DNA from: Candidatus Treponema caballi
GTDB taxonomy: Bacteria > Spirochaetota > Spirochaetia > Treponematales > Treponemataceae
Length of the DNA stretch: 64,000 bases
Assembly (NCBI GenBank): GCA_018066285.1
Contig: JAGHRS010000020.1
Span: 1 to 64,000, forward strand
Reading direction: 5' to 3'
The notes under the pieces were generated by a model that worked only from the letters and a program-made list of their open reading frames with translations, searched no databases and was not told the origin of the DNA. Each line of letters opens with the position of its first letter. Within the stretch, counting starts at the first letter, position 1. Shown here one piece after another: positions 1-64,000 of the stretch. Position numbers and translations under genes: made by a program.

Positions 1-39
1 CAACCGAAGAGTTTAGTAAATCATTTTCTGGAGGATTAT

Positions 40-894
40 ATGTATACCATTCTGGAAAAAAAGCAGCTTTCAGCTGATGTGTATTACATGAAAGTAACTG
101 CTCCTGATATTGCGAAAAACCGCAAGGCAGGTCAGTTCGTCCTTGTGCAGCTCAACATTGAGTTTGGTGAGCGCATTCCTTTAACTATTGCAGATGCAGA
201 CGCCGATGAAGGCTGGATCGTTCTCGTATTCCAGGCTGTCGGTGCAACAACATATAAACTGTCACAGATGAAAGAAGGAGACAGCCTTGGTGCCATCCTT
301 GGACCGCTCGGTAATCCTTCAATTGTCGAAAAGAAAGACGGTCCGGTCTACATAGTTGGTGGCGGTATCGGCGTTGCTCCGTGCTACCCGATCGTACAGG
401 CACATAAGGCTGTCGGCAACAAGGTTGTCATGGTAATTGCAGCCCGCACAAAGGATCTGCTCATCTTCGTTGATGAGATGAAAAAGGTCGCGGATGAAGT
501 TATCGTCATGACAGACGACGGATCGGCCGGACGCCAGGGCGTTTCAACCGTTCCGCTCAAGGAAGCATGCGAGTCACAGTGCCCGCCGGCCGAGGTAATT
601 GCCATCGGACCGCCAATCATGATGAAGTTCTGCGCACTTACAACAAAAGAATACAATGTTCCTACAACAGTTTCCCTCAACACAATCATGATTGATGGAA
701 CGGGAATGTGCGGTGGCTGCCGTGTAGCAATCGGCGGCGAAACAAAGTTCGTCTGTGTTGATGGACCTGAGTTTGATGCACATCAGGTTGACTGGGATAA
801 CATGATGATGCGCATGAAGTCATTCAAGGCACGCGAAACTGAAGATTTCCACAAGTGCAAGATGCAGTCAGCTGCAGACAATCTGGCAAAGTAA
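40..894 (+). CDS. nfnA: NfnA/SudB-like FAD and NAD(P)-binding reductase subunit
   Basis: 284 residues. This looks like the small subunit of the NADH-dependent reduced ferredoxin:NADP+ oxidoreductase / sulfide dehydrogenase family, which moves electrons between ferredoxin, NADH and NADPH in the cytoplasm. The sequence shows the flavin-binding RIPLT motif (residues 45-49), a nucleotide-binding GGGIG motif (107-111) and a C-terminal [2Fe-2S] segment with Cys224, Cys227 and Cys239. Asp219 just before it fits the three-Cys-one-Asp ligation known for NfnA. The start is chosen from the TGGAGG ribosome-binding site 5 bases before the ATG. The large-subunit gene follows 10 bases downstream, which supports an Nfn-type pair over the closely related PyrK. 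Whether it bifurcates electrons in vivo cannot be read from sequence. The promoter may lie outside the window. Confidence 0.88.
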   Translation: MYTILEKKQLSADVYYMKVTAPDIAKNRKAGQFVLVQLNIEFGERIPLTIADADADEGWIVLVFQAVGATTYKLSQMKEGDSLGAILGPLGNPSIVEKKDGPVYIVGGGIGVAPCYPIVQAHKAVGNKVVMVIAARTKDLLIFVDEMKKVADEVIVMTDDGSAGRQGVSTVPLKEACESQCPPAEVIAIGPPIMMKFCALTTKEYNVPTTVSLNTIMIDGTGMCGGCRVAIGGETKFVCVDGPEFDAHQVDWDNMMMRMKSFKARETEDFHKCKMQSAADNLAK

Positions 895-904
895 GGAGCA
901 GGCT

Positions 905-2404
905 ATGGCAGAATATATTCCTTTTGAAAAACTGTCAGCCGACGCAAAGGCTGAATACGAAGAGCTTCAGGCAAAACTGAAGGATGGAGCCTTAACTCCA
1001 AAAGACAGAATGGCAATTCCACAGCAGGAAATGCCGACTGATGAGCCAAAAGCACGCGCCCGCAAGATGAGCGAAGTTGCGCTCGGTTACACTGTTGAGC
1101 AGGCTGTCGTAGAGGCAAACCGCTGCCTTCAGTGCAAGAACGCACCATGTATGCAGGGCTGCCCGGTAAGCGTACCTATTCCTGACTTCATCGCTCACGT
1201 TGCAAAGGGCGAGTTCAAGGAAGCAGTCGATGTCATCAAGACGACAAACCTGCTGCCTGCTATCTGCGGCCGTGTATGTCCTCAGGAAAAGCAGTGTCAG
1301 GGCTCCTGTACTGTCGGTAAGACATATAAGAACGCTGAAAAGGCTGTGTCAATCGGCCGCCTTGAGCGCTTCGTCGCTGATTACGAGCGCAACAACAATC
1401 TCGAGACAACTCCGGCTGTCGCAAAGGAAACAGGCAAAAAGGTCGCAATCATTGGTTCTGGTCCTTCAGGCCTGACAGTAGCAGCTGATGTCCGCCGCGC
1501 CGGTCACAGCGTAACTGTTTTTGAAGCATTCCACAAAGCAGGTGGCGTTATGGTGTACGGTATCCCTGAGTTCCGTCTTCCAAAAGCCATCGTTGCAAAA
1601 GAAATTGATAACCTCAAGGCTATGGGCGTTGAGTTCCGCACAAACTTCCTGGTAGGCCGCACCGGCACACTGCCTCAGCTTCTGAAAGAGCAGGGCTACG
1701 ATGCAGCTTTCATCGGAACAGGCGCGGGTCTTCCAAAGTTCATGAAGATTGACGGTGAAAACCTGATTGGCGTATTCAGTGCAAACGAGTACCTGACACG
1801 CGCCAACCTGATGAAGGCATATGACCGTGAGCATGCAGACACTCCGCTGTACGAAGCAAAGCACGTTGTTGTGTGTGGTGGCGGAAACGTTGCAATGGAC
1901 GCAGCCCGCATGGCATACCGCTTGGGTGCAGAGCAGGTAGACATCATCTACCGCCGCACACGGAACGAGATGCCTGCCCGTAAGGAAGAAGTTGCACACG
2001 CTGAGGAAGAAGGCGTAAACTTCCGCTTCCTTGAGAACCCGGTCAACATCCTTGGTGATGAGACAGGTCACGTCCGCGCGGTAACGGCACTGAGCTATGA
2101 GCTTGGCGAGCCAGACGCATCAGGACGCAGAAGTCCGGTTGCAATCAAGGGAAGCGAACATGAGATTGAATGCGACGCCGTAATCGTTGCGCTTGGTAAC
2201 GGATCTAATCCGCTCATGGCAAAGACGACACCAGGTCTTGATGTAGACGCAAAGGGTCACATCGTAGTCGATGAAACCGGAAAGACTTCAATCGACGGCG
2301 TATGGGCCGGCGGCGACATCGTTCTTGGTGCGGCAACGGTCATCCTCGCTATGGGTGAAGGCCGCCGTGCAGCAGCCGGAATCAACGCATACCTCGCAAA
2401 ATAA
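905..2404 (+). CDS. nfnB: NfnB / NADPH-dependent glutamate synthase-like large subunit
   Basis: 499 residues, the usual length for the GltD/SudA/NfnB family. The N-terminal domain has two sets of four cysteines for [4Fe-4S] clusters: Cys74, 77, 82, 86 and Cys121, 125, 131, 135. A FAD-binding GSGPSG motif follows near residue 185, then a second dinucleotide site with a GGGNVAMDAAR-type sequence near 325 for NADPH. AAGGAG lies upstream of the ATG, and the gene is 10 bases after the small subunit, so both are translated from one message. No glutamate synthase large subunit gene lies nearby, so a role as NfnB is more likely than GltD. It would supply NADPH for biosynthesis from NADH and reduced ferredoxin in an anaerobe. 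Family assignment is firm; the physiological direction is inferred. Confidence 0.88.
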   Translation: MAEYIPFEKLSADAKAEYEELQAKLKDGALTPKDRMAIPQQEMPTDEPKARARKMSEVALGYTVEQAVVEANRCLQCKNAPCMQGCPVSVPIPDFIAHVAKGEFKEAVDVIKTTNLLPAICGRVCPQEKQCQGSCTVGKTYKNAEKAVSIGRLERFVADYERNNNLETTPAVAKETGKKVAIIGSGPSGLTVAADVRRAGHSVTVFEAFHKAGGVMVYGIPEFRLPKAIVAKEIDNLKAMGVEFRTNFLVGRTGTLPQLLKEQGYDAAFIGTGAGLPKFMKIDGENLIGVFSANEYLTRANLMKAYDREHADTPLYEAKHVVVCGGGNVAMDAARMAYRLGAEQVDIIYRRTRNEMPARKEEVAHAEEEGVNFRFLENPVNILGDETGHVRAVTALSYELGEPDASGRRSPVAIKGSEHEIECDAVIVALGNGSNPLMAKTTPGLDVDAKGHIVVDETGKTSIDGVWAGGDIVLGAATVILAMGEGRRAAAGINAYLAK

Positions 2405-2409
2405 AACGA

Positions 2410-2444
2410 TTGACGCAGACAGCAACAACGGGTACAGTTAATTC
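2410..2444 (+). promoter_or_regulatory. Leaderless promoter of the symporter gene
   Basis: TTGACG (2410-2415), a 17-bp spacer, then TACAGT (2433-2438), then 6 bases to the ATG at 2445. Both hexamers are close to the sigma-70 consensus at ideal spacing. The predicted start of transcription is at or within a base or two of the ATG, and there is no Shine-Dalgarno sequence. Confidence 0.75.
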
Positions 2445-3674
2445 ATGAAGTTATGGATAAAGTACCTGATTGGCTGTCTGCTCGGTTTTCTTGCAGCCGC
2501 TGTCATTCCCGCTGATGTCCTTCAGTCAAAGGGCATTCTTGATTTTTTAACGACACTTTCAATCAACGCAGGACGCTACATCCTCATCCCGTTGCTGTTT
2601 TTCAGTGTAACCATTGCTGTATGTAATCTGCGTGAGACGAAACAGTTGTTCAGAGTTGGACTTTTGAGTCTTCTGGGCATTGTTCTTTCAACTGTCCTTT
2701 TTACTGGAATTGGAGCTGCATCCGTTCTTCTGGTCAAGCTTCCACGTATTCCGATTTCCATTGACCGCATCACGGAAACAGTTACTTTCGACATCAAGGA
2801 TATGCTTTTGAAGCTGTTCCCGGTAAACGGATTTGATGCCTTGAAAGAAGGCGCTTATCTTCTGCCGCTTTTGGTTTTTTCCGGCTTTGCAGGTGCAGCC
2901 TGTGCGGCGGAAAAATCTGTTTCAAAACCAATGGTTAACGTGTTTGATTCAATATCAAACGTCTTTTACATTATCCTGCACTTTTTCTCTGACCTCATCG
3001 CGATTGGCATGATTGCCATTACCTGTTCATGGGCCATCACGTATCGCGAAGTGTATGCTACAGGAACGTTCAACAGTCTGTTCCTCATGCTTCTGGTCGA
3101 TTTCCTGCTGATAGCGTGCGGTATCTATCCTCTGCTGCTGCGTCTTATCTGTAAGGAAAAGTACCCGTACAAAGTGCTGTACGCTTCCATTGCACCAATA
3201 TTAGCAGCGTTCTTTTCCGGGGATACGAACTTTGCACTTGTTACAGCCATGCGTCCGGTTAAGGAAAGCCTTGGTGTAAAACGCCGCGTTGGAACGGTCG
3301 TTCAGCCTGTGTTTGCAATTTTTGCCCGTGGCGGTGCTGCGCTGACGACAACGATTTCGTTTGTGCTCATCCTGCGTTCATATTCGAGTATGGGAATCTC
3401 CGCAGACGACATCATGTGGATTTGCGGTATGTCCATCCTGCTTTCATTTGTGCTCGGAACTTCAACAACAGGCGGCACCTATACATCAATCATGGTGATG
3501 TGCTCAATGTACGGCCGCGGAAAGGAAGCCGGCTATCTTCTCTTGAAGCCTGCAATGCCAGTCATCTGCGCATTCGCTGCTGCAATTGATGTCGTGACTA
3601 TGGTCTTTGCTTCATACATCATTGGTCACCGCACAAAGTGCATCGACCAGAAAACGCTGAAGCAGTTTATCTGA
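2445..3674 (+). CDS. Dicarboxylate/amino acid:cation symporter-like transporter (DAACS family, divergent)
   Basis: 409 residues with about eight hydrophobic segments and the re-entrant loop layout of Glt/DctA-type sodium or proton symporters. Such proteins take up glutamate, aspartate or C4-dicarboxylates across the inner membrane. The usual serine-rich hairpin motif is replaced by AAFFSGDTNFAL near residue 255, and the NMDGT-type motif of the substrate-binding helix appears as ARGGAALTTT near 290. Both key motifs have therefore drifted, and the substrate may differ from the classical ones. The C-terminal part (STTGGTYTSIMVM) keeps the second hairpin pattern. The gene has its own leaderless promoter and is not part of the nfn operon. 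The family call is reasonable; the substrate is unknown. Confidence 0.7.
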   Translation: MKLWIKYLIGCLLGFLAAAVIPADVLQSKGILDFLTTLSINAGRYILIPLLFFSVTIAVCNLRETKQLFRVGLLSLLGIVLSTVLFTGIGAASVLLVKLPRIPISIDRITETVTFDIKDMLLKLFPVNGFDALKEGAYLLPLLVFSGFAGAACAAEKSVSKPMVNVFDSISNVFYIILHFFSDLIAIGMIAITCSWAITYREVYATGTFNSLFLMLLVDFLLIACGIYPLLLRLICKEKYPYKVLYASIAPILAAFFSGDTNFALVTAMRPVKESLGVKRRVGTVVQPVFAIFARGGAALTTTISFVLILRSYSSMGISADDIMWICGMSILLSFVLGTSTTGGTYTSIMVMCSMYGRGKEAGYLLLKPAMPVICAFAAAIDVVTMVFASYIIGHRTKCIDQKTLKQFI

Positions 3675-3691
3675 TCCGCTTTTCAAAACAT

Positions 3692-3753
3692 TTGACGATT
3701 GCCCCGATTATCAGTATTTTAGTAATAAATCTGATAACTCGAGGCAGTAACAA
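3692..3753 (+). promoter_or_regulatory. htpG promoter and leader
   Basis: TTGACG (3692-3697), 17 bases, TATTTT (3715-3720). The predicted transcription start is near 3727, giving a leader of about 27 bases with a GAGG ribosome-binding site before the ATG at 3754. I see no CIRCE-type inverted repeat, so heat-shock control by HrcA is not evident. Confidence 0.6.
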
Positions 3754-5760
3754 ATGGCAACTCATCAGTTTCAAACAGAAGTTTCCCAACTTCTGAAACT
3801 CATCATTCATTCACTTTATTCAAACAAGGATATTTTCGTCCGCGAAATCGTATCAAACGGCTCAGATGCTCTTGATAAGCTCAAATACCTGACCGTCTCT
3901 GACGAAGCATACAAGAATGTGGCTTTCGATCCGCGCATCGACATCAAGTTCAACGAAGAAGAGAAAAAGCTCGTCATTCAGGATTCTGGTATCGGTATGA
4001 ACGCCGAAGACCTGGACAACAATCTGGGTACAATCGCCCGTTCAGGCACAAAGGCATTCCTTGAAAAGCTTGAGACTGAAGCAAAGAAAGATTCAGCCCT
4101 CATCGGTCAGTTCGGTGTCGGCTTCTACTCAGCCTTCATGGCAGCAAAGAAAATTGACGTCATTACCCGCAAGGCTGGCGAAGAGAAGCTGTACCGCTGG
4201 TCAAGCGAAGGCACAAGCTCATACGATGTTGATGAACTGGCAAACGACGGACCAGAAGCAAAGGAATACGGCTTTGATGCAGCGGGAACACACGGTTCTG
4301 CAATCGTCATGTACCTGAACGACGAGGATAAGGAATACGCAAGCCGCTGGAAGCTTGAAGAGCTTATCAAGCGCTATTCAGACCACATTGCTTTCCCGAT
4401 TTACCTGCACTACACACAGAAGAAGTACGACGACAAGGGAAAGGAAACAGGCAGCGAAGCCAAGGTCGATAAGATCAACAGTGCAAGCGCCCTGTGGAAA
4501 CGCCCGAAGAGTGAGCTCAAGAAAGAAGACTACAACGATTTCTATAAGACAATCTCACACGATACAAGCGACCCGCTTATGTACGTGCACACACATGCTG
4601 AAGGAACCCAGGAATACACGACGCTGTTCTACGTTCCTGAGAATGCTCCGTTCGACATGTATCAGGCAGATTACCAGAGCGGCGTTAAGCTCTATGTAAA
4701 GCGCGTCTTCATCACCGACGACGACCGCGAGCTGCTTCCATCTTACCTGCGTTTCGTACGCGGTATCATCGACAGCGAGGACCTGCCGCTTAACGTAAGC
4801 CGCGAAATCCTGCAGCAGAACCGCATCCTGTCTTCAATCAAGACTAGCTCCGTAAAGAAGCTGCTCAGCGAGTTCAAGAAGATGGGCGAGGCTGCTGACA
4901 AGGCAAAGAAGGCCGCCGCAGACGCCGGCACTGACAAGGACGGAAAGCCTGTTGAAATGAGTGAGGCAAACAAGAAGGCTGTGGAAAAGTGGAACAAGTT
5001 TGTTTCACAGTACAACCGCCCGCTTAAGGAAGGTCTCTACTCAGACTTCGGCAACCGCGACGAGCTCTGTGAAATCATCCGCTTCAAGAGCACAGATGCT
5101 GCCGGCACTGGTGACGATGTCTGGACAAGCTTTGCAGATTACGTACAGCGCATGAAGAGCGATCAGAAAGCCATTTACTACATTACCGGCAGCGACGAGA
5201 AGAACCTGAGGAACTCACCTCTGCTCGAGGCTTACAAAGCAAAAGGCCTTGAAGTACTCATTATGGCAGATGACATTGACGACATCGTCATTCCGACACT
5301 CGGCAAGTACAAGGACTTTGACCTTAAGGCAGTTAACCGCGCAGGCAGCGATGATGAACTTGGCGTAGATAAGGATGCTGCTGAGAAGAAAGAGAAGGAG
5401 TTCAAGCCGGTTGTCGAAAAGATTAAGACAGCTCTCGGCGAGCGCGTAAAGGACGTTGTGCTTTCAAAGCGCCTTTCAGAGTCTCCTTCATGTATCGTTG
5501 TTGATGAGAACGATCCGTCTCTCCAGATGGAGCGCATGATGAAGGCAATGGGCCAGGCTGGTTTTGGCGAAGGCGTCAAGCCGATTCTCGAGATTAACGG
5601 CGACCATCCGCTGGTAGCCGCAGTCAAGGCAAGCGAAGACACCGCTTACATTGAGGACGTTTCCAATGTGCTGCTCGACCAGGCGCTGCTCGTAGATGGC
5701 GGCGAAATCAAGGACCCGGCAGATTTCGTTAAGAGACTGAACCGCCTGCTCACCAAGTAA
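3754..5760 (+). CDS. htpG: Molecular chaperone HtpG (Hsp90 family)
   Basis: 668 residues, close to the usual HtpG length of about 620-650. It is a cytoplasmic ATP-dependent dimeric chaperone that remodels client proteins, often with DnaK. The N-terminal GHKL ATPase site is complete: Glu31, Asn35 and Asp38 in REIVSNGSDALDKL, then DSGIGM near residue 79, GTIARSGT and GQFGVGFYSAFM. The middle domain has the conserved SREILQQNR segment that carries the catalytic-loop arginine. A lysine/alanine-rich stretch near residues 385-405 looks like a small insertion relative to E. coli. SNGSDA replaces the more common SNASDA. It is monocistronic and ends in a strong hairpin terminator. Confidence 0.97.
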   Translation: MATHQFQTEVSQLLKLIIHSLYSNKDIFVREIVSNGSDALDKLKYLTVSDEAYKNVAFDPRIDIKFNEEEKKLVIQDSGIGMNAEDLDNNLGTIARSGTKAFLEKLETEAKKDSALIGQFGVGFYSAFMAAKKIDVITRKAGEEKLYRWSSEGTSSYDVDELANDGPEAKEYGFDAAGTHGSAIVMYLNDEDKEYASRWKLEELIKRYSDHIAFPIYLHYTQKKYDDKGKETGSEAKVDKINSASALWKRPKSELKKEDYNDFYKTISHDTSDPLMYVHTHAEGTQEYTTLFYVPENAPFDMYQADYQSGVKLYVKRVFITDDDRELLPSYLRFVRGIIDSEDLPLNVSREILQQNRILSSIKTSSVKKLLSEFKKMGEAADKAKKAAADAGTDKDGKPVEMSEANKKAVEKWNKFVSQYNRPLKEGLYSDFGNRDELCEIIRFKSTDAAGTGDDVWTSFADYVQRMKSDQKAIYYITGSDEKNLRNSPLLEAYKAKGLEVLIMADDIDDIVIPTLGKYKDFDLKAVNRAGSDDELGVDKDAAEKKEKEFKPVVEKIKTALGERVKDVVLSKRLSESPSCIVVDENDPSLQMERMMKAMGQAGFGEGVKPILEINGDHPLVAAVKASEDTAYIEDVSNVLLDQALLVDGGEIKDPADFVKRLNRLLTK

Positions 5761-5785
5761 GCGGACGCGCTCCGGCATTTAAAAG

Positions 5786-5824
5786 CAAAAAGGCTGCACT
5801 TCAAAGCGAAGGCAGCCTTTTTTT
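5786..5824. terminator. Bidirectional rho-independent terminator after htpG
   Basis: A-rich tract and GGCTGC (to 5797), a 14-base loop, then GCAGCC (5812-5817) followed by seven T. The A-tract before the stem and the T-tract after it make it work in both directions, between the convergent htpG and lipid kinase genes. Confidence 0.9.
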
Positions 5825-5834
5825 GTATGTGCAG

Positions 5835-5906
5835 GTCTTAGGGCGGAGCCCTAGGAGATGGGGTGGCGAACAACGAAGTGTGAGCCAGGGGAAGGCTTTC
5901 CCCTTA
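5835..5906. repeat. Short hairpins in the htpG - lipid kinase gap
   Basis: Two small inverted repeats lie between the terminator and the end of the kinase gene: TAGGGC-GGA-GCCCTA near 5840-5855, and GGGGAA-GGCT-TTCCCC near 5889-5904. The second could add to termination of the minus-strand gene. No coding content is seen. Confidence 0.45.
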
Positions 5907-5909
5907 TGA

Positions 5910-7100
5910 TCAAATCCGTACAGTGCCTTTATCTACGGAGTCGGCGTCGCATTCCATGACACGGATGACCGGCAGCGTGTGCTGGATAATCAGCGGGAAC
6001 TGCTCCGGCTGCAGCAGATGTACTTCGCCATCCATCTGGACGAGAATGTTCTGGTCGTAACTGATACGGATTTTATCTGCCATCTCAGACTCTGTGTATG
6101 AGTCACCTATATGCGTTCCATCATTGAAGGAGTTCTTTTTGATGAGCTTACGGAGCAGCGGCATGTGCCTTACAGTACAGAACGTGTTGTCTGTAGGCAG
6201 GATGAGATGGTTGCTTCCGTAAGTGCGGTGCCCTGAAACGCCGAGAAGGCAGAACTCAACAGCTGATTTGACCGTTTTTACTACCTGATTGTCTTTCATG
6301 ACTTCAATGGTAAGCGGCTTGGGTGGGAACTCTGCGCCATAGAAAAGGCACGCAAGGTCAACCCAGAGCTGGTAGAAGTCTCCCGGCATGACGCCCTTTG
6401 TCTTGTTCGTCATGTAGGTAACGTATGCATCAATACCGATACTTGCGATATTGAAAGAGTACCATGGCGGCAGGACGTCAAGACTGTCGTATGCATCAAT
6501 CTGCTTGCGCTTTGCGGCAATTGACTTATCCGGAGCAGTGCCTTCATACCAGACCTTGACGGCACGCTGCAGTGCAAAGTGTGCAGGTTCGGTAAGGCGG
6601 CGGAGTGATTCTCCAATTTCGCGGCCATCTGAGCCGTCATTTCCCGTTCCGAAAGGCAGGCGCAGGATTGTCACGCATTCCTTGATGAGGGCGGCATCGT
6701 CGTCTGAAGCGAACGCAGCCTTAGCAAGAGCTGTCTGCACTTCCAGATGCGTACCGTCGCCGCCCGCGGTTACGATAAGCCACTGAGTGCCGTCCGCTTT
6801 CTGTGCACGGGCTTCTGCCAGAATGTCGGCTGCAATCTGCGTTCCGTGACCGGCGTGTGTGGTTTCATGAAGGATGATGTCTTTTATGGTAGTGCAAGGC
6901 TGTAATCCGGCTGCATCCTTAGATGCCTGTTCCAGCGTGATGTTGTTTTTTTCTGACTTTTTTTTCTGAGTAAAGCCGCCCGCACACGGATTTGCGATGA
7001 TATGAACGGTGAGTGACTTTCCACTCCATGCTTTACATGCTGCGATAATTGGTTTTAAATGCTGAACCAGAAGTTCTGGTGTTAAAAGTATTTTATCCAT
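5910..7100 (-). CDS. Diacylglycerol kinase-family lipid kinase
   Basis: 396 residues. The N-terminal catalytic domain has the IIANPCAGG opening (about residue 33) and the nucleotide-binding GGDGTH motif near residue 118, which define the DAGK/sphingosine-kinase/YegS fold. These enzymes phosphorylate diacylglycerol or related lipids at the inner face of the membrane. The region around PFGTGNDGSDG matches the GTGND motif of the family. The C-terminal half ends with a YDQNILVQMDGE segment typical of the beta-sandwich domain. Start: ATG at 7100, seven bases after a -10-like TATACC with a perfect TTGACA further up (7130-7135 on the complement), so the message is probably leaderless. The exact lipid substrate cannot be told. 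Confidence 0.85.
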   Translation of the reverse strand: MDKILLTPELLVQHLKPIIAACKAWSGKSLTVHIIANPCAGGFTQKKKSEKNNITLEQASKDAAGLQPCTTIKDIILHETTHAGHGTQIAADILAEARAQKADGTQWLIVTAGGDGTHLEVQTALAKAAFASDDDAALIKECVTILRLPFGTGNDGSDGREIGESLRRLTEPAHFALQRAVKVWYEGTAPDKSIAAKRKQIDAYDSLDVLPPWYSFNIASIGIDAYVTYMTNKTKGVMPGDFYQLWVDLACLFYGAEFPPKPLTIEVMKDNQVVKTVKSAVEFCLLGVSGHRTYGSNHLILPTDNTFCTVRHMPLLRKLIKKNSFNDGTHIGDSYTESEMADKIRISYDQNILVQMDGEVHLLQPEQFPLIIQHTLPVIRVMECDADSVDKGTVRI

Positions 7101-7135
7101 AGTTCATGGTATATCGGTCTTTCTTTATCTGTCAA
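7101..7135 (-). promoter_or_regulatory. Leaderless promoter of the lipid kinase gene
   Basis: Read on the minus strand: TTGACA (complement of 7130-7135), 16 bases, TATACC (complement of 7108-7113), 7 bases, ATG. The -35 is a perfect consensus. The region overlaps the divergent promoter of the gene starting at 7155. Confidence 0.65.
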
Positions 7136-7142
7136 ATAATAT

Positions 7143-7154
7143 TATACTTACGAT
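7143..7154 (+). promoter_or_regulatory. Leaderless -10 element before the SDR-like gene
   Basis: TATACT (7143-7148) is followed by 6 bases and the ATG at 7155. There is no ribosome-binding site and no clear -35. Confidence 0.6.
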
Positions 7155-7805
7155 ATGAGTCATACGGTTTTTTTGGCAGGAAGTACTGCAGATGATATGG
7201 CTTGTTTTGCAGATGCAGCAAAACAGGCAGGCAATCAGGTGTATACAGCAAACACAGAAAAAGAGCAGACAGGCGCTGCTGCCTGGAATAAGGCATCTCC
7301 CATTTCTGCGCGTACAGCTTTACTTCAGGCTGTTGCTTCTTTCGGTGAGGTAGACCGCGCCGTTCTTTATTTTGATGCTGCAGCCTTTGACGGAGTGTAT
7401 GACAAGTTCACCGTCGAAAATATATCCCGCGGTCTTGATGACATGATTGCAGGCTTTCAGTACATGACAGAAGAATTCGTAAACCGTTATGCTCAGAAAG
7501 CAGATCAGCCAGGAAGCTGGCTCACGTTCATAGACTGCTCTTCAACTTCTGAAACTGGCGTGCTTACGACCGCCGCCGAAGCAGCTTTCAAGGCATTTGC
7601 TGAAAAGGCTGCAGAAAAGTTTGCAGGCAGCAATCTTAAGATAACGCTTGTCCGCTGTGATGATGCAACAATCACCGAAACAGCAGACTGGCTCATTTCA
7701 TACTGGGAACTGCCGTCAGCAGAAAAGGCGGCGTCTCAGACAAAGACAGCCACACACTGGGTTAAGTCTGGTGGAAAGCCTCCGCTTGGCCTGCTTGGTC
7801 TTTAA
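7155..7805 (+). CDS. Degenerate short-chain dehydrogenase-like protein, function unknown
   Basis: 216 residues. The order of predicted strands and helices (VFLAGS at the N-terminus, AVLYFDAA near residue 69, LTFIDCSST near 122, then a helix ending AFKAFAEKAA) resembles an SDR Rossmann fold. However, the glycine-rich TGxxxGIG motif is reduced to AGSTADD, and the catalytic Tyr-x-x-x-Lys is missing; Ala-Phe-Lys stands in the expected helix. It is therefore probably not an active reductase. It could be a nucleotide-binding or scaffold protein. It has its own leaderless promoter and lies just before mgtC, with 46 bases between them. The SDR relation is an inference from pattern only. Confidence 0.5.
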   Translation: MSHTVFLAGSTADDMACFADAAKQAGNQVYTANTEKEQTGAAAWNKASPISARTALLQAVASFGEVDRAVLYFDAAAFDGVYDKFTVENISRGLDDMIAGFQYMTEEFVNRYAQKADQPGSWLTFIDCSSTSETGVLTTAAEAAFKAFAEKAAEKFAGSNLKITLVRCDDATITETADWLISYWELPSAEKAASQTKTATHWVKSGGKPPLGLLGL

Positions 7806-7851
7806 TTATTTCAAAACAGTTTACAATTGTCATCACTAGTTGGAGAGAGAT

Positions 7852-8553
7852 ATGCTTGAAGCATTGTTTTTCGACGCGTGCGATACGTTCGCTGGCTGCG
7901 TCTGCAGAGTCCTTTTGAGTGCGCTTCTTGGTGCGGCACTCGGTTTTGAAAGAAAAGTTCACAATAACGCGCTTGGTATGCGCACACTCATCCTTATCAG
8001 TGCGGCTTCATGTCTTATGACGATAATGTCTGCTATGTCTGCCCTCGTCACGATAAACGGTTATTCCTTTGATGGAGACCCGACCCGTATTACTGCGGGT
8101 ATTGTAAGCGGCATCGGTTTTCTTGGCGGAGGTGCAATCATTCACCGCGGACTCAACATCAAGGGATTGACGACAGCTGCTGTCATCTGGATGGCTTGTG
8201 CGCTTGGTATTACGGTGGGTGGCGGACAGCCTCTGTATGCACTCGTCACGTTTGTCATATCCATTGTGTCGCTTATCCTCATTGAGAAACTTGAAGCAAA
8301 GCTGTTTCCTGCAAAGCACGTACGCAAGCTGTTCCTGATTTTTGAGAACAAGCGTATTGATTTGAGTGAGCTTACCAAGACTCTTGAAGACAAGGGCGTC
8401 ATGGTTTCCAGCATGGATATTGCCCGCGTGTACGGCGAAAAGCACCTTGAAGTGACACTGACAATCAATTGTTCGGCAGATATTGATTATTTTGACATTG
8501 CAGACACAATAAAAACCTTAGGAAAACTTGAAGAATTCCGTCTGACTGATTAA
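7852..8553 (+). CDS. MgtC/SapB family membrane protein
   Basis: 233 residues. An N-terminal domain of about four to five membrane helices contains the family signature: LLGAALGFERK, then MRTLILISAASCLMT, then DPTRITAGIVSGIGFLGGGAIIHRG and GLTTAAVIWMACALG. A C-terminal cytoplasmic ACT-like domain follows (about residues 155-233). MgtC relatives affect magnesium homeostasis, and some act on the F-type ATPase; which applies here is unknown. The start is ATG 7852, set by GGAGAG just upstream; a TTG 12 bases earlier in the same frame is less likely because it would lie on that ribosome-binding site. No magnesium riboswitch leader is visible. Confidence 0.88.
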   Translation: MLEALFFDACDTFAGCVCRVLLSALLGAALGFERKVHNNALGMRTLILISAASCLMTIMSAMSALVTINGYSFDGDPTRITAGIVSGIGFLGGGAIIHRGLNIKGLTTAAVIWMACALGITVGGGQPLYALVTFVISIVSLILIEKLEAKLFPAKHVRKLFLIFENKRIDLSELTKTLEDKGVMVSSMDIARVYGEKHLEVTLTINCSADIDYFDIADTIKTLGKLEEFRLTD

Positions 8554-8564
8554 AATAGTGGTTT
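8528..8564 (+). promoter_or_regulatory. Promoter of the XPB helicase pair
   Basis: TTGAAG (8528-8533), 17 bases, TAAAAT (8551-8556), 8 bases, ATG at 8565. It sits over the last codons of the mgtC gene. The predicted leader is 0-2 bases, and no ribosome-binding site is present. Confidence 0.6.
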
Positions 8565-10316
8565 ATGCAAGATTATAAACCACTGATTGTTCAGAGCGAT
8601 AAAACGCTTCTTCTCGATGTTCATGCTCCCGGCGCAGACGATTGCCGGGATGCACTCATTCCGTTTGCGGAACTTGAACGCTCTCCTGAACACTTGCATA
8701 CTTACAGACTGACTCCTCTTTCACTGTGGAACGCGGCCAGTGCCGGCTTTTCAGCAGCTGACGCCGTTGCAGTCCTGAAAAAGTTCGCGCGCTATGATGT
8801 GCCACAGTCAGTCTGCGTATGGATTGAAGAAACATCAAACCGCTTTGGAAGGCTCCGCCTCATTCCCGACACACTCATGGAAGGAGATGATACACTGCTG
8901 CTGGTGACGGACAATGCGCTTATCCACAGGGAAATAAGCGCGGGAAAGGGCATGAAAAAGTACCTGACGTCTATCATGGACCCGGCGGACGGACAGTTCG
9001 CTTTCCGTCTGCGTCTTGTAGACCGCGGCACCGTAAAGCAGGAGCTTATCAAGCTCGGTTGGCCGGTAAAGGACGAAGTTCCGCTCAGGGACGGCGAACC
9101 GCTCGACGTTTCACTGCGCGACGTTACGCTTGAAGGAAAGCCGCTTGTCGTCCGCGATTACCAGAAAGGCGCCGCTGATGCGCTGGTCGGAAACATGGGA
9201 CCCGGCACAGGATACGGAACAATCGTGCTTCCGTGTGGCTCGGGCAAAACGATGGTCGGCATGACCATCATGGACAGAATAAAGACGAGTACGCTTGTCC
9301 TTACGACAAACATATCCGCCGTTCACCAGTGGATTGATGAGCTTGTGGATAAGACAAATCTGACGCGCGACCAGATTGGTGAATACACTGGCGAAGTCAA
9401 GGATATAAAGCAGGTTACTGTTGCCACCTATCAGGTGCTGACCTGGAGACCGAACAAAGAAGAAGAGACTTATCCGCATTTCCTGCTTTTCAGGGAACGC
9501 GCCTGGGGGCTTATCGTGTATGACGAAGTTCATATGCTGCCAGCCCCCGTGTTCCGTGTGACAGCAGAGTTGCAGGCAGTAAGGCGCGTCGGGCTTACCG
9601 CGACACTTGTCCGCGAAGACGGCTGCGAGAACTATGTGTTCAGTCTTGTAGGCCCTAAACGCTACGACGTGCCGTGGAAGGAACTGGAGCATTCCGGATG
9701 GATTGCAGACGCTGAATGTATTGAGCTCAGGCTCGATATGGATATGGAAAAGCAGCTTGATTATGCGGTTGCTGATTCACGAAGCAAACACCGGCTTGCA
9801 AGCGAGAACCCTGCAAAAGTTCCCGCTGTTCAGGAACTGGTAAAACGCTTCCCGGATGACAGGATTCTCATTATCGGACAGTACCTGGACCAGCTTTTTG
9901 AACTGTCAAAACTGCTCAACGTGCCGATTATCACGGGAAAAACGGGAAATGCCGAGCGCGACGAGATTTACGGCAAGTTCAGGAAGGGCGAAATCCGCGT
10001 TCTGGTCGTTTCAAAGGTTGCGAACTTTGCTATTGATCTTCCGGATGCGTCCATGGCCATCCAGATTTCAGGTACGTTCGGCAGCCGTCAGGAAGAAGCC
10101 CAGCGTCTTGGCCGCATCCTTCGCCCGAAGGGACGGCGCGCCCGGTTCTTTACGCTGATAACGCGTGGTACCGTTGAAGAGGAGTTCGGCGCAAACCGTC
10201 AGAAATTCCTTGCTGAGCAGGGTTATTCGTACAGGCTCATCCGCTCGATTGATGAACTGAACGATGAACTTGATGCGCCGTCTGGTTGCAGCGGCTTATC
10301 CGGAGGTGGGGAGTAA
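8565..10316 (+). CDS. Bacterial XPB/ERCC3-like DNA helicase
   Basis: 583 residues, superfamily 2 helicase related to eukaryotic/archaeal XPB. The N-terminal 150 residues form the damage-recognition-like region of bacterial XPB. Helicase motifs follow: Walker A PCGSGKT near residue 220, DEVH near 320, GLTATLVRED near 342, and motif VI QRLGRILRPKGR near 520. The glycine/serine tail overlaps the next gene. Known relatives unwind 3'-to-5' and may act in DNA repair or transcription-linked unwinding; bacterial roles are poorly defined. The next gene, which overlaps by 1 codon or less of spacing (start 10319), encodes the usual partner, and T. pallidum has a comparable helicase gene. Confidence 0.92.
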   Translation: MQDYKPLIVQSDKTLLLDVHAPGADDCRDALIPFAELERSPEHLHTYRLTPLSLWNAASAGFSAADAVAVLKKFARYDVPQSVCVWIEETSNRFGRLRLIPDTLMEGDDTLLLVTDNALIHREISAGKGMKKYLTSIMDPADGQFAFRLRLVDRGTVKQELIKLGWPVKDEVPLRDGEPLDVSLRDVTLEGKPLVVRDYQKGAADALVGNMGPGTGYGTIVLPCGSGKTMVGMTIMDRIKTSTLVLTTNISAVHQWIDELVDKTNLTRDQIGEYTGEVKDIKQVTVATYQVLTWRPNKEEETYPHFLLFRERAWGLIVYDEVHMLPAPVFRVTAELQAVRRVGLTATLVREDGCENYVFSLVGPKRYDVPWKELEHSGWIADAECIELRLDMDMEKQLDYAVADSRSKHRLASENPAKVPAVQELVKRFPDDRILIIGQYLDQLFELSKLLNVPIITGKTGNAERDEIYGKFRKGEIRVLVVSKVANFAIDLPDASMAIQISGTFGSRQEEAQRLGRILRPKGRRARFFTLITRGTVEEEFGANRQKFLAEQGYSYRLIRSIDELNDELDAPSGCSGLSGGGE

Positions 10317-10318
10317 CG

Positions 10319-12475
10319 ATGGCTGCAGTAGAGGATATCCTTCAGTGGCGTGAATCGCTTACGACGCTCGCTGACAATCACTTTTTCGAGCTTATCCGCA
10401 TGTATCTGGGCGAAGTAAAGACGCCTTACAACAAGCAGAAGCTCATTGAAGATCTGAGCGCGTTCCTGCGCAAAGAAGATACGAAAAAGTCGATAATCCG
10501 CCTGCTTACAGAAGATGACCTCAAAATCCTTTCAGCCATATATGTGTTTCCGGGCGCGACACAGAATAAACTTACCGAGTTTTTCAAGAATACATACTCG
10601 TATTCGACACTGTATGAAAACCTGATGAATCTTGAAGAGCGCCTGCTTATCTACAGACACAGGCATCCATATACGAAAAAGACGGTCTTCAGCCTGAACC
10701 CGCTTCTTGAAGAGGCACTTAAGCCGTATATCGGGCGGCAGAGGCTACTTGAAAAAGCAGAAGTCACACCGCTTTCTCCCGATCAGGAAGCTGATCCGCG
10801 ACGTACGCTTACTCCGGGGCTTCTCGCTGCGTTTATCTCGCTTGTAGCAGAAAATCCGGATCTGAGGAAAGCGGACGGCTCATTTAAAAAGCGTGTTGAT
10901 GCGGCGCTTCCTGCAATATTTCCGCAGTACGCAGAAGGCGGCTATCTTGAGCTTCTTCTTACTGCTTTCATAAACCTTAACCTCATCAGGCAGAAGGACA
11001 GCGGCCTTTCCGTGCAGTGGGACCGGATAAAGCAGTTTGCCATTCTCAGAAACGATGTGCAGTACGCGTACATAGCCGCCGCTTCCTGTTCTCACTTCCC
11101 CCGTGACATCCTTCAGCAGCAGACACAGCTTATACTGGATCTTCTTTATTCAATTCCGGATAGCGGTTTCACCCGGCAGCAGTTGCTGCAAAACTCTTTT
11201 ATCCTGCAGGAGAGAAATCATCCTGACAGCGGATTGAGTTCTCATTCAAGCCGTTTTGCGGCAATCCTGCGTGCTTCAGTGGAACAAGAAGACGTGGAAG
11301 AAGAAAAAACCGGTGCGGATGTGCTCATTGATAATGCAATTGCGTTCGGTCTGTTGCAGCCTGCAGGAAAGGATATTCATGGAAATCTTGTCTTTGTGCA
11401 GGCAGATGGAATTGTGCAAAGTTCAGACAGTACTGCTGGAAGCAACCAGCCTTCAGCTGGAGAAAGCGACATGAGCCGCAGAGTAGCAAGCATTGATGGC
11501 GGTTTTCAGGTGACAATCCTTCCGGGTCTTTCACTTGGCGAGATGCTTGTGTATGCGATGTGTGGATCTGTTACGCGCTATGATACCATCTTGCAGCTTG
11601 ATATTACAAGAAAAGCGGTTATCCGCTGTTTTGATGAAGGAATGGAGCCATCCCTCATATTCGAGGATATGAAACGCTACCTGTGCCATGATATTCCGCA
11701 GAATCTTGAGTTCTCTTTCAACGACTGGTTTGCAGGCTACAATACAGCAGCTCTTTTCCGCGGCTATGTCCTTCGCATAATGCCGGAAAAAGCGGTCCTT
11801 GCAGAGAAAAACCCGGAATTCGCTCCTTATATAAAGATGACGCTCGCTCCAGGCGTTTTCCTCGTAGATTTTGCCAGTGATGAAGAGGCGGCACAGGTTA
11901 TTGCCAACAGCGGCCTGGATTTCATCGGTCAGGTACGAGACACACATAAATCAACAGATTCCGTGCCTTTTGCGCCTGTCCGCTATCCGAAGCCACACAG
12001 CAAGCTCGCAGCCAGTTCCGGATCTTCCAGCAGTGAGGGCGAGCAGGAACTGAGTCAGATTCCAGAAGGTGCCGATGAATTCCTTGAGTCACTGAAAGCG
12101 GCACTTGCAGAGAAAACGCTCACCAAAGACCAGCTGGAAGAGCTTACTATCCGCATTGAAAGACGCGTTGTCGTTAATTCGGTGCAGTTGCGTCCTGATT
12201 CAGTCCGGCCTGAGAAAAACGAAGCTTCCGGCATGGATTTCCTTGGAAAGATTCACGTGATTGAACATGCGCTTGCTTCAGACAGCATGCTTGAAGTAAC
12301 GTACGACGGAAGCGTGTATCTTGGTCAGCCGCTCGGGCTTGAAAAGCAGACGGGGGACGCGCTTTTGAGGATACTCGTTCATCCGGAGTTTGAGCACGTT
12401 GATTTCTCCGTTGCACGCACCCAGGTTGTCCGCCGTATCCGCGGTGCAATCTTCAAGGAAACGTTCAACGGATAG
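10319..12475 (+). CDS. XPB-associated protein with helicase C-terminal-like domain
   Basis: 718 residues. This is the large partner found next to bacterial XPB genes. It has a winged-helix-like N-terminal region (about residues 1-150), a middle region of unclear fold, and a region from about residue 380 (GGFQVTILPGLSLGEMLVYA) that matches the XPB/Ssl2-like conserved domain. The C-terminal 90 residues (MLEVTYDG near 665, then FSVARTQVVRRIRGAIF) resemble the WYL-like end of this family. It has no Walker motifs, so it is not itself a helicase. Start: ATG 10319, preceded by GGAGGTGGGGAG; a longer reading that begins inside the helicase gene lacks such a site. The tight coupling suggests 1:1 expression and a complex. 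Confidence 0.8.
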   Translation: MAAVEDILQWRESLTTLADNHFFELIRMYLGEVKTPYNKQKLIEDLSAFLRKEDTKKSIIRLLTEDDLKILSAIYVFPGATQNKLTEFFKNTYSYSTLYENLMNLEERLLIYRHRHPYTKKTVFSLNPLLEEALKPYIGRQRLLEKAEVTPLSPDQEADPRRTLTPGLLAAFISLVAENPDLRKADGSFKKRVDAALPAIFPQYAEGGYLELLLTAFINLNLIRQKDSGLSVQWDRIKQFAILRNDVQYAYIAAASCSHFPRDILQQQTQLILDLLYSIPDSGFTRQQLLQNSFILQERNHPDSGLSSHSSRFAAILRASVEQEDVEEEKTGADVLIDNAIAFGLLQPAGKDIHGNLVFVQADGIVQSSDSTAGSNQPSAGESDMSRRVASIDGGFQVTILPGLSLGEMLVYAMCGSVTRYDTILQLDITRKAVIRCFDEGMEPSLIFEDMKRYLCHDIPQNLEFSFNDWFAGYNTAALFRGYVLRIMPEKAVLAEKNPEFAPYIKMTLAPGVFLVDFASDEEAAQVIANSGLDFIGQVRDTHKSTDSVPFAPVRYPKPHSKLAASSGSSSSEGEQELSQIPEGADEFLESLKAALAEKTLTKDQLEELTIRIERRVVVNSVQLRPDSVRPEKNEASGMDFLGKIHVIEHALASDSMLEVTYDGSVYLGQPLGLEKQTGDALLRILVHPEFEHVDFSVARTQVVRRIRGAIFKETFNG

Positions 12476-12493
12476 AATCTGCAACCTCATTTG

Positions 12494-12508
12494 TGCTATA
12501 CTCGCGGT
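12494..12508 (+). promoter_or_regulatory. Extended -10 leaderless promoter of pyrF
   Basis: TGc followed by TATACT (12497-12502), then 6 bases to the ATG at 12509. No -35 and no ribosome-binding site are seen. Confidence 0.7.
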
Positions 12509-13426
12509 ATGAATACAAATAACGCTATGGTACGCCTTCAGAAGGCTTGTAAAGAAAAGAGTCCGTTATGCATCGGTCTTGATACAGATCCGTCATATCT
12601 TCCAGAATCAGTGATTTCACGCTTTCCAAGCCCTGCAGAAGCGGTTGTCGCCTACAATCAGGGAATTGTAGAGGCTGCTTCACAGTACGCTGCGTGCTGC
12701 AAGGTTCAGGTTGCCTATTACGAGGCGATGGGACTTGCCGGCATGAAAGCCTTCTCGGATACGCTGAAGCTTGTCCGGGGCTCAGGCATGATTGCCATTT
12801 CGGATGTAAAGCGCGGCGATATCGCAGACACGGCAAAAGCGTATGCACGTGCTCATTTTTCAGGTGATTTTGAGACAGACATCATAACAATAAATCCGTA
12901 TATGGGATTTGATACGCTCGAGCCTTTTGTTGAGGCAGCTACGGCAGCGGATAAAGGCATTTTTGTCCTGCTCTGTACATCAAATCCGGGAAGGGATGAT
13001 ATTGAAAAGCTTTCATTGACGAAGGGCGGAACCGTCCTTCAGGCAGTAGGTAACAGGCTGAATGAGCTTGCAAACCGCTTTGGTGTCGGTGAAGGCAGCA
13101 CATCTCCTGTGGGCGCCGTAGTTGGAGCTACCGCAGAGGAAGATGCACGCGCGCTTCGTGACGCGTACAGCCGCATCTTCTTCCTGATTCCTGGATACGG
13201 AGCTCAGGGCGGCGCTGCCCGCGTTGCAGCAACTCTTCTCGACAATGCTGGTGGTACGGTCAACTCTTCACGCGGCATCCTCTGTGCATGGAAGAAGAGC
13301 GCCGAACTTGCAGACAAGCGCGAGGCCGGTACGCTTACCATGAGCGACATTGTCGGCGCCGCAGAGAAAGCGTCGGAAGCTGCCATGAAAGACCTGCAGC
13401 AGGCGTTCGCTGCCTTGAAAGCATAA
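12509..13426 (+). CDS. pyrF: Orotidine 5'-phosphate decarboxylase
   Basis: 305 residues, the longer type-2 subfamily of PyrF. It converts OMP to UMP, the last step of de novo pyrimidine synthesis, in the cytoplasm. The N-terminal IGLDTDPSYLP segment and the catalytic Asp-x-Lys-x-x-Asp motif in SDVKRGDIADT (about residue 93) are intact. The C-terminal FLIPGYGAQGG phosphate-binding loop is present near residue 230. Start: ATG 12509 directly after the extended -10 element; a TTG 18 bases upstream would place the promoter inside the coding region and is rejected. The pyrK-pyrD fusion follows after 14 bases with its own ribosome-binding site, so the two form a pyrimidine operon. Confidence 0.95.
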   Translation: MNTNNAMVRLQKACKEKSPLCIGLDTDPSYLPESVISRFPSPAEAVVAYNQGIVEAASQYAACCKVQVAYYEAMGLAGMKAFSDTLKLVRGSGMIAISDVKRGDIADTAKAYARAHFSGDFETDIITINPYMGFDTLEPFVEAATAADKGIFVLLCTSNPGRDDIEKLSLTKGGTVLQAVGNRLNELANRFGVGEGSTSPVGAVVGATAEEDARALRDAYSRIFFLIPGYGAQGGAARVAATLLDNAGGTVNSSRGILCAWKKSAELADKREAGTLTMSDIVGAAEKASEAAMKDLQQAFAALKA

Positions 13427-13440
13427 AAGGAGAATTCAGA

Positions 13441-15372
13441 ATGAGCGGATGTACTGATCAGCAGAAAGTTCAGTTTCAGGCAGAGACCATTTCGTGTGGC
13501 GAGATTGCGCCGGGGATTTTCAAGCTTGTTCTGAAAGCGGGTTCTGACAAAGACGACCGACCGGTAGTTCCACCTAAAGCAGGACAGTTTTTCATGCTTC
13601 GCCGTGAACCGTCAAATACGTTGCTCTGTCGTCCGATCAGCGTATTCCGTGTTGAAGATGAAACCGGCGCCCTCGCTTTCCAGGGAGCGGAAGAATCTGC
13701 TTCTTTTGGGTCTGGAAGACAGGGGGCTGGCGCTAACGAACGGTCGTTTGTAAACATTACATTCATCATTTTGCTGAAAGGGCAGGGAACGCAGGAACTG
13801 TGTTCCCTGAAAGAAGGTGATCTTGTAACAGGAATTGGTCCGCTCGGAAATGAGTTCCCGCGTCTGGAAGTTGCTGATAAGGCATTAGCCGCCGGAAAGG
13901 TCGCTGTTATTGGTGGCGGCATCGGAGTAGCTCCTGTTGCGGGCTTCGCTTCAACACTACCGTCCGGTAGTTATGATTTTTACGCCTGCTTTAAGTCAGG
14001 TACATATGGTCTTGAATATGTAGAGCCCGCGAAACTTGTCATTACGACAGACGACGGCTCTGAAGGCATAAAAGGAATGCTTCCTGATGCATTCACTGCA
14101 GAACAGGCGGCGGAATACAGCGCTGTGTATGCGTGCGGTCCAGAACCGATGCTCCGCTACGTTCAGAAAGTCTGTGCTGAAGCTGGCGTGAAATGCTGGC
14201 TCAGCATGGAAGCACGCATGGCCTGCGGAGTAGGCGCCTGCCTTGGCTGTACGATAACCACAACAGAAGGAAACCGTCGCTGCTGCAAGGATGGCCCTGT
14301 CTTTGACGGCGACACGCTCATCTTCCCTGAGAAGAAGCCGGCTGCCGCAAAAGCAATGTGCGCTTCTGGAGAGGGACTGCTTGCAAAGGCTGAAGCGCTT
14401 TCTGCAGGCGGTGTTGCTGGAAATGCAGCTCCAGAAACCAGCGATCCGGATTTATCAGTGACGATAGCTGGTGTCTGCTTCCAGAACCCGGTCATTGCGG
14501 CTTCCGGTACGTTCGGCTACGGCAGCGAGTACGCTGACCTTGTTGACGTGAACGCACTTGGCGGCATCTGTTCAAAGGGACTGACGCTTGAGCCACGCGC
14601 GGGTAACACAGGTAACCGTCTTGTGGAAACGCCTTCTGCACTGATTAATTCAATCGGCTTGGAAAACCCGGGAATCCCGCACTTCATAGAGCACGAGCTG
14701 CCCTCCATGCTGGAGTTTAAGGCCGTGACACTTGCCAATCTTTCAGGTTCATCTGAGGAAACGTACGTTGAGGGTGCAAAGCTTCTGGATGCGACAGCGG
14801 TTCCTGTCATAGAACTGAACATATCCTGCCCGAACGTGAAGTGTGGCGGCATGGCATTTGGCCTGAATCCGGATACTGCAGCCCAGATAACGGCCGCTGT
14901 CCGTGCAGCAACGAAAAAGCCGCTTGTCGTTAAGCTGTCGCCAAATGCGCCTGATCTCATTGCTGTTGCGCACGCTGTAAGAAAAGCGGGAGCAGACGCC
15001 ATCAGCCTGGTGAATACGTTCCAGGCGACATCGATAAACATTGAAACAGGCCGCCCTGTCTTTGACAACATCCGCGCAGGACTGTCCGGTCCTGGAATAA
15101 AGCCGATAGCACTCCGCATGGTGTACGACGTCTGCCAGTCAATGAAGGCGCTTCCTGAAGACGAGCAGATTCCGGTCATTGGACTTGGAGGCATCTCCAC
15201 CTGGCAGGATGCCGTCGAGTTCATCATGGCTGGAGCAAGCGCCATTGAGGTTGGAACAGCAACATTTGCAGACCCGGCGTGCATGAACCGCATCGTCGAC
15301 GGCATGTACGCATTCATGAAGCGCAAAGGCTACAAGACAATCGAAGAGATGCGCGGCCTCGCCCTGAACTGA
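13441..15372 (+). CDS. Dihydroorotate dehydrogenase: PyrK electron-transfer subunit fused to PyrD
   Basis: 643 residues. Residues 1 to about 310 match PyrK: FAD site in LCRPISVF, NAD site in VIGGGIGVAP, and the [2Fe-2S] motif MACGVGACLGCTI with a later Cys in RCCKDGPVF. Residues from about 340 to 643 match class 1B PyrD: VIAASGTFGYG, NSIGLENPG, catalytic-loop Cys in NISCPNVKCGG, and the FMN-phosphate loop VIGLGGI. Class 1B enzymes normally have two separate chains and pass electrons from dihydroorotate to NAD+. Here one chain carries both, joined by an alanine-rich linker (about residues 305-335). ATG 13441 follows AAGGAG; the open frame further upstream overlaps pyrF and is not used. No frameshift is seen, so the fusion appears genuine. 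Confidence 0.92.
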   Translation: MSGCTDQQKVQFQAETISCGEIAPGIFKLVLKAGSDKDDRPVVPPKAGQFFMLRREPSNTLLCRPISVFRVEDETGALAFQGAEESASFGSGRQGAGANERSFVNITFIILLKGQGTQELCSLKEGDLVTGIGPLGNEFPRLEVADKALAAGKVAVIGGGIGVAPVAGFASTLPSGSYDFYACFKSGTYGLEYVEPAKLVITTDDGSEGIKGMLPDAFTAEQAAEYSAVYACGPEPMLRYVQKVCAEAGVKCWLSMEARMACGVGACLGCTITTTEGNRRCCKDGPVFDGDTLIFPEKKPAAAKAMCASGEGLLAKAEALSAGGVAGNAAPETSDPDLSVTIAGVCFQNPVIAASGTFGYGSEYADLVDVNALGGICSKGLTLEPRAGNTGNRLVETPSALINSIGLENPGIPHFIEHELPSMLEFKAVTLANLSGSSEETYVEGAKLLDATAVPVIELNISCPNVKCGGMAFGLNPDTAAQITAAVRAATKKPLVVKLSPNAPDLIAVAHAVRKAGADAISLVNTFQATSINIETGRPVFDNIRAGLSGPGIKPIALRMVYDVCQSMKALPEDEQIPVIGLGGISTWQDAVEFIMAGASAIEVGTATFADPACMNRIVDGMYAFMKRKGYKTIEEMRGLALN

Positions 15373-15429
15373 GCAAACGATAGCGTAATAAGCACATCCG
15401 TTCTGTAAGTAGCACATTTCGTCAAAAAG

Positions 15430-15444
15430 TGTTATTCTGTCATC
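15430..15444 (+). promoter_or_regulatory. Extended -10 leaderless promoter of the RNA methyltransferase gene
   Basis: TGt, TATTCT (15433-15438), 6 bases, ATG at 15445. No ribosome-binding site is seen. Confidence 0.65.
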
Positions 15445-16605
15445 ATGCTTACATTAACAGCACTTTGTGCAGTGGGCGCTGAAAAAGTGCTCGCAAACGA
15501 AATCAAGATGCTTGGCTACAAGCCCATCTCAAACGCACCCGGACGCGTTACCTACACCTGCGAGGAAAGCGGTATGTTCCGCTCGAATCTGTGCCTCCGC
15601 ACATCCGACAGAGTGTATCTTCAGGTAACCAGTTTCCACGCGGATAATTTCGACGCGCTTTTTGAAGGCGTCATGGCAGCTCCGTGGCAGGAATATTTCA
15701 GGAAAGACACGCGCGTTGTGGTTGATAAAGTCCGCACGTATAAATCAAAGCTCAACTCAGAACACAGCATTCAGGGGATGGTGCTTAAGGCCATCTATAA
15801 AAAGCTCGGTCAGGTATGGCACATGACGACGCTGCCGGAAACGGGCGAAGAAGCGGATGTGCGCGTGTACCTTGAAAAAGACCAGGTTGAGGTTCTGCTC
15901 GACCTTTCAGGCAATCCGCTGAACAAGCGCGGTTACCGTACAGACGGCGGCATTGCACCAATCCGTGAGACAACGGCCGCCGTGCTGCTGCAGCTGATGT
16001 GCTGGCGGCGTAAGACCCCGCTTCACGATCCGTTCTGCGGTTCTGGTACCATTGCCATTGAGGCGGCCATGTACGCGTACAATGTTGCACCGGGCTTCGG
16101 GCGCCGGTTTGCTTTGGAAAACCTGCCCATCTACAATCAGGAGATGGCTGTGGAAATCCGCAAACAGGAAGCGGCGAAGATCCGGCCTGACTGCGAGGTG
16201 CGCATTACCGGAACAGATATTGATGCGGCGGCGGTTGCACGTTCCCGCCTCAATGCAGAACATGCCTGCGTTACGGCAGGACGCGCGCTCCAGCTTATTG
16301 GAAGCGACCAGCGCATTCAGCGCCCCGACTTTGAGCAGGCTGATTTCCGCGACATTGAGGCGCCCTACGAGAAAGGCCTTCTTTTAGGAAATCCGCCTTA
16401 CGGAGAGCGTATTGGTGACGAAGAGCAGGCTATAGAGCTCTACAGTGACATGCATCAGCTTTTTGATGCGTTCTCAGGCTGGGACATGGGCTTCATTACA
16501 TCCCAGAAAACGTTTGAAGAATCAATTGGAAAGCCGGCGACCACAAGACGAAACATTAAATGTGGCAATCTCGACACCTGCTTCTACATGTATACACAGA
16601 GGTGA
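15445..16605 (+). CDS. THUMP-domain class I RNA methyltransferase (RlmL N-terminal/YpsC type)
   Basis: 386 residues. An N-terminal ferredoxin-like plus THUMP RNA-binding region (about residues 1-160) is followed by a Rossmann methyltransferase domain. The catalytic NPPYGERI motif is near residue 315, and the SAM-binding segment DPFCGSGTIAIEAA is near 195. This layout is that of the 23S rRNA m2G2445 methyltransferase family (RlmL/YpsC), acting on rRNA in the cytoplasm; the precise target is inferred from family. It has a leaderless promoter. The TetR gene starts 3 bases after its stop codon, so the two are co-transcribed, which is an uncommon pairing. Confidence 0.88.
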   Translation: MLTLTALCAVGAEKVLANEIKMLGYKPISNAPGRVTYTCEESGMFRSNLCLRTSDRVYLQVTSFHADNFDALFEGVMAAPWQEYFRKDTRVVVDKVRTYKSKLNSEHSIQGMVLKAIYKKLGQVWHMTTLPETGEEADVRVYLEKDQVEVLLDLSGNPLNKRGYRTDGGIAPIRETTAAVLLQLMCWRRKTPLHDPFCGSGTIAIEAAMYAYNVAPGFGRRFALENLPIYNQEMAVEIRKQEAAKIRPDCEVRITGTDIDAAAVARSRLNAEHACVTAGRALQLIGSDQRIQRPDFEQADFRDIEAPYEKGLLLGNPPYGERIGDEEQAIELYSDMHQLFDAFSGWDMGFITSQKTFEESIGKPATTRRNIKCGNLDTCFYMYTQR

Positions 16606-16608
16606 TAT

Positions 16609-17199
16609 ATGGCGATTGTTGTTGAACATGATAAAAGAAAAAGCGAGATTCTTGATAAAGCGCTCGATATCTTTGTTGAAGAAGGATACGAAGATGTCAC
16701 ATATCAGAAAATTGCGGATAAATGCGGGATAACGCGCACTACGCTGTATGTGTACTTCAAGAACAAGCGCGAGATTTTCCAGTTCAGCATCAAGCAGCTG
16801 ATTGCACGTCTGGAAACAGATTTGACGGCGGTCCTTGCAGAGGACATAAGCAACGTTGAGAAACTGCGGAAAATGCTCTACGCCGTCCTCAAGGTATGCG
16901 AGACGAACAAAAAGCTTTTCAATGTTTTACTGCCGTATCTTATCAGTCTGCAGAAAGCAGGCAAGGATTCAGGCGAGCGCGTACGCCGTCGTGTCGTACG
17001 CATGAGGCACTATATGACGCAGGTGTTCCTTGCTGGACAGAAGGCGTGTGAGTTCCGCGACATGAGCGTGAAGACACTTAACGAAATGTTCTACAGCCTG
17101 ATTGAAGCGGTAATTTTCCGCCTGGCAATCCTGAATGATGCGACCGCGTCGGAACTGTACGACGTCGTTGATGCTGCAATCGAAGGCATAAAACGGTAA
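16609..17199 (+). CDS. TetR/AcrR-family transcriptional regulator
   Basis: 196 residues. The N-terminal 60 residues form a TetR helix-turn-helix: ILDKALDIFVEEGYEDVTYQKIAD then CGITRTTLYVYFKNKREIF. The C-terminal ligand-binding domain is all-helical and not recognisable as a specific subfamily. AGAGGTGA precedes the ATG, 3 bases after the methyltransferase stop codon. The target genes and ligand are unknown; no clear palindromic operator was seen at the promoter of its own operon. Confidence 0.9.
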   Translation: MAIVVEHDKRKSEILDKALDIFVEEGYEDVTYQKIADKCGITRTTLYVYFKNKREIFQFSIKQLIARLETDLTAVLAEDISNVEKLRKMLYAVLKVCETNKKLFNVLLPYLISLQKAGKDSGERVRRRVVRMRHYMTQVFLAGQKACEFRDMSVKTLNEMFYSLIEAVIFRLAILNDATASELYDVVDAAIEGIKR

Positions 17200-17219
17200 A
17201 ACCCAAAGCTTGGGTTTCT
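17199..17219 (+). terminator. Hairpin after the TetR gene
   Basis: AAACCCAA and TTGGGTTT form an 8-bp stem with a 3-base loop right after the stop codon. The T-run is short and broken, so it may be a weak terminator or an mRNA-stabilising hairpin. Confidence 0.4.
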
Positions 17220-17243
17220 TGAAAAACGAGTGAGATTTATTGC

Positions 17244-17645
17244 ATGAAAAAGCATACAGCACTTTTTCTGGTACTTTTCATTTTCCCATCCCTTTTCGCA
17301 GAGGATGTTCCGCTTACGGCAGGTGTTTATTTCGACGTGGAGGAAGTGCAGCAGCGCATCCTTAAGAAAGGCGACTTTTTCCGCGTTATGTGCGAGCACG
17401 AACTGCGCGACGAACAGGGCTTTGATAAGCCGGTTCTATATGCAACGCTGAATCACGAAGGCGGCATGAAAGTGCGCGTGCTCGAGGTTGGTCCGCGCGA
17501 GGATGTTGAAGGCAATGGCGGCGTATGGCTGCACGTTTCGCTTACCGCACCGATGTGGGTGGACACTGGCCTTTGGGTTCCGCGTGGAACAAAGTATTGG
17601 TTCTGGCTGCCGGATGAGCAGCAGATTTTCGATTACGAAGGATGA
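17244..17645 (+). CDS. Small exported protein of unknown function
   Basis: 133 residues. The N-terminus (MKKHTALFLVLFIFPSLFA) is a clear Sec signal peptide with probable cleavage after Ala19. The mature protein is about 114 residues, acidic and rich in beta-strand patterns and tryptophan near the end (GVWLHVSLTAPMWVDTGLWVP). I do not recognise a family; a small beta-barrel or SH3-like fold is possible. It lies 44 bases after the TetR gene behind a hairpin. The stop codon lies within the left arm of the downstream bidirectional terminator. Confidence 0.65.
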   Translation: MKKHTALFLVLFIFPSLFAEDVPLTAGVYFDVEEVQQRILKKGDFFRVMCEHELRDEQGFDKPVLYATLNHEGGMKVRVLEVGPREDVEGNGGVWLHVSLTAPMWVDTGLWVPRGTKYWFWLPDEQQIFDYEG

Positions 17646-17670
17646 ATCTGCGTACTGATTCATCCTTCGT
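17635..17670. terminator. Bidirectional terminator between convergent genes
   Basis: A perfect 14-bp stem (17635-17648 with 17657-17670) with an 8-base loop. It overlaps the stop codon of the exported-protein gene and lies just past the end of the chemoreceptor gene. T-tracts are short on either side. Confidence 0.7.
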
Positions 17671-17687
17671 AACTATACCTTTTATTA

Positions 17688-19550
17688 TCAGACTTTGAAA
17701 TGTTCCAGTTCTTTGTGCAATTCGAAAACAGCTTCAACGCTTTCCTGTGCGGAAGAACGTGATTTTTCTGCAGCAGTAATGATAGTTGAAGTATTGTCTG
17801 ATATTTCGTTGATGGCATTTGTAATCGTCTGTGAAATAGAGGCGAGTGTATTCATTTCAGAAGTAACTTCACGGCTTTCATTCATCATCTGTTCAGATCC
17901 GGCTTTTACAGATACGGTAATGTCTTGAATCTGGTGTACGGAATCCAGTATCTGTGTGCTTCCGGCGTTCTGTTCTTTCATTGCCTGCGCAATGACATTT
18001 TCCTGTTTTTTTACCGTTCCAGTAAGGTTGACAATTGAGTTGAACTGATTCTGAACTTCTTCTGTGTTGACAGTTACCTGAGAAATCAATTCTCCAAGTT
18101 CCTGAAGCCGGGCAGAGATAACTTTACTCTGTTCATTTGAGTCTTCTGCAAGTTTTCGTATTTCATCAGCGACAACAGCAAATCCTTTACCTACGTCGCC
18201 TGCATGGGCGGCTTCAATGGCGGCATTCATTGCAAGCAGATTTGTCTGTTCGGCAATGTGCTGGATAATACTGCTGGCTTCGAGAAGCCCCTCTGATTCA
18301 TCATGGATCTGCTGAGATTTCTGAACAGCTTCTTCAACTTTATTCTGACCTATAGCAGTTGCCATATCAAGGTCGGATACAGCCTGACTGTTCTTTTCAA
18401 GGATTGAAACAACAGAATGAATGTTTGCTGCAAGTTCTTCTATTGCCGATGAAGCTTCTGAAACGTGATGTGACTGAATCTCAATATTGGAATTAAGACT
18501 GTTTATGTTTCCAGAAATTTCATCAATGGAACTTTGCGTTCTGTTAACGCCATCAGATTGAGCGGAAATTTTGGAACGGACATCAGAAATATTATCTGTA
18601 ATATTGGTGATTAAACCAGTAGTAGTATTCATGTTTTCTGTCAGCGTTTCTGCAGAAGCTTTTGTAATATCAGATGATTTCTGAATGTCCATGAGAAGCT
18701 TGTTCGTTGTTCCGGCAAGGTTATTGATTGTATTTGTAAGAATTCCGTAAATATCACGGCTGAGAACTTTGATGCTTGGTTGCGTGTAATCGCCTGTAGA
18801 AAGACGTGTTGCAAAAGCCATGATGTGTGTAAGACGGATCTTATTGGCTTTCTGTTCTGTATTGAAATCAAGGATACCGAAAATAACACTGAAAGAGCAG
18901 AACGGAATGGCCTGTGTCAGAATTGTTGTTATCAGATCAGTATTGTGAACAGATGCTACGATGAAAGGAACGGATGTGCAGAAAACTGTTCCCAAAGATA
19001 CCATAATGAAAATCAGTCTGCTTTTTGTATGTGATTTGATACCCATATTATCTTCCGTCAACGGAATTTGAAACATGGAGTATTCGAGTTTTGTGTAATA
19101 CTGCATGAAGAAAAACAGACTGTAGATGCAGATGGTTGTAAAATCGACAAGGATTGCACAGATAAACATCAGGTCAAAAGGTTCACCCGTGATGATTAAT
19201 GATATAACAGTGAGCGATATATTAAAGACAATAATACATGAAAGGGTGATACCAGGTATCAGTTTGAAGGTTTTATTAACCCGGGCGATTGATTTTTCAG
19301 ACCCATCGTAAGAGGAAAAGATTTTATTCGTATACGTGAAGAAAACAAGCGGGAAAACAACGTCAAACAACAAGAAAAGCAGACCAGATACAGGATTTTG
19401 TGTCTGCATATTCAATTGTTCAGTAGAATAAATCTTAATTGAAGTTGAAAGAAGCGTATACATAATCTGCGGAAACAGGAAAGACAGGAAATAATAAGTT
19501 AGCAGAGTCCGCTTCTTGACGGCAGTAACATCATTTGTCTTATCGGACAT
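17688..19550 (-). CDS. Methyl-accepting chemotaxis protein with six-helix membrane sensor
   Basis: 620 residues. The N-terminal 240 residues contain about six hydrophobic helices with only short loops, so there is no large periplasmic sensory domain. A helical linker follows without a clear canonical HAMP. The C-terminal half is the cytoplasmic signalling coiled coil, with the hairpin tip [20 protein letters not shown] followed by [14 protein letters not shown] near residue 455. It would relay membrane or intracellular signals to CheA/CheW. No CheR-tethering pentapeptide is present. The ATG lies 18 bases after the esterase gene, with a GAGGT site, so the two are one operon. This gene is visibly richer in A/T than its neighbours. 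Confidence 0.93.
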
Positions 19551-19568
19551 GATTGTACCTCGTAATGG

Positions 19569-20408
19569 TTAATTCTGAATGAAAGACTGAATCGCTGAGT
19601 AATACGCGTCCAGTTTATCCTTTTTAGCATACATGAGAAAATCATGAGATGCTTTTTTTTCGACAAAAGAAGACGTCTGGGTTCCTTTTGCCGTATTTGC
19701 CAAATCAATAAATTTCATGCAATCCGGATACATTATTTCTGTTTCACTGAAGAAAAGCAGCAGAGAGCCAAGATTATCAAGATGTCCATAAAGTGGTGAA
19801 ACAAACGGATGTTCAGGGCCAAGCGACCCGGCATATTTTTCTCCGGTTGTTTTGAGCAGTACTGCTGAAAGAGAACTGTCCCGTTTTTCATATTCAGGGA
19901 TTTGTTCATTTTCTTCTGTTACATCAAGCCAGGGTGAAAGGAGAACAGTCTTTGCAGGCCGCTTCTCAAAACCGGCATCTCTGAGCTGCATGAGAAGCGA
20001 AACAGCCAGTCCGCCACCGGATGAATCACCGATGAAATAGAACGTGTCATCCGGATACTTTTCTGTAAGCTTGATGTAACCGGCTAAAGAAACGCTGTTG
20101 GTCTTTTCTGCGGTGTATTCAGGGCAAAGCGGATAATCTATATACGTGACTTTGTAACCCAGATTAACAAGGCGAAGCATAATGGTACGATGCGCGCCAA
20201 TGGGTTCAAGTGTATAACCACCGCCATGCATGAAATAAAAGTGTCCGTTGGAACTGTCAGCTTTTTTTACTGTCAGCAATGAATAGCCATCGACAGAATC
20301 AGAGTCGGTCAGATATGGTTCTTTGAATTTGGAAACGCTCATGGCAGCGCTGTTGGAACGTGAAGGATGTTTGAAAACGTAGTTAGTAATGTGTTTTACT
20401 AATGACAT
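19569..20408 (-). CDS. Alpha/beta hydrolase, HSL/type IV esterase family
   Basis: 279 residues. The oxyanion-hole motif HGGG is near residue 80, the nucleophile elbow GDSSGGG near 147, and the C-terminal histidine in KKASHDFLMYA near 252 with an acid residue in EIMYPD upstream. These features match hormone-sensitive-lipase-like carboxylesterases acting on short acyl esters. No signal peptide is seen, so it is probably cytoplasmic. AAGGAG precedes the ATG by 6 bases. It is transcribed first in an operon with the chemoreceptor, an unusual pairing that could mean that the ester or its product is the signal; that is speculation. Confidence 0.88.
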   Translation of the reverse strand: MSLVKHITNYVFKHPSRSNSAAMSVSKFKEPYLTDSDSVDGYSLLTVKKADSSNGHFYFMHGGGYTLEPIGAHRTIMLRLVNLGYKVTYIDYPLCPEYTAEKTNSVSLAGYIKLTEKYPDDTFYFIGDSSGGGLAVSLLMQLRDAGFEKRPAKTVLLSPWLDVTEENEQIPEYEKRDSSLSAVLLKTTGEKYAGSLGPEHPFVSPLYGHLDNLGSLLLFFSETEIMYPDCMKFIDLANTAKGTQTSSFVEKKASHDFLMYAKKDKLDAYYSAIQSFIQN

Positions 20409-20426
20409 GATTTACTCCTTATTATT

Positions 20427-20455
20427 ACTGTAACTGAGAAATCTGCAAAAAACAA
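20427..20455 (-). promoter_or_regulatory. Promoter of the esterase-chemoreceptor operon
   Basis: On the minus strand TTGTTT (complement of 20450-20455), 17 bases, TACAGT (complement of 20427-20432), then a leader with AAGGAG before the ATG at 20408. Unlike several neighbours, this operon has a normal leader. Confidence 0.6.
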
Positions 20456-20500
20456 GGAAAACACACATTTTTCTGGTTTATGCCGTAGCGGAACCTCCTG

Positions 20501-21580
20501 CTACCACGTGAATTCTATGCTGAATGTCGGTGCTGTTCCCATACAGGCATTAACGGCAGTGTTGACTCGTCCGTTTGTCGGAGCAATGTTCGCTGTTGGT
20601 GCTGTTGTCTCAGGAACACCTCCCTGGAAAAGATACAAAAGCATTGAACAAATAATGTCTTCCCATACATGCACTGCGATTGAGCTTTCAAGGCCACTCT
20701 GTTCATAAACAAGTTGAAGTCCTGCGGCAACGGCTGAACGCAGCAGGTAGTTTCCGAGCGCAGTGGGTGCATCCATGCCGGCAAGCAGTTCCTGCGGGAC
20801 ATGCACGGCAGAGAAAAGCAGGCTGTCTATAAGGGCGGCGGGGACACGTCCAAGCGAACGCTTCATCTCTTCATAGCCAACACCGCGGAAAAGAGCCTCT
20901 TCTCCAATTCCTGTGAAGAGATATGATGCAGTAGATACAGCCGCATTATAGGCAATGCCAAGTGCGACAGGAACTTCCTTCTGGCCAATGTATGCCTTGC
21001 CGGTATTCCAGACGGCATTGTCCGTGCCGCTAAGTATTTCAAAGAGCGTACCGCCGGCAAGCAGGCCAAGCAGCGGATATGCTACTTCTTTTCGGGAAAG
21101 TACATCCCACGAGAATGGTGCTTTGAGTGCATCCTTAAACGAAACGGAATGGAAACTTTCATTTGCCTCCGGGCAGAGTGAACGTGTCTTGGCGTATCCT
21201 TCGTACATTGTCCAGTAGTTTAACTTCCAGCCTATATTCCAGAATGCATCACTCAGGCTGACAGGCACGTTCCAGTCAGTGTGACCGGCCATAAGGAGCC
21301 CTGCAGACTCAAAAGCCAGTGCGGCACCTGCCTGGGGAACAGCTTTTTCAGGTGCAGTGATGAACGAAGGAGTCATCCAGGCGTACGTTACCGCCGTAAG
21401 ATATATCTGCTGCATTTCGGCAGGAAAAAGGCCGTAAGTTCCGCTGGAAAGGATTGTACCAGCGTAGGGAATATATGCTGAAGCTGCGACCTGGCCGGGT
21501 GTCTTTGCCTGTGGAGAAGGCTGTGCAAAAATGCCCGTACAAATAAACAGGCAGATAGTTATAGGAACGATTTTTTTCAT
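20501..21580 (-). CDS. Exported CPBP-family (CAAX-like) intramembrane protease homologue
   Basis: 359 residues. The N-terminus (MKKIVPITICLFICTGIFA) is a Sec signal peptide or first membrane helix. The body has several hydrophobic segments. The conserved glutamate motif EEALFRG is near residue 228, followed by FSAVHVPQEL near 257 and HVWEDI near 302, the three motifs of the CPBP/Rce1-like glutamic protease family. In bacteria these process or modify small peptides or give self-immunity; the substrate is unknown. An AGAGGT ribosome-binding site precedes the ATG. An 8-bp palindrome (21593-21611) sits just upstream. Confidence 0.82.
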   Translation of the reverse strand: MKKIVPITICLFICTGIFAQPSPQAKTPGQVAASAYIPYAGTILSSGTYGLFPAEMQQIYLTAVTYAWMTPSFITAPEKAVPQAGAALAFESAGLLMAGHTDWNVPVSLSDAFWNIGWKLNYWTMYEGYAKTRSLCPEANESFHSVSFKDALKAPFSWDVLSRKEVAYPLLGLLAGGTLFEILSGTDNAVWNTGKAYIGQKEVPVALGIAYNAAVSTASYLFTGIGEEALFRGVGYEEMKRSLGRVPAALIDSLLFSAVHVPQELLAGMDAPTALGNYLLRSAVAAGLQLVYEQSGLESSIAVHVWEDIICSMLLYLFQGGVPETTAPTANIAPTNGRVNTAVNACMGTAPTFSIEFTW

Positions 21581-21592
21581 GTAAGTACCTCT

Positions 21593-21611
21593 TGCATGTG
21601 TAACACATGCA
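21593..21611. promoter_or_regulatory. Operator-like palindrome upstream of the CPBP gene
   Basis: TGCATGTG and CACATGCA are perfect inverted arms separated by TAA. Position about 13-31 bases before the start codon suggests a repressor site or an mRNA hairpin near the ribosome-binding site. No matching regulator is evident. Confidence 0.4.
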
Positions 21612-21673
21612 CTTTATGGATATGTCACTTTCCGTAAATCTGCAGGCGAATTCCCCATCTGGCGAAAATCAGT

Positions 21674-21685
21674 TATCATGGAACC
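21674..21685 (+). promoter_or_regulatory. Leaderless -10 element before the xylanase gene
   Basis: TATCAT (21674-21679) followed by 6 bases and the ATG at 21686. No -35 match and no ribosome-binding site are seen. Confidence 0.5.
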
Positions 21686-22825
21686 ATGAGCAAACGTCTT
21701 TTTGAAGCATATAAAGATTATTTCAGGGTTGGTTGTGCTGTGAGCGGGCTTTTTTTGATGACACCTGCCGAGCGCGAAGATCATTTTAAGCAGGTGGCAA
21801 AGCGTTTTGAAGAAATGCGTAAGAAGTTTGGTCCGCCGCCAGCGGGTTTCAAGCCGCCGGAACCGCCTGTTTTTTCAGATGGATCTTCTCCTGAGCTTGA
21901 AATTGCCCGTGAGCACTTCAACATGATTGTTGCGGAAAACGAGACTAAAATGGACGCTGTCTACAAGGGTCCGGGTGAGTTTAACTGGAAAATGGCGGAC
22001 CGCTTTGTGCAGTTTGCGCGCGAGAATAATCAGGCTCTCCGCTGGCACACGCTTGTCTGGCACAATCAGTCACCTGAATGGATTTTCGAGGATGAGGCGG
22101 GAAACAAGGTAAGCAAAGAGGTGCTTGAGGAACGTCTTAAAAAATACATTTTCGCGGTCGGTGAACGCTACGGAAATGACGTGTGCTCCGTTGACGTTGT
22201 GAACGAGTGTATATCCGACAAGAAGTTCTGTCTGCGTGATGGATCTGACCAGTCCAAGTGGTTCGACATTCTTGGGCCGGAGTATGTGGATAAAGCGTTT
22301 TTCTGGGCAAAGGAAGCGTTCCCGAAAGCGAGCCTTGTCATAAACGACTACAATCTTGAGATGAGCGAAGGAAAGCGGCGCGGCATGTATGAGCTTGTGA
22401 AAGGTATGCTTTCCCGTGGCGTACCGGTCGACACGGTTGGCTTACAGATGCACATAAACATTACGAATCCGCCTGTCAGCGAGATTGAGGAGACGATTGA
22501 GCTGTACGGAAGCCTCGGCCTTAACGTCATCGTGACGGAGATGGAAGTGAGCGCGTACATAGACAAAGACTTTTCAAACCCGGATCCGCGCCGCGAGTAC
22601 ACGGCCGATTTCCTGGAGGAGCAGGCGGAGCGGTACCGTGCGCTTTTTGACTGTTTCAGGAAAGAAGCAGGTAAGGGCTATCTGAAAGATGTTGTGCTGT
22701 GGGGCACAAGCGACCGCTTTACCTGGAAGAACAATTTCCCTTCTCCAGGCCGCACAGACGCGCCGCTCCTGTTCGACAGGGAAGGAAAGCCGAAGCCTGC
22801 GTTTGATGTACTGATAAGAGACTGA
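21686..22825 (+). CDS. Endo-1,4-beta-xylanase, glycoside hydrolase family 10
   Basis: 379 residues, a single GH10 catalytic domain. The acid/base glutamate is Glu174 in DVVNECIS and the nucleophile is Glu285 in VIVTEMEVS; WHTLVWHNQ and FVQFARENNQ are also typical of the (beta/alpha)8 barrel. GH10 enzymes cleave beta-1,4-xylan or xylo-oligosaccharides. The N-terminus (MSKRLFEAYKDYFRVGCAVSG) has no signal peptide, so the enzyme is probably cytoplasmic and acts on imported xylo-oligosaccharides. A proline-rich loop (GPPPAGFKPPEPP, about residue 52) is inserted near the N-terminus. It stands alone without xylose-use genes nearby. Confidence 0.94.
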   Translation: MSKRLFEAYKDYFRVGCAVSGLFLMTPAEREDHFKQVAKRFEEMRKKFGPPPAGFKPPEPPVFSDGSSPELEIAREHFNMIVAENETKMDAVYKGPGEFNWKMADRFVQFARENNQALRWHTLVWHNQSPEWIFEDEAGNKVSKEVLEERLKKYIFAVGERYGNDVCSVDVVNECISDKKFCLRDGSDQSKWFDILGPEYVDKAFFWAKEAFPKASLVINDYNLEMSEGKRRGMYELVKGMLSRGVPVDTVGLQMHINITNPPVSEIEETIELYGSLGLNVIVTEMEVSAYIDKDFSNPDPRREYTADFLEEQAERYRALFDCFRKEAGKGYLKDVVLWGTSDRFTWKNNFPSPGRTDAPLLFDREGKPKPAFDVLIRD

Positions 22826-23004
22826 GGGTCAGCAAGGCAGACGCTGCAGACTGTGCGCTTTTTCTTTGTGAACGCTGCGCACTGCTCGCATCCACAAAGC
22901 GCTCCTCACGTTCAAGTCCAACCCCCGCCGCAAACTTTATCAGTATGTTTTGTAGATGAAGACATAAAAAAAGACTTCAGAAGTTATCTGAAGTCTTCAT
23001 GTTA
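22826..23004. other. Intergenic region with inverted copy of the tRNA-fMet 3' end
   Basis: No gene is seen here. The stretch contains an imperfect inverted repeat (TTTGTG and CACAAA, about 22863-22899). At 22910-22928 is a 19-base perfect copy, on the plus strand, of the T-arm and acceptor end of the minus-strand initiator tRNA (23007-23025). The copy lacks the left side of a T-stem, so it is a fragment and not a second tRNA. It could be a remnant of an integration event followed by inversion. Confidence 0.7.
22964..22998 (-). terminator. Rho-independent terminator of the tRNA-fMet gene
   Basis: Read on the minus strand, AAGACTTCAG and CTGAAGTCTT form a 10-bp stem with a 7-base loop (22971-22997), followed by a run of seven T. 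It lies directly after the tRNA 3' end. Confidence 0.88.
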
Positions 23005-23077
23005 TAGCGGGGGTTGGACTTGAACCAACGGCCTCCGGGTTATGAGCCCGACGAGCTGCCAACTGCTCTACCCCGCG
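23005..23077 (-). tRNA. Initiator tRNA-fMet (anticodon CAU)
   Basis: A 73-base cloverleaf on the minus strand, with acceptor 5' end CGCGGGG, D-arm with AGCAGTTGGCAGCT, anticodon loop CTCATAA and T-loop TTCAAGT. The first base C1 faces U72, so the top of the acceptor stem is unpaired, and the anticodon stem carries three G-C pairs next to the loop. Both are hallmarks of initiator tRNA. CCA is not encoded. A terminator follows at 22964-22998. Confidence 0.95.
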
Positions 23078-23116
23078 TCGTAATTGACGGTATGATATAA
23101 CGAATCTCTAAACTTG

Positions 23117-23758
23117 TCAATCGGAATCTGTTCCATCAGGATTTTTTATCTGCATATAGAAGAAGCGCAGGCGGATTGCGGCGTAGAGGATGGTGATTAT
23201 CGAAAGCCACCAGAACTGTGTGGAGCCAGCGAAGTAATTGTAGATGCCATGAACGAGAATTGCTGTAATCAGCGGGCGGATCCGTGTCTGTTTCTGGTGC
23301 GCGGTCCAGATGAAAAGACCGGAAAGGCCTGCGCACAGTGCGTGAATGACGGCGGCTGTGGCGAGTCTCAGGCTGATATCCTGCGTTCCTGTAATCAGAT
23401 AAATGACAGCTTCAAAAGAGCCGAGCGCGAATCCCTGAAGAATGGCGGCAGCAGTAAAAGAAGAGACATCTGCTTTTTTCCATGGAATGAGCAGCATGGA
23501 TGCGGATTTCAGGCCTTCTTCTATGAATCCGTTGAGCACAAAGGCTACAAGCACCATGTTGAGTAGGGTGTTTGTATCAAGAAAAGGCAGTTTTACGGCA
23601 TAATACTGTATTGTTGCTATGGGGATGAGTGCAAGAAGTCCTGAAAGAAAAGCAAACAGAACCTGAAGAGGCTTCAGGTTTTTCATGGTGAGAAGAAAAA
23701 GTGCTGCCATAACAAGCAGCGGGACAAAGCAGATGCCGATTGCAGAAAGTGCGCTCAT
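23117..23758 (-). CDS. PrsW-like intramembrane metalloprotease
   Basis: 213 residues with about seven hydrophobic helices. The family motifs are present: FIEEGLKSA near residue 85, a conserved GSFEAVIY near 118, HALCAGLSG near 144, and HGIYNYF near 178. These match the PrsW family, whose best-known member cleaves the RsiW anti-sigma factor in Bacillus. There is no sigma factor pair nearby, so the substrate is unknown. Start: the Met at 23758, six bases after a TATGAT -10 with TTGTCG 17 bases further upstream; the longer reading runs through the divergent aroK promoter and its start. The tRNA gene is 39 bases past its stop codon. Confidence 0.8.
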   Translation of the reverse strand: MSALSAIGICFVPLLVMAALFLLTMKNLKPLQVLFAFLSGLLALIPIATIQYYAVKLPFLDTNTLLNMVLVAFVLNGFIEEGLKSASMLLIPWKKADVSSFTAAAILQGFALGSFEAVIYLITGTQDISLRLATAAVIHALCAGLSGLFIWTAHQKQTRIRPLITAILVHGIYNYFAGSTQFWWLSIITILYAAIRLRFFYMQIKNPDGTDSD

Positions 23759-23793
23759 GCTTTTATCATACTGTAAACGATATGCACCGACAA
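23759..23793 (-). promoter_or_regulatory. Leaderless promoter of the PrsW-like gene
   Basis: Minus strand: TTGTCG (complement of 23788-23793), 17 bases, TATGAT (complement of 23765-23770), 6 bases, ATG. It lies back to back with the aroK promoter. Confidence 0.7.
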
Positions 23794-23801
23794 GAAAAAA
23801 A

Positions 23802-23817
23802 TGATATACTTTCATCC
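23802..23817 (+). promoter_or_regulatory. Extended -10 leaderless promoter of aroK
   Basis: TGa, TATACT (23805-23810), 7 bases, ATG at 23818. No -35 match and no ribosome-binding site are seen. Confidence 0.7.
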
Positions 23818-24357
23818 ATGATAGTTCTGATGGGGATAAAGCATTGCGGTAAATCAACCGTGGGAAAAGCTCTTGCGGATGTGACTGGTGTGCCTTTTTT
23901 TGACATAGATGATGAAATCGAACGGATGAGCGGTATGTCCTTTCGCGAGTTGTACGCTTCTCAGGGAAAGGAAGCGTTCATGAAAGCTGAAGCTGCAGCG
24001 TGCCGCGCTGTTCTTGAGCAGGAGGTAGCATCTGCGGTCATTGCGACAGGCGGCGGGATTTGCGATAACGAAGAAGCGCTCGCTGAACTGAGGGCTGCCG
24101 GCTGCCGGTTAGTGTATCTGTGTATTGATGAAAAGACAGCCTGTGACCGCATTCTGGTTGAGGCTCGTGAGACAGGCAGCCTGCCTGCGTATATACAAAA
24201 AGAACATCCTGCGGGTGAGCAGGATGTTCGTGCCATTTTCAATGCTTTTTACCGCCGCCGCACCAAAGCGTACGAAACTTTATGCAGTATGACGGTCAAT
24301 GTAAGCGGGAAGACGCCTGAAGACATCGCGGGTGAAATTGCCGCGTTCAGGTCTTAA
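23818..24357 (+). CDS. aroK: Shikimate kinase
   Basis: 179 residues, the normal length. It phosphorylates shikimate in the pathway to chorismate and aromatic amino acids, in the cytoplasm. The P-loop GIKHCGKST is at residues 6-14, the shikimate-binding DIDDEIE follows near residue 32, and the substrate loop with TGGGICDNEEA is near 77. The GIKHCGKST form of Walker A is a spirochaete-like variant of GxxxxGKS/T. Start: ATG 23818 directly after an extended -10 element. Reading the frame further upstream would place the promoter inside the coding region. The gene converges with slyD, 26 bases away. Confidence 0.93.
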   Translation: MIVLMGIKHCGKSTVGKALADVTGVPFFDIDDEIERMSGMSFRELYASQGKEAFMKAEAAACRAVLEQEVASAVIATGGGICDNEEALAELRAAGCRLVYLCIDEKTACDRILVEARETGSLPAYIQKEHPAGEQDVRAIFNAFYRRRTKAYETLCSMTVNVSGKTPEDIAGEIAAFRS

Positions 24358-24383
24358 CAGCCCTTCCCGGTCTTTTCTGCAGA

Positions 24384-24899
24384 TTAGCAGCCTCCGCAGC
24401 CGCCACCGCAACTGCCGCAGCTTCCGCCACAGCCTCCACATCCGCCACCGCAGCCTGATTTAGGAGCAAGCTCTTCCGGAGTTGCGTCGCGGACAGAAAC
24501 GACTTTTACATCGAAGAACAGAGTTTTATCAGCAAGTTCGTGGTTTGCATCAATGGTAATTTCTTTGTCTGTTACTTCTTTAACAGTAACGATGCGGCCG
24601 TCAGAAGCCTGGAAACACATTCCCGGTTCAATTTCTGTGTCAGTGTCAAACTGATCGCGTGCAACTTTTACGACCAGGTTAGGGTCAAACTTTCCGTAGC
24701 CTTCTTCCGGCGGGATGGTAATCTGGAATGAATCGCCTGGCTGCTTGCCTTCGAGGCCTTTTTCCATGCCGGTGATGAGCATTCCGTGTCCGTGCAGGTA
24801 TTCGAGTGGGCCAGAGTTGGCTGATGTATCAATTACGTTGCCCTTGTTATCCTTGAGTGTGTAGTCGATTGAAACGACTTTATCCTGTGAAATTGTCAT
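24384..24899 (-). CDS. slyD: FKBP-type peptidyl-prolyl isomerase SlyD with Cys/Gly-rich tail
   Basis: 171 residues. The N-terminal FKBP half-domain, the inserted-flap chaperone domain (about residues 70-120) and the remainder of FKBP match SlyD: VSIDYTLKD, GPLEYLHGHG, GMEKGLEGK, ANHELADKTL. It is a cytoplasmic folding catalyst. The last 25 residues are almost only Gly and Cys in GCGG/CGSC patterns, with nine to ten cysteines. E. coli SlyD has a His/Cys-rich tail that binds nickel for hydrogenase maturation; here the tail is purely Cys/Gly, suggesting thiolate metal binding (zinc, copper or nickel). AAGGAAGGT precedes the ATG. Confidence 0.93.
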   Translation of the reverse strand: MTISQDKVVSIDYTLKDNKGNVIDTSANSGPLEYLHGHGMLITGMEKGLEGKQPGDSFQITIPPEEGYGKFDPNLVVKVARDQFDTDTEIEPGMCFQASDGRIVTVKEVTDKEITIDANHELADKTLFFDVKVVSVRDATPEELAPKSGCGGGCGGCGGSCGSCGGGCGGC

Positions 24900-25046
24900 G
24901 CAAACCTTCCTTATAAATGAAAACTGAGGTTGTGGATGTGCTAAAGATACTTAAAAAATGCGATTTCGGCAACTGTCGCGCCTTGAAAGCGGGTAAAGCA
25001 CGGATTTGTGCAACATGCTTTATGAAAGCGTAGACCGCGCATCCAG

Positions 25047-26912
25047 CTAGAGCAGCTTTTTGAGCAGATCGCGGCGGCCCGCTTTTTCGAGAGCTTCGAC
25101 GACGAGCTTACGGTTATCCGGCTTGTTGAACTGCAGGAGTGCTCGCTGAAGCCGCCGCTCGTGTGCGCCGCGTGGAACGTAGATTGCTTTCATCCGGCCA
25201 TCCGCGTCGCGTTCGTGCGGGTTTAATCCCGTGTAATACATGCAGGTGGCGAGATTGCCCGGTGTCGGATAGAAATCCTGCACCTGATCGGGGACAAAGC
25301 CCGTTTTTTTCAGATAGAGCGCCACCTCAATCGCTTCATCGAGCCCTGCACCCGGAAGGCCTGCGATGTAGTACGGCACCAGATACTGTTTCATGCCGAG
25401 TTCACGGTTGATTTTCGCGTACTCTGCGGCAAAATCCTCGTAGACCTTGTGGCTGCTTTTACGGACGAGCTTTAAGACGCTGTCGGAAACGTGCTCCGGG
25501 GCGACTTTCAGCTGGCCTGATATGTGGTGCTCGCACAGTTCACGGAAGAATGTCTTATCCTTGTCGAGCATCAGGTAGTCAAAGCGGATGCCGCTTCTGA
25601 CGAACACTTTCTTAACGCCCGGAATCTTGCGGATGCGCCGGAGGATGCCCAGGTATTCAGTGTGGTCGACCTGCACTGCGGGGCACGGATTAGCGCCAAG
25701 ACATTCCCGGTCGGTGCACGCGCCCTTTGTCGCCTGTTTCTTGCACGCGTCATGGCGGAAGTTGGCTGTCGGCCCGCCCACGTCGTGAATGTAGCCCTTG
25801 AAATCGGGCAGATGTGAGAGCTTTTCGGCCTCTTTTACGAGCGAGTCAGCGCTGCGTGTCTGAATGCGTTTTCCCTGATGAAAGGTGATTGCGCAGAACG
25901 AGCATGCGCCAAAGCATCCCCTGCAGCTGGTGAGCGAGAACTGTACTTCAGCAAGGCCGGGGACGCCGGTCTGTCCGTTTGCAGCGGGCTTGTCGTACAT
26001 CGGGTGCCAGCGGCGGGTGTACGCCATTTCGTGAACGGCGTCCATTTCCTCTGTGGTAAGCGGAAGGGCGGGCGGCTCCTGAACGACGAAGCGCTGCTCT
26101 GTCTGCTCTATCAAAATGTGCGCGCTGATGGCGTCGGTGTTCGCTTCCTGCAAGAGGTATGACTCGGCGTAGGCAGCGCGGCCTTCATCAGTTTGGGCGG
26201 AGACTGCCTCGTAGGAAGGGAGGCGCACGCATGCCTTGGAAGCGTCCGGAAGGTCGGCGGCGCGTCCGGTGCGCCAGCAGGTGCCGCGCACTCCGTGAAT
26301 GGAGGCGGCGTCTTTTGATGTGAGGTACTGGCCCTCAGGAAGCGCGTCTGCCATTTCTTTGAGGCGCGCGGCAAGCTCCAGAATGCTGTGCTCGCCCATA
26401 CCGTACATGAGGATGTCTGCCTTGCTATCAAGCAGAATGGAGCGGCGGACGGTGTTTGACCAATAGTCGTAGTGCGCCATCCGTCTGAGTGACGCCTCAA
26501 TGCCGCCAATCAGGACGGGAACGCCTTTATATGCCTCGCGGATTTTTGCCGTATACGCGATGAGCGCTCTGTCAGGACGATGGCCGCTTTCGCCGCCGTG
26601 AGCGTATGCATCAGAGGAACGTGGTTTGTTGTTTGCTGTATAGTTTGACACCATGGAATCCATGGCGCCGGCGCTCACCAGGAAAGCGAGCCGAGGGCGG
26701 CCCAAAACGGTGAACGCGTCTGTTGTGTGCCAGTCTGGCTGTGCGATGATACCGACTTTGTAGCCGTGCATTTCGAGCCAGCGGCCAAGAAGGGCGGCGG
26801 CAAAAGACGGATGATCTACGTACGCGTCGCCTGAAACAAAAACGAAATCGAGCTCCTGCCAGCCGCGTTCATCCATGTCGGCGCGGCAGACAGGCAGAAA
26901 GGGAAGTGGCAT
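25047..26912 (-). CDS. YgiQ-family radical SAM protein
   Basis: 621 residues, close to the 600-700 usual for UPF0313/YgiQ. The N-terminal cobalamin-binding-like region (about residues 1-190) is followed by a radical SAM domain with the CRGCFGACSFC motif near residue 330. The Cys-x3-Cys-x2-Cys is CFGACSFC. A second Cys set (CKKQATKGACTDREC, near 390) is also typical of this family. The reaction is unknown in general. Its start codon overlaps the stop of the nifU-like gene (TAATG at 26912), so translation is coupled. The pairing with an Fe-S scaffold-like protein could serve cluster supply to this Fe-S enzyme. Confidence 0.92.
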   Translation of the reverse strand: MPLPFLPVCRADMDERGWQELDFVFVSGDAYVDHPSFAAALLGRWLEMHGYKVGIIAQPDWHTTDAFTVLGRPRLAFLVSAGAMDSMVSNYTANNKPRSSDAYAHGGESGHRPDRALIAYTAKIREAYKGVPVLIGGIEASLRRMAHYDYWSNTVRRSILLDSKADILMYGMGEHSILELAARLKEMADALPEGQYLTSKDAASIHGVRGTCWRTGRAADLPDASKACVRLPSYEAVSAQTDEGRAAYAESYLLQEANTDAISAHILIEQTEQRFVVQEPPALPLTTEEMDAVHEMAYTRRWHPMYDKPAANGQTGVPGLAEVQFSLTSCRGCFGACSFCAITFHQGKRIQTRSADSLVKEAEKLSHLPDFKGYIHDVGGPTANFRHDACKKQATKGACTDRECLGANPCPAVQVDHTEYLGILRRIRKIPGVKKVFVRSGIRFDYLMLDKDKTFFRELCEHHISGQLKVAPEHVSDSVLKLVRKSSHKVYEDFAAEYAKINRELGMKQYLVPYYIAGLPGAGLDEAIEVALYLKKTGFVPDQVQDFYPTPGNLATCMYYTGLNPHERDADGRMKAIYVPRGAHERRLQRALLQFNKPDNRKLVVEALEKAGRRDLLKKLL

Positions 26913-27142
26913 TAGAAATCCTGAACGACTTCTGTAACTTCCGGAAGATTATCTTTCAGATAGCGCTCAACACCCATCTTCAGGGTCATTGTTGCCATCG
27001 GGCAGTTGCCACACGCGCCAGTCAGCTTAACGTGGACTTTGCCGCCTTCTTCGAGTCTGATGAATTCGAGATCGCCACCATCAGCCTGAAGCTGTGGACG
27101 CATATCATCGAGTGCGTTTTTAACTTTTTCTTCGAGTGTCAT
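26912..27142 (-). CDS. NifU C-terminal-domain-like Fe-S protein
   Basis: 76 residues, only the NifU C-terminal (Nfu) domain. The two cysteines in GACGNCPMATMTLK (about residue 41-44) form the CxxC site that carries a transient [4Fe-4S] cluster. Such small Nfu proteins deliver clusters to target enzymes. AAGGAG precedes the ATG. The gene overlaps ygiQ by one base in a TAATG junction, so the two are expressed together. An A/T-rich -10-like sequence (TACTAT) lies about 20 bases further upstream but was not scored strongly. Confidence 0.92.
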   Translation of the reverse strand: MTLEEKVKNALDDMRPQLQADGGDLEFIRLEEGGKVHVKLTGACGNCPMATMTLKMGVERYLKDNLPEVTEVVQDF

Positions 27143-27185
27143 GGTAAAACTCCTTAAGGATATACCTATAGTAAACGTTGCAAAA

Positions 27186-28028
27186 TTAATTTACAAGCGG
27201 TTCACCGAGTTTCTTCCTGTTCTTCTCAAAATCCCGGGAGAACTCAAACCAGCTCATCCCTTTGGCATTTACCTGTCTGAATCGTGCGAGACGTTTGCTT
27301 CCCGGCTGGATGGCATCGGCTGCATCAAGTTCTTTTGAAGCACCGGATTTATCGTTCATCTGATAAAGAATCTGCGAGTAATACAAATGTGCAATGAACT
27401 TATCCGCATCTGTTTTTGCAGCTTTAACAGCTTTCTCGAGTGTGGCGCGTGAGTTTTTATTGCCGCCTCCTCCACCTACTGCAGGAGCAAAATAGAGCCA
27501 CTGACCAAGTCCACAGAGTGCATAGGTGAGCTCCGGATCCATATCAATGGCGTTCTGGTAATACTGTTTTGGAAGAAGTCCTTTAGTCAGAATCTGCGTC
27601 ATCGGAAGGTAAGCCAGTGACCAGTTGAATGCTTCTGCAGCAGCACACCATGTCCATTTATTTGGTGTTTCAGACGGATGTGCATCTATCCAGGCCTGGA
27701 GTTTTTCGTAGTGTGTGTCAGCAATCTGTTTGATGGATGGATCTTCGCTGTTATCTGTCTGGATGTAGACAAGTTTTTCAAGATCAACAAAAGCATCAAG
27801 GACGAGTTTTGCTTCTTCACTGAAGCCTGCAGTCTTGGAGGCTGAGAAATTCTGGCTCCGGTAGGAATCAAGACCAGCTATTGCATCTTTACTGGATAAT
27901 GTTGTGATGTAGGTACGGTATTCAAAAAGGTCATCAAGGGCCTTTTGCTCGGCAGCTGTGAATGATGGATTTGCTGGCAGAAGTGTGACTAAGCTCAGGA
28001 CCAGCAGACGAAGGAACAATCGTTTCAT
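27186..28028 (-). CDS. Exported helical (TPR-like) protein, function unknown
   Basis: 280 residues. A Sec signal peptide (MKRLFLRLLVLSLVTLLPA) is followed by a soluble, helix-rich protein. There is no lipobox cysteine. Alternating pairs of helices in the second half (YYQNAIDMDPELTYALCGLG, then HLYYSQILYQMNDKSGA-type segments) are TPR-like, with a run of five glycines near residue 187. It is therefore a periplasmic protein that probably binds a partner; treponeme TRAP-associated T-components also have TPR folds, but I cannot show that relation. It has its own promoter with a leader of only two or three bases and is divergent from uppP. Confidence 0.7.
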   Translation of the reverse strand: MKRLFLRLLVLSLVTLLPANPSFTAAEQKALDDLFEYRTYITTLSSKDAIAGLDSYRSQNFSASKTAGFSEEAKLVLDAFVDLEKLVYIQTDNSEDPSIKQIADTHYEKLQAWIDAHPSETPNKWTWCAAAEAFNWSLAYLPMTQILTKGLLPKQYYQNAIDMDPELTYALCGLGQWLYFAPAVGGGGGNKNSRATLEKAVKAAKTDADKFIAHLYYSQILYQMNDKSGASKELDAADAIQPGSKRLARFRQVNAKGMSWFEFSRDFEKNRKKLGEPLVN

Positions 28029-28066
28029 AACACTTTAAGAATACTTCCAAAAGTATCACTTTTCAA
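28029..28066 (-). promoter_or_regulatory. Short-leader promoter of the exported TPR-like gene
   Basis: Minus strand: TTGAAA (complement of 28061-28066), 17 bases, TATTCT (complement of 28038-28043), 9 bases, ATG at 28028. No ribosome-binding site is seen. Confidence 0.65.
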
Positions 28067-28097
28067 CGAATATTTTCTTTCACATGAGAAAAACTTA

Positions 28098-28112
28098 TGC
28101 TATATTCATGGT
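28098..28112 (+). promoter_or_regulatory. Extended -10 leaderless promoter of uppP
   Basis: TGc, TATATT (28101-28106), 6 bases, ATG at 28113. No ribosome-binding site is seen. Confidence 0.7.
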
Positions 28113-28922
28113 ATGACGATTTTACAAAGTGTTTTACTCGGCATTCTTCAGGGAATTGCCGAATTCCTTCCAATTTCAAGTTCAGGTCATCTTGCTATCG
28201 TTCAGAATCTGTTCGGTCTTGATGAGCTTCCTCTTATTTTTGATGTCATGCTGCATCTTGCAACGCTTCTTGCTGTCGTGCTTTTCTTCTGGAAGAAGAT
28301 TGCAGCCCTTTTTGGCGCACTGTTCCGCTGGATTGGCAGAAAGTCAAAGAGCGAGGATGTGCCTCTTCTGAAGATGATTGTAGCCGTTATTCTTGGTACA
28401 GTCGTTACCGGAGTTCTCGGCATTCTTGTTGAGAAACTGCTGCCAGAAATGCCGCTCAAGGTTGTGTGTGTCGGCTTCCTGGTGACAGCTGTTCTGCTTG
28501 TTTCATCCAGTCTGTACGGAGCCCGTCTTGAGAAAGTTGAAGGCACGGATGTTCAGGTAAACGCTAAAAAAGGCCTTCTTGTTGGTCTTGCTCAGGGAAT
28601 AGGAACGCTGCCTGGTATTTCCCGTTCAGGCATCACGATTTCAGCCTCTCTGTTCGCGGGCATTGACCGGACGACAGCTGGTGAGTTCAGCTTCATCCTG
28701 TCAATTCCAGCTATTCTTGGCGCTTTCATCCTTGAAGCTAAAAACCTTGGCGAAGTTGCTTCATCAGTTGGCGCCCTGCCAATCATCTGCGGATGTGTGG
28801 CTGCCTTTGTCTCAGGCCTGTTCGCCCTCAAGTTCCTGATGAAACTCGTCAACAAGGGAAAGCTCGGCTGGTTCGCCTGCTACCTGGTTCCTGCAGGCAT
28901 CCTGGGAATTATTTTCCTGTAA
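28113..28922 (+). CDS. uppP: Undecaprenyl-diphosphatase (BacA family)
   Basis: 269 residues with about eight membrane helices. It removes a phosphate from undecaprenyl pyrophosphate in the inner membrane to recycle the lipid carrier for peptidoglycan and other glycans. The two active-site motifs are intact: GIAEFLPISSSGHL (residues 14-27) and PGISRSGITI (about 167-176). The leaderless promoter sits back to back with that of the exported TPR-like gene. It ends 5 bases from the convergent ABC transporter gene, with no terminator between them. Confidence 0.96.
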   Translation: MTILQSVLLGILQGIAEFLPISSSGHLAIVQNLFGLDELPLIFDVMLHLATLLAVVLFFWKKIAALFGALFRWIGRKSKSEDVPLLKMIVAVILGTVVTGVLGILVEKLLPEMPLKVVCVGFLVTAVLLVSSSLYGARLEKVEGTDVQVNAKKGLLVGLAQGIGTLPGISRSGITISASLFAGIDRTTAGEFSFILSIPAILGAFILEAKNLGEVASSVGALPIICGCVAAFVSGLFALKFLMKLVNKGKLGWFACYLVPAGILGIIFL

Positions 28923-28927
28923 TCAGA

Positions 28928-30676
28928 TCAGCGCGCGGCGTACTGGGCGGTGTATAATTCTTTATACAGTCCGCCCTTTTCCATAAGTTCGTCGTGCGTT
29001 CCCGCTTCTTCAATGCCGTTTTCTGTAACGACGGCAATCTTATCCGCATTCTTTATGGTCGAGAGCCGGTGCGCTATCACGAGCGTCGTGCGGCCTTTTG
29101 ACAGCTCGTCAAACGAGTGCTGTATCTTTAGCTCAGTCGCCGTGTCCAGAGCGCTTGTCGCTTCATCCAGGATAAGGATAGGCGGGTTTTTCAGGAAGGT
29201 GCGTGCAATTGAGACGCGCTGCTTCTGGCCGCCCGAAAGCTTTACGCCGCGCTCACCCACAACAGTGTCGTAGCCGTCTTTCATCTTCATTATGTCTTCG
29301 TGAATCTCAGCGCGTTTTGCGGCCTCAACGACCTGCTCAAGGGTCGCGTCTGGGCAGCCGTACGCTATGTTCTCGCGGATGGTGCCTGCGAACAGGAACA
29401 CATCCTGCTGTACGATGCCTATCTGGCGGCGGAGTGACGCTAGGCTGACTTTTGAAATGTCGGTGCCGTCAATGGTGATTGCGCCTTCCGTAAGCTGGTA
29501 GAAGCGCGGCAGCAGGTGGCAGATTGTCGTCTTTCCGGCACCTGAAGGGCCTGCGAGCGCGACGGTCTGGCCGGCTTTTATTTCAAGATTGACGTGAGAA
29601 AGGACAGGCGCGTTTTCGTTGTAGGCGAACGTTACGTCGCGGTAGCTGATGTCGCCTTTAACAGTGGCAAGGTCCGGGGCATCCGGCAGCTCAGGGATTT
29701 CGCTATGTGTGCGCATAAGTTCAAGGAAGCGGTTGAAGCCAGCCATGCCGGTGGTAAACTGCTCGACAAAGTTCGACAGGCGGCGGATCGGCCCCTGGAA
29801 AGCGGCAACGAACAGCTGTGCTGCGACAAGGTCTGCCACGGTCATGGTGCCCTGCATGATGAACCAGCCGCCGAGAGCGAGCACGATGACGTCCAGCAGG
29901 TGAAGGCCAAGTTCCAGCTTGGAATGGAACAGCGCCATTGCCTTGTAGAAAAGGCCGCGTGCGCCTTTGTACGCTTCGTTGTTCGCGTTGAAGCGGTTTA
30001 TCTCGTACTCCTCGTTTGTAAAAGCCTGGGTGACGCGCACGCCTGAAATGCTTGATTCGAGCGTCGCATTTATATCCGCCGTGCGTTCTTTGACCTTGCG
30101 GGATGTGGAGTTCATTGCCCGCCTGGATTGCATGACAATCAGGATGCAGATGGGGATGTAGATGATGACGACGAGCGCCAGTTCCCAGCGGATGGAAAAG
30201 AGCATGGTAAAAGAGCCTGCCAGAATCAGGATGGAAAGCAGCAGGTCTTCGGGGCCGTGATGGGCCAGCTCAGTCACTTCAAAGAGATCGGTCGTGACGC
30301 GCGACATCAGGTGGCCGGTACGGTGCTGGTCGAAAAAGCTGAACGACTCTTCCTCTATGTGCGTGAACAGGTCGCGCCGCATATCCGCTTCAACGCGGGT
30401 ACCAAAAATGTGGCCCCAGTACCCGATGAACCAGTTCGAGACTGCGTGGAGGACATACATGAGTACCATGCACGCAATCATGATGAACAGCGGGCGGGGC
30501 TGCATGTCAGGGATGAGCGTGTTGAGCGTGTAACGGCTCATCATCGGGAAGGCGGTGTCGATTGCCGCAACGATGAACGCGCAGAACATGTCGCCTGCGA
30601 ACAGCTTCCAGTGCGGTTTATAGTACGAAAGGAAAACGGATAAGGTCTTTCGGTTGAATCTGTCTGAGTTGGTCAT
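28928..30676 (-). CDS. ABC exporter, fused permease and ATPase (MsbA/MdlB type)
   Basis: 582 residues. An N-terminal six-helix permease domain (about residues 15-320) is followed by a nucleotide-binding domain with Walker A GPSGAGKTT near residue 372, signature LSGGQKQR near 478 and Walker B ILILDEATSALD. As a half-transporter it must dimerise. Homologues export lipids, drugs or peptides; nothing here fixes the substrate. Start: ATG 30676, six bases after a TACAAT element on the minus strand with an upstream TGc; an in-frame TTG or GTG start 18 bases earlier lacks support. The repeat array at 30760-31082 lies 84-406 bases upstream of the start. Confidence 0.93.
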   Translation of the reverse strand: MTNSDRFNRKTLSVFLSYYKPHWKLFAGDMFCAFIVAAIDTAFPMMSRYTLNTLIPDMQPRPLFIMIACMVLMYVLHAVSNWFIGYWGHIFGTRVEADMRRDLFTHIEEESFSFFDQHRTGHLMSRVTTDLFEVTELAHHGPEDLLLSILILAGSFTMLFSIRWELALVVIIYIPICILIVMQSRRAMNSTSRKVKERTADINATLESSISGVRVTQAFTNEEYEINRFNANNEAYKGARGLFYKAMALFHSKLELGLHLLDVIVLALGGWFIMQGTMTVADLVAAQLFVAAFQGPIRRLSNFVEQFTTGMAGFNRFLELMRTHSEIPELPDAPDLATVKGDISYRDVTFAYNENAPVLSHVNLEIKAGQTVALAGPSGAGKTTICHLLPRFYQLTEGAITIDGTDISKVSLASLRRQIGIVQQDVFLFAGTIRENIAYGCPDATLEQVVEAAKRAEIHEDIMKMKDGYDTVVGERGVKLSGGQKQRVSIARTFLKNPPILILDEATSALDTATELKIQHSFDELSKGRTTLVIAHRLSTIKNADKIAVVTENGIEEAGTHDELMEKGGLYKELYTAQYAAR

Positions 30677-30691
30677 ATATGCATTGTAGCA
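30677..30691 (-). promoter_or_regulatory. Extended -10 leaderless promoter of the ABC exporter gene
   Basis: Minus strand: TGc (complement of 30689-30691), TACAAT (complement of 30683-30688), 6 bases, ATG at 30676. No ribosome-binding site is seen. Confidence 0.7.
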
Positions 30692-30727
30692 CAATGTTGG
30701 AAGGATGGGGATGCGTGGGCGGGATGC

Positions 30728-31108
30728 GCATTGTTGACGGGTGGGAAGTGCGCGAGTAAGACCGTCCGGATGGCCTTATTTGTACGGGTTGGACGGTCAT
30801 CTGACAGGCTGAAATGGAGAGAACCGTCCAACTTATTCGTAGAGGGCAGGATGGACGGTCGAAAAAGGGGATAGAGAGGTGGGCTGACCGTCCAAGGGGG
30901 CGGAAAAAGCTATTTTGGACGGTCGTTGCAAAGCGATTTGATCATTTTTAGTAGAAATGTAAGGGAGTTTATCTAAAAACGACCGTCCGTTTCAGCTGTT
31001 TACAATGTGTTGGACGGTTGTCTGGGAAAAAAAACAAAAAAGCGACCGTCCAAGGTGTGTTATAGGACCGGGATGGACGGTTGCTGTCAATCAGGCATTG
31101 TTGACGGG
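30728..31108. repeat. Direct repeat flanking the motif array
   Basis: GCATTGTTGACGGG occurs at 30728-30741 and again at 31095-31108, the same way round. The two copies bracket the array at 30760-31082, with 18 bp on the left and 12 bp on the right. TTGACGGG also resembles a degenerate copy of the array motif TTGGACGGTC. Confidence 0.7.
30760..31082. repeat. Array of ten GACCGTCC motifs as five inverted 39-bp units
   Basis: The motif GACCGTCC(AA) appears at 30760, 30822, 30886, 30981 and 31044 on the plus strand (the 30822 copy starts AACC). Its reverse complement GGACGGTC or GGACGGTT appears at 30791, 30853, 30917, 31012 and 31075. Orientation alternates strictly. In every unit the two arms are exactly 23 bp apart, giving a 39-bp unit. 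Successive units are separated by 23, 25, 56 and 24 bp. Starting positions of neighbouring motifs are 31-33 bp apart except for one double step of 64. The 23-bp inner sequences are unrelated. The region has no gene. It lies upstream of the ABC exporter and past the end of the GH2 gene. Function unknown. Confidence 0.95.
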
Positions 31109-31309
31109 CGTATTGCACTGTGCCGCGCAAAAAACACTTATTTTTTCGCAATATGGTCCCCTTTTTGGCGAAATTGGCCGGAAAGGGGACCGGCTTTCAA
31201 AAAGCATTTTTCGGGCGATGGCGGGGCGTTGCGGGGGCGCTGAGCTCCCGCTAGAGGGGGCAGTGGAGAAGACCGGAGCGAGCGGATGCGAGTGAGGACT
31301 TCGGAACGA
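31109..31309. repeat. Inverted repeats right of the array
   Basis: GGTCCCCTTT (31155-31164) and AAAGGGGACC (31182-31191) are perfect 10-bp arms around 17 bases. A nested GCCGG / CCGGC pair overlaps the right arm. The remainder is G-rich and has no credible coding frame: the short frames here lack ribosome-binding sites and cross the repeats. Confidence 0.8.
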
Positions 31310-31310
31310 G

Positions 31311-31414
31311 GGGCAGGCGCCCCTTCAAGAAGCATTGCGAGTTTGTGCAAACAAACTCGTTAAGTAACAGAGAAGAGATTATCTCTTCTCTGTTACGACG
31401 GGCAGGCGCCCCTT
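31311..31414. repeat. Direct repeats enclosing two hairpins after the GH2 gene
   Basis: GGGCAGGCGCCCCTT occurs at 31311-31325 and 31400-31414. Between them lie a 9-bp hairpin (CGAGTTTGT / ACAAACTCG, 31338-31359, GCAA loop) and a near-perfect palindrome of 33 bases (31364-31396: two 16-base arms around one base). The right-hand copy ends 12 bases from the last codon of the minus-strand GH2 gene, so the hairpins may end its transcript, though there is no T-run. Confidence 0.85.
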
Positions 31415-31426
31415 TGGATTATCCGC

Positions 31427-34400
31427 TTATTTCTCGAACTGGAATCCTTCAAAATCGAAGCAGCTGCCGGGCAGGAACACGAAGACGACTCTGCATTTCC
31501 CGTGCACTGGTACATCCAAGCCGAACGAGTGTTCGGTAACTTCCTCTGTAGCCGGAATCTCGACTGCCGTGCGCATTTCTACCGGTTGCGCGGCGTTTGC
31601 GGGGAGCGCGTCTGCTTCCTGAGTATCGTCTTTCACGAACAGGATGTGCACGGTGTTGGTGCCGTTGACTGCGCGCCCTTTTATACGGATGCCGTGGATG
31701 CTGTCTGTGCCGAAATCCATGTCACGGAACTCGAGCGAGACGTTGTTGCCTATGCCTGAGATACGGTCGCTTTCCCGCGTGAAAGTGTCGCCGGTGATGC
31801 TGTCAGCGTCGGGCGCTGAAAGAGCGCTGAACGCTTTCCGACTGTGCTCGAACTGGAAGCCCTGGATTGAGAAGCGGTTGGTGTCGGTCAGGATGTACAG
31901 GTCGTGAATGCCTGTCAGGCGGCGCGGAAGCGTCCATGTGTTGCTCTGGTAGTGGTTGTACCACGACGGCGAGTTGTATTCTGCCTGCATGAGGAGCCGG
32001 CCGCCGCTGTCGGGGTTGCCATCCCAGATGCCGAGCGTCATGGTTGTATCGAACGAGAAGATGGGGATGGTGAACGTGTCGCTTCCTTCAGTGCCGAAAT
32101 CGACGTTTTCAAAGCTGATCCAGTTGCGTCCTTCAGGTACGTAAACGCCGCCCTGAAAACTCAGCTTGCATTCGTTCAGTGAGGCGCTTTTCTCGCACGC
32201 GGATATGAACTCGTATGGATTAAGGCAGGCGTTTCCCATGTCGCTGACGGAGAACTCCAGCTCGGAGATGATTTCCGGAATGCCCGTGCCGTTGTCGCAT
32301 GAGCAGCGCAGGCGGAATTCGCCGTCCTGGCGCGCGGTCACGCGGACAGCGTCGCCAGCAGTGGGGGCCAGCGGGGTGAGCGCGGCTGCACGTGATGCGA
32401 TGCCTTCCAGGCGTACAGCCTCGAACTTGAGGGCGTGGTACGTCGCGTTTTCAGGAAGGATGTGCGCTGTTACGACGACTTCGCGGTTTTCGGGACTGAG
32501 CGCGTGGGCACCACTGCAGGTGAGCTCAATCTTCCGCACGGGAACTTCTTCGCTCGCGCCCGATGCCTTGAAAGTGTCTGGTGCCTGATTTGCGGATGCA
32601 GCTTCGGAAAGCGTATTCAGCAGACACGTCGCGCCTTCCAGCCCGGGTGACGTGACGGTCAGCGTAACGGGCACGTCTTGGGCGTTGGGGTCTGGCGAGA
32701 GTATGGCGATGAGCGCGTTGCTGAAAAGCCGGCGCGTGTTTGTCTTGTACTGCTCGTAGTCTGTGCTGTCGCCGTTATCAAGGCCTTCGAGGCGCGCGCC
32801 TGAAACGGAGACGGTGACGCGGTTCCGGGCGTTATCCACAGGGTTACCCGCTTTATCCACAGCGTGAATCTCAGCGAAAATGAGGTTGCGCGGGCCTTCA
32901 AAATGCGGCTTGTCCAGTTTTACGACAAGACGCGCCGGATCTCCGGGAGTGGTACGGCTTTCGCGCGCCAGTTCAGCGTCGCTTTCGTCACGCGCAATTG
33001 CTGTAATGGTGCCCGGCGCAAAAGGCAGCTGCCATTCGCCTGCAAGCTTTGTTCCGTGTGCGTGATCAATTCTCTGGACGCCGCATGAAGTTCCGTTGAA
33101 AAGCAACTCGACCTGCGGCGCGTTTGTGTAGGCGCGGATATCAATCAGCTGACCGATGTTGAAATCCCAGTACGGCAGCAGATGTACCATCGGATGCGCA
33201 CGGTAATCCGTCCACTCAGCCTGATACTGAAAATACGTGTCTTTCTTAAATCCAGCAGTGTCTATCTGGCCGAAGAACGAGTTTTTCGTGAAATAGGGCG
33301 TCGGCTCGCCGATGTAATCCCATCCCGTCCAGATGAACTGACCTGCACTGAACGGCGTGTTCCTGTCGCGGATAACCGTGTCCGCTGCGTTTGCGCTTCC
33401 CCAGTTTACCGAGCAGTTTCCGAGCGATGAGCACTGTGAGTCATCATGTGTGAGCGTCCGGAAGTCTGCCGGGAAGTGATAGATGCCGCGGGATTGCACG
33501 GTTGCGCTTGTTTCGCTGCCGTAGAGCCGCCAGTTTTGGTGGGACATGTGATGTCCCTGATAGAGCCGCTCGCCGTAGTTATAGCCAGCAATATCAACGA
33601 GTTCTGCGCATGATTGCGCTCCCTGCCATTCCATGTAGTTTGAGGCGATGGTGACCGGTGCGTTTTTCGCAGGGTCGTGCCTGTGCACCAGAGCGGTCAG
33701 CTCTTTTGTGATTGCGTATCCGTTACCCTGATGCGTATCATAAATCTCGTTTCCAATGCTCCACATGATGAGCGACGGATGATTTCTGTCGCGCCGAATC
33801 CAGCTGGCAACATCGCGCGCATGCCAGTCGGGGAAAAAGCGCGCGTAATCGTACGTTGTCTTGGATTTTTCCCACATGTCAAAGCACTCACTGTCGATGA
33901 GCATGCCCATCTCATCTGCAAGTTCCATGAGGGCAGGAGAAGGCGGATTGTGTGAAAGTCGGATTGCATTTACGCCCATGTCACGCAGCTTGATGAACTG
34001 CCTTCTGAGCGCCGTCAGGTTGAACGCGGCTCCCAAAGCGCCCAGGTCGTGGTGCATGCACGCGCCGTTTATTTTCACGTGTCGGCCGTTAAGGAAAAAG
34101 CCTTCGTCGCTGTCAAAGCGGATGGTGCGGAAGCCGACTTTCTGGACGCAGCTGTCGAGCAGGCGGCCGCATGCCTTACAAGTGGATGATGCCTTGTCTG
34201 CCGATACATTGTCGTAAGCGGATGTGTTGCCGTTGCATTCAAAAAGCTCAGTCGTCAGCGTGTATAGATGCGGCGCGATCACGTCCCATTCGCGTACATC
34301 GCTCAAGTGAAATACGGCCTCTGCGACGGAAGCTCCGGCGGGGTCCAGGTACCAGTACGGGTCGGCTGTTGCAAGCGCGGTGAGCGTTACCGGACGCGAT

Positions 34401-35083
34401 GTTTCGGCGACGACTGTCCCCGCCTCATCCGCGAGCGAAAAGCGGACGAGCGCCTGTTTGTCTGGTAAAAGCGGATTTGCCTGGTGAGCCGTACCGCTCA
34501 CTGTTGGTTTCCAGCACGCTTCTGCGCTTATTCTGGCGGACCAGCTGCCGTCAGCGTTCTTCTCTGAGCTGAAGTAAACGCCGTCTGACACAAGATGCGT
34601 GTCAGGCACATCAATCCGCCAGACATCACGGTAGATGCCGGCGCCCGAGTACCAGCGCGTGTTTGGCGAGCGGTACACGGAAATGACGGTGATGCTGTTT
34701 CTGCCATCTTTCAGGAACGGCGTTGCATCCACTTCGAACGTCGTGTATCCGTATTTCCATTCGAACGCCTTTTCGCCGTTTATATACATGGATGTGTCCA
34801 TGTACACGCCCTCAAAGCGGAACAGCGTCCTGTCTGTGGATGCGCTTGTTGAGCTTGCAGAAGCTGAACTGGCCGGGTTTTTCAGGAAGTTTTTTCTGTA
34901 TATGCCGATTGAGTTTTCGTATAAGTCGTGTGTGTTCCAGATGAGCCAGTCGTGCGGAATGGTGACGGGCGTGAACTGTTCATCAGGGATGGAGAGCAGG
35001 GCGCTTTCTTCAGGGAGGGGCGCGTCTGCGCTTTCAAGATGAATCTTTGTGAACTGCCAGCCGTCGTTGAACAGTGTCTTCAT
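31427..35083 (-). CDS. Glycoside hydrolase family 2 enzyme (beta-galactosidase-like) with two CBM-like modules
   Basis: 1218 residues. The GH2 order is clear: N-terminal jelly-roll (FNDGWQFTKIH, VTIPHDW), an Ig-like domain, then the (beta/alpha)8 barrel with acid/base Glu near residue 445 in SIGNEIYDT and nucleophile Glu near 524 in YGSETSATVQSRG. Further Ig-like domains follow. Two C-terminal modules of about 110 residues (from about 979 and 1109) end in SIQGFQFEHS and FEGFQFEK and resemble CBM6-type carbohydrate-binding domains. There is no signal peptide, which is odd for an enzyme with binding modules. The ATG at 35083 follows TGGAGG; the open frame continues upstream over the methyltransferase gene but has arginine/proline-rich shadow sequence. 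Substrate: beta-galactosides, or possibly glucuronides or mannosides. Confidence 0.9.
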   Translation of the reverse strand: MKTLFNDGWQFTKIHLESADAPLPEESALLSIPDEQFTPVTIPHDWLIWNTHDLYENSIGIYRKNFLKNPASSASASSTSASTDRTLFRFEGVYMDTSMYINGEKAFEWKYGYTTFEVDATPFLKDGRNSITVISVYRSPNTRWYSGAGIYRDVWRIDVPDTHLVSDGVYFSSEKNADGSWSARISAEACWKPTVSGTAHQANPLLPDKQALVRFSLADEAGTVVAETSRPVTLTALATADPYWYLDPAGASVAEAVFHLSDVREWDVIAPHLYTLTTELFECNGNTSAYDNVSADKASSTCKACGRLLDSCVQKVGFRTIRFDSDEGFFLNGRHVKINGACMHHDLGALGAAFNLTALRRQFIKLRDMGVNAIRLSHNPPSPALMELADEMGMLIDSECFDMWEKSKTTYDYARFFPDWHARDVASWIRRDRNHPSLIMWSIGNEIYDTHQGNGYAITKELTALVHRHDPAKNAPVTIASNYMEWQGAQSCAELVDIAGYNYGERLYQGHHMSHQNWRLYGSETSATVQSRGIYHFPADFRTLTHDDSQCSSLGNCSVNWGSANAADTVIRDRNTPFSAGQFIWTGWDYIGEPTPYFTKNSFFGQIDTAGFKKDTYFQYQAEWTDYRAHPMVHLLPYWDFNIGQLIDIRAYTNAPQVELLFNGTSCGVQRIDHAHGTKLAGEWQLPFAPGTITAIARDESDAELARESRTTPGDPARLVVKLDKPHFEGPRNLIFAEIHAVDKAGNPVDNARNRVTVSVSGARLEGLDNGDSTDYEQYKTNTRRLFSNALIAILSPDPNAQDVPVTLTVTSPGLEGATCLLNTLSEAASANQAPDTFKASGASEEVPVRKIELTCSGAHALSPENREVVVTAHILPENATYHALKFEAVRLEGIASRAAALTPLAPTAGDAVRVTARQDGEFRLRCSCDNGTGIPEIISELEFSVSDMGNACLNPYEFISACEKSASLNECKLSFQGGVYVPEGRNWISFENVDFGTEGSDTFTIPIFSFDTTMTLGIWDGNPDSGGRLLMQAEYNSPSWYNHYQSNTWTLPRRLTGIHDLYILTDTNRFSIQGFQFEHSRKAFSALSAPDADSITGDTFTRESDRISGIGNNVSLEFRDMDFGTDSIHGIRIKGRAVNGTNTVHILFVKDDTQEADALPANAAQPVEMRTAVEIPATEEVTEHSFGLDVPVHGKCRVVFVFLPGSCFDFEGFQFEK

Positions 35084-35112
35084 GCTGCCTCCAGAAAAAA
35101 CCAGCGCCCCGT

Positions 35113-36288
35113 TTACTGCCTGAGCAGGCGTTCCAGCGTGAGCTCGACGCCGAGCGCGCTCTTCAATGCATCCGCGCCTGTGGTGAGCGAACCGCTGTCT
35201 TCCCGCTTTACGGCGCGGATCAGGATGTTCTTGGGCGTGTGCTCCATGTCGATGAACTCGAGGAGCTGCGTCTTGTAGCCGTGCGCGGAAAGCGTCTCTG
35301 CGCGGATGACGTCGGTGGCCAGTGCGGAAAAGCGTTCCTTCACGATGCCGTACTTGAGCAGCGGATTCAGTGCTTCGTCCGGGGCGGTGCGGCCGAGCGC
35401 GGTATTCAGTTCGTGCTGGCAGCATGGCACAGAAAGGATTGCACGGGCGCCATGCTCAACAGCGAATGCAAGCGCATAATCGGTGGCGGTGTCACAGGCG
35501 TGGAGCGTAATCACGAGGTCAAGCGGCGCGCCCTGGCCGGCGTTTTCCGCGCGGTAATCAGCGATGTCGCCGCACGCAAAGCGCAATCCGTCATATCCAC
35601 AGGCGGCGGCGAGTTTTGCACAGGCTTCAATAACGTCCTTTTTCAAATCCAGGCCGAAAATCTCTGCCTGAATGCCTTTTTTTACGACAAGGTAATGATA
35701 GACGGCGAACGTCAGATACGACTTTCCGCAGCCGAAATCGATGATGCGGAGCGGCGTTCCGGGGAAAGCGTCCTCGTGCGCATCCACAATGTCTGAAAGG
35801 ATGTCATCCACGAACTCAAGAAAGCGGTTTATCTGGCGGAACTTGTCGTATTTCTGGGCGTGCACCTTTCCCTCAGCGGTCATGACGCCGAGCTTCACCA
35901 GGAACGGAACGCTTTCGCCTTCTGGAAGGATGTAGTTTTTCACGCGGTTGTGCGGGGCTTTTGTGAACGCGGTCGCAGGCGAGGCGGATGCTGTCTTTCT
36001 GCCTTTCACGAGCACGGTTGTCTTGCCTTTCCGGCTTGTCAGGACGGTAATGGTCTTTTCCGCTGTTTCAATCGTGATGGCATGGAACTGCTTTTCTGCA
36101 TCCGTGAGAAATGCATCAACTTTTGCGATTTCCCACTCATCCCTGAATGCCTTCGGGCCTTTGAAATAATCCGCAGAAAATGAATCTGCGCTGGTTTTAC
36201 GCAGCTTGAGCTTATCCGCGAATGCCGTATCTGACGGCTTTGAAAAAGTTGCGCCCACTATGGCGTCTGTAGTGCAGGGAACGTTCAT
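35113..36288 (-). CDS. SAM-dependent methyltransferase, function unknown
   Basis: 391 residues. A class I methyltransferase fold starts near residue 180: the SAM loop IIDFGCGKSYLTFAVYHYL, then an acidic end of strand 2 in FGLDLKKD and a strand 4 motif ITLHACDTATDYAL. SVPCCQHELN near residue 278 is a recurring motif of the GSTCD/methyltransferase-like family found in many anaerobes. The N-terminal 170 residues form a separate domain ending in a lysine-rich, basic part, which may bind nucleic acid. The target is unknown. AAGGA precedes the ATG. The GH2 gene follows 29 bases later with its own ribosome-binding site, so they share a transcript without obvious functional link. Confidence 0.8.
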   Translation of the reverse strand: MNVPCTTDAIVGATFSKPSDTAFADKLKLRKTSADSFSADYFKGPKAFRDEWEIAKVDAFLTDAEKQFHAITIETAEKTITVLTSRKGKTTVLVKGRKTASASPATAFTKAPHNRVKNYILPEGESVPFLVKLGVMTAEGKVHAQKYDKFRQINRFLEFVDDILSDIVDAHEDAFPGTPLRIIDFGCGKSYLTFAVYHYLVVKKGIQAEIFGLDLKKDVIEACAKLAAACGYDGLRFACGDIADYRAENAGQGAPLDLVITLHACDTATDYALAFAVEHGARAILSVPCCQHELNTALGRTAPDEALNPLLKYGIVKERFSALATDVIRAETLSAHGYKTQLLEFIDMEHTPKNILIRAVKREDSGSLTTGADALKSALGVELTLERLLRQ

Positions 36289-36332
36289 AAAAATCCTTGA
36301 TATAAATCAATATATACGCAAACACAAAAAAA

Positions 36333-36348
36333 TGATATATTAGTCAAT
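36333..36348 (+). promoter_or_regulatory. Extended -10 leaderless promoter of parA
   Basis: TGa, TATATT (36336-36341), 7 bases, ATG at 36349. No ribosome-binding site is seen. A divergent A/T-rich stretch serves the methyltransferase gene on the other strand. Confidence 0.7.
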
Positions 36349-37104
36349 ATGGGAAAGATTTGTGTTTTCGTAAATCAGAAGGGTGGTGTCGGTAAAACCA
36401 CTTCAGCAATCAACATCGGTGCGTACATGGCACTGCAGGGAAAGAAAGTCCTGCTTGTTGATTTTGACTCTCAGGGCAATATGTCATCAGGTGTCGGTGT
36501 CTCAAAAGACAAGCCGACCATTTATGAACTGATGGCAGATCAGGTGACTGCGGATGAGTGTATCCGTCATTCAGCAGTAAAGAATCTTGATGCAATTGCA
36601 GCGAACATCCAGCTTTCAGGTGCCGCAATTGAGCTCGTTGACCAGGATGAGAAAGAGTACTTCCTGAAAAAATGCCTTACACCCCTTAAAGACCGCTACG
36701 ACTACATCCTCATTGACTGCCCGCCTTCCCTCGGTGTCCTTACGCTGAACGGCCTTGTTGCGGCAGACGAAGTCTTCATCCCGCTGCAGTGCGAGTACTT
36801 CGCCCTTGAAGGTATTTCGCTCCTGCTCCAGACTGTAAAGACAGTCCAGAAAACACTGAACCCGGACCTGAAGATTGGCGGAATCTTCTTCACCATGTAC
36901 GATTCCCGAACCCGTCTCGCTCAGGATGTTGTCCTTCAGGTTAAATCATATTTCAAGGATATTGTGTTCAACACAATCATCCCGCGTAACGTCCGCCTTT
37001 CAGAAGCTCCTTCTCACGGAACGCCGATCTGCAACTATGATCCGGCTTGTCAGGGCGCACGCAGCTACGAAAGTCTTGCTAAAGAGGTAATTGCACGTGG
37101 CTAA
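36349..37104 (+). CDS. parA: Chromosome partitioning ATPase ParA/Soj
   Basis: 251 residues, the size of chromosomal (Soj-type) ParA without the extra N-terminal DNA-binding domain of plasmid type Ia. The deviant Walker A is NQKGGVGKTTSAIN (residues 8-21), with a Walker A' motif VLLVDFDSQGNMS and a Walker B YILIDCPPSLG near residue 120. It is a DNA-associated ATPase that positions origin regions with ParB. parB follows with an 8-base overlap. The gidA/gidB genes that often sit upstream are absent here. Confidence 0.95.
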   Translation: MGKICVFVNQKGGVGKTTSAINIGAYMALQGKKVLLVDFDSQGNMSSGVGVSKDKPTIYELMADQVTADECIRHSAVKNLDAIAANIQLSGAAIELVDQDEKEYFLKKCLTPLKDRYDYILIDCPPSLGVLTLNGLVAADEVFIPLQCEYFALEGISLLLQTVKTVQKTLNPDLKIGGIFFTMYDSRTRLAQDVVLQVKSYFKDIVFNTIIPRNVRLSEAPSHGTPICNYDPACQGARSYESLAKEVIARG

Positions 37105-38023
37105 AGCATCATTTGGTCTCGGAAAGGGCTTAGGCGCCCTCATGGGTGAAGCTGAGGCAGAAGTCGATTCTGCGCTCGCAACTGGAAAGAAAGCTGCTCC
37201 GGCAGGCGCGACAGAAGCTGCTGCTGGTGGAGAAATCAAGGTTTCCGTTGATTTACTGAAGCCTAATCCACATCAGCCAAGAAAGGAATTTGACAAGGAC
37301 GCCCTTCAGGAACTTGCAGACTCCATCAAGGAACATGGCATTCTTCAGCCGCCGCTCGTAGAAGAGACAGGAAAAGGCGACTATTACATCATTGCAGGTG
37401 AGCGCCGTACCCGTGCCGCAAAACTCGCCGGTCTCAAGGAAATTCCTGTACGCATCCAGAAGTTCACCGAAACGAAAAAGCTTGAGGTAGCCCTTATTGA
37501 GAACATTCAGCGTGAAGACCTGAATGCGCTTGAAGAGGCGCTCGCTTATAAAAAGCTCATGGAAATGAGCAACATCACTCAGGATGAGGTTGCAAAACGC
37601 GTTGGCAAGAACCGCTCTACGGTAGCGAATGCTCTGCGCCTGCTGAAACTGCCTGAGGATATGCAGTCAGCGCTTGCGGACGACAAAATCACTGCCGGAC
37701 ATGCACGCGCCCTGCTTTCTGTTGAGAACACCCAGGATCAGCGCATCCTGTTCGGCCGCATTGTAGGACAGGCACTGTCCGTACGTGAAGCCGAGCGTCA
37801 GGCTGCGGAACTGAACCAGCCGAAAGGGGATGGAGCCGCGGCCAAAAAGCCTGCAAAGCCGGAACCAGCCCGGAACCCGGATTACGCCGCTCTTGAAGAG
37901 CAGCTTATCGGCGTTCTTGGTACAAAGGTCACGCTCAAGGGTGATTTCGACAAGGGTTCCATCCAGATTGACTACTTCAATCGCGATGATCTTGACCGCC
38001 TGATTTCACTCATCATCCGCTAA
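37097..38023 (+). CDS. parB: Chromosome partitioning protein ParB/Spo0J
   Basis: 308 residues. The N-terminal CTPase/ParB domain carries LKPNPHQPRKEF (about residue 53), KEHGILQPPLV and the GERRTRAAK motif near residue 98. A helix-turn-helix for parS binding follows (TQDEVAKRVGKNRSTVANAL, about 160). A C-terminal dimer domain closes the protein. Start: GTG 37097, overlapping the end of parA by 8 bases, with AGAGG upstream; a TTG two codons earlier is less likely. I did not find a perfect consensus parS site in this window. Confidence 0.94.
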   Translation: MAKASFGLGKGLGALMGEAEAEVDSALATGKKAAPAGATEAAAGGEIKVSVDLLKPNPHQPRKEFDKDALQELADSIKEHGILQPPLVEETGKGDYYIIAGERRTRAAKLAGLKEIPVRIQKFTETKKLEVALIENIQREDLNALEEALAYKKLMEMSNITQDEVAKRVGKNRSTVANALRLLKLPEDMQSALADDKITAGHARALLSVENTQDQRILFGRIVGQALSVREAERQAAELNQPKGDGAAAKKPAKPEPARNPDYAALEEQLIGVLGTKVTLKGDFDKGSIQIDYFNRDDLDRLISLIIR

Positions 38024-38202
38024 AACCAGAAAAAACAGCCTCAATTTCCTCTTTTTTACGCATAATCATTCAAAGATTGTGCTTTTTTTCTCAAATGGTC
38101 TTTACTTTCTTGTAAAAGATGACAATAATAATATTGGAGAGTTTGGATTATTTGCAGAAATAATAGTTTTTTTGTGATTTTTTCATATATAGAGGAAAAC
38201 AG
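38024..38202. other. A/T-rich gap before the Ig-repeat genes
   Basis: 179 bases, strongly A/T-rich, with several T-runs. An AGAGGAAAACAG ribosome-binding region precedes the ATG at 38203. A promoter is likely here (CATATATAG near 38184-38192 may be a -10) but I could not fix it. No terminator hairpin for parB is clear. Confidence 0.4.
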
Positions 38203-41200
38203 ATGAGAAAGTGGAAGGCACAACTACTTTTAATTTTGTTCTCTGTTGCTTCTTTGTATGCTGGTGGCAACAAGGAATCTGACGAGAAACTGCTTGAGAA
38301 ACAGGAAAGCTGGCAGGAAGAATTTTCCCTTGAGGAAAAAAAGGCCGGTAAATATAACTTTGTCATAACAGCTGAAGATCAGGGCGGTAATGTAACTGTT
38401 GCCGGTCCGTATAATGTCTGGATAGATCCTGATTCAGACCTTCCTGTTACAGGCATAACAAACCCCAGTATGAACATGCGCGTTCCAGGTAATCTGAACA
38501 TTGTCGGAACGTGTGTTGATGATGATGCCGTCAAGTATATTGAACTCATTCTCGATGACGATGCAGACCATCCAATCCGTGCTGAAGGAAAGGAGTTCTG
38601 GTCATATTTTCTTGATACGACCGGCCTTGCTGAAGGAAAGCATTCTGTAGAGGCTTATGGCGTTGATGTGAACGGTCTCCGGGGCGAATCAGTACGTACG
38701 GAATGGCATCTGGACAGGAATCAGCCGCTTACAGAAGTCAGCAGCCACAATCTTGGCATGCTGGTTTCCGGTAAAGTGAAGTTTTCGGGCCTGATTTCTG
38801 ATGGAAACGGCATAAAATCCCTTTCTTATTTCCTTAATGACGATGAAGAAGTTACTCCGTTGAAAGTGTCATATGCAAAAAAAACACAGGAGTACAGTTT
38901 CAACCTGACCATTGATACGCGTAAGCTGTCTGACGGGCCCCAGGTCTGCTGGTTCAAGGCGGTGGATAATCAGGGAACGGAAGGGATAAGCTCATTCCTT
39001 TTCTTTGTTGATAATACCAATCCTGAAATAGCAGTGTATTCTCCTGCTGAAGATGAAAGCGTAAACGGCTTATTCACCATTGCAGGTTCTGTATATGATG
39101 AAATGGGACTGACTTCCCTTACCTGGCAGCTTGGAAAAGAGGCAGGAGAATTTACCCTGACGGATGGAAACCCGTATTGGAAGCTGGATTGCAACATTCT
39201 TGGGCAGACAGCAAAGAAACAGTCTCTTGTCATAACCGCGACTGATAAAGCCGGAAACGTTGCTGTGCTGAAACGCACACTCAGCGTTGACCTTGAAGCG
39301 GATTTGCCTGTGGTGACGCTTCAGTCACCTGAATATGACGGATCAAAAACGGGACCTGTCATTGGAGATGAACTTTTCCTTCGCGGAAGCATTGCTGATG
39401 ACGACGGTGTTGCTGAACTGCACTGGTCAATTGATAAGAATGGCGACGACCACGTTCTGGCAACGGAAGGCGTTTTCTACACAGACATTTTAAACCAGCT
39501 CAGTGAACCGCTTTCAGCCGGCGTCCACACGCTCAACGTATATGCCGTGGATATTCACGGAACTGCCGGAAAAACGGTGACTGTTCCATTTACGGCAGAA
39601 GGCGCCGCTCCTGCTTTTGGGGACACCACAGTCAAAAATAAGGCTGGAGCTGGAATTACAGCGGGTGAGGCTTCTTATGAGCTGGGAATGTCCGTTCATC
39701 CTGAGACAGCGCCGACTCTCAATGGCACTGTGGAAAGCGGATGTGGCCTTGTATCCATAAAGTGGCAGTTCAACGGACAGGATGCAGGCGAGGTTGATGC
39801 AAAGAGCAAGAAAGGTTCATCCGCATTCAGCATTCCGCTTAGTGAGGCTCCGTGGGGAACGGTACACGTCACTGTTATTGCAACAGATATTTACGAACGC
39901 GAGACACGCGCTGACTATTTCCTGTATCAGACGAACCTGACAAAAGTCAGAGCTGATGAAGCTGTTGTCTTTTCTGACAGTGGCATTGCTGAAGATGGAA
40001 CTGTCTGTCTTGAGAAAGGAGAAAGTGTCTCCGGCTATGTCACCGGCGGAACAGCTTCTTCTGTGGAATTGGAGCCTGATGAAGGCTTTGTGAGTGCAGC
40101 GCTTTCAGGCAACAGCATTCTGCTTACAGCAACGGGAAAGACAGGCGTTTCATCCCCGGTTACAGTAAAAGTAACAACAGACAGAACAGACTCTTTCGGA
40201 AATCCGGTTGTCTATAGCTCAAAGCCGCTCACGTTCAAGGTTCCTGATACGGCTCCTCTGTTCAAGATGAAGACAACTGGCGTTCAGGATGGTTTCAAGA
40301 ACGTCACGGTTGAAGGTTCTCTTACAGGACAGAACAGTTTCAGCGCTGTAAAAGCAGATTATCGCGTTCTTTCTGCGGAAAGCGTAAAGGCCGCTGCGGC
40401 TGATCCGGAAGCAAGCAAGGAATTACCGGGCTGGAAAACCCTTTCTGTGGATGAGTCTGGCGCGTTCTCCCTTGAGCTTAACGCTTCCTCTTTCAGCGAG
40501 GGAATCTATATTGTGGAGCTTCGTGCAGTGAACGGAACGAGCGCGCAAAGCGTGGCGGCCGTTCCCGTGAAGAAGGTCTCGCCGCTTGAAATGCCTGACC
40601 TTGAAGCTGATCCCAAAGCGAAGATTCCTGTGGCCGCCGCACCGTCGTTTGTCTGGATTGAAGGCGAGCAGCTCTACTACACCAGCTACTACCAGGATGA
40701 TCTTACATTCACGTCCCTCACAGCCGCTGGCGCTGAGCTTACCAATGGCGGTGACGGTGTCATGGCTTTTGCAGAAGCGGGCGCTGTTCCGTACAGCCTG
40801 CTTCCAGCAGGTTCTTCTTCTGTTGAAGTAAAGGTCACCGATGCAAAGGCGAAAGTCGTTTCATCAAAGAAGACGCTTTCGCGCGATACAGATGTTACGG
40901 TCCGCTTTGACTCAGTGGATGGCGACCGGTATCTTTCCGGCATGATTGTGGAACTGCCGCCGCCGGGCTCAAAAGAGCAGACAGGTTCGCTCCGCGTTGT
41001 CATACACTCAGGTCTTGCAGTTTCTGGCGTTTCTTATACAAAAACGGTGAATGGCACCGTTTCAGCTCCGGCAAAACTCTCTGTCAAACGCATTGCGGCG
41101 GCAGACGGTACGCTTACGGACGAATACGAAGCTTTCATTCCGCTCAAGGACATGGAAGCAGAAATCACCACGTTCGCAGTAACTGCAACGGTTGGCAAAA

Positions 41201-44200
41201 CTCAGACAGCAGACGCCTCGGGTACCATTTCAGTAGTACGAGCAGCACCTGAAGCAGGTCTTGCGGATGCCGAAAAAGTGTACTGGACGAACGATGTGCC
41301 TGAATATAAAGGCGCGTATCTGCTGCAGAACGGAAAGGAACTTACCGGATACGTCAACGTAAAATCTCCGTTCCAGGCAGATATCGTGGAAAACGGAGAA
41401 GGTCTTTCACTCAGAAAATCAGGCAGTTTCATTTACCTGACAACAACAGCAGACGGATTATATGAAAATACTGTAATCCGCATTACAGACAGAGAAGGCG
41501 TGGAATATCTTCAGCCAGCGGTTTCAGTTCTTTCTGACAGCGCTGCTCCATCCGCAGTCATTGTTTCTCCGGATGAGCAGGCGTGGCTTCAGAACAGCAT
41601 GACACTGAAAGTGCAGGCCTCAGATGCAAATGGTCTTTCATCTGTAGAATACTCTGTGAATAACGGGCAGCGCTGGTCTTCCATGACGCTGGCAGAAGGC
41701 GCTGTGGACGAGTATGTAGCGGAAGTCAGCCTTGCTTCCTGTGAAGAAGGCTTTGTTCCGCTTGATGTGCGCGTTACCGATACCGCGGGCTGTACGACGC
41801 TCATCCGTCGTTCTGTCTTCAAGGATGTGACACCGCCTGAGATCGTTACGATAGTTCCTGCTCCCGGGGATGTGATAAACGGCGAGACGCTTTTCTCCAT
41901 GAAAGTCACGGACAACGGTAAGATAGTGTCCGGCTTCTATCAGCTGGAAAAGGAAGACCTTTCCTATACACAGCCGCTTACTTTTACACCGTTTGCCTCA
42001 ACAACAGTGGGAACGCATGATCAGCCGCTCGACAGCGACATGTCGTTCATCATTACGGACGCAGCTGGTAATGTTCTGCAGTATACACAGAAGACCTATG
42101 TCATTGATCAGGAATCAGACAAGCCGGTTGTCATCATCCAGCTGCCTGAAGAGCTCTCCGTGGAAACAACGGATTTCACCGTTTCTGGAACCGTTGTTGA
42201 CGACGATGGTGACTCAACAATCTGGTACAAAATAGACGACGGTGAATACAGAAAGCTTCCTGAAGCGGGAACCAGCTGGTCAGTTTCAATACCGGGTGGA
42301 TCCCTTTCTGACAATGAGCATACAATAACCGTGTACGCCGTCGACCAGTTCGGCATTCAGGGTAATGAAACAAGCCGCACGTTCCGCATATCAAATGAAG
42401 AGCCGGAAGGATCGTTCCTGTTGCCGTCGTTTGAGGAGACGGTTAATGGACGTATTTCCATTACCGGAACCACATGGGATGAAAACGGCATAGATAAGGT
42501 TCTGATTTCCATAGATAACGGAAATACCTGGAACCAGGTTGTGGGAACGGAAGAATGGTCATACGAGTTTGACACGCGCGTTGTGGAAGACGGAACGCAT
42601 CTTGTCTTCATCAAGGTTTGGGACAATTATGGCATTGAAAGCCTCTACTCAAGCCTCATCAACATTGATAACACAGCTCCGGAAATTTCTCTGGAGCTGC
42701 CTCGTGATAATTCGGACATCACCACAGGAAAGATGATTCTTTCCGGACAGACAACAGATAACATCAGTCTTGAAAAACTGTATGTCCAGATACGCAGTCT
42801 TGATGGAACGGTCAGTGTGCCATCAGCATTTGAAAGGCTTGAACTTGATACCGGCAGTGTCATCAGTAAGGAACTGGACATTTCTTCTCTTGAAGACGGT
42901 TTGTATAACATTGAGATTTCTGGAGAAGACAAGGCCGGAAACATCACACGGATTGCACGTAACTTCACTGTTGACAGTACAGGAACGGGTGCCGAGCTTA
43001 ATCTTCTGTATCCGATGAACGGAGACACACTGCACGGAAACTTCAATGTATATGGCGAAGTTATTTCAGAATATGACATTAAGCATGTTTCCCTTATCTG
43101 GGATGAGAGGGAACTCGCGGCCGCTGATGTAAGCGAAACGCACTATGTGAAATTCCCGATTACTCCGGACATGCTTTCAGACGGAAGCCACTCCTATTAT
43201 CTGCGCACAACACTTGATAACGGAACTGTCGTCAGGTCTGAAGCGCAGACGGTCACGTATGAGGCAGTCGGTCTGTGGATTACCATAGACAGCATTACAA
43301 TGGGCGATTATGCAATCAACAGGCCGTTTATGAGCGGATCTGCCGGTTTCCAGCTTTCAGAAGAAGATGAGCTTGCGCTTGAGTCAAAGGAAACGCCGAG
43401 GGCGGAAAAGAACCGCATCAAGGCATTGAAAGTCGGCTCTGTAGAAATAAGTTTTGATAACGGAAAGACTTTTGAGAAAATCAGTTCAAAAGGCAACTGG
43501 CAGTATCGTATTGAAAATACTGAGTTCGCTGAAGGAATGCATTACGTCATAGTCAAGGCGACCATGGCTTCTGGCGAGACTGTGGCAACACGGTGCATCT
43601 TCCAGATAGACAAGACAGCCCCTGTCGTCAAGCTGTTCTCACCGAACGAAACGGGCCGTTACAACCAGTCAATGGATTTCTCTGGAATTGCGACCGATGA
43701 TACATCCCTCAAGTCTGTAACCCTCAACTTACGCAGTGGAGACAGATCATCGTACGAAGTGCCGTCGTTTATCCAGGGTCTGTATCTTGATGGACATGTA
43801 TTTGGCGTTTCGTTCTATGACGTGGGCCTTGGACTGACATTCTTTGACGAAAACGTAAAGTTGCAGTTCCAGTATGGCTCAATGACACAGGAACAGTTTG
43901 ATTTGCTCCATGACCTTAGGGGCTTTGAACATGAGCCACTTCATTATGGTGGTGATATATTCGGTATCAAACTGCTGGCAAACCTTGGAAAGCTGCCGTT
44001 CAGCTATTTCATGGGTCCGGGAGCAAACTGGCTCAGCGCAACGTTTGCCATAGGTGCAAACTTCTCAATGTTCAGCCAGACACAGAGCGGAAAACCGCAA
44101 ATTCTTTCGGCCCTTATCGGACAGATAGAGTTCCCTAAAGCGTCATTCGAAAAGAGGACGTTCCTGACATCTGTGTCTTCCTACGTTGAATTCCAGCTGT

Positions 44201-44295
44201 GGTCTATTCCGTCTGACGTTCAGTACGATCCGGAGACTGATGTCAAATCGCTTATGTACCAGCTGAGTAGCGGTATCCGCGTTTCATTATTCTAG
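38203..44295 (+). CDS. Ig-repeat protein with C-terminal outer-membrane beta-barrel-like domain
   Basis: 2030 residues. A Sec signal peptide (MRKWKAQLLLILFSVASLYA) probably cleaves near residues 16-20; there is no lipobox. Most of the protein, from about residue 75 to 1840, consists of tandem Ig-like units of about 90-100 residues, each with a Pro-x-Val start, a DxxG turn, a central Trp and an end of the form HTITVTATDxxGN. A middle part (about 540-1120) is more divergent. The last 185 residues differ: amphipathic strands rich in Phe and Tyr (HVFGVSFYDVGLGLTFF, FIGIKLLANLG-like, SYVEFQLW) ending in SSGIRVSLF, with the terminal Phe of Bam-inserted barrels. The layout suggests a surface stalk on an outer-membrane anchor. 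The similar giant lipoprotein follows. Family function unknown. Confidence 0.8.
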   Translation: MRKWKAQLLLILFSVASLYAGGNKESDEKLLEKQESWQEEFSLEEKKAGKYNFVITAEDQGGNVTVAGPYNVWIDPDSDLPVTGITNPSMNMRVPGNLNIVGTCVDDDAVKYIELILDDDADHPIRAEGKEFWSYFLDTTGLAEGKHSVEAYGVDVNGLRGESVRTEWHLDRNQPLTEVSSHNLGMLVSGKVKFSGLISDGNGIKSLSYFLNDDEEVTPLKVSYAKKTQEYSFNLTIDTRKLSDGPQVCWFKAVDNQGTEGISSFLFFVDNTNPEIAVYSPAEDESVNGLFTIAGSVYDEMGLTSLTWQLGKEAGEFTLTDGNPYWKLDCNILGQTAKKQSLVITATDKAGNVAVLKRTLSVDLEADLPVVTLQSPEYDGSKTGPVIGDELFLRGSIADDDGVAELHWSIDKNGDDHVLATEGVFYTDILNQLSEPLSAGVHTLNVYAVDIHGTAGKTVTVPFTAEGAAPAFGDTTVKNKAGAGITAGEASYELGMSVHPETAPTLNGTVESGCGLVSIKWQFNGQDAGEVDAKSKKGSSAFSIPLSEAPWGTVHVTVIATDIYERETRADYFLYQTNLTKVRADEAVVFSDSGIAEDGTVCLEKGESVSGYVTGGTASSVELEPDEGFVSAALSGNSILLTATGKTGVSSPVTVKVTTDRTDSFGNPVVYSSKPLTFKVPDTAPLFKMKTTGVQDGFKNVTVEGSLTGQNSFSAVKADYRVLSAESVKAAAADPEASKELPGWKTLSVDESGAFSLELNASSFSEGIYIVELRAVNGTSAQSVAAVPVKKVSPLEMPDLEADPKAKIPVAAAPSFVWIEGEQLYYTSYYQDDLTFTSLTAAGAELTNGGDGVMAFAEAGAVPYSLLPAGSSSVEVKVTDAKAKVVSSKKTLSRDTDVTVRFDSVDGDRYLSGMIVELPPPGSKEQTGSLRVVIHSGLAVSGVSYTKTVNGTVSAPAKLSVKRIAAADGTLTDEYEAFIPLKDMEAEITTFAVTATVGKTQTADASGTISVVRAAPEAGLADAEKVYWTNDVPEYKGAYLLQNGKELTGYVNVKSPFQADIVENGEGLSLRKSGSFIYLTTTADGLYENTVIRITDREGVEYLQPAVSVLSDSAAPSAVIVSPDEQAWLQNSMTLKVQASDANGLSSVEYSVNNGQRWSSMTLAEGAVDEYVAEVSLASCEEGFVPLDVRVTDTAGCTTLIRRSVFKDVTPPEIVTIVPAPGDVINGETLFSMKVTDNGKIVSGFYQLEKEDLSYTQPLTFTPFASTTVGTHDQPLDSDMSFIITDAAGNVLQYTQKTYVIDQESDKPVVIIQLPEELSVETTDFTVSGTVVDDDGDSTIWYKIDDGEYRKLPEAGTSWSVSIPGGSLSDNEHTITVYAVDQFGIQGNETSRTFRISNEEPEGSFLLPSFEETVNGRISITGTTWDENGIDKVLISIDNGNTWNQVVGTEEWSYEFDTRVVEDGTHLVFIKVWDNYGIESLYSSLINIDNTAPEISLELPRDNSDITTGKMILSGQTTDNISLEKLYVQIRSLDGTVSVPSAFERLELDTGSVISKELDISSLEDGLYNIEISGEDKAGNITRIARNFTVDSTGTGAELNLLYPMNGDTLHGNFNVYGEVISEYDIKHVSLIWDERELAAADVSETHYVKFPITPDMLSDGSHSYYLRTTLDNGTVVRSEAQTVTYEAVGLWITIDSITMGDYAINRPFMSGSAGFQLSEEDELALESKETPRAEKNRIKALKVGSVEISFDNGKTFEKISSKGNWQYRIENTEFAEGMHYVIVKATMASGETVATRCIFQIDKTAPVVKLFSPNETGRYNQSMDFSGIATDDTSLKSVTLNLRSGDRSSYEVPSFIQGLYLDGHVFGVSFYDVGLGLTFFDENVKLQFQYGSMTQEQFDLLHDLRGFEHEPLHYGGDIFGIKLLANLGKLPFSYFMGPGANWLSATFAIGANFSMFSQTQSGKPQILSALIGQIEFPKASFEKRTFLTSVSSYVEFQLWSIPSDVQYDPETDVKSLMYQLSSGIRVSLF

Positions 44296-44296
44296 G

Positions 44297-44319
44297 TGAC
44301 TGCTCGTAATGGGCAGTCA
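44297..44319 (+). terminator. Weak hairpin after the Ig-barrel gene
   Basis: TGACTGC and GCAGTCA form a 7-bp stem with a 9-base loop right after the stop codon. No T-run follows, so termination is uncertain. Confidence 0.35.
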
Positions 44320-44415
44320 TTACATCTCTAAATAAGTTGAAATCTCTAGTTAAGCGCTTATTCTTTAAAATATTTAAAATATCTATTTACTTTATTTTGA
44401 TATTCCCCCATAATA

Positions 44416-44498
44416 TATAATGGCGCAATCTGTTCACAAATGGAGAGAGATTGTACAGGTAATTTGAGCTGCCATTCGTGCTTTATTCTAAGGGGAAT
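44416..44498 (+). promoter_or_regulatory. Promoter and leader of the giant lipoprotein gene
   Basis: A perfect TATAAT (44416-44421) lies in a very A/T-rich stretch. The nearest -35 candidates are weak. The predicted start near 44428 gives a leader of about 70 bases ending in AAGGGGAAT before the ATG at 44499. In contrast to many genes here, it has a normal leader. Confidence 0.5.
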
Positions 44499-47400
44499 AT
44501 GAATATGAGTATGAAGAAAAGTGTATTCTGCAAAATAGTTGGTACAGCCATGCTTTCTGCAGGAATCTTTTTGTTCACTGCATGTCCTGCAGAAATTGGT
44601 CTTGGTTCTGCTGTAGATACGGCAAAACCTACAGTAACCATCAGTACTCCTGAACCTGATAGTGTCGTAAAAGAAACCATCACTCTGTCAGGAACTGTAA
44701 CTGATGACCTTGAGGTTAAATCAGTAACCGTAACTTTTACGAGTACATCTCAGCCATCACTCAATCCAAAAAGCTATCAGGCAACTGTAGATAAAGCTGC
44801 AAAAACCTGGTCACTTGTCATTGATACGAAAGACTCATCTTCCGGATTGCAGGATTCCAACTACGAAATCATTGTAACTGCAGCGGATAATACAAATAAA
44901 ACTTCTACAGCTTCCCGTTCTTTCCAGATAGACAACACGGCCCCAACTGTTCTGATTACTTCCCCAAGTCAGTACGATCAGCCTCCAGTCGGTAATGAAG
45001 ATACCAATATTTCAACATGCTGCAGTCAGGTTGATATTGAGGGAAAAGCGTATGATGCTTCTGACATTCAGTCAGTGAAGGTATACCTGTGCAATGGTTC
45101 AGGAAATGTTGTCGCAGGCCCTAAAACAGCAGAAGGAACAAATACCTGGTTTGTCAGGTTTGCAGCAGAAGATCTGACGGGCGTTCAGAATGGACAGGTC
45201 TGTTATTTCTATGCTGTTGCTACAGATAAATCTGGCAATTCAAATACATATGTCTATCATCAGGCGGATATATACAGCCTGCCAAACGGGGCAAATCCGT
45301 TCCCGTCAATGAATGATATCGGACGCCTGGATCAGGGAACATCCGCCTCTTCCAGCTGCAAGATAAGCGCTGAAGATCTGCGTTCTATCCGTCTTGGTAC
45401 GGGTGCTGAGGCTATCGCCAGCATGAAAGACACAGGAAAAGGATATCCTGATTTCATTTACCAGGCGCAGGCAGATGCTGCCGTTCTGTGGACAAATCTT
45501 GGAAGCACTCTTCAGCAGAGCATCATCGGTGTTAATACTGCTTTGTTTGCAACAATCCAGCCACCTACAGACAACAGTGCAATCCTGCTTGATTCCATCC
45601 AGGTTCAGATCAGGTCAAAAAATGGAGAAACTTACGGAGATTGGATTCCACAGACATCTGTGACGAAGCAGAAAGTTGGTGAATCTGTCAATCTTTCCAT
45701 TGTTCCAAAAAATGAAGGACAGCCTCTTGCAGAAGGAACATATGAAGTTCATCTCAGATTCAAGACGAATTCCAATTCAGAAATTCCGTGTGACAAAGAA
45801 TTTCTGATTCAGTCTGATGCTCCTGTAGTCAAGGAAACAGTGATTGGTACTGGTTCAGAATCTTATGCACAGGGAACCATCAGCGAAAACTCAACTCACA
45901 AAGAACTTGCCGGAATCATATCCCGTTCAAACGGTTCATTCTTAGCAGCTGGTGATCTTGGATCAGATGCCCTTGTCATTACCTGCAAGAACTCATCCGG
46001 AAGTACCGTTGGTCCTGTTGATGGATATGTGATTGGCAGTGACATTGACTACAATGAAGTGGATGGCAGCTGGAAACTGCAGATTCCTGTTGGCAGTGAA
46101 ACAGGCGCATTCCGCGATGATACGTATACATTCAACATTACCGGAGCCTTAGGAGAGGCAAGTACGACAATAACCCGCGTCGTTGTTGTCGATACAGCAA
46201 TACCAGAAGTAAATCTGAACTCTCCGACACCGGACAACTGCATTACCATTGCAGAAAACGGAACAGGCTTCACCATTCAGGGTAATGCAACTGATACAGG
46301 AAGCGGAATAAAGACATCATACTGGTGTATTGATGAAGCTGGAGTAGCTCATTCTACAACCGATACAGGCATAGGTTCTGCTTCTGTCCTTACAGAAGGC
46401 GCAGTTCCTGAGAATGGAAAGTGGTACAAGTTCGGAACGCCGACAGTGTTCAACCTGACACCTGCCATGACAGGAAAAGAACAGACAGGATACAAGCTGT
46501 TTGTCTTTACTAAAGACGCGGCAGGACATACATCTGTTGTAACGGAAGTGCCGTTCTTCATTGATAACGCAAAACCTGAAATCAGCGTAACCTGGCCAAC
46601 GCTTATCCGCCAGAACGTCAATGACATGACGATCAGCGGTAAAGCATGGGACTCATCCGGGGCTCTGGAAAATGTCTATGTTTCGTTTGACGGCGGAGAT
46701 GCTGTCGAAGTTCAGGACGTTTCTTCCGGCGTTCATGCAAATGAAGCAGCTGCTGCGGTCTGGACATTTCCGGGCAGTGCCGTAATTCCTGAAAACCGCT
46801 GGACAGAAGGAACACACACACTCGCGTTCACTGTAAAAGACGCCGCCGGCCGCACAAGTGATGTAAAGACTCAGACGTTCACGATTGATAATGTAAGGCC
46901 TGCAATCACTATTGCAAACCCTGCAAATTTTGCAGCACATACAAGTGCCAATGATCCAGCCGTTCTTTCTGATATGGTACCGATTTCAGGTACAGCCATT
47001 GATACGTTGAGCGGCTTGAAAGAGAACGGCATCACCTATTCTCTTGATGGTGGACAAACCTGGACCGATGTTGCCAATCAGTCTGGCGCATGGACAATCA
47101 CCCTTCAGGATAATTCCGGTGAAGACCTGCTGAGAATCAACATCAAGGCTGAAGACAAAGCGGGCAACACCTATCAGACAGGGGACATCTATTTCAACAT
47201 AGATAAGGACAATCCACAGGCCTCAATTCTGATAAATGATGAAACAACGCCAAGTTCTGATACATTCATGACCAGGGCAGGTTTCCAGCTTTCAGGAGCT
47301 GCTAATGATGCTGCCCGTACAACAGGCCGTCAGGCTGAGGAAGCAAAACTGACCTATTCTAAAGACGGCGGTAATGCCGTTACGGTCTTTGATTCAGAAA

Positions 47401-50400
47401 CGGATACAAATACAGGCTGCTGGCAGCAAGTAGCAGGTACATGGAGCTGGAGTACAGACACCAATTTTGCAGAGGGTTTCTATACATTCACGCTGACTGT
47501 TACAGACAAAGCAAATAAAACAACAACCGCAACAAAGAGCATCCGCTATGACCACACACCTCCAGTTCTGACGGTCACTTCACCTGCTGAAAATGAGCCG
47601 TTTGATTCGCAGACAGTCAACATGTCTGGAAATGTATCTGACTCAGGAATTGGAGTTGATAAGATTTACTACACAATTGATGGAGAAGATCCGTCAGTAG
47701 AAACTACTACATTCATTACTCCGGTTGGAAACTCATGGTCACTCAGCCGTACTTTTGAAGATCAGGGTGTCCATACGCTTAAACTTTTGGCTGCCGATAA
47801 ACTTGGAAACACGACGGGTGTTCAAACAATCCACTTCTCTCGCGATGATGCAAAGCCGGTTCTTGAAGAGCTGAGCGTTACCGCAAACGGAAAGACAACA
47901 AATGCTGGTTTCTCTCTTGCCGGTAAGACATACGATACAAACGGACTTGCAAGCATTTCCGTGACAGATGGAACGACGACCTGGACAGGCATTGGAGAAA
48001 CAGGCGATGCTGTTTCGCTGGCAAAGAAAACATCATTGCCTTCTTCAAATAACTGGAGCATCGACTTTGTTGTCGGCAGCACGAATTCATCAAGCAGCAG
48101 ATACATAGCCGACGGAAATACGACATTCACCATAACGGTAACGGATGTAGCCGGAAAGACCGCTTCTGTTACACGTTCGGTCAAAGTTGACACGACGAAA
48201 CCGTCAATTGAAGAGCCTGTCGTACAGAGTACTCTGGTAAAACTTGATGAAAGCGCATACAACAAGCTCACCGTTACCGCTTCTGACAGCGGAACAGGTC
48301 TTGCAGGCGTCTGGTATCAGGTTCTTGGACAAAACGCTGCAGCTCCGTCTTTTGACGATGAAAATGGCTGGACAGCTCTTGCTCTGAACAGCAGTACAGA
48401 CACGGCAAGTACCTGGACAGGCAACATTGACTTCACCGGTAAGGCAGAGGGTGAGCACAAGATTTATGTTGCGGCAAAAGATACTGCCGGCAACAGAATC
48501 CGCTACGGCGAATCTGTTTCAACAGGACCTGTTGCAACATCCGTCGTGGTTGATGAAAAGAAGCCTGTCATTACAGTAACTGGCCTTGCAGAGGCTGCAA
48601 AAGCCGACGTTGTGCTTACCATTGCAATAGATGACACAAATCCGGATGCAGAAGCACTTACAGCAGAGGTCAGGACACCTTCTGGAACATCCCTCGGAAA
48701 TCTCACAAAAACTGCAGCCGGTTCAAACACCTGGAAAGTTACCGTTCCATTCAGTAACTCTGCTGATGAAACAAAACCATATTATGCAGATGGCGTTTAC
48801 ACGATTGTCGTAAATGAAGCTGATACACGCGGTCGGAATGCGACAACAGTAACCCACACCATCCGTAAGGATACGACAGCTCCTGAAATCAACACGATTG
48901 ATAATCCGGCTACAGACAAAACAGGTTCAGAAGCGCTGTATGGTTCATCCTTCATTTTCCGTGGAACGGCAAAAGATAAACAGGACAATTCTGCCTGTGC
49001 GGGCGTAACAAAGATTCTGTACGCATTTACGCAGTCATCTTCTGCCCCGGCTGATCTGAGCGCTTATACTTCGCTTACAGTAACAGACGGCAGTTCATGG
49101 ACAATCACCAAGACACTTGAAGAAGGCCACAATGCTTCTGCAGGTGCCCTTTCTGAAGGCAAATGGTTCCTGTATGTTCTTGCGGAAGATAAATCAGGCA
49201 ACCGCACTGCAACTCCTGCTAAGCGTGAGTTTGACATCGATATGAAAGACCCTGTCCTGGAAATAACAACTCCGGAAGACAGTTCAAAGACTTCATATAC
49301 AGCAACCGGTTCCTTCACGATAAGCGGTAAGGCAACTGATACAAACGGCATTGCACAGAATGCTGACGGAAATACGTATGTAACTGTTAAAGTGGGCACA
49401 GCCGCTGCTGTTGAGGTTGAGGTTGCTGATGACGGAACATGGACATATCCGTACTCAAGAACCAATAACAACAAGGACCAGCTGCTTACTGCAACGATTA
49501 CAGCTACTGATATGGCAGGCAAATCTGTCATAAAGAGCGTGCCGTTCTTCTTTGATACGCAGGCTCCGGAAATCACCATTACAAAACCGGCAGAAGGCGA
49601 ATCAATCGTTGTTGATGGAAATGGAAACTATACACTTTCAGGTATTGCAACTGATCTTGGTATTGGTATTGATACCACAAACGCAAAGTTCACCATTACT
49701 GACACAGCTGGTCAGACAGTTGCTTCCGGCAACCTGACCGTTTCTGGCGCTTCCTGGAACACGACAGTCAACTTTAAGGAAAAAGCAGAAGGTGCTCTTA
49801 CCCTGAAAGTAACTGCTTCAGATAGACTTAACCAGAGCGCATCCCTTACAAAGAACTTCTACTATGATAAGGCTGATCCTGAACTCAGGGTTGCGAGCGT
49901 ATCCGCAAGCGGACTTACCACAAATGCTGGATTCCAGCTTGCCGGAACTGCATGGGATACAAACGGACTTGACTGCATTACCGTTTCTGACGGAACACAT
50001 ACATGGACCAGCGCTGGCGATTCCCCCGCCATTACGCTGATTAAAAAAACATCAGATCCGGGAAATGCAGCAGCAGACAGGAACTGGAGCATTAATTTCG
50101 TTGTCGGTGAGTATACTGGCAACGAAGCTCCAGCAAACTGGATTGCCGATGGAACGACAATCTTTACCATCACAGCAAAAGATGTTGCGGGAAAGGCTTC
50201 ATCAGTAACCCGCACCGTCACCGTAGATACAACTGCTCCAGAAATAACAGCAGTAGCAACGGAAGGAACGGATGATGTTCCTTCTGGCAAGGTTTTCCTT
50301 GATATCAGTAAATACAAAAAACTCACTGTTACCGCATCTGATCCTGATCTTTCAGAAGGAGTAAGCGGAACAGGACTTGCCGGTGTGTACTATCAGGTTG

Positions 50401-53400
50401 TAACTGGCTCAACAGTTCCTACCTTTACCTCTGACATTGGCTGGACATCCCTTGCACTTGGAAATGACGGATGGACCGGCGACATTAATTTCGATACAGC
50501 TGCCAACAGGACGGAAGAAGTTCATAAGATTTATGTCGCGGCAAAGGATAATGCCGGTAACCGTAAGCTTTACAGTGAAGCAACTGAAGTTACCGTTGAT
50601 GCAAAAAAACCGGTTACGACAATATCCGGAGTTGCAGACGCTAAAAATCAAAGCGTTACACTTTCCGTAATTGTTGAAGACACAAATCCAGAGCAGCCGG
50701 TCATTACCGTTGTGAATCCAAAGGATGATGGCTCTGCAGGTGGTGCAGAACTTGAAGAAGCAGGGCTTGCTGTTTCTGATCCGGAAGATGTGACGAACGG
50801 TAAAAAGTGGACAGTCACTATTCCGTTTGGAAATGTGAAATATAATAAAGACGGTATTTATACTGTTGTAGTAAACGAAACAGACGAAAACGGTCGTGTG
50901 GCAGATGAAAAAACGCACACAATCCGCAGGGATACAACTCCGCCATCAGCCACAATTGGAACGCCTGCAGATAACAGAACAGGAGCAAATGCCCTGTTTG
51001 GTGATTCATACCGCTTTACCGGAGCGGCGGCAGATAATGCCAACGGATCCGGACTTGCTAAGATACTGTACGCTTTCACCCGTTCAAATACCGCTCCTGC
51101 TGATAATGCATGGACGGAGCTTGTTGTAACTGACGAAAACTGGACAGTTTCACGGGAACTTACTTCTGGAACAGCGACTCCGCCAGCCGGCAGTCTGTCA
51201 GAAGGAACCTGGTACCTGCATGTCATTGCAGAAGATAAGGCTGGTAACCGTACTGCAACGGCAAATCGGGCCATCCGCATGTTCGACATCGATCTGAATG
51301 CGCCTGAACTTGGCATAACAAAGGCTGGCGGTAAAGCGCTGACAGACCTTACAAAGACGAACTACACGAACAGCACTTCCATCAAGCTGGAAGGTACTGC
51401 TTCTGATACAAACGGTGTTTCATCCGTTTCCGTCAAAGTGGGCGAAGAATCTGCGGCGGCTGCTACGTATTATGCAACAGCAGTCACCGGACATGCAGCA
51501 GGAACCTGGGAATACATATATAACTGCACGAATGTAAACACTGACCAGCTGCTTACCGCAACGGTCACGGTAACTGATGTTGCCGGAAAAACGTCAGTAA
51601 AGACGGTTCCGTTCTACTTTGACACTCAGGCTCCGACTGTTTCCATTACGCAGCCGGCACCTGACGCACTTACCAGCAGCAATTCCTACACAATCAGCGG
51701 TACTGTTGCGGATGTCGGAGCAGGCGTTGCGACTGCTAAGGCAAAGTATGAGATAAAGAACGGTACTGAAACCGTAGCACAGGGCTCACTCCCGATAACA
51801 GGCGCAAACTGGTCTGCATCAGTGGATCTTGATGACAATGGGCTTACAAAGAAGGAAGGCGAACTGACGCTGACAATCTTTATGGAAGACGCCCTTGGAA
51901 ACAAAGTTTCCCATGAAGATGAGTCTGGCGATGCAATAGAAGGCATTTCAAGAGTCTTCTACTACGATAAGACCCCTCCATCAATCACTGAGACAGAAGT
52001 TGGTGCAAGCCTGACAACGAAGAATCCATTCTCGTTTGGTGGCTTTGCTTCGGATACGAACGCGCTTGCCGAAAACGAAAAGGGCGCCATCCAGGTCAGT
52101 GTTGTAAAGGGGGGAACAACAGTTACCACCGCTGCTGTTGATGTTGCTGCAAACGGAGAATGGACAAAGACATTCACACCGGGGGAGAGTATCAGTGCCT
52201 CCACCCTTACTGATGGAACATATAACTTCATTTTCACTGTAACAGATGTCGCGGGTCGTACAGCGATGACAACAAGTACTGTTACAGTGGACCGCAAGGC
52301 GCCGGTAATCAGGGTAGCTGCAGGCTCATCCTTCCTGACGGATACACCAGTAGTACTAAATAGTACTACTACACCTGAAAACTGGTTCAACAAAGAATAC
52401 CTGACCCTTAAGGCTAAAGTTACGGACGATGCAGAAGGAAGCGTAGTCACCAGCGGCGTTTCAATGGTTGAATATGCTGTCATCTCAAATCCTGAATCTG
52501 TGCCAACGGGAACAGACGAAGCTGTAGCTGCTGTCTGGAAGTCAATTTGGGAAGGGGAAAACCTCAGCTGGAGTACTATGACGATGGGTTCGTCATCCAT
52601 CTGCTCTGCAACGGTGCGTGTGAACAACGGAACAAACTACATCTGCATCCGCGCAACTGATGTTGCTGGAAACGTAACATACAGCACACATGAAACCGCA
52701 TACGCAGACCTGATAGCGCCAACAATTTCCGGCGTCTATACAGATGAAGATTGTACACAGGGTCTTACAAACAATACATACATGACATGCATGAAAGACC
52801 TGAAGCTGTACCTCAAGACAAGCGAGACAGGAAGCGGTGTTAAGGAACTGAATGTCACCATTAACGGTAATACGGTTCCGGCAAATCAGGAATATGACAG
52901 CCAGAACAACCCAACAGACACGTACCTGCTTTCTGTAAGCGCAGCCGACCTTGACGCATATCTGGGAACGAATACCACAATTACAGTAAGTGCAGTAATA
53001 AGCGACAAGGCTGAAAACAGTACAGCGGTAAGCCAGCTGTTCACGTTGCAGTATGATAATACCGCACCTGTTATTACATTTACGACTCCTTCTGAGGAGA
53101 CGACAGTAAACAAGACTATTAAGGTCAGTGGAACGACGAATGATGATCAGTCTCTTGAAAGCGTAAAACTGTACAAAGGCGATTTCACCGGAAATGTAAC
53201 ACCAGCCGATGCTGATGAACTTGCAGATTTCACAGGAAACAGCAGATTCAACTGGACCTATACACTTAATACATTCGATAAAAGTGTTTATCCGGAGACA
53301 TACGTAGCGTATTCAGAAAGCATGACTCTGACAGTAATAGCTAAAGATACAGCAGGAAATGTAAAGAAAGAGAAGTTAACTTTCTCCGTTGACCAGTCAA

Positions 53401-56400
53401 CGGACCGTCCGCAGATTACCATTAATAACATAGACTTTACGGATATGTCTTCAACTGCTCCTAAGTGGCTTATCGGAAACAAGACAATCTATGGTTCAGT
53501 CACAGATGATGACGGCCTTATCAAGAAACTGGAAATCAAAGAAGAAGGAACAAACTGGAAGGAACTTACCGTAAACAATGGATCTTTCACAACAATTGTA
53601 AAAGAAAACGGAGTTGTAAGGGATTACCTTGAAGACGGCAACCACACAATCCTTTTCCGCATAACTGATAGAAATGACACTGTATTTACGGTAACAGCTC
53701 AGAATGTTCTTGAGCAGCCTGTTCTTAAGGACAATGATGATACACCAGCTGGTGACAACAAGCTGTATGTAACCATTGACACGCTGCCGCCAAGCACAGC
53801 TGTTTCTGAGTTCTCGTTTAACGGCGCAGATTGGGACAGTAATCTGCTTTCTAATACTACTTTTGGAAAGGTTGCAGAGAATAATACATTCTATGTACGC
53901 CAGTATGTCTACGATAAGAACGGAATACAGTCGGTAGAAGTGTCTATTGATTCAAACAGTTACAGGGCTGCAACTCCAGTTATGAATGCTGGACAGCCGC
54001 TTAAAAAGACAATAGGTGGCGTCGATTACGTGGCTTACCAGTACAAGGTAACGACAGATCAGATTTCTGAAGCAGAATCCGGTATCCGGGCACTGAATAT
54101 CAGGGTAACAGATAAAGCTGGTATGAATAAGGATACAAGTGCATCGTTCAGCGTTGATAATGATGCTCCGGTAATTACCGTTACCAGCCATTCAGATGGT
54201 GACCGTGTTCAGGGAAGTATTTTCCTTGCGGGAACTTCTTCTGATGTTCCATCGTTTACAGGGGCTGCTTCCATTGCTTATAAAGTAACAGCTTCAGAAA
54301 TGCTCAGTGAAGATGAAGACTGGACAGATGCACATGATGTAAAAGGCAGCAATTTATCAGCATGGCGTATTTACTTTGATAACGATGTAAATAATACAAC
54401 TGATTTTACGCACGACAAAGCTTTGAAGAAGATACTGGTATCTGTTAGTCCGTATAATGAATATCTGAAGATAAGCAGTAACGATGATGAAACTTCTTCG
54501 GTTGTGTACAGCAAGAATTACACAGACAGCCAGAATATCACTCACAAAAAGGATGATTTATACAAAGACATCACAACCCTGTATGTTCATTTCAAGGCAA
54601 CGGATTCTTACGGAAATACAAGTTACACTGTTCGTTCTCTTGAACTTGATCCACAGGGAGATATTCCATCTGTAGAGATTACGTATCCAGGAGCAACTGC
54701 ATACCGATGGAGAAATGCAGAGAATGGATCTGAATACTTCACGGCTGGATCACTTCCTGAACAGGGAGACAGCGCCTATACATCTCTCGTCAATGTCTCA
54801 GATGATGATGATCCTGTTAGTATTCAGGCAATCAACCGCACAGCAAGGACAATTACAGTTAACGCAGTTCCCTATACGTTTGTTGGCGGTGAATCCGTTC
54901 AGGGTGGCATTGTCCGTTTGCAGGGTATTGCTGAAGACGAAAAAGCCATAGAAGGGGTATTCATTCAGATTGACCCGACTTATAATCCGGCAGAAGGTTT
55001 TAAATGGGACGATAAAAACCCCGGTTCTGAACTCATGCCGTATGGTACTACATCAGCAGAGAAAAGACCTGAGAATACAAATCTTGGCAGTAAATATCCA
55101 ATTACTGCCATAGGCGACAGTGGAAAAAAAGGTATTCTCGTCGGTACAAGCGGTACCTGGAGCATCAGTCTGAATGACAGCGGCGAGTTCAATGGCATAA
55201 AACTGGAAGGTGATGAAGAATCCGGCAACAACTATGTTGCTGTAAGGGCAATTGCTCTTGATAAGGATGGAAACATCAGCCCATACACGGATATTATCAT
55301 TCTTACCATTGATGCTGATACACCGCGTATTGGCGCTAGTGAAGAACTGTATCTGTATCAGTATGAAAACAATGAAGATGGTACAGGTGCTGTACTTGCT
55401 TCCCAGAAATATACCGATGATATGTGGCTCAAGGGTGAATGGTGGCTTGAAGGTTCCGTTGAAGATTCAAATGGTATTGTTACTCTCAAAATTGATGATG
55501 ATTCTGCAGAAGGAAAAGCAATCGGAAACCAGAAATGGCAGAGCGGAAATAACGAAACATCAGGCTATAAACTGAAATTCAAGATTGGTAACGCACAGAC
55601 AGGTCTCTTTGGAAAAGAGGAACATAAAATATCAGCTGTTGATAAAGATAATAAGTCTGCACAGAAAATCATTCACGTAAATTATGATAACAAGGCGCCG
55701 GAACTTGCACTGAAAGAGAGTGCCAATTATCGTATCTCAAGTACGGTAGTTCAGAGTAATGGCTTCTATACCCTTGGTTCATCAGTTACAGAAAACAGCA
55801 GTGAAACAGCAAGTCAGAGCGGTTTTGAACGCGTAGCTGTATATTTCACACGAACGGATAACAATTCTGACACAAGTTATCTGTATGATACGTTTATCCT
55901 TAAAAATACAGAAGGAAACAAGACTGCTCTTTCTCAGTTGACAAGTGAAGAGGGTTTGTACTGGAAGACGTTAACCGTTAGCCGTAATGACTATCTGCTT
56001 TCAGAACTGACTCTTTCTGCTGCTGATCCTAACGTTCACGCTGGTGGTCTTGTAAAACTCGGTGGTGCAATATACAGAATCAAGTCTGTAAATGACAGAA
56101 CAGTCATTATTGAAGGCTCACCGGAAGCTCGATACACAGACGCAAAGTTTGCCCTTGCACAGATTGTTGACCATACACTTACAGAAAGCAATGGTGTTTC
56201 ATTAGGAAGCAATGGCTATTACAGCGACGTCATGAATGATGATGGCGACTGTATGGTAGAAAGTGTAACCAGACAGGGTGCAACTACCGTGTGGGAAGCA
56301 AATATCAATTCCCGCAATATTCCTGATGGTGCCATTGAGATTCACTATGTTGTTTTCGATAAAGCCGGTAATTATGCAGAAGGCGTAGTTGAAAATGCAA

Positions 56401-59400
56401 TGGTAGCGAACAATGCACCGCGTCTTGCAGGTGTCCTGTACGGTACAGATGATAATGGTGATGGAATTGTCAAAGACAATGAGCTTACGAAAGAACAGTT
56501 TGCCATTGATAAGGCCAATGGAAACGGATACATAAGAAGCTCTCTTGTTTCATCATATGTTCTTGGAACAAAGACTGTAAATCAGGATTCTACCGTTCAT
56601 CTTGATAAAGTCGCTCTCAAAATAAAGGGTGGCATTGCAGTTGTTCCGGAAATTGTCGGTGGAAACGGGGATTTGTTCTATTCGCTTTCTGTAACGAAAG
56701 ATGGGGAAAAAGAGCCATATTATGTAAAGGCCGCTGAAAAATGGATGAAGACTGATTCAGAAGGAAAGTCTGTTCAGGTAATGGGCACAGATTATACAGC
56801 CCAGCAGAATGGTCCTGCTTCTGAAATCATCAGTGATGCAGCAATCAGGTTGAGTCTTAATGATCTGCTCAGAAAGAATAATGAGGGCAAAGCAATTGCT
56901 GATGACAGCGATGCAAAACGCCTCTTTACGTTCACAATCTGGGACAGTACAGAAGGCCTTATCCCTGGAGAAACCAGCCAGAAAGCTGTAATCGAAATGG
57001 TTTCGGCTCTGAATCTTAAAGACAAGAACAAGCCTGTTCCAACGGTCAACCCGTTCTATTGGACAAATGAGACAACGAACTCTGTCTATAAAAATGGTAA
57101 AGCACTTATGGGTCATATCGACCTGAAAGCTGATCTTCCAGACTCATTTACAGACAGACATGATAAGGTTTCAGGTAAGATAGTCATTGAAGGTACAGTA
57201 AAGGATGACATCCAGCTTGAAAGCCTGTACATGAAGATATTTACCGGCTCTAGTGATACGGAAACAGATGCATTTACCTTCAAGACAAGCGACACATCAA
57301 CTGCTGATACAGTCACAATTGGCAACAAAGCATTCTACAAGGTAGCTTCGTATGCCGCAGGTAAATGGACTTCAGAGAGTCATCTGAATGATTATGGCTG
57401 GGCGTTCTCTGTTGGAAGTGAAACATTCTCACAGGATGAAGGACATACTGCAACATGGCAGCTTGTGCTTGATACTGAAAAGCTGGACAAAGCAGTCGTC
57501 AATGATCTGAAAGTTGCCATCATGGCAAAGGATCTTGGTTCACCGACATTAACTGTAGTAAATGATGAAGAAGTGATTACCTGGGTTGGAAATGACAGTG
57601 AATTGCCGTCTGATTCTACATCAAACCTGACGGTTTTCGATGTCGTTCCGTACATTACAGAACTTGAGACAACAATCAATAATGCTCAGACAAATAATAC
57701 CAGACTGTTCAACCGCTCTGCATTGGGCTTGTATCCTGTACGTCGCGGAGAAACTGTCACGATAAAGGGTTACAACCTCAAAGTAGGCAGCACAGCCCCT
57801 GTCGTAAAGCTGGGTGATAAAAAGCCAACTGTAAAAGAGTCTTCTGTCAGCCAGATTAAGTTTACTGTCGGCAATGACAACAAAACAGGTGACCTTACGG
57901 TAACTGTCCTTGACGGAAAGACAGAGCTTGCCTCAACACTGAACAATATGCATGACAACAGTGTGGAGTACAACAGGGAAGCTAACGGTGTTACCAACAA
58001 TCTGCTGACAGATGCCCGTAAACTGTATGTCTGGAGTATTTCAAATGTGGTTACTGACAACCAGGTCAGGTATCCGTCATTTGCAGTCGGTTCTGATTCA
58101 AGTCAGTCTGTAGCCTTTGTGTACGGCAGTGGTACACAAGACATATTCATGAAGAAGAATGGAACGGAGTTTTCAATTGATAAATCAGCTACTCAATGGT
58201 ATGACACTGCAGTAGCCATTGATTCCAAAGGACGTATGTATGGTGCTGCCATGAATGGTGCGGGTGGAGGAGCCAAAGAAGGTAATATTATATTTGGAAA
58301 GGTAGAAGTAAATCAGGGAAATGGCGGATACGGTAACTTTGGTTTTTATGCATGGAATACAAGTAATAACCCGGGAAAAATCTACCAAAAAGAATCAGGC
58401 CTTTTTGGACGAGGAGATAGATGGTTAAACCCTTCTGAAAGTGAATATAATACATATTCCAGCGGATACAAAAAGGTCTGCCTTGAAAACGCATCAAATG
58501 GAACGAAGGCTGACACAAACCGTGTCCTTAATCCAAAGATTGCCGTAGATAATGACGGAAACGCCATAATTGCTTACTACGACCAGCTCTCTGGACAGGT
58601 TCGCTTCCGGTATGGTTCAGTAAGTGAAGAACCTGATGGAAATGAGCAGCTGACGTTCAGTGGTGGTCTTGGTAACCATAACAACAAGAATGGCGGCTCA
58701 GCTGCAAATTACCAGATTATTGCCGGTTCTGGAGTAGACAATGCCAATACAAACCGTGCAGGAGAATATGTGGCTGTTGGTCTTGTCCCGGACGACGCAA
58801 CAGGAGCAGGAACCGCTGTTGTTGCCTGGTGTGACGGCCAGAATCTGTATTACAGTTACAACACGGCACCTGGTACTGTAAAAAATGATGTCTGGGCGAC
58901 AAATACGACAGTCATTGACTCTGACCTGGCTGGCTGGTATGTCGATATGGACGTAGATAAAGCTGGTGGCATTCATATTGCCTATTATGCTTCATCAAAT
59001 GGTGACCTCAGGTATGCATATCTGCCGGGATATGACAAAGCTGGTGAAAAGCAGGTAGTTACGGTAGACAGTTACTCTACAACAGGTTCTTATATTTCTG
59101 TCAAAGCCTCTTCTGAAGAAATGATAGGCGGTAAGTATGTCCCGTATATTTCTTACTTCGTAGAATCTTTCAAGAAGACATCAATCAGTAACCGTGTTGC
59201 ATGGCCGGTAACACTTGCTGGTGGTAAGTTTACAGCAGGAGCTCTTGATGAGAAGTTTACCGGAAGCTGGGAAGTAATGACTATTCCGACTGACCAGACA
59301 CCAACTGAATACACTGTTGGTGTGGGCATCAAGAAAAACGATGCTGATGTAAACAAACCGATTCTGGGTTATGGAACGACAGATGGTATTCAGACAGCAC

Positions 59401-59411
59401 AGCTGCAGTAA
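44499..59411 (+). CDS. Giant Ig-repeat lipoprotein with TIG and propeller-like C-terminus
   Basis: 4970 residues, one uninterrupted frame. The start ATG 44499 follows AAGGGGAA; earlier in-frame codons are less likely. The signal peptide ends in LFTAC, a spirochaete-type lipobox with lipidated Cys29. From about residue 45 to 4400 it is made of tandem Ig-like units of about 90-110 residues (dozens), with motifs like DNTAPVITFTTP, SGTATDTNG and a closing TVTDVAGKT. Several units form a larger repeat of about 2 kb (47.85-49.87 kb and 49.87-51.97 kb). A TIG/IPT domain (about 4404-4474) and a segment of about 460 residues follow, with repeated GGIHIAYY and NAIIAYYDQ strands as in sialidase-type propellers. 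It would be a long surface fibre with a binding head. Function is inferred only. Confidence 0.85.
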   Translation: MNMSMKKSVFCKIVGTAMLSAGIFLFTACPAEIGLGSAVDTAKPTVTISTPEPDSVVKETITLSGTVTDDLEVKSVTVTFTSTSQPSLNPKSYQATVDKAAKTWSLVIDTKDSSSGLQDSNYEIIVTAADNTNKTSTASRSFQIDNTAPTVLITSPSQYDQPPVGNEDTNISTCCSQVDIEGKAYDASDIQSVKVYLCNGSGNVVAGPKTAEGTNTWFVRFAAEDLTGVQNGQVCYFYAVATDKSGNSNTYVYHQADIYSLPNGANPFPSMNDIGRLDQGTSASSSCKISAEDLRSIRLGTGAEAIASMKDTGKGYPDFIYQAQADAAVLWTNLGSTLQQSIIGVNTALFATIQPPTDNSAILLDSIQVQIRSKNGETYGDWIPQTSVTKQKVGESVNLSIVPKNEGQPLAEGTYEVHLRFKTNSNSEIPCDKEFLIQSDAPVVKETVIGTGSESYAQGTISENSTHKELAGIISRSNGSFLAAGDLGSDALVITCKNSSGSTVGPVDGYVIGSDIDYNEVDGSWKLQIPVGSETGAFRDDTYTFNITGALGEASTTITRVVVVDTAIPEVNLNSPTPDNCITIAENGTGFTIQGNATDTGSGIKTSYWCIDEAGVAHSTTDTGIGSASVLTEGAVPENGKWYKFGTPTVFNLTPAMTGKEQTGYKLFVFTKDAAGHTSVVTEVPFFIDNAKPEISVTWPTLIRQNVNDMTISGKAWDSSGALENVYVSFDGGDAVEVQDVSSGVHANEAAAAVWTFPGSAVIPENRWTEGTHTLAFTVKDAAGRTSDVKTQTFTIDNVRPAITIANPANFAAHTSANDPAVLSDMVPISGTAIDTLSGLKENGITYSLDGGQTWTDVANQSGAWTITLQDNSGEDLLRINIKAEDKAGNTYQTGDIYFNIDKDNPQASILINDETTPSSDTFMTRAGFQLSGAANDAARTTGRQAEEAKLTYSKDGGNAVTVFDSETDTNTGCWQQVAGTWSWSTDTNFAEGFYTFTLTVTDKANKTTTATKSIRYDHTPPVLTVTSPAENEPFDSQTVNMSGNVSDSGIGVDKIYYTIDGEDPSVETTTFITPVGNSWSLSRTFEDQGVHTLKLLAADKLGNTTGVQTIHFSRDDAKPVLEELSVTANGKTTNAGFSLAGKTYDTNGLASISVTDGTTTWTGIGETGDAVSLAKKTSLPSSNNWSIDFVVGSTNSSSSRYIADGNTTFTITVTDVAGKTASVTRSVKVDTTKPSIEEPVVQSTLVKLDESAYNKLTVTASDSGTGLAGVWYQVLGQNAAAPSFDDENGWTALALNSSTDTASTWTGNIDFTGKAEGEHKIYVAAKDTAGNRIRYGESVSTGPVATSVVVDEKKPVITVTGLAEAAKADVVLTIAIDDTNPDAEALTAEVRTPSGTSLGNLTKTAAGSNTWKVTVPFSNSADETKPYYADGVYTIVVNEADTRGRNATTVTHTIRKDTTAPEINTIDNPATDKTGSEALYGSSFIFRGTAKDKQDNSACAGVTKILYAFTQSSSAPADLSAYTSLTVTDGSSWTITKTLEEGHNASAGALSEGKWFLYVLAEDKSGNRTATPAKREFDIDMKDPVLEITTPEDSSKTSYTATGSFTISGKATDTNGIAQNADGNTYVTVKVGTAAAVEVEVADDGTWTYPYSRTNNNKDQLLTATITATDMAGKSVIKSVPFFFDTQAPEITITKPAEGESIVVDGNGNYTLSGIATDLGIGIDTTNAKFTITDTAGQTVASGNLTVSGASWNTTVNFKEKAEGALTLKVTASDRLNQSASLTKNFYYDKADPELRVASVSASGLTTNAGFQLAGTAWDTNGLDCITVSDGTHTWTSAGDSPAITLIKKTSDPGNAAADRNWSINFVVGEYTGNEAPANWIADGTTIFTITAKDVAGKASSVTRTVTVDTTAPEITAVATEGTDDVPSGKVFLDISKYKKLTVTASDPDLSEGVSGTGLAGVYYQVVTGSTVPTFTSDIGWTSLALGNDGWTGDINFDTAANRTEEVHKIYVAAKDNAGNRKLYSEATEVTVDAKKPVTTISGVADAKNQSVTLSVIVEDTNPEQPVITVVNPKDDGSAGGAELEEAGLAVSDPEDVTNGKKWTVTIPFGNVKYNKDGIYTVVVNETDENGRVADEKTHTIRRDTTPPSATIGTPADNRTGANALFGDSYRFTGAAADNANGSGLAKILYAFTRSNTAPADNAWTELVVTDENWTVSRELTSGTATPPAGSLSEGTWYLHVIAEDKAGNRTATANRAIRMFDIDLNAPELGITKAGGKALTDLTKTNYTNSTSIKLEGTASDTNGVSSVSVKVGEESAAAATYYATAVTGHAAGTWEYIYNCTNVNTDQLLTATVTVTDVAGKTSVKTVPFYFDTQAPTVSITQPAPDALTSSNSYTISGTVADVGAGVATAKAKYEIKNGTETVAQGSLPITGANWSASVDLDDNGLTKKEGELTLTIFMEDALGNKVSHEDESGDAIEGISRVFYYDKTPPSITETEVGASLTTKNPFSFGGFASDTNALAENEKGAIQVSVVKGGTTVTTAAVDVAANGEWTKTFTPGESISASTLTDGTYNFIFTVTDVAGRTAMTTSTVTVDRKAPVIRVAAGSSFLTDTPVVLNSTTTPENWFNKEYLTLKAKVTDDAEGSVVTSGVSMVEYAVISNPESVPTGTDEAVAAVWKSIWEGENLSWSTMTMGSSSICSATVRVNNGTNYICIRATDVAGNVTYSTHETAYADLIAPTISGVYTDEDCTQGLTNNTYMTCMKDLKLYLKTSETGSGVKELNVTINGNTVPANQEYDSQNNPTDTYLLSVSAADLDAYLGTNTTITVSAVISDKAENSTAVSQLFTLQYDNTAPVITFTTPSEETTVNKTIKVSGTTNDDQSLESVKLYKGDFTGNVTPADADELADFTGNSRFNWTYTLNTFDKSVYPETYVAYSESMTLTVIAKDTAGNVKKEKLTFSVDQSTDRPQITINNIDFTDMSSTAPKWLIGNKTIYGSVTDDDGLIKKLEIKEEGTNWKELTVNNGSFTTIVKENGVVRDYLEDGNHTILFRITDRNDTVFTVTAQNVLEQPVLKDNDDTPAGDNKLYVTIDTLPPSTAVSEFSFNGADWDSNLLSNTTFGKVAENNTFYVRQYVYDKNGIQSVEVSIDSNSYRAATPVMNAGQPLKKTIGGVDYVAYQYKVTTDQISEAESGIRALNIRVTDKAGMNKDTSASFSVDNDAPVITVTSHSDGDRVQGSIFLAGTSSDVPSFTGAASIAYKVTASEMLSEDEDWTDAHDVKGSNLSAWRIYFDNDVNNTTDFTHDKALKKILVSVSPYNEYLKISSNDDETSSVVYSKNYTDSQNITHKKDDLYKDITTLYVHFKATDSYGNTSYTVRSLELDPQGDIPSVEITYPGATAYRWRNAENGSEYFTAGSLPEQGDSAYTSLVNVSDDDDPVSIQAINRTARTITVNAVPYTFVGGESVQGGIVRLQGIAEDEKAIEGVFIQIDPTYNPAEGFKWDDKNPGSELMPYGTTSAEKRPENTNLGSKYPITAIGDSGKKGILVGTSGTWSISLNDSGEFNGIKLEGDEESGNNYVAVRAIALDKDGNISPYTDIIILTIDADTPRIGASEELYLYQYENNEDGTGAVLASQKYTDDMWLKGEWWLEGSVEDSNGIVTLKIDDDSAEGKAIGNQKWQSGNNETSGYKLKFKIGNAQTGLFGKEEHKISAVDKDNKSAQKIIHVNYDNKAPELALKESANYRISSTVVQSNGFYTLGSSVTENSSETASQSGFERVAVYFTRTDNNSDTSYLYDTFILKNTEGNKTALSQLTSEEGLYWKTLTVSRNDYLLSELTLSAADPNVHAGGLVKLGGAIYRIKSVNDRTVIIEGSPEARYTDAKFALAQIVDHTLTESNGVSLGSNGYYSDVMNDDGDCMVESVTRQGATTVWEANINSRNIPDGAIEIHYVVFDKAGNYAEGVVENAMVANNAPRLAGVLYGTDDNGDGIVKDNELTKEQFAIDKANGNGYIRSSLVSSYVLGTKTVNQDSTVHLDKVALKIKGGIAVVPEIVGGNGDLFYSLSVTKDGEKEPYYVKAAEKWMKTDSEGKSVQVMGTDYTAQQNGPASEIISDAAIRLSLNDLLRKNNEGKAIADDSDAKRLFTFTIWDSTEGLIPGETSQKAVIEMVSALNLKDKNKPVPTVNPFYWTNETTNSVYKNGKALMGHIDLKADLPDSFTDRHDKVSGKIVIEGTVKDDIQLESLYMKIFTGSSDTETDAFTFKTSDTSTADTVTIGNKAFYKVASYAAGKWTSESHLNDYGWAFSVGSETFSQDEGHTATWQLVLDTEKLDKAVVNDLKVAIMAKDLGSPTLTVVNDEEVITWVGNDSELPSDSTSNLTVFDVVPYITELETTINNAQTNNTRLFNRSALGLYPVRRGETVTIKGYNLKVGSTAPVVKLGDKKPTVKESSVSQIKFTVGNDNKTGDLTVTVLDGKTELASTLNNMHDNSVEYNREANGVTNNLLTDARKLYVWSISNVVTDNQVRYPSFAVGSDSSQSVAFVYGSGTQDIFMKKNGTEFSIDKSATQWYDTAVAIDSKGRMYGAAMNGAGGGAKEGNIIFGKVEVNQGNGGYGNFGFYAWNTSNNPGKIYQKESGLFGRGDRWLNPSESEYNTYSSGYKKVCLENASNGTKADTNRVLNPKIAVDNDGNAIIAYYDQLSGQVRFRYGSVSEEPDGNEQLTFSGGLGNHNNKNGGSAANYQIIAGSGVDNANTNRAGEYVAVGLVPDDATGAGTAVVAWCDGQNLYYSYNTAPGTVKNDVWATNTTVIDSDLAGWYVDMDVDKAGGIHIAYYASSNGDLRYAYLPGYDKAGEKQVVTVDSYSTTGSYISVKASSEEMIGGKYVPYISYFVESFKKTSISNRVAWPVTLAGGKFTAGALDEKFTGSWEVMTIPTDQTPTEYTVGVGIKKNDADVNKPILGYGTTDGIQTAQLQ
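47850..51975 (+). repeat. Tandem 2-kb super-repeat inside the giant lipoprotein gene
   Basis: Modules in the order [TTNAGF - LAG - DTNGL] , [LTVTASD - GTGLAGV - YYQV], [KPV - DTNP], [DNPATD - LYAF], [DTNG - VKVG], [FDTQAP - TLSG] occur from about 47,854 and again from about 49,875, a shift of about 2.02 kb. A third, partial copy opens near 51,974 (TTKNPF - DTNAL). At the DNA level the copies are clearly diverged, so the duplication is not recent. This is a repeat of six domains and not of one. Confidence 0.75.
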
Positions 59412-59429
59412 TGCCGCAGGAAATAACAT

Positions 59430-60701
59430 ATGACCATGACGAAAAGAACAAAGCGCATTCTCATAGTTGCCGCGAGCGTGCTTGTGGTGGCGGCCACCAT
59501 CACGGGCCTTGTGCTCCGTGCAAACACCGCCCACCGCGCGCGCACCACGATTGTCGGTTTTTACGACATTGAGGGCGCTCAGCAGCAGGCGGTGCAGTAT
59601 GTTCTTGAGCGGGCGTTCAGCGCGCTTCCAGAAGTGCAGGCTGCAAACGCCGCCACAGTTGACAATGCGCCTGTCCTTGAGTTTGTCACGCTTTCGGACG
59701 AGCAGGCCGCTGATCCAAAGCTTACAAAAAAGATAGATGTCCTCATCACACAGACAGGCGCCCTTACTTCGCGTCTCATGAGTGCGGCCGTTCCCGTAAA
59801 CAACGAAATCATGGCCCGTTTCCCGAGGTCAACGCAATCATCCCCGTTTTTCAGCCAGGATGGAAAGATGCTTGTAATGCCGCTCTTTCTTGATCATTTT
59901 GAGACCGCGTACTACACCATCCTGAGTGATGAGCTGACGGATGAGCTTCCGTACTATCTCAGTGAGTTTGCTGAGTATGCTGCGCTTATCAAAGAGAGCA
60001 TTGTGTATCCGATAATTGCCTCAGGTGCTGATGATACCGTGCTTTTCTCCATGGTTTCGGTGCTTGTTGAATCAGTCGCTGGTGCAGATGGCTACAATCA
60101 GCTTATCCGCGATATTTCTGATATTGCAGGTAAGGACCAGCCGTTTGATGACGTCCTTGCACTTCCGCTTAAAGGTGATGCGCCTGATGGCATTATTTTT
60201 GGCGATATTCTTCAGGTTTTCAGAAACTGGCGATCAGAGGGGCTTATTCTTGGCAACTGGCAGGAAACAACAGAAGCCTCAGTCCGCGTCTTCATGGAAG
60301 ATTACCACACGGGAATAATCCAGATGCTTCTTTCCCAGCACAGGCGCATGCCGTATCCGATGATCAAATACTATGAGAGCACGCAGTACCCGGCTGATAC
60401 AAGTGTGAGCCGCGCGCTTATTGCACCTTCCGTTTCGTGTATGCTGTTTACAGACACAAATGCAGCTCGTTCTTTTGTTGATGCTCTTTCTTCTGCGGAT
60501 GAGCAGGAGTTCCTTTCCGTGAAGACGCAACTTGCGCCTACGACGCTCCGGGGCCAGTCTTTTGACATGCAGGCTGATGATGTCCGTTATTTTGCAGCAA
60601 TCAGTGCAGGCGGCCCTGTCCCCGACCTTGGCCATGCTGCATTTGCAACGTCTGAAAAGAGAGCAGAGTTTGCCGACTGGCTCAGAGATCAACTTCGCTA
60701 A
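59430..60701 (+). CDS. Membrane-anchored protein resembling an extracellular solute-binding protein
   Basis: 423 residues. An N-terminal hydrophobic segment (ILIVAASVLVVAATITGLVL, about residues 10-29) acts as an uncleaved anchor or signal peptide; there is no lipobox. The body is mixed alpha/beta. LVMPLFLDHFETAYYT near residue 150 and the C-terminal SEKRAEFADWLRDQLR match the general pattern of ABC-type sugar-binding proteins, but I do not recognise a family. No permease genes are adjacent. It begins 18 bases after the giant lipoprotein with AGGAAA upstream, so the two are probably co-transcribed. Its codon use is richer in G/C than that of the giant gene. Confidence 0.6.
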   Translation: MTMTKRTKRILIVAASVLVVAATITGLVLRANTAHRARTTIVGFYDIEGAQQQAVQYVLERAFSALPEVQAANAATVDNAPVLEFVTLSDEQAADPKLTKKIDVLITQTGALTSRLMSAAVPVNNEIMARFPRSTQSSPFFSQDGKMLVMPLFLDHFETAYYTILSDELTDELPYYLSEFAEYAALIKESIVYPIIASGADDTVLFSMVSVLVESVAGADGYNQLIRDISDIAGKDQPFDDVLALPLKGDAPDGIIFGDILQVFRNWRSEGLILGNWQETTEASVRVFMEDYHTGIIQMLLSQHRRMPYPMIKYYESTQYPADTSVSRALIAPSVSCMLFTDTNAARSFVDALSSADEQEFLSVKTQLAPTTLRGQSFDMQADDVRYFAAISAGGPVPDLGHAAFATSEKRAEFADWLRDQLR

Positions 60702-60724
60702 GCTGTAGCTTTCGTAGAAAAGGC

Positions 60725-61429
60725 TTACTTCACGCCGAGCAATCCTCGCACAATTTCCCCAGCCATGATAAAGCCTGCAACGGGCGGCACAAACGATGTG
60801 CTTCCCGGAAAGTCCGGCGTGCGGATAAGCGGTTCTTCCTTTGAGTAGACAACTTTCAGTGCCGTAATCCCGCGCTTTTTAAGCTCGTGGCGCATGACGC
60901 GGGCGAGCGGGCAGACTCTTGTGTCGTAGATATCCGCCAGTTCAAGCAGTTCAGGATGCACTTTGTTTCCTGTTCCCATGCACGAGATGACGGGAACTCC
61001 CGCTTCTTTTGCCTGCAGGATGAGCTGTATCTTTCCGGTGACGGTGTCGATTGCATCCGCTACGTAATCGTATTTCGTGAAATCAAAGCCCGCCGCTGTT
61101 TCCGGCAGGTAAAAAACTTTGTGGACGTTCACCACCGCATTGGGGTTTATCTCGTGTACGCGGTCGGCGGCGGCTTCGGCTTTTGGGCGGCCGATGGTGC
61201 TTTCAACAGCGAGCAGCTGGCGGTTTACGTTTGAAAGCGCCACATCGTCATTGTCAATGATGTCGAGCGTTCCTATGCCGGCCCGGGCCAGCGCTTCAAT
61301 GAGTGCGCCTCCTACGCCGCCTGCACCGAAAACGGCGACGCGCTTATCCGCGAGAATCTTAACTGCATCCGGCCCAAGAACGCGTGCTGTGCGTTCGAAA
61401 CGCGGGTCGCCGGTATATTTGTCGTCCAT
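60725..61429 (-). CDS. tcdA: tRNA threonylcarbamoyladenosine dehydratase
   Basis: 234 residues, E1-like ThiF/MoeB fold. It converts t6A37 of tRNAs to the cyclic form ct6A with ATP. The nucleotide-binding GAGGVGGALIEALARAGIG (from about residue 34) and DNDDVALSNVNRQ are typical; the catalytic Cys lies in ISCMGTGNK (near residue 140). The C-terminal FVPPVAGFIMAGEIVRGL is also characteristic of TcdA/CsdL. Start: ATG 61429, six bases after a TACAAT on the minus strand with TGc before it. A longer reading goes through the promoter. The DTW-protein gene, also linked to tRNA modification, is divergent. Confidence 0.92.
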   Translation of the reverse strand: MDDKYTGDPRFERTARVLGPDAVKILADKRVAVFGAGGVGGALIEALARAGIGTLDIIDNDDVALSNVNRQLLAVESTIGRPKAEAAADRVHEINPNAVVNVHKVFYLPETAAGFDFTKYDYVADAIDTVTGKIQLILQAKEAGVPVISCMGTGNKVHPELLELADIYDTRVCPLARVMRHELKKRGITALKVVYSKEEPLIRTPDFPGSTSFVPPVAGFIMAGEIVRGLLGVK

Positions 61430-61444
61430 GCGTAAATTGTAGCA
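61430..61444 (-). promoter_or_regulatory. Extended -10 leaderless promoter of tcdA
   Basis: Minus strand: TGc (complement of 61442-61444), TACAAT (complement of 61436-61441), 6 bases, ATG at 61429. No ribosome-binding site is seen. Confidence 0.7.
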
Positions 61445-61518
61445 AAAAACGGCGTTATCCGCTAGAATGAGGCATTCAGTCACAAGGCTTTATACGCCGT
61501 GTGATCAAGGAGTCTGCT

Positions 61519-62283
61519 GTGTGCGCCAAGTGCCTGCGCTGTTTCCGCCCCGAGGAGACGTGCTACTGCAAATACATAAAGCCGGTTGAGTCCGGCATCA
61601 AGTTCGTATTCCTCATGCACCCCAAAGAAGCGTACAAGCAGAAGACGGGGACCGGGCGCCTTGCCTGCCTTTCGCTGCCGGGCTCTGAAATCATAATCGG
61701 CATCGACTTTACCGAGAACCGGCGGCTCAAGGAGCTTTTGTCAGATCCGCAGTACTATCCGGTCGTCATGTATCCCGGCCCGGATGCGTGGACTGCCGCC
61801 GGCGTGCGCGAAGAAGTGCCCCACACGCTGAAAGAAGCTGTCGGGGACAAAACGCTGCTCGTCATCCTTGTGGACGCGACATGGCCCTGCGCGCGGAAAA
61901 TGCTTCGCTTAAGCCCGAACGTCACATCCCTGCAGAAAATCAGTTTTACGGCGGGCTATTCGTCAGAGTATACCTTCAAGACCGAGCCCAAGCCCGATTA
62001 TCTTTCGACCATAGAGACCTGCTATTATCTGCTCCGCGAGCTGAATGAGGCGGAGTTCTGTACGTGCAATCCGCAGCCCCTTATGGATGTGTTCCGTCGC
62101 ATGGTAAAGACGCAGCTCGAGTGCCAGGCAGAGCGCATCGCCTCAGGTCAGCCCGACCGCTACCAGATGGCAGGCGGCATAAGGGCACGACGCCGCGAAG
62201 CCCGCGAGGCCGCTGCGAGAGAGGCAGAGGCGCAGAAAGCGCGCGAAACTGTTGCTGCGACCGAGGCCGCATTCAGGCGGTAG
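61519..62283 (+). CDS. DTW-domain protein (tRNA-uridine aminocarboxypropyltransferase type)
   Basis: 254 residues from the GTG at 61519, which AAGGAG precedes by 6 bases; an in-frame GTG at 61501 would give six more residues. The N-terminus has a zinc-ribbon-like CAKCLRC...CYC. The signature is DATW (in VDATWPCARKM), with FLMHPKEAYKQKTGTGRL and TIETCYYLLRELN also conserved. Members of the DTW (TapT/TrmY-like) group make acp3U in tRNA or have related rRNA roles. The last 50 residues are a charged, alanine/arginine-rich helix. The divergent neighbour tcdA is also a tRNA modifier. The exact target is not fixed. Confidence 0.85.
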   Translation: MCAKCLRCFRPEETCYCKYIKPVESGIKFVFLMHPKEAYKQKTGTGRLACLSLPGSEIIIGIDFTENRRLKELLSDPQYYPVVMYPGPDAWTAAGVREEVPHTLKEAVGDKTLLVILVDATWPCARKMLRLSPNVTSLQKISFTAGYSSEYTFKTEPKPDYLSTIETCYYLLRELNEAEFCTCNPQPLMDVFRRMVKTQLECQAERIASGQPDRYQMAGGIRARRREAREAAAREAEAQKARETVAATEAAFRR

Positions 62284-62696
62284 GTGCTGACAGCAGCGGA
62301 AAAAACATTTTTTACAGGCTGATAGAGGGGTGTGGGGCTTCCAGTGGGTAAAGACGAGCTCTTTTCGTGATGAAGCGCGCGCCCTTTTTCAGAAATTACC
62401 TACCAGGGGTGGGACACCGTCTTCAGGTAGGTAAAATTGCGCGCTTTGTTTTCATTTAAGCACAGAGAAAGTCCATTTTTCAAAAAAATAAACAGACTGT
62501 AGAGATGACACCCCGATCCAGGTAGGTAATTTTTGAAATGACCAATTTCACCGGCTTTGAAAAGCCTTGAAACTTACCTACCACAGAAGGGTAACTCCTG
62601 CCCACTCTGTAAATCACAGAAAAAGCAGTCATTCATGCTACTTCGAGAAGGCGCCGCGCGCTGCCTTGAAAGCGCACTCATGCCTTATCTGCAGAG
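62284..62696. repeat. Gene-free gap with four copies of TTACCTACC
   Basis: TTACCTACC occurs at 62396-62404 and 62574-62582, and its reverse complement GGTAGGTAA at 62426-62434 and 62521-62529. The first pair is inverted with 21 bases between, giving a unit of 39 bp. A G/C-rich GGGGTGGGACACC-type sequence lies inside the loop and a related GACACCCCGATCC stands before the third copy. The gap holds no credible gene; short frames cross the repeats and have no ribosome-binding site. Confidence 0.8.
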
Positions 62697-63284
62697 TCAG
62701 TATGTAATGCGTCCCCTGAAACTGCGGGCGAGGGTGAGCTTATCCGCATATTCAAGGTCACCGCCGACGGGCAGGCCGGAAGCGAGGCGTGAGACGGTGA
62801 CGCCCGTCGGAGCGAGGATGCGCTGAATGTAGAGCGCGGTCGTGTCGCCTTCAACAGTCGGGTTCGTGGCTATGATGACTTCCTTGATTTCGCCTTCTTT
62901 GACGCGCTCGACGAGTCTGCCTATTGAAAGCTGGGTAGGTCCAATCCCTTCAAGAGGAGCGATAACGCCGCCCAAGACATGGAACAGCCCGCGGAATTCG
63001 TGTGAGGCATCAATCGTCATGACGTCCTGCGGCTGTTCTACAACGCAGAGAAGTGAGCGATCCCGAAGCAGGTCTGAGCAGATGGCGCACGGGTCAGTTT
63101 CCGTGTAGGCGCCGCAGACAGAGCAGCGTTTTATGCGCTGGTGGAGCGTCGTCAGTTCGCGGGCAAACTGGCTTAAGAAAGCCGGATCTTCGTTCAGCAG
63201 GTGATACGAGATGCGCATTGCGCTTTTCTTGCCGATGCCGGGCAGCCGTGAAAAGCTGTCGGCCAGTTCCTCAATCGCGTTCAT
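62697..63284 (-). CDS. recR: Recombination protein RecR
   Basis: 195 residues, normal length. RecR works with RecF and RecO to load RecA at gaps. The N-terminal helix-hairpin-helix (FSRLPGIGKKSAMR), the zinc finger CSVCGAYTETDPCAIC (four Cys) and the Toprim domain with EQPQDVMTIDA and VIIATNPTVEGDTTALY are intact. The ATG follows the stop codon of the ybaB gene directly (TAAATG), so translation is coupled. Gene order dnaX-ybaB-recR is widely conserved in bacteria. Confidence 0.97.
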   Translation of the reverse strand: MNAIEELADSFSRLPGIGKKSAMRISYHLLNEDPAFLSQFARELTTLHQRIKRCSVCGAYTETDPCAICSDLLRDRSLLCVVEQPQDVMTIDASHEFRGLFHVLGGVIAPLEGIGPTQLSIGRLVERVKEGEIKEVIIATNPTVEGDTTALYIQRILAPTGVTVSRLASGLPVGGDLEYADKLTLARSFRGRITY

Positions 63285-63602
63285 TTACATTCCCATTCCC
63301 GGGATATTGAGTCCGCCGAGAAGCGGGCCTGCCTTCTGCTTGAGTACATCCTTGATCTTGTCGGATGCGGCGTGGCTTGCGGCGACAATCAGATCCTGCA
63401 GCATCGGGACATCACGCGGGTCAACGGCAATGGGGTCAATCTGGATGGCTGTCATTTCAAACTGGCCGTTCATGGTGACCTTGACGATGCCGCCGCCAGA
63501 CTCACCTGTTGCGTAGACGGTCTTGAGCTCTTCCTGGAGCTCATTCATCTTTCCCTGTATATCCTGTGCGTTCTTAAGCAAATCAAATGGATTGAAGTTC
63601 AT
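63285..63602 (-). CDS. YbaB/EbfC-family nucleoid-associated protein
   Basis: 105 residues, the usual size. The protein is a small DNA-binding dimer; the Borrelia homologue EbfC binds DNA and affects gene expression. The conserved central segment GGGIVKVTMNGQFEMTAIQI is present, with the N-terminal FNPFDLLKNAQDIQGKM helix. It lies 3 bases after dnaX (stop at 63606) and abuts recR, so the three are one operon. Confidence 0.95.
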   Translation of the reverse strand: MNFNPFDLLKNAQDIQGKMNELQEELKTVYATGESGGGIVKVTMNGQFEMTAIQIDPIAVDPRDVPMLQDLIVAASHAASDKIKDVLKQKAGPLLGGLNIPGMGM

Positions 63603-63605
63603 TTT

Positions 63606-64000
63606 CTATTCTCCTTCTGGCTGATCTATAGTATTTTGTTCTGAAACGATTTCATCATCGGACTCTTTGACGTCCGTAACCTGCAGGATGGTGCCGTTAA
63701 ACACCTTGCACACGTTCTTTATTCCATCCGGCAGAATCTCTTCAGGCTTTTTCTCAGGCTCGCGGATCAGGACAACCACTTTGAGCGCCCGACCCCATAC
63801 GGATTTGATCTGCGCGTTGATTTCGTGGGATTCAGCCTGCAGAGAGCTTTTTTTGAACCCGTTGTCCACAGGGATGATGATATTGTCGCCATTCTGTTCC
63901 CACGGCATGGTGCTCATAAGAGCGGATGCAAGCAGCGAGTTGGAGAACTTGAGGTTCTCGATAATCCTGTCGCGCACTTCATCAATGCTGAGCGTCGGGT
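63606..64000 (-). CDS. dnaX: DNA polymerase III subunit gamma/tau, C-terminal part (partial)
   Basis: The frame enters at the right edge and ends at 63606, giving about 131 residues of the C-terminal region. The codons before the GTG at 63977 are in frame (ending SIDEV), so that GTG is internal and the gene continues beyond the window. Identification rests on the position before ybaB-recR and on a charged C-terminal region that follows the ATPase and domain III of DnaX; the ATPase motifs themselves are outside. The segment RIIENLKFSNSLLASAL is consistent with the conserved end of the tau domain. Confidence 0.7.
   Translation of the reverse strand, partial: PTLSIDEVRDRIIENLKFSNSLLASALMSTMPWEQNGDNIIIPVDNGFKKSSLQAESHEINAQIKSVWGRALKVVVLIREPEKKPEEILPDGIKNVCKVFNGTILQVTDVKESDDEIVSEQNTIDQPEGE

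Follow-up and report, generated by a model that had tools for sequence, protein, structure and literature searches.

What is the regular array of short inverted repeats that lies between an ABC exporter gene and a glycoside hydrolase gene of Candidatus Treponema caballi, and what protein, if any, reads it? The window, the whole 64,000-nucleotide stretch of DNA that was analysed, contains at positions 30760–31082 ten copies of the motif [G/A]ACCGTCC in alternating orientation, with an invariant 23-bp inner spacing, exactly as an earlier note on this DNA had described. The copies form five ACCGTCC-N23-GGACGGT dyads spanning 30761–31081 (inner spacer 23 bp in 5/5), with dyad-to-dyad steps of 62, 64, 95 and 63 bp; neighbouring motif starts are 31, 31, 31, 33, 31, 64, 31, 32 and 31 bp apart. 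The inner sequences are unrelated between units, as had been claimed, apart from an A or T at the dyad centre. The array is also, as the note had concluded, not a CRISPR: its cores are 7–8 bp long and alternate in direction, whereas CRISPRs consist of direct repeats of about 23–47 bp with unique spacers.

The surroundings of the array are given in Table 1. The upstream regions of syntenic orthologues of the ABC exporter gene in genus-mates contain no array, and neither a promoter nor a terminator was found in a search at the array. An Rfam search returned sub-threshold matches only (TD-2 near 31309; RAGATH-8 at chance level). A G+C-rich interspersed repeat, part of which gives the sub-threshold TD-2 match, adjoins three of the four arrays with the ACCGTCC motif.

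Table 1. Coordinates of the arrays and associated features; positions refer to the window unless a contig or locus is named.
Feature	Position	Strand	Remarks
Dyad 1, GACCGTCC-N23-GGACGGTC	30760–30798	.	motif starts 30760(+), 30791(-)
Dyad 2	30822–30860	.	motif starts 30822(+), 30853(-)
Dyad 3	30886–30924	.	motif starts 30886(+), 30917(-)
Central gap	30925–30980	.	95-bp step, 9 turns; same gap in C4 and C66 arrays
Dyad 4	30981–31019	.	motif starts 30981(+), 31012(-)
Dyad 5	31044–31082	.	motif starts 31044(+), 31075(-)
14-bp direct repeat GCATTGTTGACGGG, left copy	30728–30741	+	flanks window array
14-bp direct repeat GCATTGTTGACGGG, right copy	31095–31108	+	flanks window array
ABC exporter gene	28928–30676	-	downstream of window array
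Glycoside hydrolase family 2 gene	31427–35080	-	3' end towards window array
G+C-rich repeat GTTGCGGGGGCGC..AGCTCCCGCTAGAGGGGGCAG..GGGGCAGGCGCCCC	31219–31400; L011 7077–7155; L013 150–215		
Second array, half-site TTACCCAC	62344–62351	-	
Second array, intact dyad TTACCTAC-N23-GTAGGTAA	62396–62434	.	
Second array, half-site	62522–62529	-	
Second array, half-site	62574–62581	+	
C4 array	C4 180628–181009		6 dyads
C5 array	C5 243438–243726		5 dyads
C66 array	C66 242–499		4 dyads
rpsO-pnp units	L193, L194, L201, L203, L207, L208		

The genome of the organism itself (2.9 Mb, 75 contigs) was searched for the dyad with inner gaps of 19–27 bp. The pattern matched 21 times, 20 of them with N23, and a reversed control gave no match, which places the window array far from chance. 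The scan for further RACCGTCC-N23-GGACGGTY units that the earlier note had proposed thus yielded 20 dyads in four arrays, on contigs C24 (the window), C4, C5 and C66. Their cores are identical in 40/40 half-sites, the inner spacer is 23 bp in 20/20 dyads and the central base is A or T in 20/20, while the spacer sequences differ between arrays. What had been noted as a 'double step' is a single 95-bp step near the middle of the window array, and it recurs in two of the other three arrays (C4 and C66). When two mismatches were allowed, just three extra places appeared, at the level of the control, so there are no decayed single copies of the dyad. A coding repeat was considered and rejected: an open frame runs through the C5 array, but the 62- and 64-bp steps elsewhere break the frame. 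The C4 array lies upstream of a gene at C4:179743-180546 that encodes a 266-aa protein, and the window, C5 and C66 arrays carry the same motif with no gene of that family found alongside.

The exact ACCGTCC dyad is confined to the source species. Matches in other genomes of the bacterial family are chance-like, a search of one genome per species in 84,980 species gave five single chance matches and no array, and viral contigs gave none. A detector keyed to architecture alone, in which one 7-mer must recur as inverted pairs of constant separation, was applied to 1.7 Mb of sequence from genus-mates. In one genome (G001) it picked up an array that has 63-bp steps and the motif TTCCCGACT..AGTCGGGAA; patterns derived from this array revealed further ones in G001 and in genus g4. 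In the related treponemes, which the note had named for scanning, the same dyad design occurs with other motifs in many genomes. The absence of any further unit in this genome and its relatives, which the note had set as grounds for dismissing a function, was thus not observed. The genome sample consists of drafts, one genome per species, in which start codons are not fixed.

The open reading frames beside the TTCCCGACT..AGTCGGGAA-type arrays belong to one family of proteins of ~270–315 aa, which also includes the 266-aa gene at the C4 array. Searches of Pfam, NCBIfam, PHROGs and PDB sequences with the 266-aa protein gave nothing significant. An alignment of 34 members reveals an invariant core, RSKSE...PDF...EHxG, in which E162, P193-D194 and E209-H210 are invariant; this is the conserved acidic/PD/ExK-type catalytic motif of PD-(D/E)XK nucleases, with EH in place of ExK. 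The last 100–120 residues match the PADLOC models PDC-S68 (34/34) and HEAT_CxxC_PDDEXK (15/34), and these matches support the prediction of a PD-(D/E)XK-like nuclease domain at the C-terminus.

The family is patchily distributed, in 91 of 274 Treponemataceae genomes, with some weak matches to the C-terminal domain alone, and it is expanded to up to about 10 paralogs per genome. The genome studied here has 11 matches, corresponding to about 10 genes, and one of its paralogs is split by a frameshift (G000:C5:120857-121525; L231, L232). A further spirochaete family has full-length members as well; there, genes in two genomes (G492 and G592) are preceded by inverted repeats with motifs of their own at a pitch of 41–43 bp, about four turns. 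Five G492 paralogs (L262, L263, L264, L265 and L243) have the leader TCTCAGCGAAA.GCC in common; after it comes a hairpin that covers the ribosome-binding site with its 3' arm and whose stem changes are apparently compensatory. Among viral and plasmid relatives, no full-length one was found except in MT839528.1 (L233), a 4.2-kb faecal 'Bacteriophage sp.' record that encodes a family homolog without an upstream array; its phage label is unverified, and it looks like a piece of Firmicutes-like bacterial chromosome. A link between the arrays and T_den_put_tspse (Rpn-like) genes was discarded, as it was a single case (L168) that did not recur.

The association of genes and arrays was assessed in the 700 bp upstream of family genes, with a detector that misses degenerate arrays. 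At least two dyads are present upstream of 32 of the 39 family genes and at least three upstream of 26/39; downstream arrays accompany 2/41 family genes, and among 300 random control windows two contain two dyads and none contains three or more. Enrichment near one gene class, which had been named in advance as support for a function, is thus found upstream of the nuclease-like family. The motif differs from gene to gene (ACCGTCC, CCGACTTAAC, CCCGACTAAA, ACCTACAAAA, CCCACTTAAC, TTCCCATAG, ACGGATAAA, TACGGACGAAA, TCATATAA, TTACGTATAA and others), and 14–28 bp separate the 8-bp arms of the dyads across the family. Conversely, the gene family is present in each of the 11 genomes with at least two CCGACYWA dyads (p=3.5e-6). 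For four or five paralogs in the genome studied here, the detector showed no clear array upstream. The window array is an orphan, one of four arrays of the same motif, and helix-phased arrays of this design directly precede almost every gene of an undescribed nuclease-like family with two domains, whose protein is the likely array binder.

The window holds a second orphan array, at 62344–62581, which is partly decayed and lies between a DTW-domain-like gene and recR. Its half-sites are 52, 31, 95 and 52 bp apart, that is 5, 3, 9 and 5 turns. Its exact dyad occurs at a single other place, upstream of the paralog C24:94955-95752, and this paralog shows the same pairing of a gene array and an orphan array as the C4 gene. 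The genes that adjoin orphan arrays are unrelated and have nothing in common, and some orphan arrays lie between convergent genes, so promoter control is not their sole role.

Across the family, dyad-to-dyad steps fall into discrete classes of 62–65, 73–76, 84–86, 94–95, 104–106, 116, 126–127, 148, 169 and 189 bp. A periodogram of 129 steps in arrays from many genomes peaks at 10.55 bp (R=0.937), which is the helical repeat of B-DNA; 71 unique steps give R=0.921 (Rayleigh about 1e-27). Changes in the arms are mostly one-sided: 44 break the pair, 25 leave a G-U pair and 3 are complementary. Steps locked to the helical repeat, together with one-sided arm changes, argue for arrays that act as duplex DNA, occupied on one side of the helix, rather than as RNA stems.

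What reads the motif was approached by comparing motifs and proteins. Motif similarity follows protein similarity (Mantel r=0.58, 0/2000 permutations); N-terminal identity retains a partial correlation of 0.52 given the C-terminal domain (0/2000), whereas the C-terminal domain given the N-terminal one has -0.03 (p=0.63). As the sequences are related by descent, these permutation values are indicative. The motif thus tracks the N-terminal domain and not the nuclease domain, and in windows along the protein the signal peaks at residues 32–75, inside an N-terminal domain that in the C4 protein comprises about residues 1–105. This segment (GRLKIS..QFYL..KYL..helix) could, at a guess, form a three-strand-plus-helix DNA-binding fold. 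The suggestion of the earlier note that the sites form a binding array for an oligomeric protein on one face of the helix is therefore strongly supported, by the 10.55-bp phasing and by the co-variation of motif and N-terminal domain, with the family protein as the candidate binder.

In genus g4, nuclease-array units are found repeatedly in the intergenic region of rpsO-pnp, and such a unit occupies the same place in several species. When L201 is compared with L194, the 3' part of the gene and the downstream flank align (83–90%), and the array and the 5' part of the gene are unrelated. Between L208 and L194 both flanks are retained (88% and 91%), together with part of the nuclease domain. Read from these alignments, the array and the N-terminal domain were replaced together at this locus, and the nuclease domain and flanks stayed.

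Among known systems, the nearest analogue is RAYT (TnpA-REP) with its REP, BIME and REPIN repeats (PMC2817692, PMC8266576, PMC3116915). In both cases the gene of a DNA-processing protein is tied to its own short repeats, with which the protein co-varies, and BIMEs and dyad arrays alike are clusters of alternating repeats with dispersed extragenic copies. However, RAYT is an HUH tyrosine enzyme acting on GTAG-tagged single-strand hairpins, with repeats on both sides of the gene and hundreds of copies, while the present family is PD-(D/E)XK-like, is associated with double-strand dyads on whole turns, has its array upstream only and has few copies. No conserved HUH motif with a catalytic Tyr was found in the 34-row alignment and no transposase match in Pfam or NCBIfam; the dyads carry no GTAG-type tag on a short hairpin, and the gene flanks show none of the two-sidedness of RAYT (upstream 32/39, downstream 2/41). 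The candidate defence helicase-nucleases PDC-S68 and HEAT_CxxC_PDDEXK share a homologous C-terminal nuclease domain with the family, which differs from them in lacking a helicase; in its place the family has the N-terminal domain, on which the motif of the array depends. The similarity covers the C-terminal 100–120 residues, which match the end of a ~1,220-residue model; neither a whole-protein PADLOC match nor partner genes were found.

Clustered sites bound by an oligomeric protein, as in ParB-parS and plasmid parC and sopC, are a model for such arrays. Unlike parS, the array motif is linked to a nuclease-like gene, and its sequence is unrelated. A parS centromere was considered and rejected, the canonical TGTTTCACGTGAAACA 16-bp palindromes lying elsewhere (C25:6100 and 6228). 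In the shuffling of type I restriction specificity subunits, the DNA-recognition part is exchanged and the rest of the gene is kept; the likeness is one of analogy only, and here the target array is swapped along with the recognition domain. In the open-licence PMC literature we found no description of a nuclease-array system.

Several other explanations of the array can be weighed against these results. At C5 the array is a 63-bp tandem, near-perfect and recent, as a local accident of tandem duplication and decay would produce, but four arrays with unrelated spacers and identical cores, and the same design in many genomes, refute such an accident both genome-wide and family-wide. The earlier note had also offered five transcribed RNA hairpins with equal loops. 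The + strand of the window array does fold better than shuffled sequences (z -7.6), as any set of inverted repeats must; the 44 pair-breaking and 25 G-U arm changes against 3 complementary ones, however, are not the compensatory pattern that was looked for, the steps follow the DNA helical repeat, and the promoter and terminator search was negative, so hairpins are very improbable. The arrays could instead be operators for a transcription factor of the usual kind that has nothing to do with the neighbouring gene family, which would fit their intergenic position, often upstream of a gene. Such operators would account poorly for a separate motif for each paralog, for motif change that follows the N-terminal domain of the adjacent gene, or for orphan arrays whose flanking genes share nothing and sometimes converge, and we consider them improbable, if a little less so than hairpins.

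A more serious contender is selfish dispersal of the REP/RAYT type, in which the nuclease-like protein would recognise and copy its own arrays, the gene with its array being autonomous and the orphans non-autonomous. It would explain orphan arrays that share a gene's motif but lie elsewhere, the patchy distribution with up to about 10 paralogs, and the occurrence of an array plus gene in an unrelated context (L203 versus L200), and the combination of dispersed genes and repeats in alternating orientation is reminiscent of RAYT and BIME (PMC2817692). The window array is moreover flanked by a perfect 14-bp direct repeat, longer than all 1056 null pairs (maximum 12). Yet no comparable flanking repeat exists at 32 other arrays, where lengths are like those of the null; orphan copies number 3 here rather than hundreds; arrays keep to a single side of the gene, where RAYT has repeats on both; and a transposase-type catalytic domain is lacking. 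Dispersal of this kind is possible, at somewhat less than even odds in our judgement. The note's suggestion of a mobile-element end is likewise possible: copies are dispersed and patchy, but a flanking direct repeat, which in an insertion-sequence-like element would be a target-site duplication, is not general and is restricted to the window array. Alternatively, the array might be a dock or sensor that restrains a harmful nuclease, as in a defence or toxin-like system, with loss of the complex, for example upon phage attack, releasing it. The nuclease domain is common to the candidate defence helicase-nucleases PDC-S68 in all 34 members, the catalytic-type residues are invariant, and specificity turns over fast in a patchily present family. 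Against this, a partner gene is lacking, the rpsO-pnp locus is not among the known defence islands, viral contigs yielded no confirmed relative and the PADLOC match covers one domain only; we regard defence as unlikely.

Binding of the arrays by the family protein is an inference, as are a nuclease activity and a purpose, be it autoregulation, REP-like dispersal, defence or chromosome organisation. If the PD-(D/E)XK-like domain cuts DNA, it may do so to copy arrays, in defence of the cell or solely after release. In the model that we consider likely, a protein dimer would sit on each dyad and contact one half-site with each of its N-terminal domains; the half-sites lie about three turns apart, the starts of the two cores being separated by 30 bp, and the A/T-centred stretch between them would be bent. 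Further dimers, aligned on the same face of the helix, would assemble cooperatively into a nucleoprotein array. Where an array stands at the gene, it would most likely serve autoregulation, probably through repression of the gene's own promoter, which would keep the nuclease-like protein scarce and docked there. Orphan arrays, such as that of the window, would be copies of this dock in trans that have spread through the genome.

On balance we lean, with modest conviction, towards a genetic element of a new class, built around a modular PD-(D/E)XK protein whose DNA-reading domain evolves fast and whose gene carries its own helix-phased array upstream. Domain and array would be swapped as one specificity cassette and orphan arrays seeded elsewhere in the chromosome; the element would be a counterpart of RAYT/REP outside the HUH enzymes, or else a docked nuclease that serves in defence. 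The unnamed protein family, often present in several copies per genome, is tied to DNA sites that can be read from the sequence alone. Its members supply dozens of naturally matched recognition domains and targets, with at least a dozen distinct motifs, as a data set for a DNA-recognition code, and the steps, which keep to whole turns over a range of 6 to 18 turns, provide unusually clean evidence of helical phasing in vivo. If the orphan arrays move, they would represent a second, non-HUH route to REP-like repeats; if they do not, they would be a new kind of multi-site chromosome dock.
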